DNA of 64,000 nt from Planomonospora sp. ID67723 (GTDB taxonomy: Bacteria > Actinomycetota > Actinomycetes > Streptosporangiales > Streptosporangiaceae). Made by a program: the position numbers and the translations under genes. This document shows, piece after piece, positions 1-64,000 of this stretch (position 1 is its first letter; each line of letters opens with the position of its first letter). The stretch lies in contig NZ_JABTEZ010000002.1 of NCBI RefSeq assembly GCF_015711605.1, forward strand, positions 992,001-1,056,000, written 5' to 3'. Under the pieces are notes generated by a model. That model ran no database searches. It saw only the letters and a program-made list of their open reading frames with translations, and was not told where the DNA came from.

Positions 1-591
1 GAGATCGCGGCGCTCCGCTACCGGACGCACCGGACCAGGCCCCGCCGGGTGGTGCTGCTGGTCGACGTGAGCGGCTCCATGACGCCGTACGCCGACACAC
101 TGCTCCGCCTCGCCCACGCGCTGGTCCGGTCCGCGCCCCGCGCCACCGAGGTGTTCAGCGCGGGTACCCGGCTCACGCGGCTCACCGCGGAGCTGCGCCA
201 TCGTGACCCGGCCACCGCGATGGACGCCGTCTCGCGCGCCGTGCCCGACTGGAGCGGCGGCACCCGGCTCGGTGAGGAACTGCGCGGGCTGCTGGCCCTG
301 GGCGACGCCCGGGGGGCGACGGTGGTGATCGCCTCCGACGGCTGGGAGCGCGGCGACGTCTCGCTGCTCGGTGCGGAGATGGCCAGGCTGTCCCGTACGG
401 CGCACCGGGTGATCTGGGTGAACCCGCACAAGGGCCGGGAGGGCTATCAGCCGCTCACCGCGGGGATGCGCGCGGCGCTGCCGTACGTCGACGACTTCGT
501 GGCCGGGCACAGCCTGGCCGCCTTCGAGGAGCTGGCCGGGATGCTGGCGGGGGCGTACGTCGGGTCGCCGCGGGGCAGGAGGTCTCCATGA
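1..591 (+). CDS. VWA domain protein, CoxE-like (5' partial)
   Basis: The reading frame is already open at base 1, so the N-terminus lies outside the window. What remains is the C-terminal von Willebrand A domain: the strand VVLLVDVSGSMTPYA carries a complete MIDAS DxSxS metal-ion motif, followed by TRL and SDGWERGD segments typical of the CoxE family. CoxE-type VWA proteins work with a MoxR-type AAA ATPase in maturation of molybdenum hydroxylases such as CO or xanthine dehydrogenase. The stop overlaps the start of the next gene (ATGA), a MocA-like nucleotidyltransferase, which supports a molybdoenzyme-maturation operon entering the window from the left. Family assignment is good; the enzyme served cannot be told from here. 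Confidence 0.85.
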   Translation, partial: EIAALRYRTHRTRPRRVVLLVDVSGSMTPYADTLLRLAHALVRSAPRATEVFSAGTRLTRLTAELRHRDPATAMDAVSRAVPDWSGGTRLGEELRGLLALGDARGATVVIASDGWERGDVSLLGAEMARLSRTAHRVIWVNPHKGREGYQPLTAGMRAALPYVDDFVAGHSLAAFEELAGMLAGAYVGSPRGRRSP

Positions 592-1151
592 GAACGGGGA
601 TCGCGGGGCTGCTGCTGGCGGCCGGATCGGGATCGCGCCTCGGCACGCCCAAGGCGCTGGTGGAGTTCCGCGGAGAGCGGCTGGTGGACCGGGGGGTCCG
701 GCTCCTGCACGACGGCGGCTGCCATCCGGTGGTGGTGGTGCTCGGCGCGGCGACCGTGCAGGTGCGCGGCGCGGTGGCCGTGCGCAATCCCGACTGGCGC
801 TCCGGGATGGGCTCCTCGCTCCGGGTCGGCCTGGAGGCGCTGCCCCCGGACGCCGGGCACGCGGTGATCGCGCTGGTGGACCAGCCGTTCATCGGGGTGC
901 CGGCCGTCGAGCGGCTCGTCCGGGCGGCGCGGGACGGCGCCGCGGTGGCCGCGGCCACGTACGGCGGCGCGCCCAGGAACCCGGTGCTGATCGCCAGGGA
1001 GCACTTCGCGGAGGTCGCCCGGCTCGCCGTCGGCGACGTCGGGGCGCGGCCGTTCCTGCGCGCCCACCCCGAGCTGGTCGTCGCGATCGCCTGCGACGAC
1101 GTCGGGGATCCCGCCGACATCGACACGCCCGCCGACCTCGCGCGGCTGTAG
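588..1151 (+). CDS. MobA/MocA-like molybdenum cofactor nucleotidyltransferase
   Basis: A 187-residue NTP-transferase-fold protein. The N-terminal LLLAAGSGSRLGTPKALVEF is the nucleotide-binding signature of the MobA/MocA group (GxGxRxG...K), and ALVDQPF is the metal-binding aspartate loop. GGAPRNPVLI and the C-terminal DIDTPADL segments are also characteristic of MocA/MobA-like cytidylyl- or guanylyltransferases, which attach CMP or GMP to molybdopterin. It starts with ATG overlapping the stop of the CoxE-like gene, with GGAGG shortly upstream, so the two are translationally coupled. CTP versus GTP specificity, and whether it acts as a chaperone-type MocA, is not resolved by sequence alone. 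Confidence 0.85.
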   Translation: MRTGIAGLLLAAGSGSRLGTPKALVEFRGERLVDRGVRLLHDGGCHPVVVVLGAATVQVRGAVAVRNPDWRSGMGSSLRVGLEALPPDAGHAVIALVDQPFIGVPAVERLVRAARDGAAVAAATYGGAPRNPVLIAREHFAEVARLAVGDVGARPFLRAHPELVVAIACDDVGDPADIDTPADLARL

Positions 1152-1189
1152 TCGTAGGTGACGCCGAATCGATCACTCCGCTGGAGGTT

Positions 1190-2065
1190 CTAAAGCCGCA
1201 GGGCGGCCACGGCGGCACGGTGGTCGCTGCCGGCGGCGGGCTCCACACCCGCGCTGGTCGCGGTGAGACCGCGGTAGAGGATGTGGTCGGGGCGGGTGAC
1301 CGGGAAGGAGGCCGGCCAGGTGAAGCCGAAACCGGTGCCCGCCTCCTGGTGGGCGTCGGCGAGAGGAGGCACCAGGGCGGAGCGCTTGCGGTCGGTGGTG
1401 GCGGTGTTGAGGTCGCCGAGGACCAGGAGGTTCTCGCTGGCGTCTCGCTCGATGACCTGCCGGGCGTGGGCGAGGGTGTGATCCCGCTGGGCCGTCTTGC
1501 CGGGCCGGGCCGAGGCGAGGTGCATGACGTAGACCGTCACCTCGCCCTTGGGCGTCTCCACCACGGCGCGCAGCGCCCGGGTCCAGCTCAGGCCGATGTC
1601 CACCGCGCGGTGCTCGGTGATCGGGAAACGGCTCCACAGCCCGATCGTGCTGACCTGGATCCGGTGCGGGAAGCGACGGCTGAGCTCCTTGGCCGCCGGT
1701 CCTCCGGGGGTGAGCTCCTGGGCGGCGAACAGGTCCCGGCCCTTCGCCACGGCCCGCACGGCCCGCCCCGAGTCGGCGTTGGTCACGCCCACGTTGAGGG
1801 TGGCGACCGCCAGGTCGCTCGGCCCGCCCGGCGCGGTGCGCAGCAGGGCCGGGCCGAACATGACCCCCCACACCAGCGCGGGGAGCAGCGCGGTGACGAT
1901 CACCTTCCACGACCGGGTGAGCAGCGCGCCGACGACCAGGAGGGGCACGGCCGCTCCCAGCCAGGGGAGCAGGCTCTCCAGAACGGGGGTGAAGCCGCCC
2001 AGCTCCGGCAGCAGGCGGTGTCCGGCGAGGACCAGGGCCAGGGCCCCCGCCACCACGATGATCAT
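1190..2065 (-). CDS. Endonuclease/exonuclease/phosphatase family membrane protein
   Basis: A 291-residue protein with three hydrophobic segments in its first ~80 residues, followed by an EEP-fold domain. LAVATLNVGV is the opening metal-binding strand, AAQEL contains the catalytic-site glutamate, LGDLNTA is the conserved GDxN motif, and AGSDHRAA is the terminal SDH motif. The active site therefore looks complete and is expected outside the membrane. EEP proteins hydrolyse phosphodiesters of nucleic acids, sphingolipids or inositides; the substrate here is unknown. ATG at 2065 is chosen; GGAGG lies 14 bases upstream, so a slightly earlier non-ATG start in an Arg-rich stretch is possible. It is convergent with the MocA-like gene and has its own promoter region. 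Confidence 0.8.
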   Translation of the reverse strand: MIIVVAGALALVLAGHRLLPELGGFTPVLESLLPWLGAAVPLLVVGALLTRSWKVIVTALLPALVWGVMFGPALLRTAPGGPSDLAVATLNVGVTNADSGRAVRAVAKGRDLFAAQELTPGGPAAKELSRRFPHRIQVSTIGLWSRFPITEHRAVDIGLSWTRALRAVVETPKGEVTVYVMHLASARPGKTAQRDHTLAHARQVIERDASENLLVLGDLNTATTDRKRSALVPPLADAHQEAGTGFGFTWPASFPVTRPDHILYRGLTATSAGVEPAAGSDHRAAVAALRL

Positions 2066-2260
2066 CCGTCTCAGGGTGCGCCTCCTTCTCCGCCGGGTGG
2101 GAAATGCATTCCCTGCCCCCGAAATGCGTAGGCTACCGGCCGGATGGGGAGCGTGCGCGGGCTCGGCTTCCGGTCTGGGACGGAAGGCGCGGGCCCGCTC
2201 TCCGGGGCCGGTACGGCGGGTGCCGGCCCGGCTCGCCGGCCCGGTCGGGCGGGCTCGGGC

Positions 2261-2289
2261 TTGGTGCTTGGCCGCCGACTCGATAGCCT
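2261..2289 (+). promoter_or_regulatory. Candidate promoter of the F420 oxidoreductase gene
   Basis: TTGGTG at 2261-2266 and TAGCCT at 2284-2289 are separated by 17 bases, a plausible -35/-10 pair. It lies about 60 bases before the ATG at 2353 in the divergent intergenic region. Confidence 0.45.
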
Positions 2290-2352
2290 TTGTTGCGGAG
2301 ACAACGGAACAACATTCGGTTTCGCGGGCGCGAGCGGAAGGACGATCTCACG

Positions 2353-3393
2353 ATGCGTATCGGTATGGCCCTGAACTACTCGGGGGGCTTCAAGGAGACC
2401 GTGGCCGAGCTGGCCGACTACGAGAAGGCCGGGCTCGACATCGTCTTCGTCGCCGAGGCCTACAGCTTCGACGCGGTCAGCCAGATGGGCTACATCGCGG
2501 CCCGGACCGAGCGGTTGCAGATCGCCTCGGGCATCCTGCCGGTCTACTCGCGGACCCCCACCCTGCTGGCCATGACCGCCGCCGGCATGGACTATGTCTC
2601 CGACGGCCGCTTCACCCTGGGCCTGGGCGCCTCCGGGCCGCAGGTCATCGAGGGCTTCCACGGCGTGCCGTACACCGCCCCGCTCGGCCGCACCCGCGAG
2701 GTCATCGAGATCTGCCGCCAGGTCTGGAAGCGCGAGCGCGTCAACTACGACGGCAAGCATTACACCATCCCCCTGCCCGCCGACCAGGGCACCGGGCTGG
2801 GCAAGCCCCTCAAGCTCATCAACCACCCGGTCCGCGAGCGCATTCCCGTCGTGATCGCCGCCATCGGACCCAAGAACGTCGAGCTCGCCGCCGAGATCGC
2901 CGAGGGCTGGGAGCCCATCTTCTACATGCCGGAGAAGGCCGCCGACGTCTGGGGTGCCTCCATCGCGGCCGGAAAGGCCAAGCGCGACCCCGCGCTCGGT
3001 GAGCTGGACGTCATCGCCCAGGCGAGCCTCGCCATCGGCGACGACGTCTCCGGCTGGCTGGAGCTCGGCCGTCCGATGGCCGCCCTCTACATCGGCGGCA
3101 TGGGCGCCAAGGGCAAGAACTTCTACAACGACCTCGCGCGACGCTACGGCTACGAGAAGGAGGCCGAGCAGATCCAGGAGCTGTACCTGTCCGGCAAGAA
3201 GGACGAGGCCGCCGCGCTGGTCCCGCACGAGCTCCTGGAGTCGATGTCGCTGATCGGCTCGGAGGGCTTCGTCCGCGACCGCATCCAGGCGATGCGGGAG
3301 TCGGGAGTGACGACGATCAACGTCGCCCCGCTGGGCCGCACGCACGAGGAGCGCGTCCGGCTCATCGAGAAGGTCCGCGAGCTCGCCTCCTGA
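2353..3393 (+). CDS. LLM-class F420-dependent oxidoreductase
   Basis: A 346-residue luciferase-like (TIM-barrel) monooxygenase-fold protein. It opens with the first beta strand MRIGMALNYSGG and has the DIVFVAEAYSFDAVS helix region, the RLQIASGILPVYSRTP strand-loop and GRFTLGLGASGPQVIEGFHG, all typical of actinomycete F420 oxidoreductases. These use reduced deazaflavin F420 for hydride transfer to varied substrates, which cannot be predicted here. The start is ATG 2353, preceded by GGAAGGA about 11 bases upstream; an in-frame TTG at 2290 lacks a ribosome site. A strong terminator follows, so the gene is probably monocistronic. Confidence 0.9.
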   Translation: MRIGMALNYSGGFKETVAELADYEKAGLDIVFVAEAYSFDAVSQMGYIAARTERLQIASGILPVYSRTPTLLAMTAAGMDYVSDGRFTLGLGASGPQVIEGFHGVPYTAPLGRTREVIEICRQVWKRERVNYDGKHYTIPLPADQGTGLGKPLKLINHPVRERIPVVIAAIGPKNVELAAEIAEGWEPIFYMPEKAADVWGASIAAGKAKRDPALGELDVIAQASLAIGDDVSGWLELGRPMAALYIGGMGAKGKNFYNDLARRYGYEKEAEQIQELYLSGKKDEAAALVPHELLESMSLIGSEGFVRDRIQAMRESGVTTINVAPLGRTHEERVRLIEKVRELAS

Positions 3394-3431
3394 GACCCTG
3401 CAGGGCCTCCGCACGGCTGCGCAGGCCCGCG

Positions 3432-3486
3432 GCGGGGGCTCCGGGTGGCCGTTCATTTCGAGCGGGCACCCGGAGCCCCCGCTTTT
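3432..3486 (+). terminator. Intrinsic terminator after F420 oxidoreductase
   Basis: A perfect 16-bp inverted repeat (3432-3447 with 3467-3482, left arm GCGGGGGCTCCGGGTG) has a 19-base loop and is followed directly by TTTT. It ends transcription of the oxidoreductase gene. Confidence 0.9.
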
Positions 3487-3563
3487 CTCGTTTTGGTACA
3501 CGAGCGGTCGCGGAACGCTATGTCTTCCTTGAAGTCGCCAACTACTTCAAATCTCGTGGAGGC

Positions 3564-3982
3564 GTGAGCGAGCACGTCACAGTCCCGTGGTCCCGGCTTC
3601 CGCAGCAACCGAACCAGGTGGTCTCCCTCCTGGAGGAGGCGGCCGCCGTACGGCTCGCCCGCCGCGACGCCGAAGACCTGATCATCACCACGACGTCCCG
3701 GATGGACGTCGTGTTCCACGGAATCGAAGGCGTGGGCCGCTTCGCGGCGGCCCTGACGAGAACGGAGGAAGGAAGATGCTGGAGACCTCGATCTCCGAGG
3801 CGTCCGCCTGGGCGAGGGTGGTGCCCGACGACGCCGTGGCGGCGTTCGGGAAGGAGTTCGCGGAGATGCTCCACGGCTGCGCCGAACTCGGGCGGTTCGC
3901 CCCGCTGGGCACCCTGGTCGCGGGTTGGAGGAGACGCGGACGGTGCGGATCACCTGCGCGTCTCCCCGTCACCCCAAGATGA
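3564..3982 (+). pseudogene. Frameshifted Phd-like antitoxin remnant
   Basis: From GTG 3564 one frame encodes a Phd/YefM-like N-terminus (VTVPWSRLPQQPNQV, LARRDAEDLIITTTSRMD), resembling 'prevent-host-death' proteins of actinomycetes. Around 3768-3776 similarity moves to another frame, beginning at ATG 3776 with the helical C-terminal half (MLETSISEASAWARVV, HGCAELGRFAPLGTLVAGW). In family members as I recall them both halves lie in one polypeptide, so I infer a frameshift. Alternatively there are two coupled ORFs, since ATG 3776 has a good ribosome site (GGAGGAAGGAAG). The tail after the GW also diverges from the family. No toxin gene is adjacent. The first frame happens to stay open into the downstream symporter, which is not evidence of a fusion. 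Confidence 0.45.
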
Positions 3983-4137
3983 CCGAGTAGGCCGCAAGGC
4001 CGTACCCGGCTCACGGACGGGCTGCTGGGCGCGGACCGTTCTGAGACGAAGGTTCACCGCCGTGATTCAGGTCACGTCGATAATGTGGAATCAGGCGTAT
4101 TCACGGGCTGTTCAAACCCTCCGTGAGGTTCTCCCTG

Positions 4138-4206
4138 GTGCTCGTGCGGCTGGTCGGCCGGATCCATGTCGACCTGTGCCGCCTCAACGGCGATCTCTGT
4201 CGCTGA
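4138..4206 (+). CDS. Cysteine-type leader peptide upstream of symporter
   Basis: A 22-codon ORF (GTG 4138, stop TGA 4204-4206) ends in RIHVDLCRLNGDLCR. The [R]xHVDLxR...LC pattern matches the short leader peptides annotated in actinomycetes upstream of sulfur-assimilation and cysteine-related genes. Cys codons are TGC 4177-4179 and TGT 4198-4200, the last one codon before the final Arg. GAGG at 4125-4128 gives a 9-base spacing to GTG 4138; in-frame GTG 4123 is an alternative. Its position 78 bases before a DAACS symporter start suggests ribosome-mediated control by cysteine (tRNA-Cys) supply. The peptide is inferred from sequence pattern and context. Confidence 0.7.
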   Translation: MLVRLVGRIHVDLCRLNGDLCR

Positions 4207-4286
4207 ACGCGCATCCGCCTTTTCCTTCCTCACCCCGCATGACCGTGCCCGCTCCGGCATGCCCTTTTTCGAAAGTCGCGTTCGTG
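4205..4286 (+). promoter_or_regulatory. Possible leader/start-site pairing controlling symporter translation
   Basis: GAACGCG (4205-4211), overlapping the leader stop codon, is perfectly complementary to CGCGTTC (4277-4283), which directly abuts the symporter GTG at 4284. Pairing would hide the start, and a ribosome stalled on the last leader Cys codons would open it. This is an inference from one 7-bp complementarity. Confidence 0.35.
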
Positions 4287-5585
4287 AAGAGACTCTCCTT
4301 CTCCCTGCAGTTGCTGCTGGGCCTCGTCGTCGGCGCCGCCCTCGGGTTCGTCGCCCGGGCCGGCGAGGTCACCTGGCTCGCCGACACGCTGACCGAGGTC
4401 GGCAAGATCTTCGTCCAGCTCCTCAAGCTCGCGGTCCCGCCGCTGGTCTTCACCGCCGTCGTGGTCAGTGTCGCCAACCTGCGCAACGTCAGCGGCGCCG
4501 CCAGGCTCGCCGGCAAGACCCTGCTCTGGTTCCTGCTCACCTCGCTGGCCTCGGTGGCCGCCGCCATCGGTCTCGGCCTGCTGATCAACCCGGGCCGGGG
4601 CGTCACCATCGCCACCGAGGGCGCCGAGGCCGTCGACCTGGAAGGCGCCGGAACCTGGATCGACTTCCTGACCGGCATCGTCCCGACCAACGTCGTCACC
4701 GCCTTCACCGAGCTCAACGTCCTCCAGATCGTCTTCCTGGGAGCCGTCCTCGGCGCCGCCGCGATGGCGGTCGGCGAGAAGGCCGAGCCGTTCCTCGCCT
4801 TCAGCCGCTCCGTCCTCGAACTGGTGCAGAAGGCCCTGTGGTGGGTCATCCGCCTGGCCCCGATCGGCACCGCGGGCCTGATCGGCAAGTCCGTGGCCAC
4901 CTACGGCTGGGACCTGCTGGCCCCGCTGGCCAAGCTCAGCGCCGGGGTCTACATCGGCTGCGCCGTCGTTCTACTGGTGATCTACCCGCTGCTGCTCTCC
5001 CTCGTCGGCAGGGTCAGCCCGCTGACCTTCTACCGCAAGGCCTGGCCCGCCATCGAGCTGGCCTTCGTCTCCCGTTCCTCGATCGGCACCATGCCGCTGA
5101 CCCAGCGGATCACCGTCGAGCGCCTCGGTGTCGACCGCGACTACGCCTCCTTCGCGGTGCCGTTCGGCGCCACCACCAAGATGGACGGCTGCGCCGCGGT
5201 CTACCCGGCGCTGGCCGCGATCTTCGTCGCCCAGGTGTTCGGCGTCCCGCTCGATCTCGGCGACTATCTGCTGATCGCGTTCGTCTCCGTGGTCGGCTCG
5301 GCCGCCACCGCGGGCCTGACCGGCGCGATCGTGATGCTCACCCTCACCCTGAGCACGCTCGGCCTGCCCCTGGAGGGCGTCGGCCTGCTGCTGGCCATCG
5401 ACCCGATCCTCGACATGATCCGCACGGCCACCAACGTGACCGGGCAGATGGTCGTCCCCGTCCTGGTCGGCAGGGCCGAGGGCCGCCTCGACGGGACCGT
5501 CTTCAACGCCCCGCCGCAGTCCCTCGACGAGGCTTCCCGGGAGCACGCCGGGACCGGCAAGGACCGCGAGCTCGTCTCGGCCTGA
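4284..5585 (+). CDS. DAACS-family dicarboxylate/amino acid:cation symporter (possible cystine transporter)
   Basis: A 433-residue multi-spanning membrane protein of the dicarboxylate/amino acid:cation symporter family. Diagnostic elements are the serine-rich hairpin motif at residues 263-271 (SRSSIGTMP), the TTKMDG motif at 297-302, and RTATNVTGQ from 380, which form the substrate and Na+/H+ sites. Family substrates include glutamate, C4-dicarboxylates and, for the TcyP branch, L-cystine. The cysteine-type leader directly upstream makes a cystine or sulfur-amino-acid role attractive but unproven. GTG 4284 is preferred because the first helix starts immediately after KRLSFSLQ; ATG 4239 is in frame but has no ribosome site. 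Followed by a terminator hairpin. Confidence 0.88.
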   Translation: MKRLSFSLQLLLGLVVGAALGFVARAGEVTWLADTLTEVGKIFVQLLKLAVPPLVFTAVVVSVANLRNVSGAARLAGKTLLWFLLTSLASVAAAIGLGLLINPGRGVTIATEGAEAVDLEGAGTWIDFLTGIVPTNVVTAFTELNVLQIVFLGAVLGAAAMAVGEKAEPFLAFSRSVLELVQKALWWVIRLAPIGTAGLIGKSVATYGWDLLAPLAKLSAGVYIGCAVVLLVIYPLLLSLVGRVSPLTFYRKAWPAIELAFVSRSSIGTMPLTQRITVERLGVDRDYASFAVPFGATTKMDGCAAVYPALAAIFVAQVFGVPLDLGDYLLIAFVSVVGSAATAGLTGAIVMLTLTLSTLGLPLEGVGLLLAIDPILDMIRTATNVTGQMVVPVLVGRAEGRLDGTVFNAPPQSLDEASREHAGTGKDRELVSA

Positions 5586-5601
5586 GCCGTCCCTGAGCGA
5601 A

Positions 5602-5630
5602 CGGGCGGGAGCCCTTCCGGCTCCCGCCCG
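5602..5630 (+). terminator. Terminator hairpin after symporter
   Basis: A 12-bp perfect stem (CGGGCGGGAGCC, 5602-5613, with 5619-5630) and a 5-base loop start 16 bases after the symporter stop. No T tract follows, as is common for high-GC terminators. Confidence 0.7.
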
Positions 5631-5698
5631 CCGAGCCCCCGCCGCGCGGGCCGGGCCGGACGGCGATGCCGTCCACCGGCAGCACGTCCTTCTCCCGA

Positions 5699-5727
5699 CC
5701 GCGCCCCGGAAACCGAACGGGGCGCGG
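5699..5727. terminator. Second hairpin between convergent genes
   Basis: A perfect 10-bp stem (CCGCGCCCCG, 5699-5708, with 5718-5727) and a 9-base loop lie between the convergent symporter and GH9 genes. It is a candidate terminator for either strand; no T tract is visible. Confidence 0.4.
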
Positions 5728-5754
5728 GCCGTACCGGGCGGTCAAGACAGCGGA

Positions 5755-5796
5755 GTCACGGCGGCGAGGTCACGGCGGCGAGGTCACGGCGGCGAG
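5755..5796. repeat. Three tandem 14-bp repeats
   Basis: GTCACGGCGGCGAG occurs three times without a break (5755, 5769, 5783). The next copy starts as GTCATG and contains the stop codon of the GH9 gene. Both sides of the array carry GACAGCGG. Probably replication-slippage repeats; no function is evident. Confidence 0.9.
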
Positions 5797-5797
5797 G

Positions 5798-7711
5798 TCA
5801 TGACAGCGGGTCACGGGACATGAGGGTGAGGGCGTAGAGCGCGATCGCGGCGAAGTCGTCGGCGGGCTCGGAGGCCTGCCAGGAGCGGACGTCGTCCACG
5901 TAGCGGGAGCCGCGGCCGGTGAACTCCTCGTAGCGGTCGACTCCGTCGCCCGGGCACGGGTTCATCTCCTCGAAGTGGCCGCCCAGGCCGCCGGAGAACA
6001 GGCTCTCGTCGTTGGGCCCGTTGACCACCGCGCCGGTGGCCAGAGGGCGGCGGCCGTCGACCCGGCCGTTGAGGTTGGCGATCTGGTGGTGCGGGCAGCG
6101 CTCGGAGTTCTCACCCGCGCCGACCATGAACGACACGCCCCAGGCGTTGGCGCCGAAGATCCAGTTCCGCTGCCAGGTGCCGAAGGCGTCGTAGGAGCGG
6201 TCGCCGCTGACCGACCGGTAGAGCCGGGAGGTCGCGGCCAGGCCGAAGGCGTGCGGCACCGCGTCGAAGCCGTCGTAGAGCGCCCCGGCGCGGAACGGGT
6301 CCCCGGCCGCGCGGCGGGCGCCGATCTCCAGCTGGGCCTTCAGGTCGCCGAGCAGACGGGCCTCGTCCACGGACCCGCCGGGCAGGGCCCAAGGGGACGT
6401 GCCGCTCGCGCGGGCGGCGCGCAGGGCGCGGACGAGGTCGGTGTGGCCGAGGGCGCTGACGTCGTAGAGGTTGAGCGTGTCGCCTCCGGCGTCGTGCTTC
6501 AGGTACTGCCCGGCCCAGTGCGCGGCCTGCCGCAGCCACCGCCCGGCACGAGGGTCGCCCAGCCGCTGGGCGGCCAGGGCCAGCTCCGCCCCGCCGAGCT
6601 CCATGTCGTCGCGCCACACGCTCTCGGGGTAGAAGGCCCACGGCAGTGAGGTGACCAGCCGCCCCACGTTCTCCGTCGCGGCCATGGCGTAGACCGAGGC
6701 GGCCTGTTCCAGCAGCGCCCGGGCCCGCCGGCGATCCGGCTCGACCTGGGCGGCCAGGGCGAAGGCGGCGGCCGTACGGCCCGCGAGGTTGGGACTGATC
6801 GGCTCGCCGGGCGGGGCGGCGCGGAAGACCGGGCGGTTGCGGATGAAGCGGTGCCCCTCGGCGGCGTCATGGTCGTCGGCCTCGGGCAGGCGCCAGAGGT
6901 CGTGGTCCCCGGCGAAGGTGCCCTCGGCGTTGCCCGCACCGATGCCGACCTGGATGTAGAGGGTCTTCGACTTCTCGTCCCACATCTTGTCGAGCCACTT
7001 CAGGCCGTGGGCGGCCTCGGCGCGCAGGCGCGGGTCGGTCAGGCGGCCGCCGTCGCGCCAGGACGCCCACAGCAGCGTGTCGACGTAGGCCAGGATGTGG
7101 GTGAACTTGAGGTAGTCCCCGGCGTCGAACCAGCCGCCCTCGACGTCGACGGGGCCGCCGACCCTGGTGAGCTCGCCTCTGATCTGGTCGGTGTCCGGGC
7201 CGGTGAAGGCCGGCCAGTCGTAGACCTGGGCGGCCCTGTCGTTGAGGTGGCTGGGCCGGCGCCGCAGCTCCCCGGCGATGACGTCGGCGCCGTCGCGCTG
7301 GGAGCCGAAGAACGTGACGACCTTGGCGGCGGGCACCGCGAACAGCGGGGCCGGCGCCACGGTGAACTCGGGGGAGACGGCCGCACCGGCCCTGATCCGG
7401 TAGGAGCCCGGGGCGCGGAGCCCGGAGACGTCGATCGCGTGGACGTGCGGGTACCTGAGGTTCCAGGCGCCCAGATCGGCTCCGGTACGGCCGCGAAGCA
7501 CCTCGCGGCCCCGGCGGTCCACGACGGTGAAGGGCGTCCCGGCGGCCGGGCCGGTCGTCATCAGGTAGGCCTGCTTCGGTTCGGCGGGTGTGAACCCGAC
7601 CTGGTCGACGCGGACGAGTCCGGGGGAGGGGTCCGCCGTCGCGGGGGCCCCGGCCGGCAGGAGGGGGGAGAGGACGGTCAAGAGGGCTGCGGAGGCGAGG
7701 GTGCGTCGCAT
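5798..7711 (-). CDS. Secreted glycoside hydrolase family 9 endoglucanase
   Basis: A 637-residue GH9 cellulase. An N-terminal signal peptide (~residues 1-27, ending near APATA) is followed by an Ig-like cellulase N-domain (~30-120), then the (alpha/alpha)6 catalytic domain. The catalytic-base motif GGWFDAGDYLKF has Asp196 and Asp199; the conserved His pair is in CPHHQIANLNGR; the catalytic acid is Glu615 in QASEPADDF. No cellulose-binding module follows. It should cut beta-1,4-glucan outside the cell. ATG 7711 is preferred because AGGAG lies 5 bases upstream; GTG 7717 would overlap that site. Its promoter carries a palindrome shared with the phosphoesterase gene at 62393. Confidence 0.92.
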   Translation of the reverse strand: MRRTLASAALLTVLSPLLPAGAPATADPSPGLVRVDQVGFTPAEPKQAYLMTTGPAAGTPFTVVDRRGREVLRGRTGADLGAWNLRYPHVHAIDVSGLRAPGSYRIRAGAAVSPEFTVAPAPLFAVPAAKVVTFFGSQRDGADVIAGELRRRPSHLNDRAAQVYDWPAFTGPDTDQIRGELTRVGGPVDVEGGWFDAGDYLKFTHILAYVDTLLWASWRDGGRLTDPRLRAEAAHGLKWLDKMWDEKSKTLYIQVGIGAGNAEGTFAGDHDLWRLPEADDHDAAEGHRFIRNRPVFRAAPPGEPISPNLAGRTAAAFALAAQVEPDRRRARALLEQAASVYAMAATENVGRLVTSLPWAFYPESVWRDDMELGGAELALAAQRLGDPRAGRWLRQAAHWAGQYLKHDAGGDTLNLYDVSALGHTDLVRALRAARASGTSPWALPGGSVDEARLLGDLKAQLEIGARRAAGDPFRAGALYDGFDAVPHAFGLAATSRLYRSVSGDRSYDAFGTWQRNWIFGANAWGVSFMVGAGENSERCPHHQIANLNGRVDGRRPLATGAVVNGPNDESLFSGGLGGHFEEMNPCPGDGVDRYEEFTGRGSRYVDDVRSWQASEPADDFAAIALYALTLMSRDPLS

Positions 7712-7733
7712 CGGCACTCCTGTGGAGATGAAA

Positions 7734-7752
7734 GTTAGGAAACCTTCCTAAC
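7734..7752 (-). promoter_or_regulatory. Palindromic operator upstream of GH9 gene
   Basis: GTTAGGAA-ACC-TTCCTAAC is an 8-bp inverted repeat 22 bases before the GH9 start, just downstream of the predicted -10 (repressor-type position). It differs at one base from the palindrome at 62205-62223. Confidence 0.6.
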
Positions 7753-7762
7753 CTGCCATCGG

Positions 7763-7791
7763 ACGGTAACGACAGGGGCGGAGCCGGTCAA
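7763..7791 (-). promoter_or_regulatory. Candidate GH9 promoter
   Basis: On the minus strand TTGACC (7791-7786) and TACCGT (7768-7763) are spaced by exactly 17 bases. Transcription would start about 7756, at the edge of the palindromic operator. Confidence 0.6.
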
Positions 7792-7804
7792 TAGCATTCA
7801 GTCC

Positions 7805-8896
7805 ATGACCTCCACCCTCTCCGGTACGCACGCCGGGCGCCGCGAGCGCCTCGCGGCCCTGCTCCCCGCCCGCGAGGCGGGCGCGATCCTGGTCACGCGA
7901 GCCGTCAACGTGCGCTACCTGACCGGCCTGTCCAGCTCCAACGCGGCGGTGCTGGTCCGGGCCGACGCCACGGCCGTGCTGGCCACCGACTCCCGTTACG
8001 CCGAGACCGCCAGGGCGCTCTGCGGCGGGGTGGAGGTGGTCGAGGAGCGCGACGTCGCCGGAGCGCTCGTCACCCGCGCCTCCGGGATCGCGGTCGAGGC
8101 CCACCACCTGCCCGTGGCCGAGTACTTCCGCCTCGCCGGGAAGCGCGGCGGGGAGCCGCTCAGGCTCACCGGGCTGGTGGAGTCGGTGCGCCGGGTGAAG
8201 GACGAGGCCGAGCTGGGCCTGATCCGCACCGCCTGCGCCCTCGGCGACCAGGCCTTCGCCGACGTGCTGCCCGCGCTGCGCCCGGGGCTGACCGAGCGGG
8301 AGGTCGCCCGGGCGCTGGAGGTCCGGATGCTGGAGCTGGGTGCCGAGAAGCCCGCCTTCGACACGATCGTCGCCTCGGGACCCAACGGCTCGATCCCGCA
8401 CCACTCGCCCACCGACCGGCCGCTGGAGCGCGGTGATCTGGTCACGATGGACTTCGGGGCGTTGTACGCCGGATACCACGCCGACATGACCCGGACGGTG
8501 GCGATCGGCGAGCCCGCCGCCTGGCAGCGGGAGCTGTACGACCTGGTCCGCGCCGCCCAGCGGGCCGGCCGCCGCGCCGTGCGGCCCGGCGCGGCCGCGC
8601 ACGAGGTGGACGCCGCGGCCCGCGACGTGATCGCCGGGGCGGGGCACGGGGAGCACTTCGGCCACGGACTCGGGCACGGGATCGGCCTGGAGATCCACGA
8701 GGAGCCTTTCCTGTCTCCGGCGACGCCGGAGACAGGACGCGGGCACGGTAGACTTGACGATCGAGTTCCGGTCACCGTCGAGCCTGGGGTTTACCTGCCG
8801 GGCAGGGGCGGCGTCCGCATCGAGGACACGCTCGTGACGCGTGAGGACGGGCCGGAGCTTCTCACACGGACGACCAAAGAGCTGCTTGTCCTTTAA
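7805..8896 (+). CDS. M24 family Xaa-Pro peptidase
   Basis: A 363-residue creatinase/prolidase-fold metallopeptidase: N-terminal creatinase-N domain (~1-130), then the pita-bread catalytic domain. Dinuclear-metal ligands are present: Asp216 and Asp227 ([18 protein letters not shown]), the His-rich [10 protein letters not shown] segment (287-291), Glu326 (TVEPGVY) and Glu340 (RIEDTLV). It should remove N-terminal residues before proline or split Xaa-Pro dipeptides in the cytoplasm. A perfect palindrome inside the gene (8710-8736) coincides with a short extra segment (ATPETGRGH) relative to relatives as I know them. It sits directly before efp, the common arrangement in actinobacteria. ATG 7805 has no clear ribosome site and lies close to the divergent GH9 promoter. 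Confidence 0.9.
8710..8736. repeat. Perfect 27-bp palindrome inside the peptidase gene
   Basis: Two 13-base arms (8710-8722, starting CCTGTCTCC, and 8724-8736) flank a single A. It lies within the C-terminal coding part of the M24 peptidase, ~190 bases before efp, and could act as a processing or attenuation hairpin for the downstream efp-nusB transcript. Confidence 0.7.
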
Positions 8897-8922
8897 AGAG
8901 CGGCCGTACGCAGGAGAAACCA

Positions 8923-9483
8923 GTGGCGACGACGAACGACCTCAAAAACGGCCTCGTGCTCAAGCTCGAGGGCGGTGAGCTCTGGACGGTTGTGGAGTTC
9001 CAGCACGTCAAGCCCGGCAAGGGTGGCGCCTTCGTGCGCACCAAGCTGAAGAACGTGATGTCGGGCAAGGTCGTCGACAAGACCTTCAACGCGGGCGTCA
9101 AGGTCGAGGTGGCCAACGTCGACAAGCGTGAGATGCAGTTCTCCTACATGGACGGCGAAGAGTTCGTCTTCATGGACACCGAGACCTACGACATGATGCA
9201 CGTCTCCCGGGCCGCGGTCGGCGACGCCGCCAACTACCTGCTGGAGAACATGCTCGCCACCGTGGCGATCAACGAGGGCAACGTGCTCTACGTCGACCTG
9301 CCCGCGGCCGTCGAGCTGATCATCGCCGAGACCGAGCCCGGTCTCCAGGGCGACCGCTCCACCGGCGGCACCAAGCCCGCCAAGCTGGAGACCGGTGCGG
9401 AGATCAAGGTCCCGCTGTTCATCACGACCGGCGAGAAGGTCAAGGTCGACACCCGCACCGGCGATTACCTCGGCCGCGCCTGA
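8923..9483 (+). CDS. efp: Translation elongation factor P
   Basis: A 186-residue EF-P with the three KOW/OB domains. The domain I loop [13 protein letters not shown] carries the tip lysine (Lys33) that reaches the peptidyl-transferase centre; domain III ends in [24 protein letters not shown], typical of bacteria. EF-P relieves ribosome stalling at polyproline stretches, which are abundant in this window (FtsI, FtsZ, FtsQ, kinases). GTG 8923 has AGGAG 6 bases upstream. The stop overlaps nusB by one base (TGATG), so the genes are coupled. Whether Lys33 is modified cannot be read from sequence; no epmA/epmB-type gene is in view. Confidence 0.97.
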
Positions 9484-9893
9484 TGTCAGCACGGGGTAAG
9501 GCGCGCCGTCGCGCGCTGGACATCCTGTTCGAGTCCGAGGCGCGCGGCGAGGACCCGCTGGGCGTCCTCGCCGAGCGCGTGGAGAGGAAAGACCCGCCGG
9601 TCAACGAGTACACCGCGGCGCTCGTCGAGGGCGTGTGCCGGCACCGGGCGCGCATCGACGAGCTGATCACCACCTACGCCGAGGGCTGGACGCTCGACCG
9701 CATGCCCGCGGTCGACCGCAACCTGCTCCGCGGCGGCACCTACGAGCTGCTCTGGATGCCCGACGTCCCCGAGGGCGTCGTCATCAGCGAGTGGGTCGGG
9801 CTGGCCGCGGAGCTGTCGACGGATGAGTCGCCGCAGTTCGTCAACGGCCTGCTGGCCCGGTTCAAGCAGCTCAAGCCGTCGCTGTCCCTGTAG
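9483..9893 (+). CDS. nusB: Transcription antitermination factor NusB
   Basis: A 136-residue all-helical NusB: RRRALDILFESEARG at the N-terminus, the central DELITTYAEGWTLDRMPAVDRNLLRGGTYELL region, and PEGVVISEWVGLAAELSTDESPQFVNGLL, the family's most conserved stretch. It binds boxA RNA with NusE (ribosomal protein S10) and takes part in rRNA antitermination. Start ATG 9483 overlaps the efp stop by one base; efp-nusB adjacency is standard in actinobacteria and firmicutes. Confidence 0.96.
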   Translation: MSARGKARRRALDILFESEARGEDPLGVLAERVERKDPPVNEYTAALVEGVCRHRARIDELITTYAEGWTLDRMPAVDRNLLRGGTYELLWMPDVPEGVVISEWVGLAAELSTDESPQFVNGLLARFKQLKPSLSL

Positions 9894-10060
9894 CGGCGCT
9901 CGCGGGGCCGACCCGGTCCCCGCGGGCCTGCCTCCCTTTCCCCGCCCCCTCCTTCCGCCCCGCAAAAGACTCGCCAAGGGCGGGTACGGATCGCATGGAC
10001 GGCTGCGGGGGCCGCGCGGCGTAAGCTGGGCTGGTCACCGATAGAGGAGGCGATCTGAAG

Positions 10061-10819
10061 TTGCATGCCGTAGGCCTCTCGAGGCAGGCAGGCACCCCGG
10101 CGGTTCGCACCGCCGTCGTCTGGGACGTCCTGCGGGCGGCGCTGGCCGGCCGGGTGGCCGCGACCGGCCGCGACCGGCTGGACATCGTCGACGCGGGCGG
10201 CGGGACCGGAGGGTTCGCCGTTCCCCTGGCAGGGCTCGGGCATGCCGTCACGGTCGTCGACCCCAGCCCCGACTCGCTGGCCGCGCTGGAGCGCCGTGCC
10301 GCCGAGGCCGGGGTGAGTGTGCGGGCGCTGCAGGGTGATGCCGCCGACCTGGGGGACCTCCTCCCGGCCGACGGAGCCGACCTGGTGCTCTGCCACAGCG
10401 TGCTGGAGTACGTCGAGGATCCCGTCAGCGCGCTGGCGGCCATGGCCGGCCTGGTGCGCGAGGGCGGTGTGATCAGCGTGCTGGCCGCCAACCCGCTCGC
10501 CGCCGCGCTGCACCGCTCGGTCGCGGGCCGGTTCGACGAGGCCCGTCAGGTCCTCGACGACCCCGAGGGGCGCTGGGGGGACCGCGATCCCACGCCGCGG
10601 CGGTTCACCCGCGAGGCGCTGGTCGAGCTCCTGGGTGCCACCGGGTTCCGGCCCGGGGAGGTGCACGGTGTGCGGATCTTCGCCGACCTCGTGCCGAGCA
10701 GGCTGCTCGACGGCGAGCCGGGCGCGGCCAGCGCCCTGGTCGCCCTGGAGCAGGCGGCGGCCGCCCATCCGGTCCTCCGGGACATCGCCACCCAGCTGCA
10801 CGTTCTCGGTCACCGGTGA
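10061..10819 (+). CDS. Class I SAM-dependent methyltransferase
   Basis: A 252-residue Rossmann methyltransferase. Motif I is LDIVDAGGGTGGFAVPLA, the post-I acidic residue is in VTVVDPSPDSL, and motif IV/V is ADLVLCHSVLEYVEDP followed by REGGVISVLAANP. The closest type I recognise is the CmoM/SmtA-like group found beside dinB in actinobacteria, but the methyl acceptor (tRNA, small molecule) is not determinable. Start TTG 10061 is chosen for its GAGGAGG ten bases upstream; the nearby ATG 10065 is out of frame. The gene ends 37 bases before dinB, which has its own promoter. Confidence 0.8.
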   Translation: MHAVGLSRQAGTPAVRTAVVWDVLRAALAGRVAATGRDRLDIVDAGGGTGGFAVPLAGLGHAVTVVDPSPDSLAALERRAAEAGVSVRALQGDAADLGDLLPADGADLVLCHSVLEYVEDPVSALAAMAGLVREGGVISVLAANPLAAALHRSVAGRFDEARQVLDDPEGRWGDRDPTPRRFTREALVELLGATGFRPGEVHGVRIFADLVPSRLLDGEPGAASALVALEQAAAAHPVLRDIATQLHVLGHR

Positions 10820-10822
10820 GGC

Positions 10823-10850
10823 TTGCACCGAACGGGTGTTCCCATAGGAT
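10823..10850 (+). promoter_or_regulatory. dinB promoter (leaderless)
   Basis: TTGCAC (10823-10828), 16-base spacer, TAGGAT (10845-10850). The predicted start of transcription, 7 bases after the -10, coincides with the GTG at 10857, and no ribosome site is present, so the mRNA is probably leaderless. Confidence 0.6.
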
Positions 10851-10856
10851 GGCGCC

Positions 10857-12095
10857 GTGTCGAGGAAACAGCAGATGGCGCACCCGGAGTCGCATCTGGG
10901 TGACGACGACACGGGCTGCCCGATCCTCCATGTGGACATGGACGCCTTCTTCGCCAGCGTCGAGCTCCGCGAGCGCCCCGAGCTCAGCGGCGTCCCCGTC
11001 ATCGTCGGCGCGCCGGGCGCGCGGGGCGTGGTCCTCAGCGCCACCTACGAGGCGAGGAGGTTCGGCGTGCACTCGGCGATGCCCATGACCCAGGCCCGCC
11101 GGCTCTGCCCCAGGGCAGTGATCATCCCGCCGAGCCACGGCAAATACACCGAGGTCTCCCGGAAGGTCATGGAGCTCTTCGGCACCTTCACCCCAGAGGT
11201 GGAGCCGATCGCCTCCGACGAGGCCTTCCTCGACGTCGGCGGGGCGCGCAAGCGGCTCGGCCGGCCCGCCGCGATCGCCGCAATGATCCGCGAGCGGGTC
11301 GCGGCGGAGCACCGGATCACCTGCTCGGTCGGGGTGGCGAGCAGCAAGTTCGTGGCCAAGCTGGCCTCGCGGCACGCCAAACCCGACGGGCTGTTCGTGG
11401 TCCCGGCCGCCCGGGTGGTGGACTTCCTCCACCCGCTGCCGGTGGGGGCTCTGTGGGGCGTCGGAGAGCGCACGGAGCGGTCTCTGCTGCGGCTCGGCAT
11501 CAGAACCGTCGGTGACCTCGCCGGGACCCCCGTGGAGACGCTCCAGCGCGAGCTCGGCCAGGCGGCCGGCACCCACCTCCGGGAGCTCGCCTGGGGGCGC
11601 GACGAGCGCCGGGTGACACCTCACGTGCCCGACCGGAGCATCGGGGCCGAAGAGACATTCGTCACAGATATCGACGACCCGGTGCGGATCCGCAGGGAGC
11701 TGCTCCGCCTCTCGGAGCGGGTCGCCGCCAGGCTCCGGGAGGGAGGCCACGTCGGCCGCACGATCAGCGTCAAGCTCCGCCGCGCCGACTTCACGACCCT
11801 CTCGCGATCCCGGACCCTCAGGGACGCCACGGACGTCGCCCAAGAGCTCTACGCGGTCGCCTGTGACCTATATGCCGCTTCCGGCCTGGAAAAAACGAGG
11901 CTCCGCCTGGTCGGGGTGCGGGTGGAGAACCTGCTTCCCGCCGACGGGGCGACCAGGCAGCTCAGCCTCGGAGAACGCGAGACGGGCTGGCGGGAGGCCG
12001 AGCGGGCGATGGATCGGGCCGCCCGGAGATTCGGTCGTGACGCGGTGCTTCCCGCCTCACTCGTCCGCCCGCCGACCGATGGAGTGGATCTATGA
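10857..12095 (+). CDS. dinB: DNA polymerase IV (Y-family translesion polymerase)
   Basis: A 412-residue Y-family polymerase. The palm carries ILHVDMDAFFASVE (first catalytic Asp) and PIASDEAFLDV (Asp-Glu catalytic pair); YEARRFGVHSAMP is the finger/steric region; VGVASSKFVAKLASRHAKPDG and the helix-hairpin-helix (GIRTVGDLAGTP) follow; the little-finger domain occupies ~250-350. TRQLSLGE near the C-terminus resembles the QLSLF-type beta-clamp binding motif. The protein should perform error-prone bypass of lesions. GTG 10857 coincides with the predicted transcription start, so translation is likely leaderless. No LexA box was recognised next to the promoter. Confidence 0.95.
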   Translation: MSRKQQMAHPESHLGDDDTGCPILHVDMDAFFASVELRERPELSGVPVIVGAPGARGVVLSATYEARRFGVHSAMPMTQARRLCPRAVIIPPSHGKYTEVSRKVMELFGTFTPEVEPIASDEAFLDVGGARKRLGRPAAIAAMIRERVAAEHRITCSVGVASSKFVAKLASRHAKPDGLFVVPAARVVDFLHPLPVGALWGVGERTERSLLRLGIRTVGDLAGTPVETLQRELGQAAGTHLRELAWGRDERRVTPHVPDRSIGAEETFVTDIDDPVRIRRELLRLSERVAARLREGGHVGRTISVKLRRADFTTLSRSRTLRDATDVAQELYAVACDLYAASGLEKTRLRLVGVRVENLLPADGATRQLSLGERETGWREAERAMDRAARRFGRDAVLPASLVRPPTDGVDL

Positions 12096-12242
12096 CGTCG
12101 CCTCCGGTTTGGACTACGTTGGACGTTTTCTTTCGTCTACGTCTACAGCCTCGTATTCTGGGGATAACCGACCGCGAGGTTCGGACACCCCGTGTCGTCC
12201 GTCACCGTCTTCCCCGTCCTGGGGCTGTCCTTGGGAGGCGCC

Positions 12243-12644
12243 GTGCCGCTCTCTGAGCACGAGCAGCGCCTGCTCGAACAGATCGAGCAGGCCCTCTACG
12301 CCGAGGACCCGAAGTGGGCCAATACCGTAAGGATCAGTGATCCGCGCAGCCACTACAAGCGTCGTCTGGTGAAGGCCTCCATCGGCTTCATCCTGGGCGT
12401 CGTCCTGTTGATGGTCGGCGTCGTGATCAACCTCATCCCGCTCGGCGTCGGCGGTTTCGTGGTCATGCTCGCTGCGTGTCTTTGGGGTTTGTCCAGCTGG
12501 AAGCGGATGAACGGGTTCGGTGAGTCCACAGCGACCCCGTCCGCCGAACAGCAGGGAGGCAGGGTGGGGCGCCGTGGCGGCTCCCGGCCCGGCTTCATGG
12601 AGCGGATGGAAGAGCGCTGGCGCCGTCGCCACGACGAGCGCTGA
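12243..12644 (+). CDS. DUF3040 membrane protein
   Basis: A 133-residue actinobacterial DUF3040 protein. The family signature MPLSEHEQRLLEQIEQALYAEDPKWA opens the protein, then two adjacent membrane helices (SIGFILGVVLLMVGVVINLIP and GVGGFVVMLAACLWGL), then a basic C-terminal tail rich in Arg (GRRGGSRPGFMERMEERWRR). Function unknown; the family is found next to dinB or dcw genes throughout actinobacteria. GTG 12243 is chosen because it starts the conserved domain and has GGGAGG four bases upstream; GTG 12192 is in frame but adds a non-conserved stretch. A strong convergent terminator follows. Confidence 0.88.
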   Translation: MPLSEHEQRLLEQIEQALYAEDPKWANTVRISDPRSHYKRRLVKASIGFILGVVLLMVGVVINLIPLGVGGFVVMLAACLWGLSSWKRMNGFGESTATPSAEQQGGRVGRRGGSRPGFMERMEERWRRRHDER

Positions 12645-12666
12645 TCTCCTTCCCCGGCTTCAGCTG

Positions 12667-12710
12667 TCATACGTGAGTCGCCCCCCGGTTGGGGGGCGAC
12701 TCACGTATGA
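12667..12710. terminator. Bidirectional terminator between convergent genes
   Basis: A perfect 20-bp stem (12667-12686 with 12691-12710) and GGTT loop lie between the DUF3040 gene (plus) and the transglutaminase gene (minus). It should stop transcription from either side; no long T tract is needed with this GC-rich stem. Confidence 0.85.
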
Positions 12711-12760
12711 CCTCGCCTGCACCGCCGCCTGCCCGGCTTCTCTCCCGCCGGGCCGCGCGG

Positions 12761-15211
12761 TCAGGCGTTGCGGCGTGCCGGCCGCCCGAACCGGATGTTC
12801 TCCAGGCGGTCGAAGCCGTCGAGCAGGCGGGTGCCCATCGTCCGGATCCGCAGGAGCGTGGACGGGGGCAGCAGCGCCGCCCGGATCCGCCTGCCCCGTG
12901 ACACCGCGCCCGCCAGCGCCCGCCGTACCCGGCGGACGTCCTCGCGGAGCGAACCGGTCTCCCCGAGCGTCCGGGCGAAGAGCATCCGCTCGACCGCTTC
13001 GGCGATCCTGGTCATCGAGGCGGTGGCGTCCGCGTCGAACTCGTATTGCTCGCTCAGCCGCCGGGCCAGGGCCCGGGGACTCTCGCTCGGCTGCCGGGTC
13101 ATGCCGTAGTCGCACAGGGCGTCGTCGAGTTCCGCCCAGGCGGCCGCCACCGTGGCCTGGCCACGGTTGCTCCGGACCGCCGTGACGCGGGTGGAGCCCC
13201 GGGCCGCCTCCCTGCCCCTCTCCTCGACCGCGGCCGTCTCGCTCTGAGCCGGACGGCGGGAGTAGACGCGGCGGCGGCTGAGCCGCACCCCCCAGCGGAG
13301 CATCGCGGGGACCAGCGCGACCAGCAGCGCGGCCGCGACTCCGAGGCCGATCTTCACGGCCAGCGGGGTCCCCTCCTCCACCGCGATGGGCACGCCGCCG
13401 AAGTCGCGCTCGAGCATCGGGTTGCGGGGGCTGTTCGCCGACCCGCTGGGCAGGTCGCCGCCGGTGGGACCGGAGCTGGGGCGCGTCGTCGGCTCGTCGC
13501 TCCCGCCGGTGTCGACCGCCGGCTGGGTGTAGATCGGCACGGTCGCCGTGCCCTGCCCGGTGGCGCCCGACGGGGTGGGCTCGAAGCGCAGCCAGCCCGT
13601 CCCCTCGAAGTAGAGCTCCGGCCAGGCGTGCAGGTCGTGCGTGCGCACGGTCCACCGCCCGGCGATGTTGGTGCCGCCGGTGTAGCCGACGGAGACCCGG
13701 GCGGGGATGCCGAGGATCCGGGCCAGCACGGCCATCGAGGCGGCGAACTGCTCGCAGTACCCGGCCCGGCTGCGGATCAGGAAGTCCGTCAGCGCGGGGC
13801 CGCCGTGCCCCTGCGTGGCCAGGCTGTAGCTGAACCCCCCCTTGGAGGTGAAGAACTCCTGGAGCTGGATCGCCTGCTCGTAGTCGGTGGCGTCCGGTTC
13901 GGTCACCTGCGAGGCCAGCGTGATGATCTCGGGAGGGAGGTCGTCGGGCAGCCGCAGGTACCTGTCGGCGATCGCCTGGGAGGCGGGCCCGGCGGTGGTG
14001 AGCACCGCCGCGGTGGGACGGGGCTCGTTGCTGAGGACCTCGTAGGAGGAGCCCTCGGCGGTGTCCGTGGTCGAGAACACCATGAGGGTGTCCGCGTCGG
14101 CCCGCCAGTCGCCCTCGATGCGCACCTGGGCGGCCGGGTACGGCAGGGGCAGGAAGCTCATCTTCCTGACCTCCTCGCTCACCGCGACCTTGGTGGTCAC
14201 CGGGGCGGCGGGCACGCTCGCGCCCTGGCCGGGAGCGGGAGGCAGCGGCCCCTCCGAGGTGCGGTCCTCGGGCCGGCCCTTCGGCGGCGACATCGTCCAC
14301 TGGTCGCCGTCGAAGACGTCCAGCGAGTACAGCCGCAGGTAGCGGGAACCGCTGTCGCTGCTGGTGTAGGCCAGGATAGTGGAGTTGGCCGGGAGCGACA
14401 GGGCTCCCCGCAGGTTGACCATCGGGTTCGGGATGCCGATGGAGTTGCCGCCCCGGCCCGTGCCGTTCCCCACACCGAACCCGAACAGCGGGCTGGGCTC
14501 CAGGGTGGGCAGCATCGAGGGCAGCAGGACGGCCAGCACGATCGCGGCGAATCCGACCCGCTTGCCCGACAGCCGCAGCGTCCCGGTCTCCGCGGCGGGC
14601 CGGGGGGCGACGAAGGACGGCGTCCGGCGCACCAGCACCGCCCGCCCCCAGTGGGCGATCCGCTCCCGCCCGTCGGCGGCGAGCAGCCCGAGGAAGCCCA
14701 GGGCGGCGACGACGACCGTCGGCCAGCTGAGGGGGTCGCTGATGAACGAGGCGGGCACCACGAACAGCGAGAGCAGCGGCAGCCCGGCCAGCGCGCTCCG
14801 TCGCAGCCGGGAGGCGAAGAAGTCGACCAGTATCGCGATCAGTCCGACGCCGCTGCACGTCAGCAGGACGATTCCGGGCCTTTCCGGAACGGGGACGGCG
14901 AACCGCTGGATGTCGGCGAAGCCGGCGGCCGTCAGCTTGGCCAGCTCGACGACCGACTCCTTGGTGGGCACCACCCGGCCCCACGCCGCGTCTCCGGTGA
15001 ACACCGCCGTCAGGTAGACCGAGAACGCGGCGAGCTGGGCCACGGGCGCCGGCCAGACCGGCAGCGTGTAGCGGCTGGCCAGCACACCGACCGCGGTCAC
15101 CACGAGGATGGCGCCCAGGCTCGTCCAGAACCAGGTGCCGGTCTGGAAGAGGGGGTAGAGGGCGAGGGCGACCGCTCCGGTGGCCGCGCCCGCCGCGACG
15201 GGAAGTCTCAT
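12761..15211 (-). CDS. TgpA-like membrane transglutaminase
   Basis: An 816-residue protein: about six membrane helices at the N-terminus (DUF3488/TgpA-N), an extracytoplasmic transglutaminase-like domain, one further helix (IGLGVAAALLVALVPAML) and a cytoplasmic DUF4129-type tail. The papain-like triad is visible: Cys486 in RAGYCEQFA, His528 in THDLHAWPELYF, and the acidic residue in the GTGWLRFEPTPSG segment. With MoxR and DUF58 proteins it forms a conserved trio; the outward-facing transglutaminase may cleave or cross-link peptides in the cell envelope. ATG 15211 overlaps the DUF58 stop (ATGA) and has GGAGG ten bases upstream, so the upstream in-frame codons are not used. Substrate unknown. 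Confidence 0.9.
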   Translation of the reverse strand: MRLPVAAGAATGAVALALYPLFQTGTWFWTSLGAILVVTAVGVLASRYTLPVWPAPVAQLAAFSVYLTAVFTGDAAWGRVVPTKESVVELAKLTAAGFADIQRFAVPVPERPGIVLLTCSGVGLIAILVDFFASRLRRSALAGLPLLSLFVVPASFISDPLSWPTVVVAALGFLGLLAADGRERIAHWGRAVLVRRTPSFVAPRPAAETGTLRLSGKRVGFAAIVLAVLLPSMLPTLEPSPLFGFGVGNGTGRGGNSIGIPNPMVNLRGALSLPANSTILAYTSSDSGSRYLRLYSLDVFDGDQWTMSPPKGRPEDRTSEGPLPPAPGQGASVPAAPVTTKVAVSEEVRKMSFLPLPYPAAQVRIEGDWRADADTLMVFSTTDTAEGSSYEVLSNEPRPTAAVLTTAGPASQAIADRYLRLPDDLPPEIITLASQVTEPDATDYEQAIQLQEFFTSKGGFSYSLATQGHGGPALTDFLIRSRAGYCEQFAASMAVLARILGIPARVSVGYTGGTNIAGRWTVRTHDLHAWPELYFEGTGWLRFEPTPSGATGQGTATVPIYTQPAVDTGGSDEPTTRPSSGPTGGDLPSGSANSPRNPMLERDFGGVPIAVEEGTPLAVKIGLGVAAALLVALVPAMLRWGVRLSRRRVYSRRPAQSETAAVEERGREAARGSTRVTAVRSNRGQATVAAAWAELDDALCDYGMTRQPSESPRALARRLSEQYEFDADATASMTRIAEAVERMLFARTLGETGSLREDVRRVRRALAGAVSRGRRIRAALLPPSTLLRIRTMGTRLLDGFDRLENIRFGRPARRNA

Positions 15212-16464
15212 GAGCCGCCACCTCCGCTGACTGCGAACCGCCCGCGCTGCGCGGCGTCCGGCCACACGCCCGCGATCGAGGCGCCCGCGGGCAGCCGTAC
15301 GATGCGCCAGCCCGCTCCGGCGAGCACCGCCTGCGCCGCCTGGTACTCCTGTCCGTCACCGAGCTCGGACCGCTCCCAGCCGGCCACGTCCAGCATCACG
15401 GCCACGCCGGTCACGTTGCCGTGCCTGAGCCGGGCGAGGCCCTGCGCCTCCTCGACGGTGACGCCGCCCAGCACGGCCACGATCAGGCCGTCGCCGCCGC
15501 CCTGCCGCAGGGCGCCGATGCCGTACTCCAGCGACCGCGCGGAGCTGGTCCGCACCACCGCGAGGGTGTCCAGTAACGACCAGCTCAGCCCGGTGTCGGT
15601 CAGGTGTTCGGCGCCCTGGTCGGTGACCAGCCGCAGCCCGAGCCCTTCGTGGGACAGATGGACGCCGATGGAGGCCGCAGCCGAGACCGCCACCTCGAAG
15701 GACGAGCGCGGGCCCTCGCCCCGGTGCGCGTATCTGCGCGTGTCCAGCAGGAGCGCGCCACGGCTCTGCCACTGCTGCTCCTCACGCCGGACCATCAGCT
15801 CGCCGTACCTGGCGGTCGAACGCCAGTGCACCCGCCGCAGGTCGTCGCCCTGGCGGTACTCGCGGGGCGCGACGTCGTCGTCACCCGCGGCCGCCACGCT
15901 CCTGGTACGGCTGTCGCCCCCGCCGGTCCACTCGCCGGACAGGCGGACGTGGGGCAACGCCACCACCTGCGGCGTCACCACCAGGGTGTCGCTGACGGTG
16001 AACGACCGGGTCAGCTCGACCAGGCCGAAGGGGTCGCTGATCCGGATGGAGAGCGGGCCGATGGTGAACCGGCCGCGCAGGTCGGAGCGGACCCGGTAGT
16101 CGATCTCCCGGATGCCCCGGGGCTCCACGCGGTCCAGGACGAACCTGGGACGGGCGCCGAGCGCGTAGGGGACGGTGTCCTCGATCATCAGCAGGCCGGT
16201 GGGGAGCCGCGTGACGTTCTCCAGCCGAAGGGTCACGGTGGCCTCGCCCCCCACCTCGGCGCGAGGCGGGTCGAGCCGGCGCGCGCAGCTCAGCCGGTAG
16301 CGGGTGCGGGCCACCACCATGGCCGCGAGCAGCGGCAGGGAGACGACCAGCACGCCGACCCGGAGCAGGTCGTGCTCTCCGAGGACGAAGGCGCACACCA
16401 GCGCCGCGACGCCCGAGGCGAGAAAGGACCTGCCGCGGGCGGTGAGCGCTCTCAGCCCGGTCAT
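15208..16464 (-). CDS. DUF58 domain protein
   Basis: A 418-residue protein with two N-terminal membrane helices (SFLASGVAALVCAFVLG and GVLVVSLPLLAAMVVA), a beta-rich segment, and the DUF58 signature APREYRQGDDLRRVHWRSTAR, after which a VWA-like fold is expected (ALLLDTRRY, GLIVAVLGG). DUF58 proteins are the regular partners of MoxR ATPases and are thought to be chaperoned or regulated by them. ATG 16464 is used; GTG 16467 is the alternative. It follows moxR by 67 bases and overlaps the transglutaminase gene, so the three are one operon transcribed away from mraZ. Confidence 0.9.
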   Translation of the reverse strand: MTGLRALTARGRSFLASGVAALVCAFVLGEHDLLRVGVLVVSLPLLAAMVVARTRYRLSCARRLDPPRAEVGGEATVTLRLENVTRLPTGLLMIEDTVPYALGARPRFVLDRVEPRGIREIDYRVRSDLRGRFTIGPLSIRISDPFGLVELTRSFTVSDTLVVTPQVVALPHVRLSGEWTGGGDSRTRSVAAAGDDDVAPREYRQGDDLRRVHWRSTARYGELMVRREEQQWQSRGALLLDTRRYAHRGEGPRSSFEVAVSAAASIGVHLSHEGLGLRLVTDQGAEHLTDTGLSWSLLDTLAVVRTSSARSLEYGIGALRQGGGDGLIVAVLGGVTVEEAQGLARLRHGNVTGVAVMLDVAGWERSELGDGQEYQAAQAVLAGAGWRIVRLPAGASIAGVWPDAAQRGRFAVSGGGGS

Positions 16465-16531
16465 CACGTCACCGCCTTCACCGGTCCGGGGACGCGGGCC
16501 CGGATGCCGCCGCGCCCGCCGGCTCGCCCGC

Positions 16532-17509
16532 TCATCGCGCCTGTGCCTCGGGAACGGGCACCCGGCGGACCAGGTCGGCGATCACCTGTTCGGGCAGGCG
16601 GCGCTGGCCCTGGGCCTCGACGCTGGGCAGCAGGCGGTGGGCCAGGACCGGGACGCACAGGGCCTGCAGGTCGTCGGGGATGACGTAGTCGCGCCCGGAG
16701 AGCGCGGCGTGCGCCCGGGCGGCGCGGACGAGCTGCAGGGTCGATCGCGGGGAGGCGCCGAGCCGCAGTTCGGGGGAGTGCCGGGTGGCGGTCACCAGGT
16801 CGATCGCGTACTTCTTGATCGCCTGCGAGACGTAGACCGCGCGCACCGCCTCGATCAGCGCCCGGACCTCGGCGGTGGTGGCCACCGGCTCCAGCTTGTC
16901 GATCGGGGAGGTGGCGCCGTGCACGTCGAGCATCTCCAGCTCGGCGGCGGGCTCGGGGTACCCCATCGCGATCCGCGCGGTGAAACGGTCACGCTGCGCC
17001 TCGGGGAGGGGATAGGTGCCCTCCATCTCGATCGGGTTCTGGGTGGCGATGACCATGAAGGGGGCGTCCAGCCGGTAGGTCGTGCCGTCGACGGTGACCT
17101 GGTGCTCCTCCATGCACTCCAGAAGGGCCGACTGCGTCTTGGGCGAGGCCCGGTTGATCTCGTCGCCGACCACGATGTTGGCGAACACCGGGCCGGGCTT
17201 GAACTCGAACTCCCGCGTCTGCTGGTTGTAGGCGCTCACCCCCGTGATGTCGCTGGGCAGCAGGTCGGGGGTGAACTGGACGCGGCGCACCGGGCAGTCG
17301 ATGGACCGTGCCAGCGCCTTGGCGAGCATGGTCTTGCCGACGCCCGGCACGTCTTCGATGAGCAGGTGGCCCTCTGCGAGCAGGACGGTCAGGGTCAGGC
17401 GGACGACATCGCTCTTACCCTCGATGACCGACTCGATCGCCTCGCGGATCCGGTGCGCGGTGGCCACCAGGTCGTCGAGCTGAGGTGGGACGTCTTGGGT
17501 TACTGCCAC
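16532..17509 (-). CDS. MoxR-family AAA+ ATPase
   Basis: A 325-residue MoxR ATPase: Walker A EDVPGVGKT (residues 52-60), Walker B VVGDEINRA (Asp116-Glu117), sensor 1 MVIATQNPIEMEGTYPLPEAQRDRF and an arginine-containing lid domain with sensor 2 (LGASPRSTLQLVRAARAHA). MoxR proteins are chaperone-like ATPases acting on VWA/DUF58 partners. GTG 17509 has GGAGG four bases upstream. It is the first gene of the moxR-DUF58-transglutaminase operon. Function in envelope maturation is inferred from the neighbours. Confidence 0.93.
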   Translation of the reverse strand: MAVTQDVPPQLDDLVATAHRIREAIESVIEGKSDVVRLTLTVLLAEGHLLIEDVPGVGKTMLAKALARSIDCPVRRVQFTPDLLPSDITGVSAYNQQTREFEFKPGPVFANIVVGDEINRASPKTQSALLECMEEHQVTVDGTTYRLDAPFMVIATQNPIEMEGTYPLPEAQRDRFTARIAMGYPEPAAELEMLDVHGATSPIDKLEPVATTAEVRALIEAVRAVYVSQAIKKYAIDLVTATRHSPELRLGASPRSTLQLVRAARAHAALSGRDYVIPDDLQALCVPVLAHRLLPSVEAQGQRRLPEQVIADLVRRVPVPEAQAR

Positions 17510-18203
17510 CGGGCCTCCATCGTTCTTCTATCGAGGGGACTGCCGGATCCGCCCGGCAGGGGAGTCGCTTCCCTGTCATGGTCTCGGGGCTCGAAACGAT
17601 CAGGGTCTGGCCGTCGCCCGCCTCCGGCCGGGGCGGACGAGAGGCCGCCGCCTTCGGGAAACGGAGGGGGCGCGGAGGTGCGGCGGTTTCCCGTCGCGGG
17701 TATGGGGTGGGGGAACGTCCGGGAGCCGTGCCCCGCCGCGTGCGCCGCGGTAGGGCCCCACCACGGCGCCGCCGGCCGCAGTTCCGGCTGCGGCCGCCTT
17801 CGCCCTGCGGCGCCGTCCGGACCCGCACTCGTGTCGGGCAGCATTCGTCAGGTACCCCCAGGGACTCGGTCGTCCTTATTCCAATTGTGACTGCCGACAC
17901 TACGATGCCGCGAGTTCCAGAGCGACTTTATGCGGGCATCAAGGACGTTTTCGGATGAACATGCCACAGTGTGAAGGACGATCGTTGCATTCCCGCACGC
18001 TGGATGTGCCGATTTCATGACACGGGACAGCGGCATGCCGGGCCTTCCGTGTCCCTTCGCCGGGGGCGCGCCGCCGGCGTGATCGCCGGGCCGCTCCGAC
18101 ACGCCCGCGGCGCCGAGGGGCCTCGTACCCGCTCCACTCTGCCCCACCCCCTCTGACCTGGGGAAATATCGACCATTTCGGACGCGTGTCCGGCCCGAAT
18201 CAG
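17510..18203. other. Long intergenic region between moxR and mraZ
   Basis: Nearly 700 bases with no convincing gene. It must hold the moxR promoter (minus strand) but no good -35/-10 pair was found. A 9-bp hairpin (17773-17781 with 17788-17796) is present. The stretch 17870-18030 is less GC-rich than its surroundings. I looked for RNase P RNA landmarks (GAGGAAAGTCC type) and found none. Confidence 0.5.
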
Positions 18204-18250
18204 TTGACGGTGGAGAGAAGTGGAGTATGGTGGTGCGCAGTGGAGGGCAG
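18204..18250 (+). promoter_or_regulatory. mraZ promoter with four MraZ boxes
   Basis: GTGGAG, GTGGAG, GTGGTG and GTGGAG begin at 18210, 18220, 18230 and 18240, an exact 10-bp direct repeat as known for MraZ binding (GTGGGN boxes in enterobacteria). They overlap a promoter: TTGACG (18204-18209), 16 bases, TATGGT (18226-18231). This predicts autoregulation of the dcw operon. Confidence 0.75.
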
Positions 18251-18308
18251 GGGCTGTGGAGGAGTAGTGCAGCGCTGAGCACTCCACTAGGCACGGGAGG
18301 TGGGGCCG

Positions 18309-18740
18309 GTGTTCCTCGGCACCCATCATCCGCGCCTCGACGACAAGGGACGGCTGTTCCTGCCGGCGAAGTACCGTGAGGAGCTGGCGGAGGGTCTGGT
18401 GATCACCAAAGGCCAGGAGCGCTGCCTCTACGTCTTTCCCGTAGAGGAGTTCAGACGCATCACCGAGGCTCTGCGCACCGCGCCGGTGACCGCCAAGGCG
18501 GTCCGTGACTACAGTCGTGTCTTCTTCGCCAGCGCGTCTGACGAGGTCGCCGACAAGCAGGGACGCGTCACCATCCCGCCGGCTCTGCGCGAATACGCCA
18601 GCCTGCGCCGTGACTGCGTGGTCATCGGAGCCAACACCCGGTTGGAGATCTGGGACGCGCAGGCATGGGACACCTATCTGGCCGACCAAGAGCAGGCTTT
18701 CTCCGATCTGTCGGAGGAGGTGCTGCCAGGGATTCTGTGA
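18309..18740 (+). CDS. mraZ: Transcriptional regulator MraZ
   Basis: A 143-residue protein with two SpoVT/AbrB-like repeats: [22 protein letters not shown] at the start and [21 protein letters not shown] in the middle, each with the DKxGRxxxP core. MraZ is a DNA-binding ring-forming regulator of the dcw cluster that binds direct repeats in its own promoter. GTG 18309 is chosen: it starts the conserved domain and GGGAGG lies 8 bases upstream; GTG 18300 is inside that ribosome site. First gene of the division and cell-wall cluster. Confidence 0.95.
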
Positions 18741-19048
18741 TTCCACGGTCGACTCATCGGTGAACACGTCGTTCGGCGAGGTCTCCACCCGCAACCAGCC
18801 GCACGTCAGCTGATGCACCTTCCCCGGTGTCAGGTGGCGAGCGGATACGCGGGTGCGGATGGGGACCTGGCCGGACGGCCCGGCGCGGGGGCGGTAAGAG
18901 CCTTTCCCGACAACTCCGCCCTCTGTCGCGCGGCGCCCAGGTGGCGCCGCGCCGCTTTGTCGCCCCGTCTGCAGGAAAAGGCTCCACCGCACCGATGAAC
19001 GTCCGCCGCGCATCCCCGAGTGCCGCGGCAAGAGGGGGGTAGCGCCTC
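18741..19048. other. Intergenic region mraZ-rsmH
   Basis: About 310 bases without a convincing gene. A 15-codon frame at 18995-19042 (ATGAACGTC...) ends just before rsmH but shows no conserved features. No clear terminator or promoter was found, although a spacing of this size suggests a secondary promoter for rsmH. Confidence 0.4.
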
Positions 19049-20053
19049 ATGCGCGCCGACAACGACAGATCCGATCTCCGGGCGGCGGGCGGTCAGGTGC
19101 CCGCGCACATACCCGTGATGCTCGACCGCGTGCTCGAGTTGCTGGCCCCCGCGCTGGCCCGGCCAGAACCCGTCGTCGTCGACGCCAATCTCGGCCTCGG
19201 CGGCCACGCCGAGGCGCTGCTGGCCGCGCACCCCTCGCTCCACCTCATCGGGATCGACCGTGATCCCACCGCCATCGAGCGCTCCACCGCCCGGCTCGCG
19301 CCGTACGCCGACCGGATCACGCTGGTCCGCGCAGTCTCGGACGAACTGCCCGAGGTGCTGGCCGAGGCCGGCCGGCCTCGGATCGACGGCGCCCTGTTCG
19401 ACCTGGGCGTCTCCTCGCCCCAGCTCGACGAGGCCGAGCGCGGCTTCGCCTACTCCTACGACGCGCCGCTGGACATGCGGATGGACCGGGACGAGGAGCT
19501 GACGGCCGAGATCGTCGTCAACACCTACCCCGTCGCCGAGTTGATCCGGATCCTCCGGGATTACGGCGAGGAAAGATTCGCCCCGCGTGTCGCGCACCTA
19601 ATCGCAAAGGAAAGGGGCAGGGAAGCCATAACGTCTACCAAGCGGCTTGCGGAGATCGTCCGTACGGCGATCCCCGCCGCAACCCGACGTACTGGGGGAA
19701 ACCCCGCAAAAAGGACTTTTCAGGCGTTGCGAATCGAGGTGAACGCGGAGTTGACAGCACTGGAACGGGCGCTGCCCGCCGCGCTCGACGCGCTGACGCT
19801 CGGCGGGCGCGTCGTCGTGCTCGCCTACCACTCCCTCGAGGACCGGCTGACCAAGCAGGTCCTCACGGCGCGGACCAGGGACACCGGCCCACCCGGCCTG
19901 CCCGTCCCGCTCCCGGCCCACCAGCCGAGGTTCGCGCTCCTGACGAGGGGAGCAGAGCTCCCGAGCGAAGAGGAGGTGGCCCGCAACCCGCGGGCGGCCT
20001 CCGCCCGATGCAGGGCGGCAGAGAGGATCCGTGAGGCAGTTGACGAGGAGTGA
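19049..20053 (+). CDS. rsmH: 16S rRNA (cytosine1402-N4)-methyltransferase RsmH
   Basis: A 334-residue RsmH (MraW). [16 protein letters not shown] opens the conserved part; [14 protein letters not shown] is the SAM-binding motif; [33 protein letters not shown] and [26 protein letters not shown] are family hallmarks. It methylates N4 of C1402 in the 16S rRNA decoding centre. ATG 19049 is preceded by GAGGGGGG about 12 bases upstream. Its 3' end overlaps the FtsL-like gene by 23 bases. Confidence 0.97.
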
Positions 20054-20633
20054 GCCAGACGTCCGCCGCGCCGTGCCCAGCCGCGGTGGACGACCCGTAC
20101 GTGTCCCCCGCGCGACGACGCAGGCCCGCAGGCCCGCCCCGGCGGGAAAGGCCCGGGTCGCGGTGGTGCCCGCCGCCCGGCCCGCGCCGGGTGGGGACGC
20201 GCCCGTCGTACGGCCCGCGAGCCGGGAGTCCGTGGGGGCCGTGGGGGCCGCACGGACTCCGGGGACCGCGGGGGCTCAGTCACCGGCCGCGCCGCGCCGC
20301 CGCGGGCGCGCGCCGCGTGCTCCCTTCGTCCTGCTCGTGGTCGGGCTGCTCTGCGGCGGCCTGATCACCCTGCTGCTGCTGAACACCGTCCTGGCCGAGG
20401 GCTCCTTCCGGGAGAGCGACCTGCGCAAGGCGAACAACGAGCTCGCTCAGCAGAAGGAGGAGCGGAAGAACGCCAACGCCCGGAAGAAGATGCCGGGCGC
20501 GATCGCGGAGGACGCCGAGCAGCGCAACAACCAGAGGCCCGACTGGGACTCCATCCACGTGATCGACCCCGACGGCTCCCCTGACGGCCAGGCGCCGGTG
20601 GAACAGGGAGCAGGGGCGGGCGCGGGCCGGTGA
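20031..20633 (+). CDS. ftsL: FtsL-like division protein
   Basis: A 200-residue bitopic protein. An Arg/Pro/Ala-rich cytoplasmic region of ~95 residues is followed by one membrane helix ([20 protein letters not shown]) and a short coiled-coil segment ([20 protein letters not shown]), then a polar tail. Size, topology and position between rsmH and ftsI identify it as FtsL, which binds the FtsQ/DivIC partners and activates septal wall synthesis; sequence conservation in this family is low. GTG 20031 lies inside rsmH with GAGAGGA upstream; the stop overlaps ftsI (GTGA). Confidence 0.8.
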
Positions 20634-23065
20634 AGGACAGCGGCGGCCGTGGCCCGGGCCCGGGCCGCGGCGGTTCCGGCCGTCGGGGCCCGGGACGCAC
20701 CGGCCGCCCCGAGGGGACCGGGCGGTCCGACGGACCGGAGGGCACGGGCAGGCCCGGCTCTCCCGGCGACCGGGACGAGCCGGGCGGGCCCGGATCGCCG
20801 GGCGGCAGGAACAGGCCGGGCAGGCCCGGATCGCCGGGCGAGAGGGGCGGATCCGCCAGGCCGGGACGTCCCGAGCCGGCGGACGGCGGCGTGCCGGGGC
20901 GACCGCGACCCTCCGGCGGCCAGGACCGGCCGGGCAGGCCGTCCCGGCGTGAGGAGGCGCCGCGGCAGCGTCGCGCGGACGAGAGCACGCGGCGGAGCCG
21001 TACGGACGGGACCCCGCGGACGGGGACTCCCGGCAGGCCGCCGCGTCCCGAACGGCCCGCGTCCGGGTCGGGGCGTCCCGAACGGCCGAGGCCCGGGACC
21101 GGGCGGCCCGAGATTCCGCGCTCCGGGGCCGGGCGTCCCCAGGCCCCGAAGCCGGCGGGGCGTGAGGCGCCGCGCCCGGCGCCCGGGCGCGTCCCCCGTC
21201 CGGTGCGGCGCGGAGACGGGCAGGAGACCGATCCCACCCGCGCCCGCGGGGGGCCCGCGGCGCCGCGCGGACCGCGCCCGCCCGCACGGGGCCCCGGGGA
21301 CGGCAGGCCCCCCCGGCCGCCGGCGCGCCCGCCCGCGGTTCTGCGCCTGGGCAACCCCGGCAGGCGGATCAACATCGGCCTGATCGTCATGACCTTCGTG
21401 CTGTCCATCTTCGCCGGCCGCCTGATCCAGCTGCAGGGCCTGGACTCCAAGGTGTACATGACGGAGGCGGCCAAGCAGCGCGTCCAGGGAGAGAAGATCC
21501 CGGCCCGGCGTGGTTCGATCACCGACGTCAACGGCCACGAGCTCGCGCTGACGGTCGAGGCGCGGGAGATCTTCGTCGACCCCGCGGTGGTCGAGCCCGC
21601 GAAGCGCGACAAGGTGGCGGCGACGCTGGCCGCCGAGCTCGGCGTGGCGAAGGACCAGATCGCGGCCAAGCTCGCAGACGTCAGGAAGCGCTACGTGCCC
21701 GTCGCGACCGTCACCCCGACGAAGGCCGGCACGGTGCTGGGCCACAAGCTGGAGGGCGTCGGGAGCAAGCACAAGTATCTCAGGGAGTACCCCGGCGGCG
21801 ACCTCGCCGGGACCCTGCTCGGCTTCGTCGGCGACGACGGCAACGGGCTGAGCGGTCTGGAGCTCCTGCACGACGGGCTGCTGGCCGGGCGCGACGGCGA
21901 GCAGGTCATCGAGACCGGGGCCAAGGGCCAGCGGATCCCGATGACCCGCACCACCCGCCGGACGCCGGTGGACGGCCGGGACGTGCGGCTGACCATCGAC
22001 CGGGACATCCAGTGGGCCGCGCAGAAGGCGATCGCCGAGCAGGTCGCCGCCACCGGCGCGCGCACCGGCAGCGCCATCGTGATGGACGTGCAGACCGGCC
22101 GGCTCGTGGCCGTCGCCAACGCCCCCGAACTGGACCTGAAGAACTGGGAGGCGGCCCCGGCGGAGAACTGGGTCAACCGGGCCGTGGCCGACGTCTTCGA
22201 GCCGGGCAGCACCAACAAGGTGATCACCGCCGCCGCCGCGCTGGAGTCCGGCGCCGTGCGGCCCGAGACCGTGTTCACCGTGAAGGACGAGATCCGGTGC
22301 GCCGACCGGGTGCTGCGGGACTCCCACCCGCATCCCACCGAGCGGCTGACCTTCTCCGGGGTGGTCGCGACCTCCAGCAACGTGGGCACGATCCTCGCCG
22401 CGGAGAAGGTGGGCGACCGCAAGCTCCACGAGATGCTCCGCCGCTTCGGGTTCGGCTCCAGGCCCGGCGCGGGATTCTACGGGGAGGAGGCCGGGCTGCT
22501 GCCGTCGTGGCAGGACTGGTCGGGCAGCCAGCGCTGCACGATCGCCTACGGTCAGGGCATCTCGGTCACGGCGCTGCAGACGGCCAGCGTCTACCAGACC
22601 ATCGCCAACGGCGGGGTGCGGGTCACCCCGTCGATCGTCGCCGGCACCACCGACGATCAGGGCGCGTTCACGCCCGCGGCGGCGGGCCGCCAGGCCCGGG
22701 TGGTCGGCGAGCGCACGGCCAGGGAGGTCACCGCGATGCTGGAGGCCGCGGTGAGCGAGGACGGCACCGGTACGATGGCCGCCATCGACGGCTACCGGGT
22801 CGCGGGCAAGACCGGCACCGCGATGCGCTACGACGCCGCCTGCCAGGGCTACTGCGGCTACACCGCGACCTTCGTGGGCTTCGCCCCGGCGGACAAACCC
22901 CGGCTGGTGGTCCTGGCGGTGATCCAGGATCCCCGCGAAGGCCACTACGGTGGGCAGATCGCCGCTCCCGTGTTCAAGAAAGTGATGACGTTCGCGTTGA
23001 AGAGCAAGAAGATCCCGCCCACCGGAACCACGCCGCCCTCGGTGCGGATACGCGCCGGGGAATGA
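20630..23065 (+). CDS. ftsI: Septal peptidoglycan transpeptidase FtsI (PBP3)
   Basis: An 811-residue class B penicillin-binding protein. The first ~240 residues are an unusually long cytoplasmic extension made almost only of Gly, Pro, Arg, Glu and Ser. One membrane helix follows (~246-265, NIGLIVMTFVLSIFAGRLIQ), then the dimerisation domain and the transpeptidase domain: SxxK at Ser527 (GSTNK), SxN at Ser582-Asn584, and KTG at 727-729 (GKTGTA). It cross-links septal peptidoglycan together with FtsW. GTG 20630 overlaps the ftsL stop. Typical FtsI proteins have short N-termini of tens of residues; the extension is expected to be disordered. Confidence 0.95.
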   Translation: MKDSGGRGPGPGRGGSGRRGPGRTGRPEGTGRSDGPEGTGRPGSPGDRDEPGGPGSPGGRNRPGRPGSPGERGGSARPGRPEPADGGVPGRPRPSGGQDRPGRPSRREEAPRQRRADESTRRSRTDGTPRTGTPGRPPRPERPASGSGRPERPRPGTGRPEIPRSGAGRPQAPKPAGREAPRPAPGRVPRPVRRGDGQETDPTRARGGPAAPRGPRPPARGPGDGRPPRPPARPPAVLRLGNPGRRINIGLIVMTFVLSIFAGRLIQLQGLDSKVYMTEAAKQRVQGEKIPARRGSITDVNGHELALTVEAREIFVDPAVVEPAKRDKVAATLAAELGVAKDQIAAKLADVRKRYVPVATVTPTKAGTVLGHKLEGVGSKHKYLREYPGGDLAGTLLGFVGDDGNGLSGLELLHDGLLAGRDGEQVIETGAKGQRIPMTRTTRRTPVDGRDVRLTIDRDIQWAAQKAIAEQVAATGARTGSAIVMDVQTGRLVAVANAPELDLKNWEAAPAENWVNRAVADVFEPGSTNKVITAAAALESGAVRPETVFTVKDEIRCADRVLRDSHPHPTERLTFSGVVATSSNVGTILAAEKVGDRKLHEMLRRFGFGSRPGAGFYGEEAGLLPSWQDWSGSQRCTIAYGQGISVTALQTASVYQTIANGGVRVTPSIVAGTTDDQGAFTPAAAGRQARVVGERTAREVTAMLEAAVSEDGTGTMAAIDGYRVAGKTGTAMRYDAACQGYCGYTATFVGFAPADKPRLVVLAVIQDPREGHYGGQIAAPVFKKVMTFALKSKKIPPTGTTPPSVRIRAGE

Positions 23066-23087
23066 GCGGGAACGGTACGCTCTCGCC

Positions 23088-24650
23088 GTGCGTCCCCCGT
23101 CGTCCATGCGACCCTCAACCAGCTCACCCCGGCCGCTCTCGGGGCTAGCGAGTCTGCTCGGCGCGCCTTCGGGCACGTCGCGGACGCCGCTGGCCGCCGT
23201 GTCGGGGATCACCATAGATTCGCGCCAGGTGCGGCGCGGCGACCTCTACGTCGCGCTGCCCGGGGCCACCGCCCACGGCGCGTCCTTCGCCGCGCAGGCC
23301 CTGTCGGCCGGAGCCGCCGCGATCCTGACCGACCCGGCGGGCCGCGAGGCCGCGGTCGCGACCGGCCTGCCGGTCCTGGTGGTCCCGGACCCCAGGGCCC
23401 TGCTCGGGCGGGTCGCCGCGTGGGTGTACGGCGAGCCCGTCAGGGACCTGATGGTGATCGGCGTCACCGGCACCAGCGGCAAGTCCACCACCACCTTCCT
23501 GCTGGAGGCCGGGCTGCGGGCCGCCGGTCACCGGGCCGGGCTGGTCGGCGGAGTCGAGATCCACGTCGGCGACCTGCGCTTCGCGCCCAGACTGACCACG
23601 CCGGAGGCCAGCGACCTGCAGGGGTTGTTCGCCCTCATGCGCGAGCAGGGCGTCACCGCCGCCGCCATGGAGGTCTCCAGCCACGCGCTGGCCCTCGGCC
23701 GGGTCGACTCGGTCTTCTACGACGTCGCGCTGTTCACCAACCTCTCCCAGGACCACCTGGACTTCCACAAGGACCTCGACGACTACTTCTCGACGAAGGC
23801 CCGGCTGTTCACGCCCGAGATGAGCCGGACCGGGGTGGTCAACATCGACGACGCCCACGGCCGCGAGCTCCTCGGCCTGGCGAAGATCCCGATGACCACC
23901 TTCTCCGCCGGGGGTTCCCCGGAGGCCGAATGGCGGGCCGTGGACGTGCGCCTGGGTTCCGACGGCAGCTCCTTCCGGGTCGTCGGTCCCGGCGGGGTCG
24001 AGGAGGACGCCACGGTGGCCTTGCCCGGCCCCTTCAACGTGGCCAACGCGCTGGGCGCGATCGTCTCCCTGGTCGAGGCCGGGGTGCCGTTGCAGACCGC
24101 GGTGGCGGGCGTGGGCACCCTGGCCGGGGTGCCCGGCCGGATGGAGCGCGTCACGGGCGCCGAGGACTTCCAGGCGATCGTCGACTACTCCCACAAGCCG
24201 GGCGCCGTGGAGTCGGTGCTGCGCTCGTTGCGCGAGGTCACGGCGGGGAGGCTGACGGTGGTGCTGGGCTGCGGCGGCGACCGCGACAGGGGCAAGCGCC
24301 CGATGATGGGGGAGGCCGCCGCCCGCCTGGCGGATGTGGCTATCCTCACCAGCGACAACCCTCGCTCGGAGGACCCCCTGCGGATCCTGGCCGAGATGAT
24401 GGACGGCGTCCTCGGCGTGCCCGAGGAGGAGCGCGCACATGTGATCATTGAGCCGGACCGGGCCGCCGCCATCGACCTGGCCATCGGCAGAGCGGGCTTC
24501 GGCGACGTCGTCGTCGTGGCGGGCAAGGGCCACGAGCAGGGCCAGTACGTCGGCGACCAGGTGCTCCCGTTCGACGACAGGCAGGTGGTGGCCGACGCGG
24601 TCGTCAGACGGCGGAACCGGACCGGGCGCCGAAGCACACATGGAGAGTAG
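23088..24650 (+). CDS. murE: UDP-MurNAc-tripeptide synthetase MurE (meso-DAP-adding)
   Basis: A 520-residue Mur ligase: N-terminal UDP-binding domain (ITIDSRQVRRGDLYVALPG), central ATPase with GTSGKST at residues 128-134, and C-terminal domain. The DNPR motif at 423-426 (SDNPRSEDP) is the meso-diaminopimelate recognition signature, so the peptidoglycan is expected to contain DAP. It adds the third residue to UDP-MurNAc-L-Ala-D-Glu in the cytoplasm. GTG 23088 has no ribosome site, but TACGCT at 23076-23081 is a good -10 placed so that the transcript would begin at or next to the GTG; a leaderless internal transcript is possible. Confidence 0.96.
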   Translation: MRPPSSMRPSTSSPRPLSGLASLLGAPSGTSRTPLAAVSGITIDSRQVRRGDLYVALPGATAHGASFAAQALSAGAAAILTDPAGREAAVATGLPVLVVPDPRALLGRVAAWVYGEPVRDLMVIGVTGTSGKSTTTFLLEAGLRAAGHRAGLVGGVEIHVGDLRFAPRLTTPEASDLQGLFALMREQGVTAAAMEVSSHALALGRVDSVFYDVALFTNLSQDHLDFHKDLDDYFSTKARLFTPEMSRTGVVNIDDAHGRELLGLAKIPMTTFSAGGSPEAEWRAVDVRLGSDGSSFRVVGPGGVEEDATVALPGPFNVANALGAIVSLVEAGVPLQTAVAGVGTLAGVPGRMERVTGAEDFQAIVDYSHKPGAVESVLRSLREVTAGRLTVVLGCGGDRDRGKRPMMGEAAARLADVAILTSDNPRSEDPLRILAEMMDGVLGVPEEERAHVIIEPDRAAAIDLAIGRAGFGDVVVVAGKGHEQGQYVGDQVLPFDDRQVVADAVVRRRNRTGRRSTHGE

Positions 24651-24662
24651 GGAAGCCGCATC

Positions 24663-26057
24663 ATGATCCCGTTGCCCCTGGCCAGGATCGCCGAGATCAC
24701 CTCGGGCGCCCTCGCGGGCATGGCCGATCCCCGCGCGGTGGTGCGCGGCCCGGTCGTCATCGACTCCCGGGCCGCCGTACCGGGGTCGCTCTTCGTCGCC
24801 TTCAAGGGCGACCGGGCCGACGGGCACGACTTCGCCGCCCAGGCCGTGGAGGCCGGGGCGGTGGCCGTGCTGGCGGAGCGGCCGGTCGAGGCCCCGGCGG
24901 TGATCGTCGGCGACACGATGGCCGCCCTGGCGGCCCTCGCGACGGCCGTCTGCGCCGAGCTGACCGGTTCCACGGTCATCGGCGTGACCGGTTCGGCGGG
25001 CAAGACCACCACCAAGGACCTGCTGGCCCGGCTCACCGCGAGGATCGGCCCCACGATCGCCCCGGTCGGCTCGTTCAACAACGAGATCGGCCACCCGCTG
25101 ACCGTGCTGAAGGCCGACGAGACCACCCGCTACCAGGTGCTGGAGCTCAGCGCCCGGGGCGTCGGGCACATCGCCGAGCTGGCCCGCATCGCCCCCCCGA
25201 AGATCGGCGTGGTCCTCAACGTCGGCACCGCGCACCTGGGCGTGTTCGGCGGCAGGGAGGCGATCGCCCGCGCCAAGGGCGAGCTGGTGGAGGCACTGCC
25301 CGCCGACGGCGTGGCCGTGCTGAACGCCGACGACCCCCTGGTGGCGGCGATGGCCGAGCGCACCGCCGCCCGCGTCACCTGGTACGGCCGGGCCGCCTCG
25401 GCCGCCGTCCGGGCCGAAGGCGTGGCCGTCGACGACCGCGGCCGCGCCTCCTTCACGCTGCGCACCCCGTCGGGCGCCGCGCCGGTCAGCCTGCGCCTGT
25501 ACGGCGAGCACGCCGTGGAGAACGCCCTGGCCGCCGCGGCCGCCGCCTACGAGCTCGGCCTGCCGGTCGCCACCATCGCCGAGGAGCTGTCGGAGGCCGA
25601 GCCCCGCAGCCGCTGGCGGATGGAGGTCACCGACCGCGCCGACGGCGTCACCGTGATCAACGATGCCTACAACGCCAACCCCGACTCCATGCGCGCCGCC
25701 TTCGGCGCCCTCGACGCCCTGGCGGGGGCCCGCCGCCGCTTCGCAGTGGTCGCCTCCCTCCAGGAGCTGGGCGAGGAGAGCGACGCCCTGAACGAGGGCG
25801 TGGGCCGCCTCGCCGGGGGCGCGGGGCTGACAGGCCTGCTCGTCGTCGGCGACGACGCCGGACCGATCCTGGCCGGGGCCCGCGCCGCCGCCGGGGACGG
25901 CGCGCACCCCGCGGTGACCCACGTCCCCGACGTGGCGGCGGCCGCGGCCGCCCTGGAGGCGGCGCTGGAGCCCGGGGACGTGGTCCTGATCAAGGGGCCG
26001 CGTGTCGCGGGGCTGGAACGCGTGGCCGAGGCGCTGCTCGGAGGTGACCGCCGGTGA
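24663..26057 (+). CDS. murF: UDP-MurNAc-tripeptide D-Ala-D-Ala ligase MurF
   Basis: A 464-residue Mur ligase with the N-terminal domain [27 protein letters not shown]-loop [14 protein letters not shown], and MurF-type motifs [21 protein letters not shown] and [11 protein letters not shown]. It joins D-alanyl-D-alanine to the UDP-MurNAc tripeptide. ATG 24663 follows the murE stop by 12 bases. The stop overlaps mraY (GTGA), indicating coupled translation. Confidence 0.96.
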
Positions 26058-27109
26058 GGGACATCCTCATCGCCGCGGCGGTGGGCCTGCTGCTGTCCAT
26101 CTTCGGCACCCCCCTGGCGATCCGCCTGTTCTCCCGCCGCGGCTACGGGCAGAGCATCCGTGAGGAAGGGCCCTCCGGGCACCACGACAAGCGCGGCACC
26201 CCCACCATGGGCGGCACGGTGATCGTGATCTCCGCGCTCATCGCCTACGGGGTGGCGCACCTGATCCCTCCGCACGAGATGACGGTCTCCGGGCTGCTCG
26301 TGCTCTTCCTGATGACGGGGCTCGGCGCGGTCGGCTTCCTCGACGACTTCATCAAGATCTACAAGCAGCGCAGCCTCGGCCTGCGCAGCGGCGCCAAGGC
26401 GCTGGGCCAGCTCATCGTGGGCGCGGTCTTCGCGGTCCTGGTGACCCGCTTCCCCGACGCCTACGACATCACCCCGGCCGAGACCAGGCTGTCGTTCCTG
26501 CGGGACTTCGGGCCCTCGATCGGCATCTTCGGGTTCACCGTCTGGGTGCTCATCATGATCGTGGGATTCTCCAACGCGGTGAACCTCACCGACGGCCTCG
26601 ACGGCCTGGCCAGCGGCGCCACCGGTGCGGTGCTGGCCTCCTACATCCTGATCGGCAACTGGCAGCTCCGCAACAGCTGCACCGCCCAGCTCGGCCCGAA
26701 CTGCTACTGGGTGCGAGACCCGCTGGACCTGGCCGTGGTCGCCGCCGCCGTGCTCGGCGCGCTGATCGGCTTCCTGTGGTGGAACGCCCCGCCTGCCAAG
26801 ATCTTCATGGGTGACACCGGCTCGCTGGCGCTGGGCGGCGTCATCGCCGGTCTGGCCATCACCACCCGCACCCAGCTGCTGCTGATCATCCTGGCCGGCA
26901 TGTGCGTGATCATCACCATGTCGGTGATCATCCAGGTCGGCTTCTTCAAGGTGACCAGGAAACGGGTCTTCAGGATGGCTCCGCTCCAGCACCACTTCGA
27001 GCTGGCGGGATGGGCGGAGACGACCATCGTGGTCCGGTTCTGGATCATCGCCGGTCTCTGCGCCGCCGCCGGGCTCGGCCTGTTCTACGTGGAGTGGGTG
27101 CCCAAGTAG
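26054..27109 (+). CDS. mraY: Phospho-MurNAc-pentapeptide transferase MraY
   Basis: A 351-residue integral membrane enzyme with about ten helices. Catalytic and Mg-binding motifs are visible: [25 protein letters not shown] (Asp-Asp pair), [15 protein letters not shown], and [12 protein letters not shown] near the C-terminal half, with the His-rich [10 protein letters not shown] loop. It transfers phospho-MurNAc-pentapeptide to undecaprenyl phosphate, giving lipid I, on the inner membrane face. GTG 26054 overlaps the murF stop by four bases. Confidence 0.97.
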
Positions 27110-27158
27110 CCCCCGGCTCCACGCCGCACGCTCCTCCCAGTAAGGACCTGTCGTTCGA

Positions 27159-28544
27159 ATGATCTGTGTGTTGGGTGCCGGGGTCTCCGGCGCCGCCGCC
27201 GCCCGCCTGCTCGCCGGTCGTGGTGAGCGGGTGGTGGTCCTGGAGGGCCAGGACGGCGAGCGGCAGCGGGCGGTGGCCGCCGAGCTCGCCGGGGCGGGCG
27301 TGGAGGTGCGCTTCGGCGAGCCCGTCGGGGTGCCCGACGGCGCCTCCCTCATCGTCGCCACCGGCTGGCCGCCGCACCACCCGCTGCTGGTGGCCGCCGC
27401 CGCGGCCGGGGTCGAGGTGATCGGCGAGGTCGAGCTGGCCTGGCGGCTGCGTCCCGAGGGCGCGGCGCCGTGGCTGGCGCTGACCGGGACCAACGGCAAG
27501 ACCACCGCGGTGCGGATGCTCACCGCGATGCTGGCGGCGGCGGGGCACAAGGCGCTCGCCGTCGGCAACGTGGGCGTCCCGGTCGTGGAGGCGGTCGCCG
27601 GGCCGTACGACGTGCTGGCGGTGGAGCTGTCCAGCTTCCAGCTGCACCGCGCGCCCAGCGTGGCCCCGCGGGCCGCGGCGGTGCTCAACGTGGCCCCCGA
27701 CCACCTCGACTGGCACGGCTCCATGGAGGAGTACGCCAGGGCCAAGGGGGAGATCTTCGTCCGCGCCGGGACGGTCGTCTACAACGCCGACGACGAGTGG
27801 TCGGCCCGGCTGGCCGAGCCGTACCCCGGCGCGGTCGGCTTCACGCTGCGGACACCCGCGGCCGGGCAGCTCGGCGTGGTGGAGGACCTGCTGGTGGACC
27901 GGGCGTTCACCGGCGATCCCGTCCGCACCGCCGAGGAGCTCGCCACTCTGGACGACGTCCGGCCCTTCGCCCCGCACAACGTGGCCAACGCGCTCGCCGC
28001 CGCGGCCCTGGCCAGGGCCTACGGTGTGCCCGCCGAAGCCGTACGGCGGGGCCTGGCCGACTTCGTCCCCGACCCGCACCGGATCGCGCACGTCGCCCGG
28101 GTCGCCGAGGTCGACTACGTCGACGACTCCAAGGCCACCAACCCGCACGCCGCCGCCGCCTCCCTGGCCGCCTATCCCGCGATCGTCTGGGTGGCCGGAG
28201 GGCAGCTCAAGGGCGCCGACGTGGAGGAGCTGGTACGGCAGGCCGCACCGCGGCTGCGCGGCGCGGTGCTCCTGGGCGCCGACCGGGAGCGGATCCGGCG
28301 AGCCCTGGCACGACACGCCGAGAATGTCCCGGTGGTCGAAGTGGCGGGGCAGGACACTGGGGTCATGGACCGTGTCGTCATCGAAGCCGCCAGGCTCGCA
28401 ACCCCCGGAGACACCGTGCTGCTGGCCCCGGCCGGCGCCTCACTGGACATGTTCACCGGATACCCGGCCCGGGGGGAGGCGTTCGCGCGGGCCGTACACC
28501 GTCTCGCGGCAGGCGAGCCCGGGCACGGGCGAGGTGACGGGTGA
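27159..28544 (+). CDS. murD: UDP-MurNAc-L-alanine:D-glutamate ligase MurD
   Basis: A 461-residue Mur ligase. Rossmann-like N-terminus MICVLGAGVSGAAAARLL, P-loop GTNGKTT at 110-116, LNVAPDHLDWHGSMEEYA and the C-terminal DDSKATNPHAAAASL and LLAPAGASLDMFTGYPARGE motifs match MurD specifically. It adds D-glutamate to UDP-MurNAc-L-Ala. ATG 27159 has AAGGAC about 12 bases upstream. The 49-base gap after mraY is one of few real gaps in this cluster. The stop overlaps ftsW (GTGA). Confidence 0.96.
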   Translation: MICVLGAGVSGAAAARLLAGRGERVVVLEGQDGERQRAVAAELAGAGVEVRFGEPVGVPDGASLIVATGWPPHHPLLVAAAAAGVEVIGEVELAWRLRPEGAAPWLALTGTNGKTTAVRMLTAMLAAAGHKALAVGNVGVPVVEAVAGPYDVLAVELSSFQLHRAPSVAPRAAAVLNVAPDHLDWHGSMEEYARAKGEIFVRAGTVVYNADDEWSARLAEPYPGAVGFTLRTPAAGQLGVVEDLLVDRAFTGDPVRTAEELATLDDVRPFAPHNVANALAAAALARAYGVPAEAVRRGLADFVPDPHRIAHVARVAEVDYVDDSKATNPHAAAASLAAYPAIVWVAGGQLKGADVEELVRQAAPRLRGAVLLGADRERIRRALARHAENVPVVEVAGQDTGVMDRVVIEAARLATPGDTVLLAPAGASLDMFTGYPARGEAFARAVHRLAAGEPGHGRGDG

Positions 28545-29851
28545 CCTCCGAACCCGACCGGACGGAGGACCTCGCCCCCCTCAGAGGCCGGCTCGCGCGC
28601 CTGCGTGAGCTGCTGGAACGCCCCCTGTTCTCCTACCATCTGCTGCTGGGCGTCAGCGCGCTGCTGATGGCCCTGGGGCTGATGATGGTCCTGTCCGCCT
28701 CCAGCATCGAGGCGCTCCAGACCAGGGAGTCGGCCTTCGCCCTCTTCGGCAGGCAGCTCATCTCGATGGCGCTGGGTCTCATGCTGATGTGGATCTGCTC
28801 CCGGCTGCCCGTCAGGTTCTTCCGGCAGGCCGGCTACCCGCTGATGGCTCTGGCGGCCCTGGGACTGGTCCTGGTCTTCTTCATCGGAGACGAGGAGCTG
28901 GGCGCGCAGCGCTGGATCTATATCGGCGAGCTCACCGTCCAGCCGTCGGAGCCGGCCAAGTTCGCGCTGGTGCTGTGGGGCGCCGACCTGCTGGCCCGCA
29001 AGGCCCGCAACGGGACGATCGAGTGGCGCAACCTGTTCATCCCGCTGATGCCGGGCACCGCCCTCATGGCCGTCCTGGTGATGCTGGGAAGCGACCTGGG
29101 CACCACGATCGTCCTGATGGCGATCTTCCTGTCGCTGCTGTGGGTGGTGGGCGCACCGCTGAAGCTGTTCGGCGGGATCCTCGCGGTGGCCACGCTCGCC
29201 ACCATCGTGATGATCACCACCGAGGGATACCGCTCGGACCGCATCGAGGGCTGGCTCAACCCGTGGGGCAACGCCGACGGGACGGGCTACCAGGCCGTCC
29301 AGGGCCAGATCGCGATGGGCAGCGGCGGCTGGTTCGGGCTCGGCCTGGGGTCGAGCCGGCAGAAGTGGAGCTGGCTCCCGCACGCCGAGAGCGACTTCAT
29401 CTTCGCCATCCTCGGCGAGGAGCTCGGCCTGATGGGCACGCTCGTCGTGATCGCCCTGTTCGGCCTGCTCGGCTATGCCGGGCTGCGGGTCGCCACCCGG
29501 GTCAGGGACCCGTTCGTCCGGCTCGCCTCGGCCGCCGCGGTCGCCTGGATCGCAGGTCAGGCCCTGGTCAACATCGGCGCGGTGATCGGGGTCCTCCCCA
29601 TCACCGGCATCCCTCTGCCGCTGGTCTCCTACGGCGGGTCCGCGCTGTTGCCGACCCTCTCAGCGCTCGGCATGCTGCTCTCATTCGCCAAGCACGAGCC
29701 CGGTGCGCGTGAGGCTCTCGCCGCCCGTGGCCCCGGACCGGCGGCGCGGGCTCTAAGCTGGCTTGGCCTGGGAGCCCTGGGGCCGACCCGGCGGCCCAGG
29801 CCGCGCAAGACGACGAGTTTGACGACGAGAGCGAAAGGACCGATCTGGTGA
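28541..29851 (+). CDS. ftsW: Septal peptidoglycan polymerase FtsW
   Basis: A 436-residue SEDS-family protein with about ten membrane helices. Family landmarks are LMVLSASSIEALQTRESAF in helix 1, GAQRWIYIGELTVQPSEPAKFALVLW (the SEDS core with the catalytic loop region), the extracellular HAESDFIFAILGEELGLMG segment, and the C-terminal PLVSYGGSALLPTLSALGMLLSF. It polymerises glycan strands from lipid II at the septum with FtsI. GTG 28541 overlaps the murD stop and the stop overlaps murG. The tail after the last helix (~50 residues) is Pro/Arg-rich and cytoplasmic. Confidence 0.96.
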   Translation: MTSEPDRTEDLAPLRGRLARLRELLERPLFSYHLLLGVSALLMALGLMMVLSASSIEALQTRESAFALFGRQLISMALGLMLMWICSRLPVRFFRQAGYPLMALAALGLVLVFFIGDEELGAQRWIYIGELTVQPSEPAKFALVLWGADLLARKARNGTIEWRNLFIPLMPGTALMAVLVMLGSDLGTTIVLMAIFLSLLWVVGAPLKLFGGILAVATLATIVMITTEGYRSDRIEGWLNPWGNADGTGYQAVQGQIAMGSGGWFGLGLGSSRQKWSWLPHAESDFIFAILGEELGLMGTLVVIALFGLLGYAGLRVATRVRDPFVRLASAAAVAWIAGQALVNIGAVIGVLPITGIPLPLVSYGGSALLPTLSALGMLLSFAKHEPGAREALAARGPGPAARALSWLGLGALGPTRRPRPRKTTSLTTRAKGPIW

Positions 29852-30936
29852 GAGTGGTCCTCGCCGGCGGCGGGACGGCCGGGCACATCGAACCGGCGCT
29901 GGCCTTGGCCGACGCGCTGCGGCAGCTGGATCCGAACATCGGGATCACCTGCCTCGGCACGGAGCGGGGCCTCGAGACGAGGCTGGTCCCCGCCAGGGGA
30001 TACGAGCTGCAGCTCGTGCCCGCCGTACCGCTGCCCCGCGCCATAACCCCCCAGCTGCTGACCGTGCCCGGACGCCTGGCGGGCGCGATCAACACGACCG
30101 CGCAGATCCTGGACCAGGTCCAGGCCGACGTCCTGGTCGGCTTCGGCGGCTATGTGGCGACCCCCGCCTACCTGGCGGCCCGGCGGCGCGGCGTGCCGAT
30201 CGTGGTGCATGAGGCCAACCCCCGGCCGGGCCTGGCCAACCGGCTCGGAGCGCGCCTGACCGACCATGTCTTCACCGGTCACCCGGACACCCCTCTGCCC
30301 CGGGCGGAATACGTCGGGATCCCGCTCCGCCGCGAGATCGTCGGGCTGGACCGGCTGTCCATGGGTGACAAGGCGCGCTCCTGGTTCGGTCTGGAGGCCG
30401 ACCTGCCCACGCTGCTGATCACCGGTGGGTCCCAGGGCGCGCGCTCGCTCAACCAGGCGGCCCTGGCCGCCGCCCCGGCGTTGCGCCAGGCCGGGATCCA
30501 GGTGCTGCACGTCATCGGCCCGAAGAACACGCTGGAGCAGGAGCCGCCCCCCGGCGACCCCCAGTACGTCGTGCTGCAGTACGTCGACCGGATGGACCTC
30601 GCCTATGCCGCCGCGGACTTCGCCCTGTGTCGCAGTGGCGCCATGACGTGCGCCGAGATGACCGCGGTGGGCCTGCCCGCGGCCTACATCCCCCTTCCGC
30701 ACGGCAACGGTGAACAGCGGCTCAACGCGACGCCGATCGTGCAGTCGGGTGGAGGGATCATGGTCGACGACGCCGATCTGACTCCCGAGTGGATCATCCG
30801 GAACGTGATGCCGATCCTGGCCGACCCCGAGCGCGTGGTCGCCATGTCGGAGGCCGCCGCCCGGATGGGCCGCAAGGACGCCGACGTGACGCTCGCCAGG
30901 AAGGTGCTCCAGGTCGCGGCCCGGGGGAGGGCGTGA
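29848..30936 (+). CDS. murG: N-acetylglucosaminyltransferase MurG
   Basis: A 362-residue GT-B glycosyltransferase. The N-terminal loop LAGGGTAGHIEPALALADAL binds lipid I; GGYVATPAYLAARRRGVPIVVHEANPRPGLANR and LLITGGSQGARSLNQA are hallmark motifs; SGAMTCAEMTAVGLPAAYIPLP and GNGEQRLNA form the UDP-GlcNAc site. It adds GlcNAc to lipid I, producing lipid II on the inner membrane face. GTG 29848 overlaps the ftsW stop. A 90-base gap with short GAGCGG-type repeats precedes murC. Confidence 0.97.
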   Translation: MRVVLAGGGTAGHIEPALALADALRQLDPNIGITCLGTERGLETRLVPARGYELQLVPAVPLPRAITPQLLTVPGRLAGAINTTAQILDQVQADVLVGFGGYVATPAYLAARRRGVPIVVHEANPRPGLANRLGARLTDHVFTGHPDTPLPRAEYVGIPLRREIVGLDRLSMGDKARSWFGLEADLPTLLITGGSQGARSLNQAALAAAPALRQAGIQVLHVIGPKNTLEQEPPPGDPQYVVLQYVDRMDLAYAAADFALCRSGAMTCAEMTAVGLPAAYIPLPHGNGEQRLNATPIVQSGGGIMVDDADLTPEWIIRNVMPILADPERVVAMSEAAARMGRKDADVTLARKVLQVAARGRA

Positions 30937-31026
30937 TGGGCGGGGAGCGAGCCCGACGCGGTGAGCGGAGTGAGCGGTCGAAGGATGAGACCGTTCGCGT
31001 GGTGAATGAGGAGTGGTGAGCGACCG

Positions 31027-32433
31027 ATGAGTCTCGTCAAGCTGGTGGAGCCGGTCGCGGCCGAGGAGCTCGGGCGGGTGCACTTCATCGGGATCGGGGG
31101 TGCCGGCATGTCCGGCATCGCGCGGATTCTGCTGAAGCGCGGGGTTCCGGTCTCCGGGAGCGACGCCCGTGGTTCGGAGATGGTGTCCGGCCTGCGTGAG
31201 CTGGGCGGGGTCGTCCACATCGGCCATGCAGCATCGCACATCAAGAACGTGGACACCGTCGTGGTCTCGACCGCGATCCGCGACTCCAACCCCGAGCTGG
31301 GCGAGGCGCTCCGGCAGGGGCTCAGGGTGATCCCCCGGGCCGCCGCTCTGGCCTCGGTCATGGCCGGCCGGTCCGCGGTCGCCGTGGCCGGAACGCACGG
31401 CAAGACCACCACCACGTCGATGCTGACCGTGGCGCTGCAGCAGTGCGGCGCGGATCCGTCCTACTGCGTCGGCGGCCAGCTGGTCACCACCGGCCTGGGC
31501 GCCGACGAGGGCACGGGCAAGGTGTTCGTCGCCGAGGCCGACGAGAGCGACGGCTCCTTCCTCATGCTGGCCCCGGACATCGCGGTGGTGACCAACGTCG
31601 AGCCGGATCACCTCGACAACTACGGGGACCCGAGTGCGGTCTACGACAGCTTCGCCCGCTTCGTCGAGCGGGTCGGCGCCTGCCTGGTGGTCTGTGCCGA
31701 CGACGCCGGTTCCGCGGCGCTCGTGCCGATCGCCCGCGCACGCGGCCTGAAGGTCGTCACGTACGGAGAGGCCGAGGGCGCCGATCTGCAGGTGAGCGAG
31801 ATCTCCCCTGACGGCATGGGGATCTCCTTCTCGGTCCGCGGCCACGGAGAGGTCAGGCTGGCCGTGCCGGGACGGCACAACGCGCTCAACGCCGCCGCCG
31901 TCATCGCCGTGGCGGCGGAGCTGGGCGTGTCCTTCGACGAGATACGCGACGGTCTGGCCGCCTTCACCGGGGCCAAGCGGCGCTTCGAGGCCAAGGGGGA
32001 GGCCGGGGGAGTGGCGGTCTTCGACAGCTACGCCCACCATCCGACCGAGCTCGCCGCCGATCTGCGGGCCGCCCGGGACGTGGTGGCCTCCTTCTCCGGG
32101 TCGGGCCGGGTCATCGCGGTCTTCCAGCCGCACCTCTACTCGCGCACCAGGTTCTTCGCCGACGAGTTCGGCGCCGCCCTGGGACTGGCCGACGAGGCCG
32201 TCGTTCTGGACGTCTACGGGGCGAGGGAGGATCCCGAGCCGGGGGTCTCCGGGGCGCTGGTGGCGGGCAAGGTGCCGCTTCCGTCCGACCGGGTCGAGTA
32301 CGCCCCCCGGCGCGAGGCCGTGCCCGCCCTGGTGGCGGGCCGGGCCAGGCCCGGCGACATCGTCCTGACCATGGGCGCGGGCGACGTGACCGAGCTGGGC
32401 CCCCTGATCGTCGCGGAGCTGGCCGCCCGGTGA
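31027..32433 (+). CDS. murC: UDP-MurNAc:L-alanine ligase MurC
   Basis: A 468-residue Mur ligase: HFIGIGGAGMSGIARILL (UDP-binding), P-loop VAGTHGKTTTTSML, EADESDGSFL, TNVEPDHLDNYGD, the DSYAHHPTEL motif with its His pair, and FQPHLYSRTRFF, all specific to MurC. It adds the first L-Ala to UDP-MurNAc. ATG 31027 is preferred because similarity begins soon after; ATG 31006 is in frame and would add seven residues. GAGGAG lies 13 bases before 31027. The stop overlaps ftsQ (GTGA). Confidence 0.96.
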   Translation: MSLVKLVEPVAAEELGRVHFIGIGGAGMSGIARILLKRGVPVSGSDARGSEMVSGLRELGGVVHIGHAASHIKNVDTVVVSTAIRDSNPELGEALRQGLRVIPRAAALASVMAGRSAVAVAGTHGKTTTTSMLTVALQQCGADPSYCVGGQLVTTGLGADEGTGKVFVAEADESDGSFLMLAPDIAVVTNVEPDHLDNYGDPSAVYDSFARFVERVGACLVVCADDAGSAALVPIARARGLKVVTYGEAEGADLQVSEISPDGMGISFSVRGHGEVRLAVPGRHNALNAAAVIAVAAELGVSFDEIRDGLAAFTGAKRRFEAKGEAGGVAVFDSYAHHPTELAADLRAARDVVASFSGSGRVIAVFQPHLYSRTRFFADEFGAALGLADEAVVLDVYGAREDPEPGVSGALVAGKVPLPSDRVEYAPRREAVPALVAGRARPGDIVLTMGAGDVTELGPLIVAELAAR

Positions 32434-33302
32434 AAGGGCGGCCGCCGGCCCCCGAGCCGCGAGGCCCGCGAGGGGGCGCCGGTGAACCAGCCGAGGAACA
32501 CCCGCAGCCGCGAGGGGGCGCCGGTGAACCAACGGAGGAGCGCCCGCAGCGAAGCGAGGACGCGACGACGGCGGAAGCCGGTTACCCGCCCCCGAGCCGC
32601 GGCGCGCAGCGCCGCAGCGGACACAGCGTCGCAGTGAACAGAGCGTGGCGGACGGTCTTCATCGCGCTGCTCACGGCGGGAGTCGTGGGGAGCGCGGCCT
32701 GGCTGGTGTTCGTCTCGCCGGTGCTCGGGGTGCGGGAGGTCCGGGTGGTGGGCAACCTCGACGTCTCCGCCGGGCAGATCCGGCAGGCGACGGGGGTCGC
32801 CGACGGCAAGCCTCTGGCCACCGTGGACGCCGCCGAGATCGAGGACCGGGTCGCGCGGATCCGGCGGATCGAGTCGGTGCGGGTCAGCCGGGGCTGGCCC
32901 GGCACGCTGATGATCGAGGTCGTGGAGCGGACGCCGGTGGCGGTGCTGCCGGTGGGCGGCACCTTCGCCCTGGTGGACAGGCACGGCGTGGTGATCGAGA
33001 TCAAGGGCGTCGTGCCGCCGGCTCTGCCGGTGCTGCGCCTCGACCGGCCCGGGCCGGGGGACCCGGCGACCGCGGCGGCGCTGGCCGTGGTGGGGGCGCT
33101 GCCGGAGGAACTGTCCTCGCGGGTGGCCGAGGTGCACGCGCCCTCCGCGGAGACGGTCTCCCTGCGCCTGAGGGACGGCCGGTCGGTGGTGTGGGGCGGT
33201 TCCGACCGTGCCGCAGACAAGGCTCGGGTCCTGGTCACGCTGCTGAAACGCCCCGCGGACACCTATGATGTGAGCTCGCCGGACGTCGTGACGGTGAAAT
33301 GA
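32430..33302 (+). CDS. ftsQ: Division protein FtsQ
   Basis: A 290-residue bitopic protein: a Pro/Glu/Gly-rich cytoplasmic region (1-70) containing two copies of a 14-residue repeat, one membrane helix (~73-95, WRTVFIALLTAGVVGSAAWLVF), a POTRA domain (~99-168, VLGVREVRVVGNLDVSAGQIRQ) and the FtsQ/DivIB beta domain (PVAVLPVGGTFALVDRHGVV, LRLRDGRSVVWGG). It scaffolds the divisome through FtsL-type partners. GTG 32430 overlaps the murC stop; GTG 32634 just before the helix is an alternative start that would remove the repeats. Confidence 0.92.
   Translation: MKGRPPAPEPRGPRGGAGEPAEEHPQPRGGAGEPTEERPQRSEDATTAEAGYPPPSRGAQRRSGHSVAVNRAWRTVFIALLTAGVVGSAAWLVFVSPVLGVREVRVVGNLDVSAGQIRQATGVADGKPLATVDAAEIEDRVARIRRIESVRVSRGWPGTLMIEVVERTPVAVLPVGGTFALVDRHGVVIEIKGVVPPALPVLRLDRPGPGDPATAAALAVVGALPEELSSRVAEVHAPSAETVSLRLRDGRSVVWGGSDRAADKARVLVTLLKRPADTYDVSSPDVVTVK
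32467..32531 (+). repeat. 42-bp direct repeat in ftsQ N-terminus
   Basis: A 23-base identical block (starting CGCGAGGGGGCGCCGG) occurs at 32467-32489 and 32509-32531, period 42 bases, encoding RGGAGEP(A/T)EE twice. It lies in the disordered cytoplasmic part of FtsQ. Confidence 0.9.
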
Positions 33303-33397
33303 CCGCGACGCCCGAACGTGCTCTCGCCGAACGCCTCCCGGACGTCTCGCGAAAAGGACAGGCCGCGACACGCCGGGCGTGCTTGCGGCGCGGTTAG

Positions 33398-33480
33398 TTG
33401 ACCCGCCCGGAGCGTAGCTCCTACTGTCCGTATCAATCCTCAGGTTGACATAAATCTAAATCTCAACTTGAGGTTGAGGG
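33398..33480 (+). promoter_or_regulatory. ftsZ upstream promoter region with repeats
   Basis: TTGACC (33398-33403) and TACTGT (33422-33427), 18-base spacing, form one promoter. Downstream lie an AT-rich block with TTGACA (33445), AAATCT twice, the inverted repeat CTCAA-C-TTGAG and tandem TTGAGG. It is unusually AT-rich for this genome and probably carries further ftsZ promoters or operators. Confidence 0.5.
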
Positions 33481-33549
33481 TTAAGAAAACGACGGCACGA
33501 CCCCGTGCCGCATGAAATTGCAAGTCAACGAGCGGAAAGGCCCCTCGTC

Positions 33550-34923
33550 GTGGCAGCACCGCAGAACTACCTCGCGGTCATCAAGGTTGTTGGAATCGGC
33601 GGAGGCGGAGTCAACGCCGTCAACCGGATGATCGAGGAGGGACTCAAGGGCGTCGAGTTCATCGCCATCAACACCGACGCCCAGGCGCTGCTCATGAGTG
33701 ACGCCGACGTCAAGCTGGATGTCGGGCGCGAGCTCACGCGCGGTCTCGGCGCGGGGGCCAACCCCGAGGTCGGCCGGAAGGCGGCCGAGGACCACCGGGA
33801 GGAGATCGAAGAGGTCATCAAGGGCGCGGACATGGTGTTCGTCACCGCGGGAGAGGGCGGTGGCACGGGCACCGGAGGTGCTCCGGTGGTCGCCAGCATC
33901 GCACGCTCCCTGGGCGCCCTGACCATAGGCGTGGTGACCCGGCCCTTCAGCTTCGAGGGCCGCCGCCGGGCGATGCAGGCCGAGGCGGGCATCGAGACCC
34001 TGCGCGAGGAGGTCGACACCCTCATCGTGATCCCGAACGACCGGCTGCTGTCGATCTCGGACCGCCAGGTGAGCGTGCTGGACGCGTTCAAGGCGGCCGA
34101 CCAGGTGCTGCTCTCCGGTGTGCAGGGCATCACGGACCTCATCACCACCCCGGGTCTGATCAACCTCGACTTCGCCGATGTGAAGTCGGTCATGTCCGAC
34201 GCGGGCTCGGCGCTGATGGGCATCGGCCACGCGCGTGGTGACGACCGGTCGGTCGCGGCGGCGGAGATGGCCGTCTCCAGTCCGCTGCTGGAGGCCAGCA
34301 TCGACGGCGCGCATGGTGTGCTGCTGTCGATCGCCGGCGGCTCCGACCTCGGGCTCTTCGAGATCAACGAGGCCGCCCAGCTCGTCTCCAGCGCGGCGGC
34401 TCCGGACGCCAACATCATCTTCGGTACGGTCATCGACGACGCGCTCGGCGACGAGGTCCGGGTCACGGTGATCGCGGCCGGGTTCGACGACCCTCCCGCC
34501 GGCAGCAAGGCCGCGGTCCCGCAGCCGATGGGACGCCCGCAGGCGGCCCGGCCGGCGAGCCCGCCCCCGGCGGCCCCGCCGGTCCGTCCCGCGGCCCCCA
34601 CGGTGAAGAGCGAGCCCCGGCCTGAGCCGAAGGCCGCGCCGCCCCCGCCGTCGGTGCGCACGGCCGCCCCCCCGCCTCCGGTCGCCCCCGCGCCCGCCCC
34701 GGTGGCGGAGACTCCGCAGCCGGCGCAGCCGCCGGTGGTGGAGCAGGCGGCGGAGTCCCGGCCGGAGGAGCCCCCGGCGCCGCCGGTGTCGATTCCGCGT
34801 CCGACGCCCGAGCCGCCGCAGCCGGCTCCCGTCTCCGCCAGGTTCCCCGACTCGTCCCGCAGGCCGGGCAGGGTGATCTTCGAGGAGGACGACGAGCTGG
34901 ACGTCCCCGACTTCCTGAAGTGA
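33550..34923 (+). CDS. ftsZ: Cell division GTPase FtsZ
   Basis: A 457-residue tubulin homologue. [23 protein letters not shown] starts the GTPase domain; the tubulin signature GGGTGTGG is at residues 103-110; the T7 loop region [11 protein letters not shown] carries the catalytic aspartates. A ~130-residue Pro-rich disordered linker (long for FtsZ) leads to the conserved C-terminal peptide [10 protein letters not shown], the docking site for SepF. It polymerises into the division ring. GTG 33550 has GGAAAGG nine bases upstream; an in-frame start at 33505 lacks support. Own promoters lie in the 247-base gap after ftsQ. Confidence 0.97.
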
Positions 34924-34930
34924 GATTACT

Positions 34931-34964
34931 CACGGCCGGGCCGGTGTCAGTCCATCCGGCCGTG
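34931..34964 (+). terminator. Hairpin between ftsZ and yggS
   Basis: CACGGCCGG (34931-34939) pairs perfectly with CCGGCCGTG (34956-34964), seven bases after the ftsZ stop. It may partially terminate or stabilise the abundant ftsZ mRNA. No T tract. Confidence 0.4.
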
Positions 34965-35012
34965 ACCGCGAGAATGGATCCGCCGGTTTGTCTGCATTTG
35001 AGCGGCGGGGAC

Positions 35013-35717
35013 GTGAGGGAAGAAACACGACGAGACGAGATCGCGGCCTGCCTGGCCGAGGTCGAGGCGCACATCGCCGAGGCGTGCCGGGTGTCCGGCC
35101 GGGCTCGTGAGGAGCTGACCCTCATCGCGGTGAGCAAGACCTATCCCGCCTCCGACGTACGGCTCCTGGCCGAACTCGGGGTGCGGGACGTGGGGGAGAA
35201 CCGCGACCAGGAGGCGTCGGCCAAGGCGCGCGAGTGCGCCGATCTCGGGCTCACCTGGCACTTCGTCGGCCAGTTGCAGACCAACAAGGTCCGTTCCGTG
35301 GTGAGCTACGCCGATGTCGTGCACTCGGTGGACCGGCCGCGACTGGTCGCCGCACTCGGCAACGAGGCGGTCAGGGCCGGGCGTGAGATCACCTGCCTGG
35401 TCCAGGTCGCGCTGGACGGCGATCCCGCCAGGGGCGGTGCGCGGCCGGAGGACGTGGCCGCCGTGGCCGACGCCGTGGCCGGCGCCCCCGGGCTCCGGCT
35501 GGGCGGGGTCATGGCGGTGGCGCCGCTGGGAGAGGAGCCCGGCAGGGCGTTCGCCCGCCTGCGGGAGATCGCGCAGGCGGTACGGGACGACCATCCCGGT
35601 GCCGATCTCATCTCCGCCGGCATGAGTGGTGATATGTCCGAGGCCGTGGCCAACGGCGCGACACACCTCCGGGTCGGTACGGCGTTGCTCGGTCGCCGGA
35701 AGCTCTTCGTCAGGTAA
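35013..35717 (+). CDS. YggS-family PLP-binding protein
   Basis: A 234-residue PLP homeostasis protein (YggS/PROSC), an alanine-racemase N-domain barrel without racemase activity. LTLIAVSKTYPASDV contains the PLP-binding lysine; DVGENRDQEAS, LTWHFVGQLQTNKVR, GLRLGGVMAVAPLG and LISAGMSGDMSEAVANGATHLRVGTALLG are family motifs. It buffers free PLP in the cytoplasm. GTG 35013 gives the usual family length; in-frame starts at 34974 (ATG) and 34920 (GTG overlapping ftsZ) are possible. The yfiH/laccase-domain gene commonly found between ftsZ and yggS is absent here. Confidence 0.9.
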   Translation: MREETRRDEIAACLAEVEAHIAEACRVSGRAREELTLIAVSKTYPASDVRLLAELGVRDVGENRDQEASAKARECADLGLTWHFVGQLQTNKVRSVVSYADVVHSVDRPRLVAALGNEAVRAGREITCLVQVALDGDPARGGARPEDVAAVADAVAGAPGLRLGGVMAVAPLGEEPGRAFARLREIAQAVRDDHPGADLISAGMSGDMSEAVANGATHLRVGTALLGRRKLFVR

Positions 35718-35837
35718 TGTCCCTCCAAGTGGACCTTGGCGTTCACGTGTCCGGACAGTGGCCGATCGGCGGTGAGCTCCAAGGGGGGGACGGCTGCCAC
35801 CCCGAGTCAGTCGGATAAGGCGGAGGAAGAAGTAGCG

Positions 35838-36341
35838 ATGGCCGGCGCGATGCGCAAGATGGCGGTCTACCTCGGTCTTGTAGAGGACGACCGCTACGAG
35901 AGATATGACGCCTACTCCGACGACGAGTACGACGAGTTCGACGAGTCCCGGCGCGTGGGCGAAGAGCGCCCTGGCGCGGTCCACGGCCGCGAGGAGGACA
36001 CCGATCCAGGGGTGCCCGCTCCGAGGCCCGCCACAGCCGTTTTGGAGCGTCGTACGACCGATCTGGCCCGCATCACGACCCTCCACCCCCGCACCTACAA
36101 CGAGGCGCGGACGATCGGCGAGCACTTCCGCGACGGCACCCCGGTCATCATGAACCTGACCGAGATGGTTGACAGCGACGCGAAGCGGCTTGTCGATTTC
36201 GCGGCAGGTCTCGTCTTTGGCCTACACGGGAGCATCGAACGTGTTACCAACAAGGTGTTCCTGTTGTCCCCTGCCAATGTCGAGGTGACCGCCGAGGACA
36301 AGGCCCGAATCGCGGAACGCGGGTTCTTCAACCAGAGTTAG
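35838..36341 (+). CDS. sepF: Cell division protein SepF
   Basis: A 167-residue SepF. The N-terminal amphipathic membrane-binding helix [18 protein letters not shown] is followed by an acidic Tyr/Asp-rich linker ([17 protein letters not shown]) and the SepF core ([63 protein letters not shown]). In actinobacteria lacking FtsA and ZipA it anchors FtsZ to the membrane. ATG 35838 has GGAGGAAG about nine bases upstream; the open frame extends upstream without conservation. Confidence 0.96.
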
Positions 36342-36420
36342 AGTTCCACTATGCACATCGAGTCGAAGCCCACCCCGTCCTCCCGGGGGCCGCGGACCAG
36401 GACGGAGGCAGGACAACAGC

Positions 36421-36714
36421 GTGGAGATCGTTAGCGGGATCCTGGTCTTCGTCCTGGCCCTCTACCTGGTTCTGCTGATCGGCAGAATGATCTTTGAGAC
36501 GGTGCAGGCCTTTGCACGTCAGTGGCACCCCAGAGGGGTCGTCCTGGTCCTGGCGGAGGCCGTGTACACGGTCACGGACCCGCCTCTCAAGTTCCTCCGC
36601 CGTTTCATTCCGCCACTCCGGTTGGGTACGGTTGCCTTTGACCTAAGCTTCACAGTGCTGTTCATTGTGGTCTTGGTCTTGATCCAACTCGTGTCCGCGC
36701 TTCAACCTCGTTGA
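36421..36714 (+). CDS. YggT-family membrane protein
   Basis: A 97-residue two-helix membrane protein of the YggT family (IVSGILVFVLALYLVLLIGRMIFETVQ and the second segment TVAFDLSFTVLFIVVLVLIQLV), with VTDPPLKFLRRFIPPLRLGT as the conserved loop. Position between sepF and divIVA is typical for actinobacteria; the molecular role is not settled, with links to division or osmotic tolerance proposed for the family. GTG 36421; AGGA lies eight bases upstream. Confidence 0.9.
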   Translation: MEIVSGILVFVLALYLVLLIGRMIFETVQAFARQWHPRGVVLVLAEAVYTVTDPPLKFLRRFIPPLRLGTVAFDLSFTVLFIVVLVLIQLVSALQPR

Positions 36715-36763
36715 TCGGGTACCGTCCCTCCGGACAGACTCCAAGCGCGCCAAGGAGACCGAA

Positions 36764-37624
36764 ATGCCGCTGACACCCGCTGATGTGCGGAACAAGCAGT
36801 TCAGTACGACCCGGCTCAGGCCAGGCTACGACGAGGAAGAGGTAGACGCCTTCCTCGACGAAGTCGAGTCCGAGCTGGACCGGCTGATCCAGGAGAATGA
36901 GGAGCTCCGCGCCAAGCTGGCGGAGTGCATGCGGGGCAAGGTGCCCGGCGGGATGGGCATGGCCATGACGCCGGCGCCCGTCTCCGAGCAGCCCAAGCCC
37001 GAGATGATGATGCCGCCGCAGCCGGAGCCGATGCGGGCTCCCGAGCCGGTGCAGCAGCAGCCGGTCCCCGTCGGCATGGGCATGCCGCCCGCCGAGGACA
37101 ACATGGACACCGCGGCCCGCGTGCTCGCCCTGGCCCAGCAGACGGCCGACCAGGCGATCGCCGACGCCCGCCGGGAGGCGGACGAGACGGTGACCCGGGC
37201 CCGCCGCGAGGCCGACGACATCCTCGGCAAGGCCCGCCGCCAGGCCGAGCAGGTCATCGGCGACGCCCGCGCTCGTGCCGAGACGCTGGAGCGCGACGCG
37301 CAGGAGCGGCACCGCCAGGCCATGGGCTCGCTGGTGCAGAACCGTGACGAGCTCGAGCGCAAGGTCGAGGAACTGCGCAGCTTCGAGCGGGAGTACCGCA
37401 GCCGCCTCAAGCTCTACCTGGAGAACCAGCTGGCCGAGCTGAACGTCGCAGCCGAGGGCAGCGGCGGCTTCCCGATCGTGGGCGGGCCTCCGGCCATGTC
37501 CCATGCGGGCGCTCCGGGTGGGCAGCCGCCTCTCCAGGCCGGTCCCGCCAACCCGTTCGGCGGCGAGCCGCAGCACCCCGGCGCCTTCCAGGGCGCTGAC
37601 GGTCCGCACAACGACCGTCGCTAA
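36764..37624 (+). CDS. divIVA: DivIVA/Wag31 polar growth protein
   Basis: A 286-residue coiled-coil protein. The conserved lipid-binding N-domain LTPADVRNKQFSTTRLRPGYDEEEVDAFLDEVESEL is followed by a Met/Pro-rich linker (~70-120) and a long coiled coil (AARVLALAQQTADQAIADARREADE... ELRSFEREYRSRLKLYLENQL), then a Gly/Pro tail. It recognises negatively curved membrane at cell poles and directs tip growth. ATG 36764 follows AAGGAGACC. In this genus-type arrangement it closes the dcw cluster proper. Confidence 0.96.
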   Translation: MPLTPADVRNKQFSTTRLRPGYDEEEVDAFLDEVESELDRLIQENEELRAKLAECMRGKVPGGMGMAMTPAPVSEQPKPEMMMPPQPEPMRAPEPVQQQPVPVGMGMPPAEDNMDTAARVLALAQQTADQAIADARREADETVTRARREADDILGKARRQAEQVIGDARARAETLERDAQERHRQAMGSLVQNRDELERKVEELRSFEREYRSRLKLYLENQLAELNVAAEGSGGFPIVGGPPAMSHAGAPGGQPPLQAGPANPFGGEPQHPGAFQGADGPHNDRR

Positions 37625-37667
37625 GGTGCCGGGTCATTCCCTCTGACCCGTACCCGGGAGTCCCTCT

Positions 37668-39629
37668 GTGATCATTGTCAGCGCTGGTTTGGTGTTGACT
37701 GCCGTCGTCCTGCTCATCGTGGGAGTCGTGCTCGCCGAACCGTTTCTGGTCATGTGGTCGATTGCGGTCAGTGTCCTGTCCGCGGTCTTCCTGGTGATCG
37801 GGGCGTTGCTGCGACGCCATGAGCTGTTCCCCGGCGGAGGGCGCGCCGGGGTTGCTCCGCCGTTCCCCTATCAGGGACCGGCTCCTGCCGGGCCGCCGTT
37901 GTCGGCGCCGGCCATGGCCCCCCACCAGCACCACGCTCCGGCGGGTCAGCCCGCAGCGGCGCCGCACGGCGTGCGACAGCAGACGCCTGTCGCCACCCGG
38001 CCCCGCCCGGTCCCCGAGGCCGGACCGGTCCCCGCCACGCGGCAGGGATCTCTGGACGGCGACTCGATCGTGCTGGTGATTCCCGGCCGCAGGCGTTACC
38101 ACCTCGCCGGGTGCCGTCAGCTGGCCGGCCGGGATCACGAGGAGCTCACCCAGGAGGAGGCACGGGAGGAGGGCTTCACGCCCTGCACCACCTGCCTGCC
38201 CGAGCTCACCGCCGCGACCGCGCCGCAGGACTCCGCGCCGCAGGCGCAGGAGCCCGTCCGGTCCCTGGCCTTCGAGGAGCCCGGCCCCGCCGCGGCCTCA
38301 GAACCGTCCGCCGATGAGGCCACCGCCCGGTTCAGCCCTCCCTACGGGCCTGCCGGCCCACGGGCCGCCCAGCCCTCCGCCCCTCCGGCGGCGCCTGCGC
38401 AACCCGTCCCGTCCGCCTCTCCGGAGCCGGGCCCCGCACGACCGGTCCCCTCCGGAGCCCGGGAGCCCGCCCCCGAGGCAGCCGTCTCGCCGGACGCCGG
38501 TCGGCCCTCCGCGGACGCCCGCGATCCTGCAGCCCCGGTCGCCCGGCCGTACGTCCAGGGTGCCGTGCCGGATCAGGGTCCGCGGACCCCGTCCCAGACT
38601 CCCGAGTCCCCGACCCCGGGATCCCGGGCCCCGGAGTCCCCGGCCCCGGAGTCCCAGATCCCGCAACCGCCGCGCGCCGAGGGGCCGTCCGGCTCCCGGG
38701 AACAGGCAGGCTCCCGGGAACAGGCAGGGCCCTCCGCCACACCCGTGTTCCCGGTCCAGAAGGCCGCGCCCTCTGCCGCGACCCCGGAAGACTCCGCGGC
38801 CACCAGCTGGTTCAGCAGGGACATCGTCACTCCGGCTTCCGAGCCGACTCCGGAACCGGAGCCGGAGCCCGCGGCCGGACCCGAGCCCGGCGGGCACGCG
38901 TCTCCGGCGGCGGACGCCGCGCGGACGGAGGAGTCCACCGGGCGGGAACCCGCCGCCGAGCCCGCTGCGGAACACGAGCCCGCCGTCACGGCCGCGGCAG
39001 GCAGACAGACCCGGGAGACCACCGAGCCGGTGGAGCCGGCCGAGACCGCACCCGGGCGCGCCGGGCAGCCGGTGCCGGCCGGCTCCGCCCCGGCGGAGAC
39101 CCAGGAAGAGGCCCCGGCGGAGACCTCGGGAGAGGCCCCGGAAGGGGTTTCGGTGACCGCCCCGGCGGAGGCTCGGGAAGAGACTCCGGAGACGAGGACG
39201 CCTCCGGCGGAGAAGTCCGGGGCGTCCGCCTCGGAGGAGGCGGCGGTGAAAGCGGAGCCGCCCGCCGGAGAGACCCCGGCCGGGGGATCCCCGCAGGCGT
39301 GGACGCCCACCGGGCAGGAGCCCGCACAGCCGGACGCCTCCCCCGGGGAGGCACCCGCCGGCGCCTCCCCGGGCGACACCGACATCCCGCCCGAGGGGAT
39401 CCCGGTCGTCGAGCCGGCGGCGGACGACGCCCCCACCTCACCGGAGGGCATCCCGGCGGCCGAGGGTGACGAAGGCTCCGGCACGGTGAAGGCCATCATG
39501 GGCACCGGCCGTTTCCACAGCCCGACCTGCCCTCTCGTCACGGGGCTCGACGACGGTGTCGAGAGCATGCCCCGTGCCGCCGCGGAGGAGGCCGGGCTGA
39601 GCGGTTGCCCGATCTGCCAGGGCGGTTGA
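37668..39629 (+). CDS. Membrane protein with two Ada-like zinc motifs and long disordered linker
   Basis: A 653-residue protein I cannot assign to a named gene. Two N-terminal membrane helices (~2-25 and ~28-48) are followed by a Cys/His motif His145-x3-Cys149-x23-Cys173-x2-Cys176 (YHLAGC ... FTPCTTC). Next comes a ~430-residue Pro/Ala/Glu/Ser-rich linker with an exact 18-bp tandem repeat (38691-38726), then a second motif at the extreme C-terminus, His617-x3-Cys621-x25-Cys647-x2-Cys650. The H-x3-C...A...G..C-x2-C pattern resembles the Ada-type zinc-binding motif seen in DNA-uptake and repair proteins. It starts at GTG 37668, 43 bases after divIVA, so may be co-transcribed. Zinc binding, and a tethering role at the pole or septum, are inferences. 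Confidence 0.75.
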   Translation: MIIVSAGLVLTAVVLLIVGVVLAEPFLVMWSIAVSVLSAVFLVIGALLRRHELFPGGGRAGVAPPFPYQGPAPAGPPLSAPAMAPHQHHAPAGQPAAAPHGVRQQTPVATRPRPVPEAGPVPATRQGSLDGDSIVLVIPGRRRYHLAGCRQLAGRDHEELTQEEAREEGFTPCTTCLPELTAATAPQDSAPQAQEPVRSLAFEEPGPAAASEPSADEATARFSPPYGPAGPRAAQPSAPPAAPAQPVPSASPEPGPARPVPSGAREPAPEAAVSPDAGRPSADARDPAAPVARPYVQGAVPDQGPRTPSQTPESPTPGSRAPESPAPESQIPQPPRAEGPSGSREQAGSREQAGPSATPVFPVQKAAPSAATPEDSAATSWFSRDIVTPASEPTPEPEPEPAAGPEPGGHASPAADAARTEESTGREPAAEPAAEHEPAVTAAAGRQTRETTEPVEPAETAPGRAGQPVPAGSAPAETQEEAPAETSGEAPEGVSVTAPAEAREETPETRTPPAEKSGASASEEAAVKAEPPAGETPAGGSPQAWTPTGQEPAQPDASPGEAPAGASPGDTDIPPEGIPVVEPAADDAPTSPEGIPAAEGDEGSGTVKAIMGTGRFHSPTCPLVTGLDDGVESMPRAAAEEAGLSGCPICQGG

Positions 39630-39691
39630 CCACGGCGCCCGGCGGGAACGCGCGGCCGGGGACAGCAGCCCGCAAGGGCCCGGCAAGCCAA

Positions 39692-39729
39692 GGGCAAGGG
39701 CCCCGGGGAGACCCCCGGGGCCCTTGCCC
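39692..39729. terminator. Bidirectional terminator, zinc-motif gene / ileS
   Basis: A perfect 17-bp stem (GGGCAAGGGCCCCGGGG, 39692-39708, with 39713-39729) and a 4-base loop lie between the convergent genes, 24 bases beyond the ileS stop. Confidence 0.85.
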
Positions 39730-39753
39730 GTCCGGTGGTACGGCCCTCTTCCG

Positions 39754-42700
39754 TCAGGCGGTACGGCGCAGCTGGAAGGTGAGACCGAGATCGGCGTCCT
39801 GGTGGGAGGGGAGGCCCTCGGCGACGCCCTCGGTGAGCGAGAGGGCGAGCACCTCGTCGGCCACGGTGCCGCCCTGCTCACGCAGGGCCTCGGCCAGGTC
39901 GGCGTCGGTGGCGGACCACCACAGGTCGATCCGGTCGGCGATGGCCAGACCGGTGGACTTGCGGGCCTCCTGGACCAGGCGGATCACGTCGCGGATGAGG
40001 CCGGCGCGGCGCAGCTCGTCGGTGATGGCCAGATCCAGGGCGACGGTCTCGCCGGTGCCGGTGTCGACGGCCCCCCTCTCCACGGCCCAGCCGGACTTGG
40101 GCTGCTCGGTGACGATCACGTCGTCGGCGGTCAGCTCGACCGAGCCCAGCTCCCCGGCCTCCATCGAGACCGGCGATCCGGAACGCAGAGCGAGGGCGAT
40201 CCCGGTGGCGTCGGCCGCCGAGACGGCCGCGGCGACCAGTTTCGTCTGCGAGCCGAACCGCTTGCCCAGCGCCCGGAAGTTGGGCTTGACCGTGAAGGAG
40301 ATCAGGTCGGCGGAGAACCCGGACAGGTCCTCCAGGTCCTGCACGTTGAGCTCCTCGGCGATCAGGCGGCGCAGCTCGGGGGAGAGGGAGGCCCAGCCGG
40401 GCGCGCCCACCAGTGCGCGGCGAAGCGGCTGGCGGTTCCTGACGCCGCTGGAGGCGCGGGCCGAGCGGCCCAGGTCCACCAGGCGGCGCACCAGCGCCAT
40501 CTGCTCCAGCAGCGCCGGGTCCAGCGCCTCTTCCTTGACCGACGGCCAGGTGTCCAGGTGGACCGAGACGGGGCTCTCGTCGGAGCGCAGCACGTCCCAG
40601 ACGTAGTCGGTGATGAACGGTGCCACCGGAGCCATCAGGCGGGTCACCGTCTCCAGGCATTCGTACAGGGTGGCGAAGGCGGTGGTGTCGCCCGACCAGA
40701 ACCGGCGGCGGGAGCGGCGCACGTACCAGTTGGACAGGTCGTCGAGGAACTCGCTCAGCCGCCGCCCGGCCCGGGCGGTGTCGAAGTCGTCCAGGGCGGC
40801 GGTGACCTCGGCCACCGTACGGTGCAGCTCCGCCAGGGCCCAGCGGTCGATCGCCGGCCGCTCGCCGTAGGCGGGGGCCTGCGCCGCCTGCGCCGGCGAC
40901 CAGGACTCCGCCCCGGCGTAGAGGGTGAGGAACGACGCGGTGCTCCAGTAGGTCCGCAGGACCTTGCTGACGATCTCCTCCAGGGCCGCGTGGCCGACCC
41001 GGCGGGCCGCCCACGGCGAGCCGGAGCACGCCATGTACCAGCGCAGGGCGTCGGCCCCGTGCTGGTCCATCAGCGGGATCGGCTCCAGCACGTTGCCCAG
41101 GTGCTTGCTCATCTTGCGGCCGTCCTCGGCGAGGATCAGGCCCAGGCAGAGCACGTTCTCGTAGGAGGAGCGGCCGAAGACCAGCGTGCCGACCGCCATC
41201 AGCGAGTAGAACCAGCCGCGGGTCTGGTCGGTCGCCTCGCAGATGAACTGCGCCGGGTAGGCCTTCTCCAGCATCTCGGGATTCTGGTACGGCGCCCCCC
41301 ACTGGGCGAACGGCATCGAGCCCGAGTCGTACCAGGCGTCGATGACGTCGGGCACCCGGCGGGCCTCGGCGCCGCAGGAGGGGCAGGGCAGCGTGACGTC
41401 GTCGACGTAGGGGCGGTGCGGGTCGAGGCCGGAGACGTCCTGGCCGGACAGCGCGCTCAGCTCGGCCAGCGAGCCGACGCAGGTGACGTGCGACTCGTCG
41501 GCGGAGCAGACCCACAGCGGCAGCGGGGTGCCCCAGTAACGCGAACGGGACAGCGACCAGTCGACGTTGTTGCGCAGCCACTCGCCGAAGCGGCCCCACT
41601 TGATCGTCTCGGGGAACCAGCTGGTCTTCTCGTTCTCGGCGAGGAGCTGGTCCTTGATCGCGGTGGTGCGGATGTACCAGGCGGGCAGGGCGTAGTACAG
41701 CAGTGCGGTGTGGCAGCGCCAGCAGTGCGGGTAGCTGTGCTCGAAGTGGCTGCCCCGGTACAGCAGGCCGCGCTCGCGCAGGTCCGCGGTCAGGCCCTCG
41801 TCGGCGTCCTTGAAGAACCGCCCGCCGACCTGGGGGACGTCGTCGGCGAAGCGGCCGTCGGGGCCGATCGGGTTGACCACCGGCAGGCCGTACCGCTTGC
41901 AGGTCGCCATGTCGTCGGCGCCGAAGGCGGGGGCCTGGTGGACCAGGCCGGTGCCGTCCTCGGTGGTGACGTAGTCGCCGAGGACCACGTAGTGCGCGCC
42001 GGGGATGTCGACGAGGTCGAACGGCCGCGAGTAGGCGGTGTGCTCCAGCTCGGCGCCCTGGAAGGTGGACAGCACCTCGGCGTCCTCGCCCAGCGCGGCG
42101 TGCAGCAGCGGCGCGGCGACGACCAGCACCTCGTCGGAGCCGGCGGGGCGGGCCGCGACGTAGGTCACCTCGGGGTGCACGGCGACCGCCGTGTTGGACA
42201 CCAGCGTCCAGGGCGTGGTGGTCCAGATCAGCAGGGACGCGCCCAGCTCGGCCAGCGGGCCGGAGAGGACGGGCATCCGGACGTATACCGACGGGCTGGA
42301 GACGGTCTCGTAGCCGCCGGGCTGGCCCAGCTCGTGGTCGGACAGGCCGGTGCCGCAGCGCGGGCAGTACGGCGTGATCCGGAAGTCACGGAAGAGCAGA
42401 TCCTTGTCGAAGATTGTTTTGAGCGACCACCAGACGGACTCGACGTAGGCCGGGTCCATCGTGCGGTAGGCCTGGGACAGGTCGATCCAGTAGCCCATCC
42501 GCTCGGTCATCTCTTCGAAGGCGTCCACGTGCCGCAGCACCGACTCGCGGCAGCGGGCGTTGAACTCGGCGATGCCGTACGCCTCGATGTCCTTCTTGCC
42601 GGACAGGCCGAGCTCTTTCTCGATGCCGACCTCGACGGGCAGGCCGTGGCAGTCCCAGCCGGCCTTGCGGGGCACGCTGTAGCCCCGCATGGACTTGTAG

Positions 42701-42918
42701 CGGGGGAAGACGTCCTTGAAGACGCGGGCCTCGATGTGGTGGACACCGGGCATGCCGTTGGCGGTGGGCGGGCCCTCGTAGAACACCCAGGTGGGGCCGC
42801 CGGCGTTCTGCTCGACCGAGCGCTCGAAGATCTTGCCGTCCCGCCAGCGGCCGAGCACCTCGTGTTCGAGCGCGGGCAGGTCGACCTGCGCGGGAAGGGG
42901 ACGGAAATGGGCGGACAT
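39754..42918 (-). CDS. ileS: Isoleucyl-tRNA synthetase
   Basis: A 1054-residue class I synthetase. The HIGH-equivalent is GVHHIEARVF (His60-His61), the KMSKS motif is KMSKH (602-606); the editing domain lies between them (LLIWTTTPWTLVSNTAVAVHP, GTGLVHQAPAFGADD), and two CxxC pairs (CPRCG, CPSCG) are zinc candidates. It charges tRNA-Ile in the cytoplasm. The HHIEA form and overall layout match the eukaryote-like IleRS of actinobacteria, for which natural mupirocin tolerance is described in mycobacteria. ATG 42918 starts the conserved region (MSAHFRPLPAQVDLPALE). Expression is controlled by a T-box immediately upstream. Confidence 0.97.
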   Translation of the reverse strand: MSAHFRPLPAQVDLPALEHEVLGRWRDGKIFERSVEQNAGGPTWVFYEGPPTANGMPGVHHIEARVFKDVFPRYKSMRGYSVPRKAGWDCHGLPVEVGIEKELGLSGKKDIEAYGIAEFNARCRESVLRHVDAFEEMTERMGYWIDLSQAYRTMDPAYVESVWWSLKTIFDKDLLFRDFRITPYCPRCGTGLSDHELGQPGGYETVSSPSVYVRMPVLSGPLAELGASLLIWTTTPWTLVSNTAVAVHPEVTYVAARPAGSDEVLVVAAPLLHAALGEDAEVLSTFQGAELEHTAYSRPFDLVDIPGAHYVVLGDYVTTEDGTGLVHQAPAFGADDMATCKRYGLPVVNPIGPDGRFADDVPQVGGRFFKDADEGLTADLRERGLLYRGSHFEHSYPHCWRCHTALLYYALPAWYIRTTAIKDQLLAENEKTSWFPETIKWGRFGEWLRNNVDWSLSRSRYWGTPLPLWVCSADESHVTCVGSLAELSALSGQDVSGLDPHRPYVDDVTLPCPSCGAEARRVPDVIDAWYDSGSMPFAQWGAPYQNPEMLEKAYPAQFICEATDQTRGWFYSLMAVGTLVFGRSSYENVLCLGLILAEDGRKMSKHLGNVLEPIPLMDQHGADALRWYMACSGSPWAARRVGHAALEEIVSKVLRTYWSTASFLTLYAGAESWSPAQAAQAPAYGERPAIDRWALAELHRTVAEVTAALDDFDTARAGRRLSEFLDDLSNWYVRRSRRRFWSGDTTAFATLYECLETVTRLMAPVAPFITDYVWDVLRSDESPVSVHLDTWPSVKEEALDPALLEQMALVRRLVDLGRSARASSGVRNRQPLRRALVGAPGWASLSPELRRLIAEELNVQDLEDLSGFSADLISFTVKPNFRALGKRFGSQTKLVAAAVSAADATGIALALRSGSPVSMEAGELGSVELTADDVIVTEQPKSGWAVERGAVDTGTGETVALDLAITDELRRAGLIRDVIRLVQEARKSTGLAIADRIDLWWSATDADLAEALREQGGTVADEVLALSLTEGVAEGLPSHQDADLGLTFQLRRTA

Positions 42919-43170
42919 CGGGGACGGGACCTCCACGCTGGTGCTGGCAGTGGCGTGGAGGGACGAGACCTCGCGGTCCCGCGGTACCACCCTCCTTGGC
43001 CTCCGCAGGCGGAAGCCCTCTTCCTTGTGGTCGCTGCCGGGTCTACCGGGCCCCGACGGGGCCGTTCTTCCGGCGGCTCAGGGGTGATCTTCCCCCCGGT
43101 CCTCGCCCCGGGCTCACACCGTCCCCGGGTCGCTCGTGCGAGGGGGGCCGGAGGTACTCGTCCCCGTCAA
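42919..43170 (-). promoter_or_regulatory. T-box riboswitch of ileS (translational type)
   Basis: In the ileS leader the minus strand carries the T-box core GGGTGGTACCGCGG (about 42992-42979). Stem I begins near 43170 with GACGAGTACC, and the likely specifier codon ATC (Ile) is at 43088-43086. Close to the gene, CCTCCACGC pairs perfectly with GCGTGGAGG (plus-strand 42930-42938 and 42953-42961), masking the GGAGG ribosome site, so control is by SD sequestration rather than termination. Uncharged tRNA-Ile should open it. Confidence 0.9.
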
Positions 43171-43294
43171 CACCTTGCGGATTCAAACGATAACGCACGC
43201 GGCCCGTGCGGGGCTTCCTGATATCCGGAGGCTGGGAGGAATGAGAGGGAAGAGGGGGGATAGTACGGGATTGGTAAAGAGCTCAGCGGGGCGT

Positions 43295-43323
43295 TTGCCG
43301 TTCCGTTATGAGCGACCTAAGCT
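43295..43323 (+). promoter_or_regulatory. Candidate promoter of the TraR/DksA-like gene
   Basis: TTGCCG (43295-43300), 17-base spacer, TAAGCT (43318-43323), about 50 bases before ATG 43376. Divergent from the ileS leader. Confidence 0.55.
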
Positions 43324-43375
43324 TCCCGCACCGCTGACCGCTCTGGCAGGGGTCCGACCGAGTGAGGAGGCCGAC

Positions 43376-43795
43376 ATGGCCACGACCGTGAGCGCAGACA
43401 ATAGCGCGGTAGTGCCGGCACAGAACGGTCCCGCGGCGACGTGGACGGCCGAGGAGCTCTCAGAGGTCCGCGGGCGGCTGACGGCGGAGATCGACGACCT
43501 GACCGCCGAGATCGCCAGAGCCGAGTCGGAGATCGCGTCGAACGACGTCACCGACGGCGCTGGCGACGATCAGGCCGACGCCGGGGCCCGGACGTATCAA
43601 CGGGAACGCGAGATCGCCCTTACCCTGAATGCGCGCGACCTGGTCGCGCAGAACGAGCGAGCGATCGCCCGGATCGACGCAGGGACCTACGGAGTGTGCG
43701 AATCGTGCCACCAGCCGATCGGCAAGGAGCGCCTGCAGGCGTTCCCGAGGGCGACGCTGTGCGTGGCCTGCAAGCAGCGGGAGGAGCGCCGCTGA
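43376..43795 (+). CDS. TraR/DksA-family zinc-finger protein
   Basis: A 139-residue protein: an N-terminal helical hairpin (AEELSEVRGRLTAEIDDLTAEIARAESEIA), DGAGDDQADAGARTYQRERE, which contains the acidic coiled-coil-tip-like residues, and a C4 zinc finger Cys108-x2-Cys111-x17-Cys129-x2-Cys132 (CESCHQP ... LCVAC). Proteins of this family bind the RNA polymerase secondary channel and alter promoter response; the target set here is unknown. ATG 43376 has GGAGG five bases upstream; the frame is open further upstream without conservation. It lies directly before lspA, as in other actinomycetes. Confidence 0.92.
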   Translation: MATTVSADNSAVVPAQNGPAATWTAEELSEVRGRLTAEIDDLTAEIARAESEIASNDVTDGAGDDQADAGARTYQREREIALTLNARDLVAQNERAIARIDAGTYGVCESCHQPIGKERLQAFPRATLCVACKQREERR

Positions 43796-43806
43796 CCGGC
43801 GACGCC

Positions 43807-44370
43807 GTGAGCGGGGGGGTCCCGGCCGCCCCGCTCGGAGCGCGGCGGATCGCCGTGCTCGCGACGATCGCGCCGATCGTCTATCTCCTGGACCTGGCCA
43901 CGAAGGTGATCGTGCTGCGGACCCTGGAGGGCAGGGAACCGCTCGTCCTGATCCCGGACCTTCTCCAGTTCCGGGTGATCTTCAACTCCGGGGCCGCCTT
44001 CAGCATCGGCACCGGCATGACGATCGTCTTCACGTTCGTCGCGGCCGGAGTGGTGATCGCCATCCTGCGGACCGCCCGCCACCTGCGCAGCCTGCCGTGG
44101 GCGGTCACCCTCGGCCTGCTGCTCGGCGGGGCGCTCGGCAACCTGACCGACCGGATCTTCCGGTACCCCTCGGGCTTCGGCCGGCCCTCGCCGTTCCAGG
44201 GGCATGTCGTCGACTTCATCGAGACCTTCCCGGGGCACTTCCCGGTCTGGAACATCGCCGACGCGGGGGTCGTCTGCGGGGGGATCCTCGCGGTCTTCCT
44301 CGCCTGGCGGGGCTACCAGATCGACGGGACCCGCGACACCGGGCAGAAGGAGCGCAACAGCGATGGCTGA
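43807..44370 (+). CDS. lspA: Lipoprotein signal peptidase LspA
   Basis: A 187-residue membrane aspartyl peptidase with four helices. Catalytic motifs are [12 protein letters not shown] (first Asp) and [11 protein letters not shown] (second Asp); NSGAAFSIG is the family's conserved loop. It removes signal peptides from diacylated prolipoproteins. GTG 43807 begins 12 bases after the previous stop; its ribosome site is weak, so coupling to the TraR/DksA-like gene is likely. The 3' end overlaps the pseudouridine synthase gene by eight bases. Confidence 0.94.
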
Positions 44371-45292
44371 CCGACGGAGCCTCCCCGTACCCGACGGGCT
44401 GGAGGGCGAGCGCCTCGACGCCGCCCTGTCCCGCCTGTTCGGCCTGTCCCGCACCCGCGCCGCCGAGCTGATCGCTTCCGGGGACGTGCTGGTGGACGGG
44501 GCGCCCGCCGCCAAGTCCGACCGGGTCCAGGGAGGGGCCTGGCTGGATGTGACCCTGCCGCCGCCGCCCGCCGCGCCCACCGCCGTGCCCGAGCCGATCC
44601 CCGGCATGACGATCGTCTACGAGGACGACGACATCGTGGTCGTCAACAAACCCGTCGGCGTGGCGGCCCACCCGACCACCGGCTGGACCGGCCCCACCGT
44701 GATCGGCGGCCTGCTGGGCACCGGCCGCCGTGTGGCCACCAGCGGCGCCGCCGAGCGCCAGGGCATCGTGCACCGGCTGGACGCCAACACCACCGGCGCG
44801 ATGGTCGTGGCCAAGAGCGAGCACGCCTACTCCCACCTGAAGCGGGCCTTCAAGGAGCGCACGGTGGAAAAGCGCTACCACGCGCTGGTCCAGGGCCACC
44901 CCGATCCGTCACGCGGCACCGTGGACGCGCCGATCGACCGTCACCCGTTCGGGGACGGCCGGTTCGCGGTCGTGGCCGGGGGCAAGCCCTCGGTCACCCA
45001 CTACGACACGATCGAGGCGTTCCGCGCGGCGTCACTGCTGGACATCAAGCTGGAGACCGGCAGGACCCATCAGATCCGGGTGCACATGTCGGCGCTGCGC
45101 CACCCGTGCGTCGGCGACATGCTGTACGGCGCGGACCCGACGCTGGCCGCGCGCCTGGGCGTCAGCCGGCAGTGGCTGCACGCCGTCTCCCTGGGGTTCG
45201 AGCACCCGGCCACCGGCGAGTGGGTCAGCTTCACCACCGACTACCCCGCCGACCTGGCCCACGCGCTGAAGGTGGTCGGCGGCGAGTCGTAG
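44363..45292 (+). CDS. RluA-family pseudouridine synthase (RluD-like)
   Basis: A 309-residue protein: an N-terminal S4 RNA-binding domain ([31 protein letters not shown]) and an RluA catalytic domain with the catalytic aspartate in [19 protein letters not shown], then [12 protein letters not shown] and [28 protein letters not shown]. It should convert uridine to pseudouridine in 23S rRNA helix 69 by analogy with RluD; other RNA targets are possible. ATG 44363 has AAGGAG ten bases upstream and overlaps lspA, giving the usual actinomycete lspA-rluD pair. Confidence 0.93.
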
Positions 45293-45364
45293 GGCTGCGG
45301 CGGACACCGGAGAGGGGGCATGCGCCTCCTCCGCGGCGGCCACGCTTCCTTGCGGGGAGGGCCG

Positions 45365-46936
45365 CTATCCCTTCCCGCGCTTCTTGGCTCCCTTGGAGGC
45401 CTTCTCGGGCTTTCCGCCCTCGCCGGGGTGACCGGCGCCGTGAGCGTTCAGGCCGCTGCCGGGCTCGACCTGGTCGGGGGAGTCGCCGCCCTCGCCGGGA
45501 CCCTGGCCGGAGTCGTCCTCCGCGTCGTCCCCCGAGCCCTCGCCGGGCTGGTCCGGCGAGGGTTTCTGCGACGGCTTCTGTGAGGGTTTCTGCGAGGGTT
45601 TCCGTGACGGCTTGGCCGAGGGCTCGGGATCGTCCTGCGTGCGGCCGTCCGAGGTGGGCCCGGCGGACGGCCCGCTCCCGCCGGTGTCGGGGGGTGAGGT
45701 GGCGGTGTCGACAGCGGTGTCCGACCCCTCGGGTTCCGCCGGCGCCGTCCGCCCGGTGGTGGGGATGCTCACGGAGGTGGCGGGCGGTCTCAGCGGGTCA
45801 CCGGTGGAGGATGACCTCGAGGTGACCCAGGCCATCCCTCCGGCGCTCAGGGCGACGGCGAGGGCCGTCGCCGCGGCCCCGGCCAGGATGGAGCGGCGCC
45901 GGGAGCCGAGGCCGGCCGCGCGGGCTGCGGCGCCCGGCTGCGCGGGTGCGTCGTCCGCGGGAACGGGAACGGCGGCCGGAGCGGGCCCGGCGGACGGTGC
46001 GTCCCGCACCCCCGCCGCGGGCGCGGCCCCCTGCGCGATCGCCGGGATGCCCGCCGCCCCGGCGGCCAGGGCCGGGGACGACGGGGCCAGGTCGATGGGC
46101 ACGGTGGGCTCCGGCGCGGTGCCGGCCACGATCGCCGCCAGGTGCGCCTGCACCTCATGGGCGGACATCCGGCGCGCGGGATCCTTGCGGAGCAGTCCGG
46201 AGACCACCGGCCCCAGCGCTCCGGCGAACCGGAGCGGGGCCGGAGCCTCGTGCATGACCGCCGAGAGCGTGGCCAGCGGGTGGGCACGCTGGAAGGGGGA
46301 GTGCCCCTCGACCGCCATGTACAGCGTCACGCCGAGCGACCACAGGTCGGAGGCGAACTCCGCGGGGCCGCCGTTGGCCCGTTCCGGTGCGATGAAGGCC
46401 GGGGTGCCGATGAGCGCTCCGGTCCTGGTCACCGAGGAATCGCCCTCCAGCACCGCGATGCCGAAATCGGTCAGCACGGCCCGGCCGTCGGTCGCCAGCA
46501 GCACGTTGTCCGGCTTGACGTCGCGGTGCAGTACCCCCACGCGGTGCGCGGCGACCAGGGCCCCCAGCACGTCCAGTCCGATCCGGGCCGCCTCGGCGGG
46601 GGGCAGCGGGCCGTCCTCCCTGATCACGGCGCCGAGGGTCCGGGATTCCACGAGCTGCATCACGATCCACGGCCGCCCGCGCTCCTCGATCACGTCGTAG
46701 ACCGTCGCCACGCCCGGATGGCCGATCCGCCCGGCGGCGCGTGCCTCCCGGAGGGTCCGGACGGTGAAGACCTCGCGTTCGGGGCCCGTCAGGTCGGGGG
46801 AGGGGATGACCTCCTTGACCGCGACGTCGCGGCCGAGCACCTCGTCCCGCGCCCGCCAGACCGTGCCCATCCCTCCCCGGCCGATGTGTTCCAGCAGCCG
46901 GTACCGGTCACCGATGAGCTCCTGAGGATCGGACAT
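45365..46936 (-). CDS. Membrane Ser/Thr protein kinase
   Basis: A 523-residue PknB-type kinase. Kinase domain ~11-270: Gly-rich loop IGRGGMGTVW, Lys41, HRDVKPDN (Asp139), DFG (157-159) and GTPAFIAPE activation segment. An Ala/Pro-rich juxtamembrane region leads to one helix (~349-371) and an extracytoplasmic tail that is disordered, Ser/Thr-rich and contains a PS(Q/R)K repeat array, with no recognisable PASTA or sensor domain. ATG 46936 has GGAGGG about four bases upstream. It is convergent with the RluA-family gene. Ligand and substrates unknown. Confidence 0.92.
   Translation of the reverse strand: MSDPQELIGDRYRLLEHIGRGGMGTVWRARDEVLGRDVAVKEVIPSPDLTGPEREVFTVRTLREARAAGRIGHPGVATVYDVIEERGRPWIVMQLVESRTLGAVIREDGPLPPAEAARIGLDVLGALVAAHRVGVLHRDVKPDNVLLATDGRAVLTDFGIAVLEGDSSVTRTGALIGTPAFIAPERANGGPAEFASDLWSLGVTLYMAVEGHSPFQRAHPLATLSAVMHEAPAPLRFAGALGPVVSGLLRKDPARRMSAHEVQAHLAAIVAGTAPEPTVPIDLAPSSPALAAGAAGIPAIAQGAAPAAGVRDAPSAGPAPAAVPVPADDAPAQPGAAARAAGLGSRRRSILAGAAATALAVALSAGGMAWVTSRSSSTGDPLRPPATSVSIPTTGRTAPAEPEGSDTAVDTATSPPDTGGSGPSAGPTSDGRTQDDPEPSAKPSRKPSQKPSQKPSQKPSPDQPGEGSGDDAEDDSGQGPGEGGDSPDQVEPGSGLNAHGAGHPGEGGKPEKASKGAKKRGKG
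45561..45620. repeat. Five 12-bp repeats in the kinase tail
   Basis: Five consecutive 12-base units (first GGTTTCTGCGAC) encode KPS(Q/R) repeats on the minus strand in the extracytoplasmic tail of the kinase. The basic, Ser-rich array could interact with wall polymers. Confidence 0.85.
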
Positions 46937-47038
46937 GAACCCTCCGCTACCCACGATCGGTCGGGATAGTCCGGACTTTTCTCGTGATCAGGTGCAGAAG
47001 TGTGTTCTCGGGCGCGGGTTCTCCGCCGGCGGTGCGGG

Positions 47039-49225
47039 TCAGGAGACCGGTCCCGGCACCGTTTCCCGGTGCGGGACGGGCCGCTCGGGCCTCAGCGGAG
47101 AGGGCTCCACCCGCAGGAGCCGGGCCGCCCAGGCGGGCAGCCACCAGTTCCAGCGGCCCATCATCGCGACCGCCGCCGGGACCAGGACGCCCCGGATGAG
47201 GGTCGCGTCCAGCAGGATGCCCAGGGCCAGGCCGCTGGCGAACACCTTCACGTCCAGCTCGGGGGTCATGGCCAGCGCGGCGAAGGAGGCGAACAGGATC
47301 AGCGCGGCCGAGGTGACCAGTCGCCCGGTACGGCCCACGCCCTCGATCACCGCGTGACGGGTGTCGCCCGAGGAGTCGTACTCCTCCCGCATCCTGGACA
47401 GGATGAACACCTCGTAGTCCATGCTGAGGCCGTACAGGAAAGCGAAGATCGTCAAGGGCACGAACTCGCCGATCGAGCCGGTCGGCTGGATGCCGAGCAG
47501 CTCGCGGGTGCCCCACCCGAACTGCCACAGCAGGACCATCGCGCCGATCACCGCGCCCAGGGAGAGCAGATTGAGCGCGATCGCCTTGAGCGGCAGCAGC
47601 AGGGAGCGGAACGCCCGCGCCAGCATCACGAACGTGGCCAGCGCGATCAGCGCGAGCATCCAGGGGAGGGCCCCGTAGGCCTGCGCCTGGAAGTCCATGC
47701 TCTGCGCGGCGCTGCCGCCGACCCGGACGTCCGCGCCGGCCGTCTCCCGGACCCGGGTGACGGTCGCCTGCCCGGCGTCGGCGCCGTTCTCCGCGACCGG
47801 CAGCACGGTGACGACCGCGGTGCCGTCCCGTCGCCAGGACGCGTTGTCCGGCGCCAGCACGGTGGACACGCCCTCGACGCCTCTGATCCGCGCGACGGCC
47901 CGCGCCGGGTCGCCGGTGACCAGCGCGTCGAAGGGGGTGATGGAGCCGGCCGGGATGCCCGCCCGGCGCAGCGCGGCCAGGCCCTCGTGGCCGGGGCCGG
48001 AGGTGCGAAGCCGGCCGCTCTCGGGCAGGCCGAGGTTGACGCCGAGCGCGGTGACGGTCAGCGCGACCAGCAGGCCGCCACTCAGCAGCGCGGCCGGCCG
48101 GCGCAGCCGTACCACTCCGCGGGCCCAGGCCGACCACGCGCGCCCGGCCCGCGCCTCCCGGTGGAACGGCGCGGCCCCCGCCGCGCCGCGCCTGCGCTCC
48201 AGGCGCTGCCCGGTGAGGGCGAGCAGGACCGGGAGCACGGTGAGCGTGACGGCCACGCTCACCGCCGCGATGATCATTCCGGCCAGGCCGAGGCTGCGCA
48301 GGAACGGCACCGGCAGCACCACCATGGTCACCAGGCCGATCGCGACCGCGACGCCGCTGAACAGCACCGCGCGCCCGGCCCCCCGCATCGCCCGGTGCAC
48401 GGCCTCGTCGCCGCGGTGCCCGCCCGCCTGCTCCTCCCGCCACCGGGCCACCAGCAGCAGCGAGTAGTCGACGGCGATGCCCAGGCCCAGCAGGGGCATG
48501 GTGGTCAACGCCACGTCGTGCACGGTCATCACCAGAGTCAGCAGCAGGATCACGACGAACGACACGAAGATCGCCAGGACGGAGATGAGGACCGGCACGA
48601 GCGCCAGGGCCGAGCGGAAGACCAGGAACAGCACGATCACGGCGGCGGCCACACCGATGCCGATCTTGGAAGGGACGTCGACGCCGCCCGCGTCCACGCT
48701 CGGCGCGAGGGCGTCCAGGCCGGTGACGCGCACGGTGCCGCCCCGCGGCAGGACCGCGGACATCGCCTCCGTGATCACGGGGCTCTCGTCGGGTGTCTCG
48801 CCCAGGCCGCCGCCCGGCGGGCTGCCGTCGGAGTAGGTGCCGGGGAAGACGAGCCCGAACGTGGTCCGGCCGTCGGAGCCGACGAGTCGCATGTCGCCGG
48901 TGTCGGCGTAGGAGACCACGCGGGCCCGGGGCAGCTTCGCCGACACGGCCGCGAACGCCCTGCCGATCATCTCCTTGTGCTCCTCCACCCGCATGCCGTC
49001 GGGCAGGACCACGACCGGGACGAACGGCCGCTGGTAGCCGCCGCTGCCGTAGATTCTGACGATTTCCCGGTTGGCGTCGAAGGCGGGCATCCCGGGGTGG
49101 GCGTACTCCTCGGACAGGCGCTGGATCGCGAACGGGGTCGCGCCCAGGCCCGCCAGGAAGGCGACCGCGGTCAGCACCGCGACCAGCCGCTTGTGCCTCA
49201 GGACGAAGGCCGAGAGTCTCTGCAT
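47039..49225 (-). CDS. MMPL-family RND transporter
   Basis: A 728-residue RND-superfamily protein with 12 predicted helices in two repeats, each with a large extracytoplasmic loop. Conserved segments are GLGIAVDYSLLLVARWREE and its second-repeat counterpart FLYGLSMDYEVFILSRMREEYD, in which the Asp-Tyr pairs form the proton relay, and LTVLPVLLALTG. Family members export lipids or drugs across the membrane. ATG 49225. It is divergent from the response regulator across a 120-base gap with a palindrome, so it is a candidate target of that two-component system. Substrate unknown. Confidence 0.92.
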   Translation of the reverse strand: MQRLSAFVLRHKRLVAVLTAVAFLAGLGATPFAIQRLSEEYAHPGMPAFDANREIVRIYGSGGYQRPFVPVVVLPDGMRVEEHKEMIGRAFAAVSAKLPRARVVSYADTGDMRLVGSDGRTTFGLVFPGTYSDGSPPGGGLGETPDESPVITEAMSAVLPRGGTVRVTGLDALAPSVDAGGVDVPSKIGIGVAAAVIVLFLVFRSALALVPVLISVLAIFVSFVVILLLTLVMTVHDVALTTMPLLGLGIAVDYSLLLVARWREEQAGGHRGDEAVHRAMRGAGRAVLFSGVAVAIGLVTMVVLPVPFLRSLGLAGMIIAAVSVAVTLTVLPVLLALTGQRLERRRGAAGAAPFHREARAGRAWSAWARGVVRLRRPAALLSGGLLVALTVTALGVNLGLPESGRLRTSGPGHEGLAALRRAGIPAGSITPFDALVTGDPARAVARIRGVEGVSTVLAPDNASWRRDGTAVVTVLPVAENGADAGQATVTRVRETAGADVRVGGSAAQSMDFQAQAYGALPWMLALIALATFVMLARAFRSLLLPLKAIALNLLSLGAVIGAMVLLWQFGWGTRELLGIQPTGSIGEFVPLTIFAFLYGLSMDYEVFILSRMREEYDSSGDTRHAVIEGVGRTGRLVTSAALILFASFAALAMTPELDVKVFASGLALGILLDATLIRGVLVPAAVAMMGRWNWWLPAWAARLLRVEPSPLRPERPVPHRETVPGPVS

Positions 49226-49278
49226 GCCCTCAGCGCACCAGGGCGATCTTCGGCGGGCGTGTGCCCGTCCTCGGAGCG

Positions 49279-49302
49279 CTCTGTGAATCTCGTTTCACAG
49301 AG
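49279..49302. promoter_or_regulatory. Inverted repeat between MMPL and response-regulator genes
   Basis: CTCTGTGAA (49279-49287) and TTCACAGAG (49294-49302), spacer 6 bases, form a perfect 9-bp inverted repeat in the divergent promoter region. Candidate binding site for the adjacent OmpR-type regulator. Confidence 0.55.
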
Positions 49303-49345
49303 TTCTCTAAGACCTTTTGAAGATCGGAGGGGGGAGACTGGCGGG

Positions 49346-50032
49346 GTGAGCCGCATATTGGTCGTAGACGATGAGCCCTACCTCGCCGACCTCGTCGCCA
49401 CCGCCCTGCGGTACGAGGGCTTCGAGACGGCGATCGCGGGGACGGGCGCGGCGGCGGTGTCGACGGCGGACGTCTTCCGCCCGGACCTGATCGTCCTGGA
49501 CGTGATGCTGCCCGACGTGCTCGGGACGGAGGTGTGCCGCAGGATCCGGGCCTCCGGGTCGGAGGTGCCGGTGGTGTTCCTCACGGCCCTCGACGCGACC
49601 GAGAACAAGATCGGCGGGCTGACCGCGGGCGGGGACGACTACGTCACCAAGCCGTTCAGCCTGGAGGAGCTGATCGCCCGGATCCGGGCGGTGCTGCGCC
49701 GGACGGAGCGCGCCGGGCCGGAGACCGGCCGCACGACCTTCGCCGACCTCGTCATCGACGAGGACGCCTACGAGGTCTGGCGGGGCGGGCGGCGTGTCGA
49801 CCTGACCCCCACGGAGTTCAAGCTGCTGCGCTTCCTGACCGCCAACGCGGGCAGGCTGGTCTCCAAGCGGCAGATCCTCGACCACGTGTGGGAGTACGAC
49901 TTCGGCGGCAACGACGGCGTCGTGCAGACCTACATCAGCTACCTGCGCCGCAAGGTCGACTCCTCAGGACCGCCCCTCATCCACACCGTGCCCCGCGTGG
50001 GCTACGTCCTGCGCCTGCCCCGGGAAGACTGA
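49346..50032 (+). CDS. OmpR/PhoB-family response regulator
   Basis: A 228-residue regulator: receiver domain with acidic pocket Asp8/Asp9, phospho-acceptor Asp52 (LIVLDVMLPD) and Lys102 (YVTKPF), then a winged-helix DNA-binding domain (RVDLTPTEFKLLRFLTANAGRLVSKRQILDHVW, VVQTYISYLRRKVD, HTVPRVGYVLR). It should bind direct or inverted repeats near the MMPL promoter. GTG 49346 is preceded by a G-rich ribosome site. The stop overlaps the histidine kinase start by one base (TGATG). Confidence 0.95.
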   Translation: MSRILVVDDEPYLADLVATALRYEGFETAIAGTGAAAVSTADVFRPDLIVLDVMLPDVLGTEVCRRIRASGSEVPVVFLTALDATENKIGGLTAGGDDYVTKPFSLEELIARIRAVLRRTERAGPETGRTTFADLVIDEDAYEVWRGGRRVDLTPTEFKLLRFLTANAGRLVSKRQILDHVWEYDFGGNDGVVQTYISYLRRKVDSSGPPLIHTVPRVGYVLRLPRED

Positions 50033-51267
50033 TGCCGCCCCGCTCCGCCGCGTCCGCCCCCCCTGCGGTGTCCCCCGGCCCCTCCGCGTCCAGCCGGGCC
50101 CGGCGGTTCCCCGGGACCCTCCGTCCCCGGCTGCCGGCCTCCCTGCGCGGCCGGCTGGTCGTGACGGTCGTCGGCCTGGTCGCCCTGGCCCTCGGTACGG
50201 TCGCCGGGGCCACCTTCGGGGCGCTGCAGGACTGGCGCGGGCACAACGGCGCCAGGCTGCTGGCGATGGACACCCCGCAGGCCCTGCTCGCGGCCTCCGA
50301 CGAGCTGACCGGCCGCGTCGCCCGCGTCATGATCGTCTCATCGGCGGTGGCGCTGCTCTGCCTGACCCTGCTGGCCGCGCACCTGGTCCGCCGGGGGCTT
50401 CGCCCGCTGGACCGGATCGTGGAGACGGCGGCGGACATCGGCGCGGGCGACCTCGACCGCCGGATCGAGGCGGCCCCGGCCGGCGGCGAGGTGGGCCGCC
50501 TCGGCCACGCGCTCAACGCGATGCTCGGCCAGATCGAGGGGGCGTTCCGGGAACGGGAGGAGTCGAGGGACCGGCTGCGCCGCTTCGTCGCCGACGCCTC
50601 CCACGAACTGCGCACGCCCCTCGCCACCATCCGCGGCTACGCCGAGCTGTTCCGGCGCGGCGCGGACACCCGCCCGGAGGACCTCGCCAAGGCCATGCAC
50701 AGGATCGAGGCGGAGGCGGCCCGGATGGGAGCGCTGGTGGACGAGATGCTCCTGCTCGCCCGCCTGGACCAGGGACGCCCGCTGGAACGCGCCCCGGTCG
50801 AGCTGACCGGGCTGGTGGCCGACGCGGTGGCCGACACCCTCGCCATCGAGCCGGACCGCCCGATCTCGGCCGAGCACGGCGGACCGGTCGAGGTGACCGG
50901 CGACGCGGCCCGGCTCCGCCAGGCGGTCGGCAACCTGCTGGCCAACGTGCTCGCCCACACCCCGCCGGCCGCTCCGGCCACCGTCCGGGTACGGCGGGCG
51001 GGCGGGGAGGCGGTGATCGAGGTCGCCGACGAGGGGCCCGGCCTCACCCGGGAGCAGCGGACGCTGGTCTTCGAGCGCTTCTACCGCTCCGGCCACACCC
51101 GGGGCGAGGGCCGCGACCAGGGCGGAGCCGGACTGGGACTGTCCATCGTGGCCGCGGTCGCCGCCGCCCACGGAGGCCGTGCCGAGGCGGACTCCCGCCC
51201 CGGCGGGGGCGCCGTCTTCCGCGTGGTGATCCCGCTCACAGGCCGGCCAGGCGGAGCAGCGCCGTGA
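50032..51267 (+). CDS. Sensor histidine kinase with very short sensor loop
   Basis: A 411-residue kinase: Pro/Ala/Arg-rich N-terminus, TM1 (~41-63), only about 33 extracytoplasmic residues, TM2 (~97-119), HAMP (LVRRGLRPLDRIVETAADIGAGDLDRRI), DHp with phospho-acceptor His191 (FVADASHELRTPLATIRGYAELF), and HATPase with N, G1 (VADEGPGL) and G2 (GGAGLGLSIV) boxes. Relatives usually have a 100-residue or longer sensor domain, so it probably senses within or near the membrane. Coupled to the response regulator. Its last 32 bases overlap the convergent azlD-like gene. Confidence 0.93.
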   Translation: MPPRSAASAPPAVSPGPSASSRARRFPGTLRPRLPASLRGRLVVTVVGLVALALGTVAGATFGALQDWRGHNGARLLAMDTPQALLAASDELTGRVARVMIVSSAVALLCLTLLAAHLVRRGLRPLDRIVETAADIGAGDLDRRIEAAPAGGEVGRLGHALNAMLGQIEGAFREREESRDRLRRFVADASHELRTPLATIRGYAELFRRGADTRPEDLAKAMHRIEAEAARMGALVDEMLLLARLDQGRPLERAPVELTGLVADAVADTLAIEPDRPISAEHGGPVEVTGDAARLRQAVGNLLANVLAHTPPAAPATVRVRRAGGEAVIEVADEGPGLTREQRTLVFERFYRSGHTRGEGRDQGGAGLGLSIVAAVAAAHGGRAEADSRPGGGAVFRVVIPLTGRPGGAAP

Positions 51268-51547
51268 CGGCGGCCGCCGCCGCGAGGACCACCAGGAACG
51301 GCGCGCGCAGCAGCAGCGCGACCACGGCCGCCCCGAGCCCGGCGGTGCGCGGCCAGTCCAGGTGCAGGGCCTGTCCGTGCGTGAAGGCCTGCACCGCGAT
51401 CAGCGCGGCCAGCAGCGCCACCGGGACCAGCGCGGCGAAACGCCGCACGCCCGGGTGGTCGAGAACGCGGCGCGGCGCCGAGAGCCCGGCCAGCTTCAGG
51501 GCGTAGCAGCCCAGACAGACGGCCACGACGGCCTGCCACACGCTCAT
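51236..51547 (-). CDS. azlD: AzlD-family branched-chain amino acid exporter subunit
   Basis: A 103-residue protein with about four hydrophobic segments (VWQAVVAVCLGCYALKLAGL, ALVPVALLAALIAVQAF, LGAAVVALLLRAPFLVVLAAAAAVTALL), length and pattern of AzlD. With AzlC it forms an LIV-E type exporter of branched-chain amino acids. ATG 51547 lies 40 bases after the azlC stop. Its 3' end overlaps antisense with the histidine-kinase gene. Confidence 0.85.
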   Translation of the reverse strand: MSVWQAVVAVCLGCYALKLAGLSAPRRVLDHPGVRRFAALVPVALLAALIAVQAFTHGQALHLDWPRTAGLGAAVVALLLRAPFLVVLAAAAAVTALLRLAGL

Positions 51548-51587
51548 CCGAGACCTCCCCGGGGGCGGGGGGATGCAGGACGGCGGG

Positions 51588-52268
51588 TCATCGCGGCCTC
51601 CTCAGGACCAGGGCGAGCACGGGTAGGGCAGCCAGCAGCACGGGCACGCCCGGCGGGGTGAACGGGGTCGCGGCCAGCGCGACCGCGATCCCGGCAGCGG
51701 CCACGGCCCGCAGGGACCGGGTCTCCGGATCGTCCGCGGTCAGCCGGGGCCACAGGATGGCGAGGAACGTCGCCGGGCCCACCGCGTCCAGGCCGAACAC
51801 CGCGGGGTCGGCGACCTGGGAGGTGCCGAGCGCGCCGAGCAGGGTGGTGGCGTTCCAGGTGAGATAGAGACTGGCGAACGTGACGAGGAAGCCGGTTCTG
51901 GCCGACTCCCCGTCGGGCTGGGCCAGCGCCACCGCCGTGGTCTCGTCGATCACCCCCTGCGCCACGGGGAGGCGGCGCCAGCCCCGGGCATCGAGCAGGT
52001 CCGCCAGGCGCAGGCCGTACAGGGTGTTGCGGACGCCGAGCAGCAGCGCGCCCGCGGCACCCGCGATGAGGCTGCCGCCGCCCGCCACCACCCCGGCCAG
52101 CGCGAACTGGGAGGCCCCGGTGAAGGCGAACAGGCTCAGCACGCACGCCTGGGCCACACTCAGCCCGGCGGTGACCGCGGCGGCTCCGAAGGCCAGCCCG
52201 GAGAGCCCGACTGCGAGTCCCACGCCCAGCCCGTCCCTGATGGCAGAGGAACGAGTGGTTGTTTCCAT
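51588..52268 (-). CDS. azlC: AzlC-family branched-chain amino acid exporter subunit
   Basis: A 226-residue polytopic protein of the AzlC/YgaZ family: SAIRDGLGVGLAVGLSGLAFGAAAV, LSLFAFTGASQFALAGVVAGGG (the most conserved region), LLLGVRNTLYGLRLADLL and VIDETTAVAL. It pairs with AzlD for export of leucine-type amino acids or analogues. ATG 52268; the gene starts 10 bases after the stop of an AraC regulator, so regulator and transporter form one operon. Confidence 0.9.
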   Translation of the reverse strand: METTTRSSAIRDGLGVGLAVGLSGLAFGAAAVTAGLSVAQACVLSLFAFTGASQFALAGVVAGGGSLIAGAAGALLLGVRNTLYGLRLADLLDARGWRRLPVAQGVIDETTAVALAQPDGESARTGFLVTFASLYLTWNATTLLGALGTSQVADPAVFGLDAVGPATFLAILWPRLTADDPETRSLRAVAAAGIAVALAATPFTPPGVPVLLAALPVLALVLRRPR

Positions 52269-52278
52269 GGAAGTGAGG

Positions 52279-53133
52279 TTATGTCCGGTTCGTCGGCGGG
52301 GTCTTGTACGTTCCTGCGCGCTGGTAGGCGGCCGGAGGCACGCCCATGATCCGCTTGAAATGCCTGTTCAGATGGGCCTGGTCGGCGAACCCGACTTCGG
52401 CGGCGACCTGGGCGGCCGGTGTCCCGGAGTCGAGCAGGGAGCGGGCCTGCCGCACCCGGAGCGTGTTCAGGTAGGCGTGCGGCGGGAGGCCGGTGGCGGC
52501 CTTGAACGCGCGGATCAGGGTGAAGGGCCGCACCTCCACCGCCCGCGCCAGGTCCTCCAGCGTCGGAGGGTCGATCAGGCGCTCGTGCAGGATCTCCCGC
52601 GCCAGCCGTACCGCGTGGCCCCCGGAGGGCGGCTGCGGCCTGGCCGGGCGGTGGGCGGCGTGGTGGCGGACCAGCGCGCCGAAGGCCGTACGGGCGAGGG
52701 TGGAGGAGGCCAGGTCGTCGCCGTGCTCGGCGGCGCTGTGCGCGGCGCGCAGCAGGGCGGCGGCGCGCGAGCCCGCCCCGCCGGACAGCACGGCCTCCGG
52801 GAAGTACGGCGTGCCCCTCCCGGCCAGCAGTTCCCCGGCGATCTCGGTGATCACCTGGACGGACGGGTAGAGCATCCGGTAGGCCCAGCCGTCCGGCACC
52901 CCGGCCTGGCCGTTGTGCACCTGGTCGGGGTCGACCAGGACCACGGCGCCCGTCCCGGCGCGGTGCCGGGCGCCCCGGTAGTCGAACTCCTCGACCCCGG
53001 ACAGGATGACCCCGATGGCGTACCCCTCGTGCACGTGCCGGGTGAACCGGTGCGTGACGTAGCGGGCCTTGAGCAGGTCCACTCCCGGCAACCCCGGACT
53101 CCGCCAGAACCGTGCGGCCTCTCCCGCGCTCAC
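52279..53133 (-). CDS. AraC-family transcriptional regulator
   Basis: A 284-residue regulator. The N-terminal cupin (HVHEGYAIGVILSGVEEFDYRGARHRAGTGAVVLVDPDQVHNGQ) is expected to bind a small ligand; the C-terminal double HTH (LEDLARAVEVRPFTLIRAFKAATGLPPHAYLNTLRVRQARSLL, AAEVGFADQAHLNRHFKRIMGVPPAAY) is canonical. In position it resembles regulators that control their adjacent azlCD genes. GTG 53133 overlaps the stop of the upstream kinase gene (GTGA). Confidence 0.93.
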   Translation of the reverse strand: MSAGEAARFWRSPGLPGVDLLKARYVTHRFTRHVHEGYAIGVILSGVEEFDYRGARHRAGTGAVVLVDPDQVHNGQAGVPDGWAYRMLYPSVQVITEIAGELLAGRGTPYFPEAVLSGGAGSRAAALLRAAHSAAEHGDDLASSTLARTAFGALVRHHAAHRPARPQPPSGGHAVRLAREILHERLIDPPTLEDLARAVEVRPFTLIRAFKAATGLPPHAYLNTLRVRQARSLLDSGTPAAQVAAEVGFADQAHLNRHFKRIMGVPPAAYQRAGTYKTPPTNRT

Positions 53134-55010
53134 GGCCGGAAAGTCTTGACGAGCCGGTCGAAGGGCGCCCGGTCCCAGGTGGCCTCCGGGCTCTCCCAGT
53201 AGATGGCGTACGGCGTGCCGTCGGCGGTGCGGAACCCCCGGTCCAGGACGCGGACCGGCACGCCGTCACGCCGGAAGGTGAACTCCCAGTCGGCGGCGGG
53301 CCTGTCCAGGTAGGTCAGCGGGGTGATGGAGATCCGCTCGTAGCCCGGCCAGACGCCGTCGGCCGTGCCGCCCTCCTCGACCTTCTCCCAGTGCTCGACC
53401 GGGTCCGTCTCGGGGTCCTCGGTCGATTCGACCCACAGGAAGGCGGCCGATCCCGGTGCCCGGAACTCCACCCGGTCGCGGCCGGAGAACCGTTTGACGC
53501 TCCAGGTGCGCGGGATGGCGAGGCTGAAGCCCAGCGGGTCCTCGTGCAGCCGCCAGCCCTTCGGGACCACCGGGTCGCCGGAGGGAGTCGCCGGAGGGCT
53601 GACGGGGCCGCCGGTGGGACCCTCTGTCGTGGAGACGACGGCCGTCCCCGCCGCGCGGTCCTGCAGGACCAGCCAGCCGCCCGCTCCGGCCGCGAGCGCG
53701 AGCACCGGTACCCCGACCATGAGCGCCACCCGCCTGCCCCTCTGCCGGGGGGCGTGCCGGGGATCCCCGGCGTGGGCGGGATGGTCCGACAGCGTCGGGG
53801 ATCCCCGGTGCGAGGGCTCGCCAGGGTGCGCGGGACCGTCCGGGGGCGGGAGGGGCCAGGGGTGCACGGGCCCGACCGAGTGCGCCGTCCGCCCGGTGCG
53901 GACCGGTGCGTCGGAGTGCTCCGGCCGCACCTGGGCGGCGGGTTCGCCGGGGTGCGGCGGTCGCCCGGACCGGGACGGGTACGGCGTCTGGGCGGGCCTG
54001 GGCGGATGGGGCGTGTGCCCGAGGTGGGCGGACTGCGGCGGGAACGGTCCCGGTCCGGGTTCCCCCGGTCCGGCCGGGTGGATGTGCCGGGGCCGGGGTT
54101 CGTCGCCACCGGGCTCGCGGCCCGGTTCCCACGGTTGCGTGCCGTGCGGGGGCGGCACGGGACGGGCCGGTTCCCGGGACGGCGGGATGTCGCCGGGCAG
54201 GGGCCGGCCGGCGGCGCGGGCGAGCAGGACCTCGGCCTCCGCCGCGCCCATGCGGGCGGCCGGATCCCTGGTCATCAGACCGAGGATCGCCGTGGACAGG
54301 GGGCCGCCGTGGGTCATCGGGCCGGGCTCGCCCTGCAGGACGGCCATCATGGTCGCGGCGGCCGTCGGGCGCTGGAAGGGCGGGTGCCCCTCCAGCGCGG
54401 CGTACAGCGTCGCGCCGAGCGACCACAGGTCCGACTCCGGCCCGGCGGGCAGCCCGTGCAGCCGCTCCGGCGGCAGGAAGGCCGGCGTGCCGACCATCCC
54501 GCCCGTCCGGGTGATCCCCGGCTCCTGCGTCGTGGCGGCGATGCCGAAGTCGGTCAGCACCACCCGGTCGTCATCGGCCAGCAGCACGTTCTCCGGTTTG
54601 ACGTCGCGGTGCAGGATCCCGGCGGCGTGCGCGGCGCGCAGCGCGCTCAGCACGCTCAGCCCGACGGACGCCACCCGCCCGGGGGGCAGCGGGCCGCGCT
54701 CGCGGACGACCTCGCCCAGCGAGCGCGAGCGCACCAGCTGCATGACGATCCAGGGCCGCCCGCCCTCCTCGATCACATCGTGCACGATGATCACGGATGG
54801 GTGGTCGAGCCGCCCGGCGGTCTTCGCCTCCCGGATGGTCCGCCGGTTCAGCTCGTCCTGTGTGGCCTCGTCGACCCCGCGGTAGCGGACCTCCTTGACC
54901 GCAACGACCCTGTCGAGCAGCTCGTCGTGGGCGCGCCAGACGACGCCCATCCCGCCCTCTCCGATGGGTTCGAGCAGGTGGTAGCGGCCCGCGACCCTCC
55001 GTTCGGTCAT
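53130..55010 (-). CDS. Membrane Ser/Thr kinase with LpqN/PsbP-like outer domain
   Basis: A 626-residue kinase: catalytic domain ~9-270 with Gly-rich loop IGEGGMGVVW, Lys39, HRDVKPEN (Asp136), DFG (154-156); a His/Pro-rich juxtamembrane linker; one helix (~428-448); and an extracytoplasmic domain (~485-626, GWRLHEDPLGFSLAIPRTW ... WDRAPFDRLVKTFRP). The outer domain is homologous to that of the next kinase upstream and resembles the PsbP/LpqN-type fold, an inference from motif shape. ATG 55010 begins the kinase domain; GTG 55037 adds nine residues. Its stop overlaps the AraC gene. Confidence 0.92.
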   Translation of the reverse strand: MTERRVAGRYHLLEPIGEGGMGVVWRAHDELLDRVVAVKEVRYRGVDEATQDELNRRTIREAKTAGRLDHPSVIIVHDVIEEGGRPWIVMQLVRSRSLGEVVRERGPLPPGRVASVGLSVLSALRAAHAAGILHRDVKPENVLLADDDRVVLTDFGIAATTQEPGITRTGGMVGTPAFLPPERLHGLPAGPESDLWSLGATLYAALEGHPPFQRPTAAATMMAVLQGEPGPMTHGGPLSTAILGLMTRDPAARMGAAEAEVLLARAAGRPLPGDIPPSREPARPVPPPHGTQPWEPGREPGGDEPRPRHIHPAGPGEPGPGPFPPQSAHLGHTPHPPRPAQTPYPSRSGRPPHPGEPAAQVRPEHSDAPVRTGRTAHSVGPVHPWPLPPPDGPAHPGEPSHRGSPTLSDHPAHAGDPRHAPRQRGRRVALMVGVPVLALAAGAGGWLVLQDRAAGTAVVSTTEGPTGGPVSPPATPSGDPVVPKGWRLHEDPLGFSLAIPRTWSVKRFSGRDRVEFRAPGSAAFLWVESTEDPETDPVEHWEKVEEGGTADGVWPGYERISITPLTYLDRPAADWEFTFRRDGVPVRVLDRGFRTADGTPYAIYWESPEATWDRAPFDRLVKTFRP

Positions 55011-55062
55011 AGCTTTCGATCCCCCTCCCAAGCTCACGAATCGTAGCCGGTCGGGCCGAACA

Positions 55063-57180
55063 TCACTTTTTCGATGAGAAGGTCGCGGTGAACCCCTCGA
55101 ACAGGTGCAGGCTCTCGTCCCACTTCGACGCGAGGGTGTGCCAGTAGATCGCGTATCCCCGGCCGCCCTTGGTGATGAACCCCCGGTTGAGCACCCGTGC
55201 CTTGCCGGAGGACATCTGCCAGGTGAACTCCCAGTCGGCGGCGTTCTCCATGTAGTCGACCCTGTCGATCCGGATCCGCTCGTAGCCGCGGAGCGTGGCG
55301 CGGGTGGTCGGCTCCTGCTTCTCCCAGTCCTCCTTGGCGTCCTTGCCCGGGCTGTCGGTGTACTCGACCATGACGAAGCTCACCCGGTCGGGGCCGCGGA
55401 ACCACACCTGCGGTCCCGGGCGCCGGTCCACGCCCCACCCCTTGGGCAGGCCGATGGAGAAGCCGTTGCGGTCCTTGTGCAGGTGCCAGCCGGAGGGGAG
55501 CTTGTCCTTCTTCTTCCCGGTGGTCTTCGACGGGGTCGGCGTGGGCTCGGCCGAGCCCTCCTCGGGGCTCGGGCTCTTGCCGGAGTCCGAGCTCTTCCCG
55601 GGATCGGAACCCTTCTCGGTCTCCGCGCCCTCCGAAGGGCTCTCCCCGGGTTCGGCCGTGTTCCGGTCCCGCTGTCCGGCCACGCCGGGCGTGTCGCTGT
55701 TCATGCCGATCCAGACGCCCAGCGCGGCCACGACGACCAGCGCCACCAGGATCACGGGCAGCACGCGCCGGACCCTGGAGGGAGGCAGCATCCCGAGCCT
55801 GGTCCGCTCCTGGTCGAGCTGGGCCGGGCCGTGCCCCGCCGGCTCGGGGACGGACTGCGGGACCGGCGGGACGGGGCCGGGAGCGGGGGAGTCCGGCGAG
55901 GCGGAGCCGGCCGGGGGAGAGTCGGCCGCGAGGTCCTTGACGTACTTCCTCGTGGCGGAGGAAGGCGCGTCAGGGGGTGTCTCCGAGGCGACGGGCGGCG
56001 TCTGCGCGACGGAGGGAGTCTCCTCCGCCGCGCCGGACGGGGCGGCCCGACCCGCGTCGGGCGCGACGGCGCCCGGGGGCGGCAGCTTGGCGACCTGCCC
56101 GGTCTGCGGGATGCCGGCAGCCGCCGGGCCCGGTCCGGCCTCCCCCCGCGCCGGCGGCTTCCCGCCTGCGGGCGGGGCCGGCCGTTCCGCACCGGAGGGG
56201 GCGGCCCGCTTCTCTCCCTCGGCGCCTGACGGTGTCCGCTTGCGGGGCGGCACCGGTTCGTACGGCTTGCGCCGCTCCGCCCCCGCGGGAGGGTCGGCGA
56301 GGGCGGGCGCGGAGGCGGACGGGACCTGTGAGATCGACCACGGCTGCGTGGAGGCGCGGCCCTCGGCCACCTTCCGCAGCATGGCGGAGGCCTCCGCGTA
56401 GGTGAGCCGCTGGACGGGCTCCTTGCGGAGCAGGCCTTCGAGCACCGGCAGGAGCGGGCCGGCGTTGCGCGCCGGGTCCGGCGGGTCGGTCATGACCGAG
56501 TGCATGGTGGGCAGGGGCATCTTGCGGTCGTGCGGGGACCTGCCCTCCACCGCCGCGTACAGGGTCGCGCCGAGCGACCACAGGTCCGACTCCCGGCGGG
56601 CGGGCAGGCCGCGCAGCCGCTCCGGCGCGATGAACGCGGGCGTTCCCGCCACGCCGGTCATGGTCAGCGTGTTCTCGGAGTCCAGCTTGGCGATGCCGAA
56701 GTCGGTCAGCACCACCCTGCCGTTCTGGGCGAGCAGCACGTTCTCCGGCTTGACGTCGCGGTGCAGCACCCCGGCGTCGTGCGCGCTGTGCAGCGCCTCC
56801 AGCAGGGCGAGCCCGATCTCGGCGACCCGCCGGGGCGGGAGCGGTCCGTCCTCGCGCAGCACCTGGCCCAGCGAGCGGGACTGCACCAGCTGCATGACGA
56901 TCCAGGGCTGCTCGTTCTCCTCGATCACGTCGTAGACGACCACGACGTTCGGGTGGGAGAGCCGGGCGGCCGCGCGGGCCTCGCGCATCATGCGCTGGTT
57001 AAGGGTCTGGACGTCCTCACCGAGGGCGGCGGAGTAGCGGACCTCCTTGACCGCGACGGTCCGGTCGAGAAGCTCGTCGTGAGCCTTCCAGACCGTGCCC
57101 ATCCCGCCCCGCCCGATGGGTTCCAGGAGGCGGTAGCGGCCTGCGACACGTCGCTCTTCCTGGTGCCCATCCGACTGCAT
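55063..57180 (-). CDS. Membrane Ser/Thr kinase with LpqN/PsbP-like outer domain (paralogue)
   Basis: A 705-residue kinase: Gly-rich loop IGRGGMGTVW, Lys45, HRDVKPEN (Asp142), DFG (160-162), GTPAFIAPE; Ala/Pro-rich cytoplasmic linker; one helix (~473-493); a charged Ser/Glu/Lys stalk; and an extracytoplasmic domain (~564-705). It shares GYERI, ADWEFT, RVLxRGF and YAIYW blocks with the downstream kinase (53130), indicating tandem duplication. ATG 57180 has GGAG six bases upstream; an upstream in-frame GTG region shows no conservation. The 52-base gap to the paralogue suggests co-transcription. The ligand of the shared domain is unknown. Confidence 0.93.
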   Translation of the reverse strand: MQSDGHQEERRVAGRYRLLEPIGRGGMGTVWKAHDELLDRTVAVKEVRYSAALGEDVQTLNQRMMREARAAARLSHPNVVVVYDVIEENEQPWIVMQLVQSRSLGQVLREDGPLPPRRVAEIGLALLEALHSAHDAGVLHRDVKPENVLLAQNGRVVLTDFGIAKLDSENTLTMTGVAGTPAFIAPERLRGLPARRESDLWSLGATLYAAVEGRSPHDRKMPLPTMHSVMTDPPDPARNAGPLLPVLEGLLRKEPVQRLTYAEASAMLRKVAEGRASTQPWSISQVPSASAPALADPPAGAERRKPYEPVPPRKRTPSGAEGEKRAAPSGAERPAPPAGGKPPARGEAGPGPAAAGIPQTGQVAKLPPPGAVAPDAGRAAPSGAAEETPSVAQTPPVASETPPDAPSSATRKYVKDLAADSPPAGSASPDSPAPGPVPPVPQSVPEPAGHGPAQLDQERTRLGMLPPSRVRRVLPVILVALVVVAALGVWIGMNSDTPGVAGQRDRNTAEPGESPSEGAETEKGSDPGKSSDSGKSPSPEEGSAEPTPTPSKTTGKKKDKLPSGWHLHKDRNGFSIGLPKGWGVDRRPGPQVWFRGPDRVSFVMVEYTDSPGKDAKEDWEKQEPTTRATLRGYERIRIDRVDYMENAADWEFTWQMSSGKARVLNRGFITKGGRGYAIYWHTLASKWDESLHLFEGFTATFSSKK

Positions 57181-57374
57181 CACCAGCTCCAAACCTCCCT
57201 CACAGTGAAGGAGATCCTCCCATAAACAGGGATCCGTCCAGACCTCTCGCCCGGTCAGAACCTCCTCCCCCGGGGACTCGCGCCCCGCGCGCCGTCCATC
57301 GAGCATGCATCCACGATGTGAGACGCCTGTCCACTGAGTGGCGTGTGGCGAGGTGATGGCCTATGGTTGACGGC

Positions 57375-57425
57375 ATGAATCGCTCTTTCGCGTTTATCGA
57401 GCCGGCTCCGGGGAGCCGGTCGTGA
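57375..57425 (+). CDS. Putative Phe-containing leader peptide
   Basis: A 16-codon ORF encoding MNRSFAFIEPAPGSRS, with two Phe codons (57387-57389, 57393-57395), lies upstream of a strong terminator and the chorismate-mutase fusion gene. TATGGT at 57362-57367 is a good -10 placed so that transcription would begin at the ATG; no ribosome site exists, so a leaderless mRNA is likely. GC-rich segments inside it can pair alternatively: 57402-57409 with 57412-57419, or 57401-57411 with 57446-57456. The reading as a Phe-sensing attenuator leader is an inference. Confidence 0.5.
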   Translation: MNRSFAFIEPAPGSRS

Positions 57426-57456
57426 GCACGTGACCTAGCGACCAACCGGAGCCGGC

Positions 57457-57493
57457 AAAGGCAGAGACGCCCGAGTCTCTGCCTTTTGTGTTT
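57457..57493 (+). terminator. Intrinsic terminator/attenuator before chorismate-mutase fusion
   Basis: AAAGGCAGAGAC (57457-57468) pairs perfectly with 57475-57486, loop 6 bases, followed by the T-rich TGTGTTTCTT. It is the most classical intrinsic terminator in the window and sits between a short leader ORF and the downstream gene, as in attenuators. Confidence 0.85.
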
Positions 57494-57546
57494 CTTACGA
57501 TTCGCCGGCCCGCGGAGCGCGCGCCGGCTGAGCATGGGGAGCCGAG

Positions 57547-58503
57547 ATGTCGTTGACCGCACGCGTGAGGAGCGGGGCCGTGCACCTGGGGACGCTGACG
57601 GTGGGCGCCACGGGTCCGGCCGTGGTGATCGGCGGCGTGGGCGCGGACGCGCGCTGGATCAGCCTGCGCGGCCACCACGGGCGGGTGCCCGCGGCCGAGG
57701 CGCTGGCCCGGGTCCGCGCGCAGTGGGCCGGGCCGGTCCTGGTGGAGCCGTTCTCCTCGGCGGACCTGGTGGGGATCGCGGCCGGAGCCGACGGCGTGGT
57801 GGTCGGGGCCGGCTGGATGCGGGATCTCCACCTGGTGCGCGCGGTCGCCCGGCTGGGCCTGCCGGTGGTCGTGCAGCGCGGCCCCGCCGCGACGTTGGAG
57901 GAGTGGCTCGCCGTGGGCGGCCACTGCGTGGCCGAGGGCAATGACCGGGTCGTGCTCTGCGAGGGCGGGAGCCGCGTGCGTGCGGGCGGAGGCGCCGGGG
58001 CCCTCCCGGGGGAGACGGTCCTCGACCTGGCCCTGATGCGCGCGGCCCGGGAGCGCTCCGGTCACCCCGTCCTGGCCTGGCTGGGCGACGACCCGGCGCT
58101 GGCCGCGGCCGCGGTGGCCGCCGGGGCCGACGGACTGCTCCTGGCCCCGGACGCCGCGCCGGAGGTCGCCGCGGCCGCCCAGGAGGCCGTGAAGATCGTC
58201 GGAGCGGTCACCCGCAGGGAGGAGCCGGACTCCGTGCTCTCCGCGCGCGGCGCCGTCGACCGCGTGGACGCCGCCCTGGCCGTCCTCCTGGAGCGCCGCG
58301 CCGAGCTGGCCGGGACCATCCAGCGGCTCAAGCCCGTGGGCGGTTTCGCGGGCCGCGACATGGACCGCGAGCGCCGCCTGGTCGCCGAGATGGCCCGTCG
58401 CGCCCCCACCCTGGGCGAGGTCAGACTGGCGCCCATCATGAACGCCGTCATCGAGGCGGGGCTGCAACTGGCCGAGGAGCGGAGGGCCGCGCGCCGGGAC
58501 TGA
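57547..58503 (+). CDS. Degenerate DAHP-synthase domain fused to chorismate mutase
   Basis: A 318-residue two-domain protein. Residues ~30-215 follow the type I DAHP synthase (AroF/AroG-like) barrel: GAGWMRDLHLVRAVARLGLPVVVQRGP, ATLEEWL, AEGNDRVVLCEGG, AAGADGLLLAPDAAPE. Key residues have changed: KRG is QRG (110-112), CERG is CEGG (138-141), the DPSH metal motif is lost (~178-182), EVHP is LAPD (199-202), and the N-terminal KPRTSPY substrate loop is missing. Catalysis of DAHP formation is therefore unlikely. Residues ~230-318 match AroQ chorismate mutase: RGAVDRVDAALAVLLERRAEL, Lys262, and RDMDRERRLV. It probably makes prephenate, with the barrel acting as a regulatory or docking module. ATG 57547 has GGGGAG upstream. 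Confidence 0.75.
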   Translation: MSLTARVRSGAVHLGTLTVGATGPAVVIGGVGADARWISLRGHHGRVPAAEALARVRAQWAGPVLVEPFSSADLVGIAAGADGVVVGAGWMRDLHLVRAVARLGLPVVVQRGPAATLEEWLAVGGHCVAEGNDRVVLCEGGSRVRAGGGAGALPGETVLDLALMRAARERSGHPVLAWLGDDPALAAAAVAAGADGLLLAPDAAPEVAAAAQEAVKIVGAVTRREEPDSVLSARGAVDRVDAALAVLLERRAELAGTIQRLKPVGGFAGRDMDRERRLVAEMARRAPTLGEVRLAPIMNAVIEAGLQLAEERRAARRD

Positions 58504-58669
58504 GCGCGCGGCCGTACGGGACCCGCGGAGCCGGGTCCGGACCGTGCGGAGGGTGCGGCGCCGCCGCATCCGGGCATGCCGGAAACGAGGGGCGGCGGGC
58601 GCCCCGGAGACGGGGAAACGCGCGTAAGCTTCCCTCGCCGACGCGCGACAAGGGGGAGGACGAGGCCGC

Positions 58670-61600
58670 ATGTCAGACTCGTTTGTGCATCTTCACGTTC
58701 ATACGGAGTACTCCATGCTCGATGGAGCCGCCCGTCTGAAGCAGATGTTCAAACAGGTCGGCGATCTGGGCATGCCCGCCATCGCGATCACCGACCACGG
58801 CAACATGCACGGCGCCTACGACTTCTACAAGCAGGCCACCGGGGCCGGCATCAAGCCGATCATCGGCATCGAGGCCTACGTCGCCCCCGCCTCCCGGCAC
58901 CAGAAGAAGCCGGTGCTGTGGGGAGAGCCCCACCAGAAGAAGGACGACGTGTCGGCGGGTGGCTACTACACCCACATGACGATCTGGGCGCGCAACGAGC
59001 GCGGCCTGAAGAACCTGATGAAGCTCAGCTCCCGCGCCTACACCGAGGGCTTCGTCCGCAAGTGGGCCCGGATGGACGCCGAGATCCTCGCCGAGCACGC
59101 CGAGGGCCTGATGGCCACGACCGGCTGCCCGTCGGGAGAGGTCCAGACCCGCCTGCGGCTGGGCCAGTACGACGAGGCGCGGGCCGCCGCCGCGAAGTTC
59201 CAGGAGCTCTTCGGCAAGGAGAACTACTACCTGGAGATCATGGACCACGGCCTCGAGATCGAGCGCCGGGTCCGCGACGGACTGACCCGCATCTCGAAAG
59301 AGCTGAACATCCCGCCGCTGGTCACCAACGACTCGCACTACACCTACGAGTCGGACGCGACCTCCCACGACGCGCTGCTGTGCATCCAGACCGGCAAGCA
59401 GCTGTCCGACCCCGACCGGTTCCGCTTCGACGGCAGCGGTTACTACATCAAGACCGCCGACGAGATGCGCGCGGTCGACTCCTCCGACCTGTGGGCCGAG
59501 GGCTGCCGCAACACGCTCCTGGTCGCCGAGAAGGTCGAGCCGGAGGGCATGTTCGGGTTCAAGAACCTGATGCCGACCTTCCCGATCCCGGAGGGCATGA
59601 CGGAGGAGGAGTTCTTCCGCCAGGAGGTCTGGGAGGGAATGAAGCGCCGCTTCCCGGGCGGCGTGGACGAGGAGCACCGCGCCTGGGTGGAGAAGGAGCT
59701 CGGTGTCATCATCCAGATGGGCTTCCCATCCTACTTCCTCGTGGTCGCCGACTTCATCATGTGGGCCAAGCGCAACGGCATCCGCGTGGGCCCGGGCCGG
59801 GGCTCGGCGGCGGGCTCTCTGGTGGCCTACGCCCTGGGCATCACCGACCTCGACCCGATCCCGCACGGCCTGATCTTCGAGCGGTTCCTCAACCCCGAGC
59901 GCGTCTCCATGCCCGACGTCGACATCGACTTCGACGAGCGCCGGCGCGGCGACGTGATCCGTTACGTGACCGAGAAGTGGGGCGCCGACAAGGTCGCCAT
60001 GATCGCCACCTTCGGCACCATCAAGGCGAAGGCGGCCATCAAGGACGCCGCCCGCGTCCTCGGCTACCCCTACGCCCTCGGCGACAAGGTCTCCAAGGCG
60101 TTCCCGCCCGCGGTGATGGGCAAGGACATCCCGCTGTCGGGCATCTTCGACAAGGACCACCCGCGCTTCGGCGAGGCCGGCGAGCTGCGCAGGCTGTACG
60201 AGGAGGACGTCGACGTCAAGTCGGCGATCGACCTGGGCCGGGGCCTGGAGGGCCTGATCCGGCAGACCGGCGTGCACGCCGCCGGCGTCATCATGTCGTC
60301 GGAGGTGCTGACCGACTACATCCCGATCATGCGCCGCGACTCCGACGGCGCGATCATCACGCAGTTCGACTATCCGACCTGCGAGACGCTCGGCCTGCTG
60401 AAGATGGACTTCCTGGGCCTGCGCAACCTCACGATCATCGACGACTGCCTGAAGGCCATCGAGGCCAACACCGGCACCATGATCGAGCTGCTCGACCTGC
60501 CGCTGGACGACGTCAAGACGTACGAGCTGCTGTCGCGGGGCGACACGCTCGGCATCTTCCAGCTCGACGGCGGCGGCATGCGCTCGCTGCTGCGCCTGAT
60601 GCGCCCCGACAACTTCGAGGACATCTCCGCGGCGCTCGCGCTCTACCGCCCCGGTCCGATGGGAGCCAACTCCCACACCAACTACGCGATGCGCAAGAAC
60701 GGCCAGCAGGAGATCACTCCGATCCACCCGGAGCTGGAGGAGCCGCTCAAGGAGATCCTCGACACGACCTACGGCCTGATCGTCTATCAGGAGCAGGTCA
60801 TGGCGATCGCCCAGAAGGTCGCCAACTACTCCCTGGGCGGCGCCGACCTGCTGCGCCGGGCGATGGGCAAGAAGAAGAAGTCCGAGCTGGACAAGCAGTT
60901 CGAGTTCTTCGAGCAGGGCATGAAGGACAACGGCTTCTCCGCCGCGGCGATCAAGGCCCTGTGGGACATCCTGCTGCCCTTCTCCGACTACGCCTTCAAC
61001 AAGGCCCACACCGCCGGGTACGGCCTGGTCTCCTACTGGACCGCCTACCTCAAGGCCAACTACCCGGCCGAGTACATGGCCGCCCTGCTCACCTCGGTCA
61101 AGGACGACAAGGACAAGTCGGCGCTCTACCTCAACGAGTGCCGCCGTATGGGCATCAAGGTGCTCCCGCCGGACGTCAACGACTCCGACTTCGACTTCAC
61201 CCCGCGTGGCAGCGACGTGCGCTTCGGCCTGTCGGCCATCCGCAACGTCGGCGGCAACGTCGTCGACGGGATCATCGCCGCGCGCAGGGAGAAGGGGCGC
61301 TTCACCGACTTCAAGGACTTCCTGCGCAAGGTTCCCGCGGTCGTCTGCAACAAGCGGGTCATCGAGTCGCTGATCAAGGCCGGGGCCTTCGACTCCTTCG
61401 ACCACGTCCGCAAGGGCCTGGTGATGGTCCACGAGCAGGCCGTCGACGCGATCATCGACATCAAGAAGAACGAGGCGATCGGCCAGGACTCGCTGTTCGG
61501 CGCGGCCGACGGCACCGAGGACCAGACCTTCGACGTGCAGATCCCGCCAGGGGAGTGGGACAAGACAACCCTGCTCGCCTTCGAGCGGGAGATGCTCGGC

Positions 61601-62191
61601 CTGTACGTCTCCGACCACCCGCTCTTCGGCGTCGAGCACATCCTCGCCTCCGGGGCCGACTGCTCGATCGCCGCACTGCAGGACGACAGCCGTCCCGACG
61701 GGCAGGTCGTCACCGTCGGCGGCATCCTGAGCGGGGTCCAGCGCAAGGTCACCAAGAAGGGCGACACCTGGGTCCTGACCATGCTGGAGGACCTGGAGGG
61801 CGCCATCGAGGTGATGATCTTCCCCTCGGCGTACCAGCTCTGCTCCACGATCCTCGCCGAGGACGCGATCGTCTTCGTCAAGGGCCGGCTGGACAAGCGC
61901 GAGGACGTCGGGAAGATCATCGCCATGGAGGTGACCGCCCCCGACCTCACCACGGAGGCGGGCGGGCCGCTCCTGGTGAGCGTCCCGCTGGCCCGGTGCA
62001 CGCCCCCGGTGGTCGGCCGCCTCAAGGAGGTCCTGACCACCCACCCGGGCACCACCGAGGTCCACCTCCAGGTCCACAACGGCCCCAAGACCACGGTCAT
62101 GCGCCTGGACGACCGGCTGCGCGTCTCGCCGTCCCCGGCCCTGATGGGCGACCTCAAGCAACTCCTGGGCCCCGCCTGCCTCGGAGCCTGA
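58670..62191 (+). CDS. dnaE: DNA polymerase III alpha subunit DnaE
   Basis: A 1173-residue replicative polymerase: PHP domain ([29 protein letters not shown], which retain metal-binding His/Asp residues), palm with [17 protein letters not shown] and the catalytic PDVDIDFDE at 415-423, fingers ([26 protein letters not shown]), HhH, and the OB domain near the C-terminus ([22 protein letters not shown]). An intact PHP suggests intrinsic proofreading as shown for mycobacterial DnaE1. ATG 58670 has GGGGGAGGA upstream. TAAGCT at 58625 may be its -10. Confidence 0.97.
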
Positions 62192-62204
62192 CGACGAAAC
62201 GAGG

Positions 62205-62223
62205 GTTAGGAAACTTTCCTAAC
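62205..62223 (+). promoter_or_regulatory. Palindromic operator upstream of phosphoesterase gene
   Basis: GTTAGGAAA-C-TTTCCTAAC is a perfect 9-bp-arm palindrome 14 bases after the dnaE stop and 3 bases before a -35 box. It differs in one base from the site at 7734-7752 before the GH9 gene. Confidence 0.65.
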
Positions 62224-62226
62224 TTG

Positions 62227-62256
62227 TTGACACCGCGCCGGACCGCTTGCCACTAT
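62227..62256 (+). promoter_or_regulatory. Candidate promoter of the phosphoesterase gene
   Basis: TTGACA (62227-62232), 18-base spacer, CACTAT (62251-62256). Predicts a 5' UTR of about 130 bases before ATG 62393 in which I see no other element. Confidence 0.6.
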
Positions 62257-62392
62257 GCCGGTAAGCGGCTCGGCGCGGCGTCCCCTCCCGGGGACGTGAC
62301 GCGCTCAGTGAGAGACCTGCTGTCCCGGCCGCGCCTCGCACGACGCCTCGCCGCGCCGTGATCTCACGCCTCTCACCCCCCAGGAGACAGTC

Positions 62393-63751
62393 ATGTCTTC
62401 AGCGATGCCGAAACCCGTCCCCCGCAGGCTCCTCTGGGCGCTCGCCGCGATCACCGTCCTCCTATCCGGGCTGCTCGTCGCCGCAGGCCGGGCCGAGGCC
62501 GCCGAGACCCTGCTCTCGCAGGGCAAACCCGCCTCCTCCTCGTCCAAGGAGGGCCAGTCCTACAGTTCGGGCAAGGCGGTCGACGGCGACCTCACCTCCA
62601 CCCGCTGGGCCTCCGAGGAAGGCGCCGACCCCCAGTGGATCCGCGTCGACCTGGGCGCGGCCCAGCAGATCTCCCGCGTCAGGCTGCTCTGGGAGGCCGC
62701 CTACGGCAGCGCCTACGAGATCCAGGTCTCCGACGACAAGAGCACCTGGACCACCGTCTACTCCACCACCACCGGGGACGGCGGCGAGGACGACCTGACC
62801 GTCTCCGGCTCCGGGCGCTACGTCCGCATGTACGGCACCGAGCGCGGCACCCCCTACGGCTATTCGCTGTGGGAGCTGCAGGTGTACGGCGGCGGCACCC
62901 CGCCGACCCCGACGCCCACTCCCACGGTCACCCCGACCGTCCCGCCGGGCGAGGCCTTCACGGTCGCGGCGGCCGGTGACATCGCCGCGCAGTGCACCGC
63001 GAGCTCCGGCTCCTGCGCCCACCCCAAGACCGCCGCGCTGGTCGAGCGGATGAACCCGGCGTTCGTCGTCACCATGGGCGACAACCAGTACGACGACGCC
63101 CGGATCTCGGACTACCGGAACTACTACGACAAGACCTGGGGCAGGTTCAAGGGCAAGACCCGCCCCGTCCCCGGCAACCACGAGACCTACGACCCCGCCG
63201 GGACCTACGCCGGGTACAAGGCCTACTTCGGCTCCATCGCCACCCCGCGGGGCAAGACCTACTACAGCTACGACCACGGCGACTGGCACTTCGTCGCCCT
63301 CGACTCCAACCTCTTCACCGACTCCGCCCAGCTCGACTGGCTCAAGGCCGACCTGGCCGCCAACGACAGGCGCTGCATCGCCGCCTACTTCCACCACCCC
63401 CTCTTCAGCTCCGGCTCGCACGGCAACCAGAAGCAGAGCAAGCCGGTCTGGGAGATCCTCTACGGCGCCGGAGCCGACCTGGTGCTGGGCGGGCACGACC
63501 ACCACTACGAGCGGTTCGCGCCGCAGAACCCGAGCGCCGCGGCCGATTCCAAGGGCATCGTCCAGGTCATCGGCGGGATGGGCGGCGCGCCGCCGTACGA
63601 GCTCAAGACCGCCAGGCCCAACAGCCAGAAGCGCCTCACCAACCTGTACGGCGTGCTCAAGCTGACCCTCGCCCCCAGCTCGTTCTCCTGGCAGCTCGTC
63701 GATGTCGGCGGCGCGGTCAAGGACACCAGCCCCACCTACACCTGCCACTAG
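62393..63751 (+). CDS. Secreted metallophosphoesterase with F5/8-type carbohydrate-binding domain
   Basis: A 452-residue exported protein: signal peptide (1-~37, RRLLWALAAITVLLSGLLVA then AEA), an F5/8 type C (discoidin, CBM32-like) domain (~38-166: GQSYSSGKAVDGDLTSTRWAS, WIRVDLGAA, YVRMYG, YGYSLWELQVYG), a Pro-Thr linker (~169-185), and a calcineurin-like phosphoesterase domain with Asp196, GDN (229-231), GNHE (261-264), FHHPLF and GGHDHHYER metal motifs. It probably hydrolyses a phosphoester on or near polysaccharide outside the cell, perhaps for phosphate scavenging. ATG 62393 has AGGAGA five bases upstream. The next gene starts immediately after its stop. Confidence 0.92.
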   Translation: MSSAMPKPVPRRLLWALAAITVLLSGLLVAAGRAEAAETLLSQGKPASSSSKEGQSYSSGKAVDGDLTSTRWASEEGADPQWIRVDLGAAQQISRVRLLWEAAYGSAYEIQVSDDKSTWTTVYSTTTGDGGEDDLTVSGSGRYVRMYGTERGTPYGYSLWELQVYGGGTPPTPTPTPTVTPTVPPGEAFTVAAAGDIAAQCTASSGSCAHPKTAALVERMNPAFVVTMGDNQYDDARISDYRNYYDKTWGRFKGKTRPVPGNHETYDPAGTYAGYKAYFGSIATPRGKTYYSYDHGDWHFVALDSNLFTDSAQLDWLKADLAANDRRCIAAYFHHPLFSSGSHGNQKQSKPVWEILYGAGADLVLGGHDHHYERFAPQNPSAAADSKGIVQVIGGMGGAPPYELKTARPNSQKRLTNLYGVLKLTLAPSSFSWQLVDVGGAVKDTSPTYTCH

Positions 63752-64000
63752 ATGTACATCTCGGCGAACCGGACCGCGGACGGGACCCGTCCGCGGTCGC
63801 GGACCTCCTGGGCGGTTCCGGGGAACGTGCTCGCCCTCGGCGGGGTCAGCCTGGTCACCGACATCTCCTCCGAGATGGTCACGGCCGTGCTCCCGCTCTA
63901 CGTGACGCTCTCCCTCGGGCTCAGCATGCTGCAGTTCGGCGCGCTCGACGGGCTCTACGCCGGGCTGACCGCGCTGGTCCGCCTGGCAGGAGGGCAGCTC
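63752..64000 (+). CDS. MFS transporter (3' partial)
   Basis: Only the first 83 codons are inside the window. After ~30 polar residues come the first two membrane segments: NVLALGGVSLVTDISSEM, then VLPLYVTLSLGLSMLQFGALDG and GLTALVRLAGG. The SLVTDISSEMVTAVLPLY and FGxxDGLY...RLxGG patterns match the major facilitator superfamily. ATG 63752 follows the phosphoesterase stop with no gap, so both are probably co-transcribed. Substrate cannot be judged from this fragment. Confidence 0.8.
   Translation, partial: MYISANRTADGTRPRSRTSWAVPGNVLALGGVSLVTDISSEMVTAVLPLYVTLSLGLSMLQFGALDGLYAGLTALVRLAGGQL

Follow-up and report, generated by a model that had tools for sequence, protein, structure and literature searches.

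The window, a 64,000-nucleotide stretch of the Planomonospora sp. ID67723 genome, contains a gene in which a degenerate type I-beta DAHP synthase domain is joined to an AroQ chorismate mutase (CM), preceded by a structured leader (Table 1). In Pfam searches the fusion protein exceeded the curated cut-offs of both DAHP_synth_1 (PF00793; 37.4 bits against 25.5) and CM_2 (33.2 bits against 27). Its top PDB sequence matches were type I-beta DAHP synthases such as 3nvt (E = 3.6e-14), and the C-terminal half matched DAHP synthase-linked as well as stand-alone AroQ CMs. Among the NCBIfam models, TIGR01361 scored 58.8 bits, far below its equivalog cut-off of 267.75, as expected for a degenerate member. 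Pfam, PDB matches and alignment thus bear out the first-pass annotation, which had described a pseudo-DAHP synthase fused to CM, the putatively dead copy being covalently attached to the AroQ domain; by sequence, residues ~12–228 are assigned to the type I-beta DAHP synthase lineage and residues ~229–312 to the AroQ CMs. Divergent from the leader lie two adjoining genes, Ser/Thr protein kinase-like by eye (53130–55037 and 55063–57306, both on the minus strand), with proline-rich linkers and similar C-terminal domains.

Table 1. Features of the fusion locus, in window coordinates.
Feature	Position	Strand	Basis or remark
-10-like hexamer TATGGT	57362..57367	+	
Leader peptide ORF MNRSFAFIEPAPGSRS, with Phe codons UUC and UUU	57375..57425	+	
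Structured leader, conserved (model R1); a single strong copy in this genome	57375..57491	+	Structure model searches
Leader segment 1 (GCCGGCTCCGG), pairing with segment 2 or segment 3	57401..57411	+	Choice between pairings inferred
Leader segment 2 (GAGCCGGTCG)	57413..57422	+	Fold
Leader segment 3 (CCGGAGCCGGC)	57446..57456	+	Fold
Intrinsic terminator-like hairpin and U-run	57459..57487	+	Fold, covariation
Fusion ORF, 318 aa: degenerate type I-beta DAHP synthase domain and AroQ CM	57547..58503	+	ORF list, profile and PDB matches
DAHP synthase-derived domain, predicted catalytically dead, residues ~12–228	57580..58230	+	Pfam, alignment
AroQ CM domain, residues ~229–312	58231..58482	+	Pfam, PDB matches, alignment
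dnaE-like gene (identified by eye as DNA polymerase III alpha)	58670..62191	+	Orthology and tree marker, outside the function of the fusion

Fifty barrels (46 full-length proteins including that of the window, L155 and three f17 proteins) were aligned with 22 apparently intact DAHP synthase sequences, comprising L002, the C-terminal part of L156 and 20 sequences retrieved by region. Eleven positions that bind metal, PEP or E4P were taken from an excerpt of PMC6362186; the apparently intact enzymes keep the expected residue in 21–22 of 22 sequences at each of them, and the window barrel keeps it at none. Across the 50 barrels, 38 retain no such residue, ten retain one and two retain two. All four metal ligands (Cys, His, Glu/Asp, Asp) are missing from the window barrel; in the whole set the Cys, the His and the last Asp are never kept and the acidic DVH position is kept in nine. 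The seven PEP- and E4P-binding residues (RGG Arg, KPRT Lys, Arg and Thr, GARN Arg, KRG Lys, ERG Arg) are likewise absent from the window barrel, each surviving in at most three of the 50. The losses named in the first-pass annotation are all visible in this alignment, with Gln in place of the KRG Lys, the PSH and EVH/DVH metal ligands gone and the N-terminal substrate loop (KPRTS) deleted, and they are joined by the loss of the GARN and CERG Arg residues, of the metal Cys and of the final metal Asp. The barrel is predicted from these substitutions to be CATALYTICALLY dead as a DAHP synthase.

Other positions are strongly conserved. The TEV Glu and the KRG Arg persist in 48 of 50 barrels each, the Gly and Asp of GADG persist in all 50, and fold positions including E67, P68, R111, W120, L121, C138, D160, D195 and G196 are invariant in the 46 full-length proteins, E139 being nearly so. 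The segment that lies between GPC and the third strand in the intact enzyme is much shortened, and the barrel may consequently not be closed; the part bearing the KPRTS loop is missing from the alignment. The alignment also places in the intact L002 enzyme a seemingly regulatory N-domain, presumably ACT-like, that the fusion lacks. Estimated by NG86 over all 528 pairs of 33 sequences (the window and 32 of its 47 full-length relatives), dN/dS has a median of 0.47 in the barrel, where it reaches at most 0.82, and of 0.26 in the CM; the method is biased in very GC-rich DNA, and only the contrast between the two domains is used. Recruitment of the barrel to some other catalysis or ligand binding, unconnected with DAHP synthase, would fit the Trp that replaces the GARN Asn in 46 of 50 barrels, as well as the constancy of R111, C138 and E139; we give this explanation a very slim chance, as the conserved residues are mostly fold positions and the domain shows large indels, missing segments and barrel-free relatives.

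The CM domain was compared over 130 distinct rows, which include the window and five f22 rows and in which one genome may appear twice. Equivalents of EcCM Arg11, Arg28, Lys39, Arg51 and Glu52 are invariant and that of Asp48 is present in 129 rows, corresponding in the window to R234, R251, K262, R274, E275 and D271. The description of the AroQ domain as intact therefore stands for six of the eight EcCM active-site residues checked and fails for Ser84 and Gln88, which align with G305 and A309. Position 84 is Gly in 126 rows and Ser in four; position 88 is Ala in 112, Ser in 16, Trp in one and Pro in one (the frame-shifted L155), and Gln is never kept there. The alignment of this third helix rests on profile matches to 3nvt, 5j6f, 2d8d and 1ecm. 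Position 36 is Gln in 130 of 130 rows (Q259 in the window), about one helical turn before Lys39. In EcCM the ether oxygen is contacted by Lys39 as well as by Gln88, and we infer that the invariant Gln36 may take over from the lost Gln88.

The domain was also compared with 40 control AroQ-type sequences of the class, in an alignment that holds five further rows of the window's CM family; as the third-helix columns of this family are misaligned there, only position 36 was taken from it. Gln occupies this position in none of the 25 non-delta controls and in eight of the 15 AroQ-delta CMs (L260–L267), the other seven, of mycobacterial type, carrying Gly; the eight might be less partner-dependent. 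Gln36 is thus common to the window's family and these delta sequences. The window protein nevertheless falls outside AroQ-delta, a group defined, in the portion of PMC4281200 available, by an invariant C-terminal Arg-Gly dyad: the dyad (CRG/GRG) is present in 15 of 15 delta controls and absent from the window C-terminus, and a short, weakly resolved tree sets the window's family apart from the 15. The analogy drawn earlier with mycobacteria, where CM is activated by binding an active DAHP synthase, holds in one respect and fails in another, since the M. tuberculosis CM, which depends on its DAHP synthase, likewise lacks Ser84 and Gln88 equivalents according to the same portion of PMC4281200, and the dyad is missing here.

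The genome (99.83% complete) encodes a single type II DAHP synthase, a single AroH-class CM and, of type I-beta, one DAHP synthase that appears intact. The suggested search for an active DAHP synthase elsewhere in it accordingly yielded two candidates, both free of the losses described above as judged by sequence. Within the genome only the fusion protein passes the CM_2 cut-off; a weak CM_2 match at C1:646802 was set aside, as by eye it seems to fall within or next to a MerR-type regulator. The presence of the AroH-class enzyme excludes the fusion as the sole CM, and as AroH-class CMs occur in 61 of 61 family genomes sampled, the fusion gene represents a second CM. It is not universal: the profile of this CM matched 85 of 121 family genomes and none of the remaining 36, and one of the 85 matches (L156 in G313, 34.3 bits) is a different protein. 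The 732-aa frame of L156 contains, by eye, an AroQ CM, then a prephenate dehydratase-like domain, then an intact type I-beta DAHP synthase, and is possibly a trifunctional fusion.

A further explanation is that both domains are dead, that the protein is a chorismate-binding regulator and that the AroH-class CM performs the catalysis. Consistent with it are the ubiquity of the AroH-class enzyme, the absence of a fusion-type CM from 36 of 121 genomes (with an unrelated one in a further genome) and the loss of Gln88 and mostly of Ser84, the Gln88Ala replacement alone lowering EcCM activity 2 × 10^4-fold in the available part of PMC4281200. We regard it as very unlikely, given that the invariant or near-invariant R11, R28, K39, D48, R51 and E52 in 130 rows are unlike a mere remnant, that the CM evolves more slowly than the barrel and that aromatic leader control, described below, fits a biosynthetic enzyme.

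A scan of the genome collection, covering close relatives only, recovered 52 loci from named genomes that span nine genera (Streptosporangium, Planomonospora, Planobispora, Sinosporangium, Nonomuraea, Microbispora, Sphaerisporangium, Bailinhaonella and Thermoactinospora), the relatives placed in trees being labelled Streptosporangiaceae. An unbroken reading frame runs from the aligned start codon in 47 of them; the other five (L042, L043, L044, L047 and L051) abut a contig end, the frame of L044 opening only 110 bases in. The fusion is thus neither a chance arrangement nor an error of a single genome. The CM half is better conserved than the barrel half, in which indels are frequent. Among the matches listed for 296 class genomes, none combined an intact DAHP synthase with a C-terminal CM of this type, as a living ancestor would, and a search of the open-access literature found nothing on this fusion or its leader.

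Beyond the barrel-bearing proteins, the CM occurs with a shortened barrel (L070, L157 and L158), with no recognisable N-terminal domain (CM-only, 27 loci) or with a GNAT acetyltransferase domain in f22. The GNAT fusions comprise L165, L167, L168 and L169, each with dnaE downstream, and L166; in Pfam searches L165 scored 42.7 bits for Acetyltransf_1 and 37.0 bits for CM_2, and the other four were judged by eye. A barrel profile, whose background in 813 shuffled sequences reached at most 6.6 bits, scored 27.7–49.4 bits for 13 of 13 f17 proteins, 135–151 bits for the three short barrels and 213 bits for L155. It gave at most 1.4 bits in the 22 CM-only N-termini that scored, no match in the remaining five and at most 5.1 bits in the five GNAT N-termini. 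By these profile scores all 13 f17 N-termini are assigned common ancestry with the barrel, pieces of which have been lost both in f17 proteins and in L157, L158 and L070. The L155 barrel (genome G309) has the top DAHP_synth_1 score of those scanned, 57.5 bits; its CM part is out of frame in this single assembly.

The dnaE gene served as a marker of orthology and was matched in 43 of the 52 named loci and found downstream in 13 of 13 f17 loci, besides the four f22 loci (of five) mentioned above. The picture is sparser for the CM-only genes: dnaE lies directly downstream in 3/27 (L088, L130 and L135), stands in another arrangement in 5/27 (L126, L132, L133, L140 and L146), is divergent in 2/27 (L151 and L154; about 61% identity, possibly a paralog) and is missing from the available stretch in 17/27, so that a shared locus is established for few of them. 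The dnaE-like genes of L151, L154 and L162 are ~61% identical to that of the window, whereas most barrel-bearing loci reach at least 80%, and perhaps represent a second DnaE type.

On a 71-row dnaE tree, which contains duplicate genomes (L088/L127, and L016/L108 and L040/L103 on zero branches) and the doubtful dnaE of L151 and L154, the f1 barrel label requires three changes and the CM-only label four. A 61-row tree, from which L151, L154, some duplicates and some further rows were left out, requires three changes for the CM-only label, at least two of them forced by well-supported branches; L162, with its divergent dnaE (61%), was left out of both trees. In the 61-row tree an ancestral barrel implies about three losses inside f1, and a barrel-free ancestor implies that this domain was gained about four times at one and the same junction (f17, L155, L046 and the main clade). 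An old fusion lost about three times is preferred over repeated gain, but only narrowly: the drawn root is a midpoint and long branches meet in the tree. Horizontal transfer into L046 or L155 is a possible alternative to barrel loss.

The leader upstream of the gene is a conserved structured element. None of 200 shuffles folds as stably as positions 57376–57510 (z = -4.41). In the consensus structure of 30 sequences, 98.5% of cells are paired and five pairs are changed on both sides, a number reached by 2 of 500 shuffles; for terminator helix 3 the corresponding values are 99.0% and three pairs. Structure model R1 matched directly upstream in all 47 full-length relatives, from which 29 of its 30 sequences come, with over 100 bits except in L040 (70 bits) and L009 (28.2 bits), the latter having lost the leader peptide. 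Matches extend to 22 of 27 CM-only loci (L145 at only 18.8 bits) and to 11 of 13 f17 CM loci at E < 0.001, the others being L086 (12.7 bits) and L085, which is cut short upstream. No R1 match was obtained at the CM-only loci L137, L149, L150, L151 and L153, of which L137 has little upstream sequence. The R1 search found no second convincing copy in the window's own genome, a weak match at 3396–3501 of the window being a plain GC-rich terminator-like hairpin whose likeness is probably due to chance. An Rfam search of the window's leader gave one match, to a miRNA family far under threshold.

The leader reading frame has 16 codons in the window and begins with ATG or GTG in relatives, which carry Tyr or Phe codons at the corresponding place; in DAHP synthase leaders Trp codons are found there. 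Among 50 CM-linked leaders (18 fused, the window included, 21 CM-only and 11 f17), 43 have at least two aromatic codons in the first 14 (16/18 fused, 20/21 CM-only and 7/11 f17; fewer in two, one and four, respectively), as do 17 of 17 DAHP synthase leaders, and a TANNNT hexamer starts 12–13 nt 5' of the start codon in 50 of 50; in both counts the script preferred starts giving aromatic codons. This spacing is consistent with leaderless translation of the leader ORF. Neither the consensus fold nor inspection by eye showed an antiterminator that overlaps the terminator. Taken together, the leader probably sets expression as a Phe/Tyr leader-peptide attenuator.

Against 197 class genomes R1 matched in 36. 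Of the matched places, 26 main ones in f17, f4, f31 and f32 are not at the CM gene, and in 17 of 17 fetched from these four other families the next gene is, by eye, a type I-alpha DAHP synthase; a further, weak match lies at G196:C105; all four of the downstream proteins tested passed the TIGR00034 cut-off. These relatives (L185–L201) carry leader peptides such as VVRRYPYFAQAPGGAWRVMR. The R1-type leader is apparently a widespread aromatic attenuator. A 2005 survey (PMC1262725), in the part available, saw no RNA structure conserved ahead of the phenylalanine or tyrosine operons in Actinobacteria.

These observations bear on the proposal, made in the first-pass annotation, that the dead copy is an allosteric sensor or docking module. 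Close CM relatives, most under the same leader, are barrel-free, and the barrel has eroded in several lineages, which makes an obligatory role of this kind unlikely; a lineage-specific one is not disfavoured. Spelled out as a rival explanation, the barrel would be a working regulatory or docking module: it would bind an effector (Phe, Tyr, Trp or prephenate), tether the CM to one of the other two DAHP synthases (type II or intact type I-beta), or activate the CM in cis, as DAHP synthase does for the mycobacterial enzyme. Fold positions kept invariant in 46 proteins while active-site positions were lost, the absence of stops in 47 reading frames and barrel dN/dS values of at most 0.82 over 528 pairs all agree with it, as does a CM devoid of Ser84 and Gln88 equivalents, like the partner-needing M. 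tuberculosis enzyme in the excerpt of PMC4281200. Yet 22 of 27 barrel-free CM relatives match the same leader model, barrel pieces are missing from L157, L158, L070 and the f17 proteins, and the apparently regulatory N-domain of L002 is absent, leaving the module somewhat unlikely in our estimate. A more specific version, in which the catalysis-stripped barrel is a built-in effector or activator domain for a CM whose catalytic glutamine now sits on helix 1 (position 36) instead of helix 3 (position 88), forming a one-chain counterpart of the mycobacterial two-protein DAHP synthase–CM control, is speculative and clearly unlikely.

On the evidence, a dispensable, catalytically dead barrel remnant attached to a second, regulated CM is more likely than an obligatory sensor, and we consider this reading, taken as a whole, just about probable. 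The gene would yield a regulated CM beside the AroH-class enzyme, its AroQ domain presumably converting chorismate to prephenate, as the kept residues suggest, with an unusual active site in which Gln36 would stand in for the lost Gln88. The N-terminal domain would be the relic of a type I-beta DAHP synthase to which the CM was ancestrally fused; it lost its metal-, PEP- and E4P-binding residues, as seen in the alignment, and stayed in frame with dN/dS below 1; it appears dispensable because some lineages have it eroded or do without it, the direction of change being read from the trees. The leader peptide, its codons, the helices and the terminator are observed features; on them, scarce aminoacyl-tRNA would stall the ribosome at the Tyr or Phe codons just before segment 1, and the stalled ribosome would change the pairing among segments 1–3 and let transcription pass the terminator. 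The barrel itself would perform no DAHP synthase chemistry and at most aid CM folding, assembly or effector response where kept. Several observations weigh against this dispensable-remnant reading: the conserved fold positions and the lack of stops in 47 full-length frames also fit a kept function, the case for loss is narrow (three losses against about four gains), a shared locus is established for few CM-only genes, the leader has no classical antiterminator, 7 of 50 CM-linked leaders fall short of two aromatic codons in the first 14, and 5 of 27 CM-only loci give no R1 match. A lineage-specific regulatory or docking role of the barrel is possible.

Among known systems, the closest in composition are the type I-beta DAHP synthases with AroQ CM represented by 3nvt and 5j6f, from what we take to be Listeria and Geobacillus, which carry the same two families in one chain and are the top matches to both halves. 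In these, the CM is N-terminal (residues ~30–115 and ~6–91) and the barrel is a named DAHP synthase, whereas in the window the order is reversed and the catalytic residues are gone. DAHP synthases of the Porphyromonas/Prevotella type have a C-terminal AroQ domain, the same order as here, with an active barrel. The mycobacterial and corynebacterial complex of AroQ-delta CM with type II DAHP synthase shares the lack of Ser84 and Gln88 equivalents and a DAHP synthase-like partner, which here is in cis; the window protein differs in that this partner is derived from type I-beta and predicted to be dead, and in having no Arg-Gly dyad and, by alignment, a longer third helix. The genes described here form a series along which an enzyme domain gave up its catalysis and wore away, to be missing or exchanged for another in some members, with the fusion partner under stronger selection. 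They open to experiment the question whether a DAHP synthase domain that is dead can still tune a CM; they also point to an alternative AroQ active site with Gln36 for Gln88. For the leader, the parallel, drawn from descriptions, is the Phe-Tyr-Phe leader peptide aroR upstream of the DAHP synthase gene aroF in C. glutamicum, as given in the portions of PMC11802643 and PMC4046766 available. R1 likewise precedes type I-alpha DAHP synthase genes elsewhere, but in the window it precedes a CM gene, which points to an aromatic attenuator that DAHP synthase genes share with CM genes across several families of actinobacteria.
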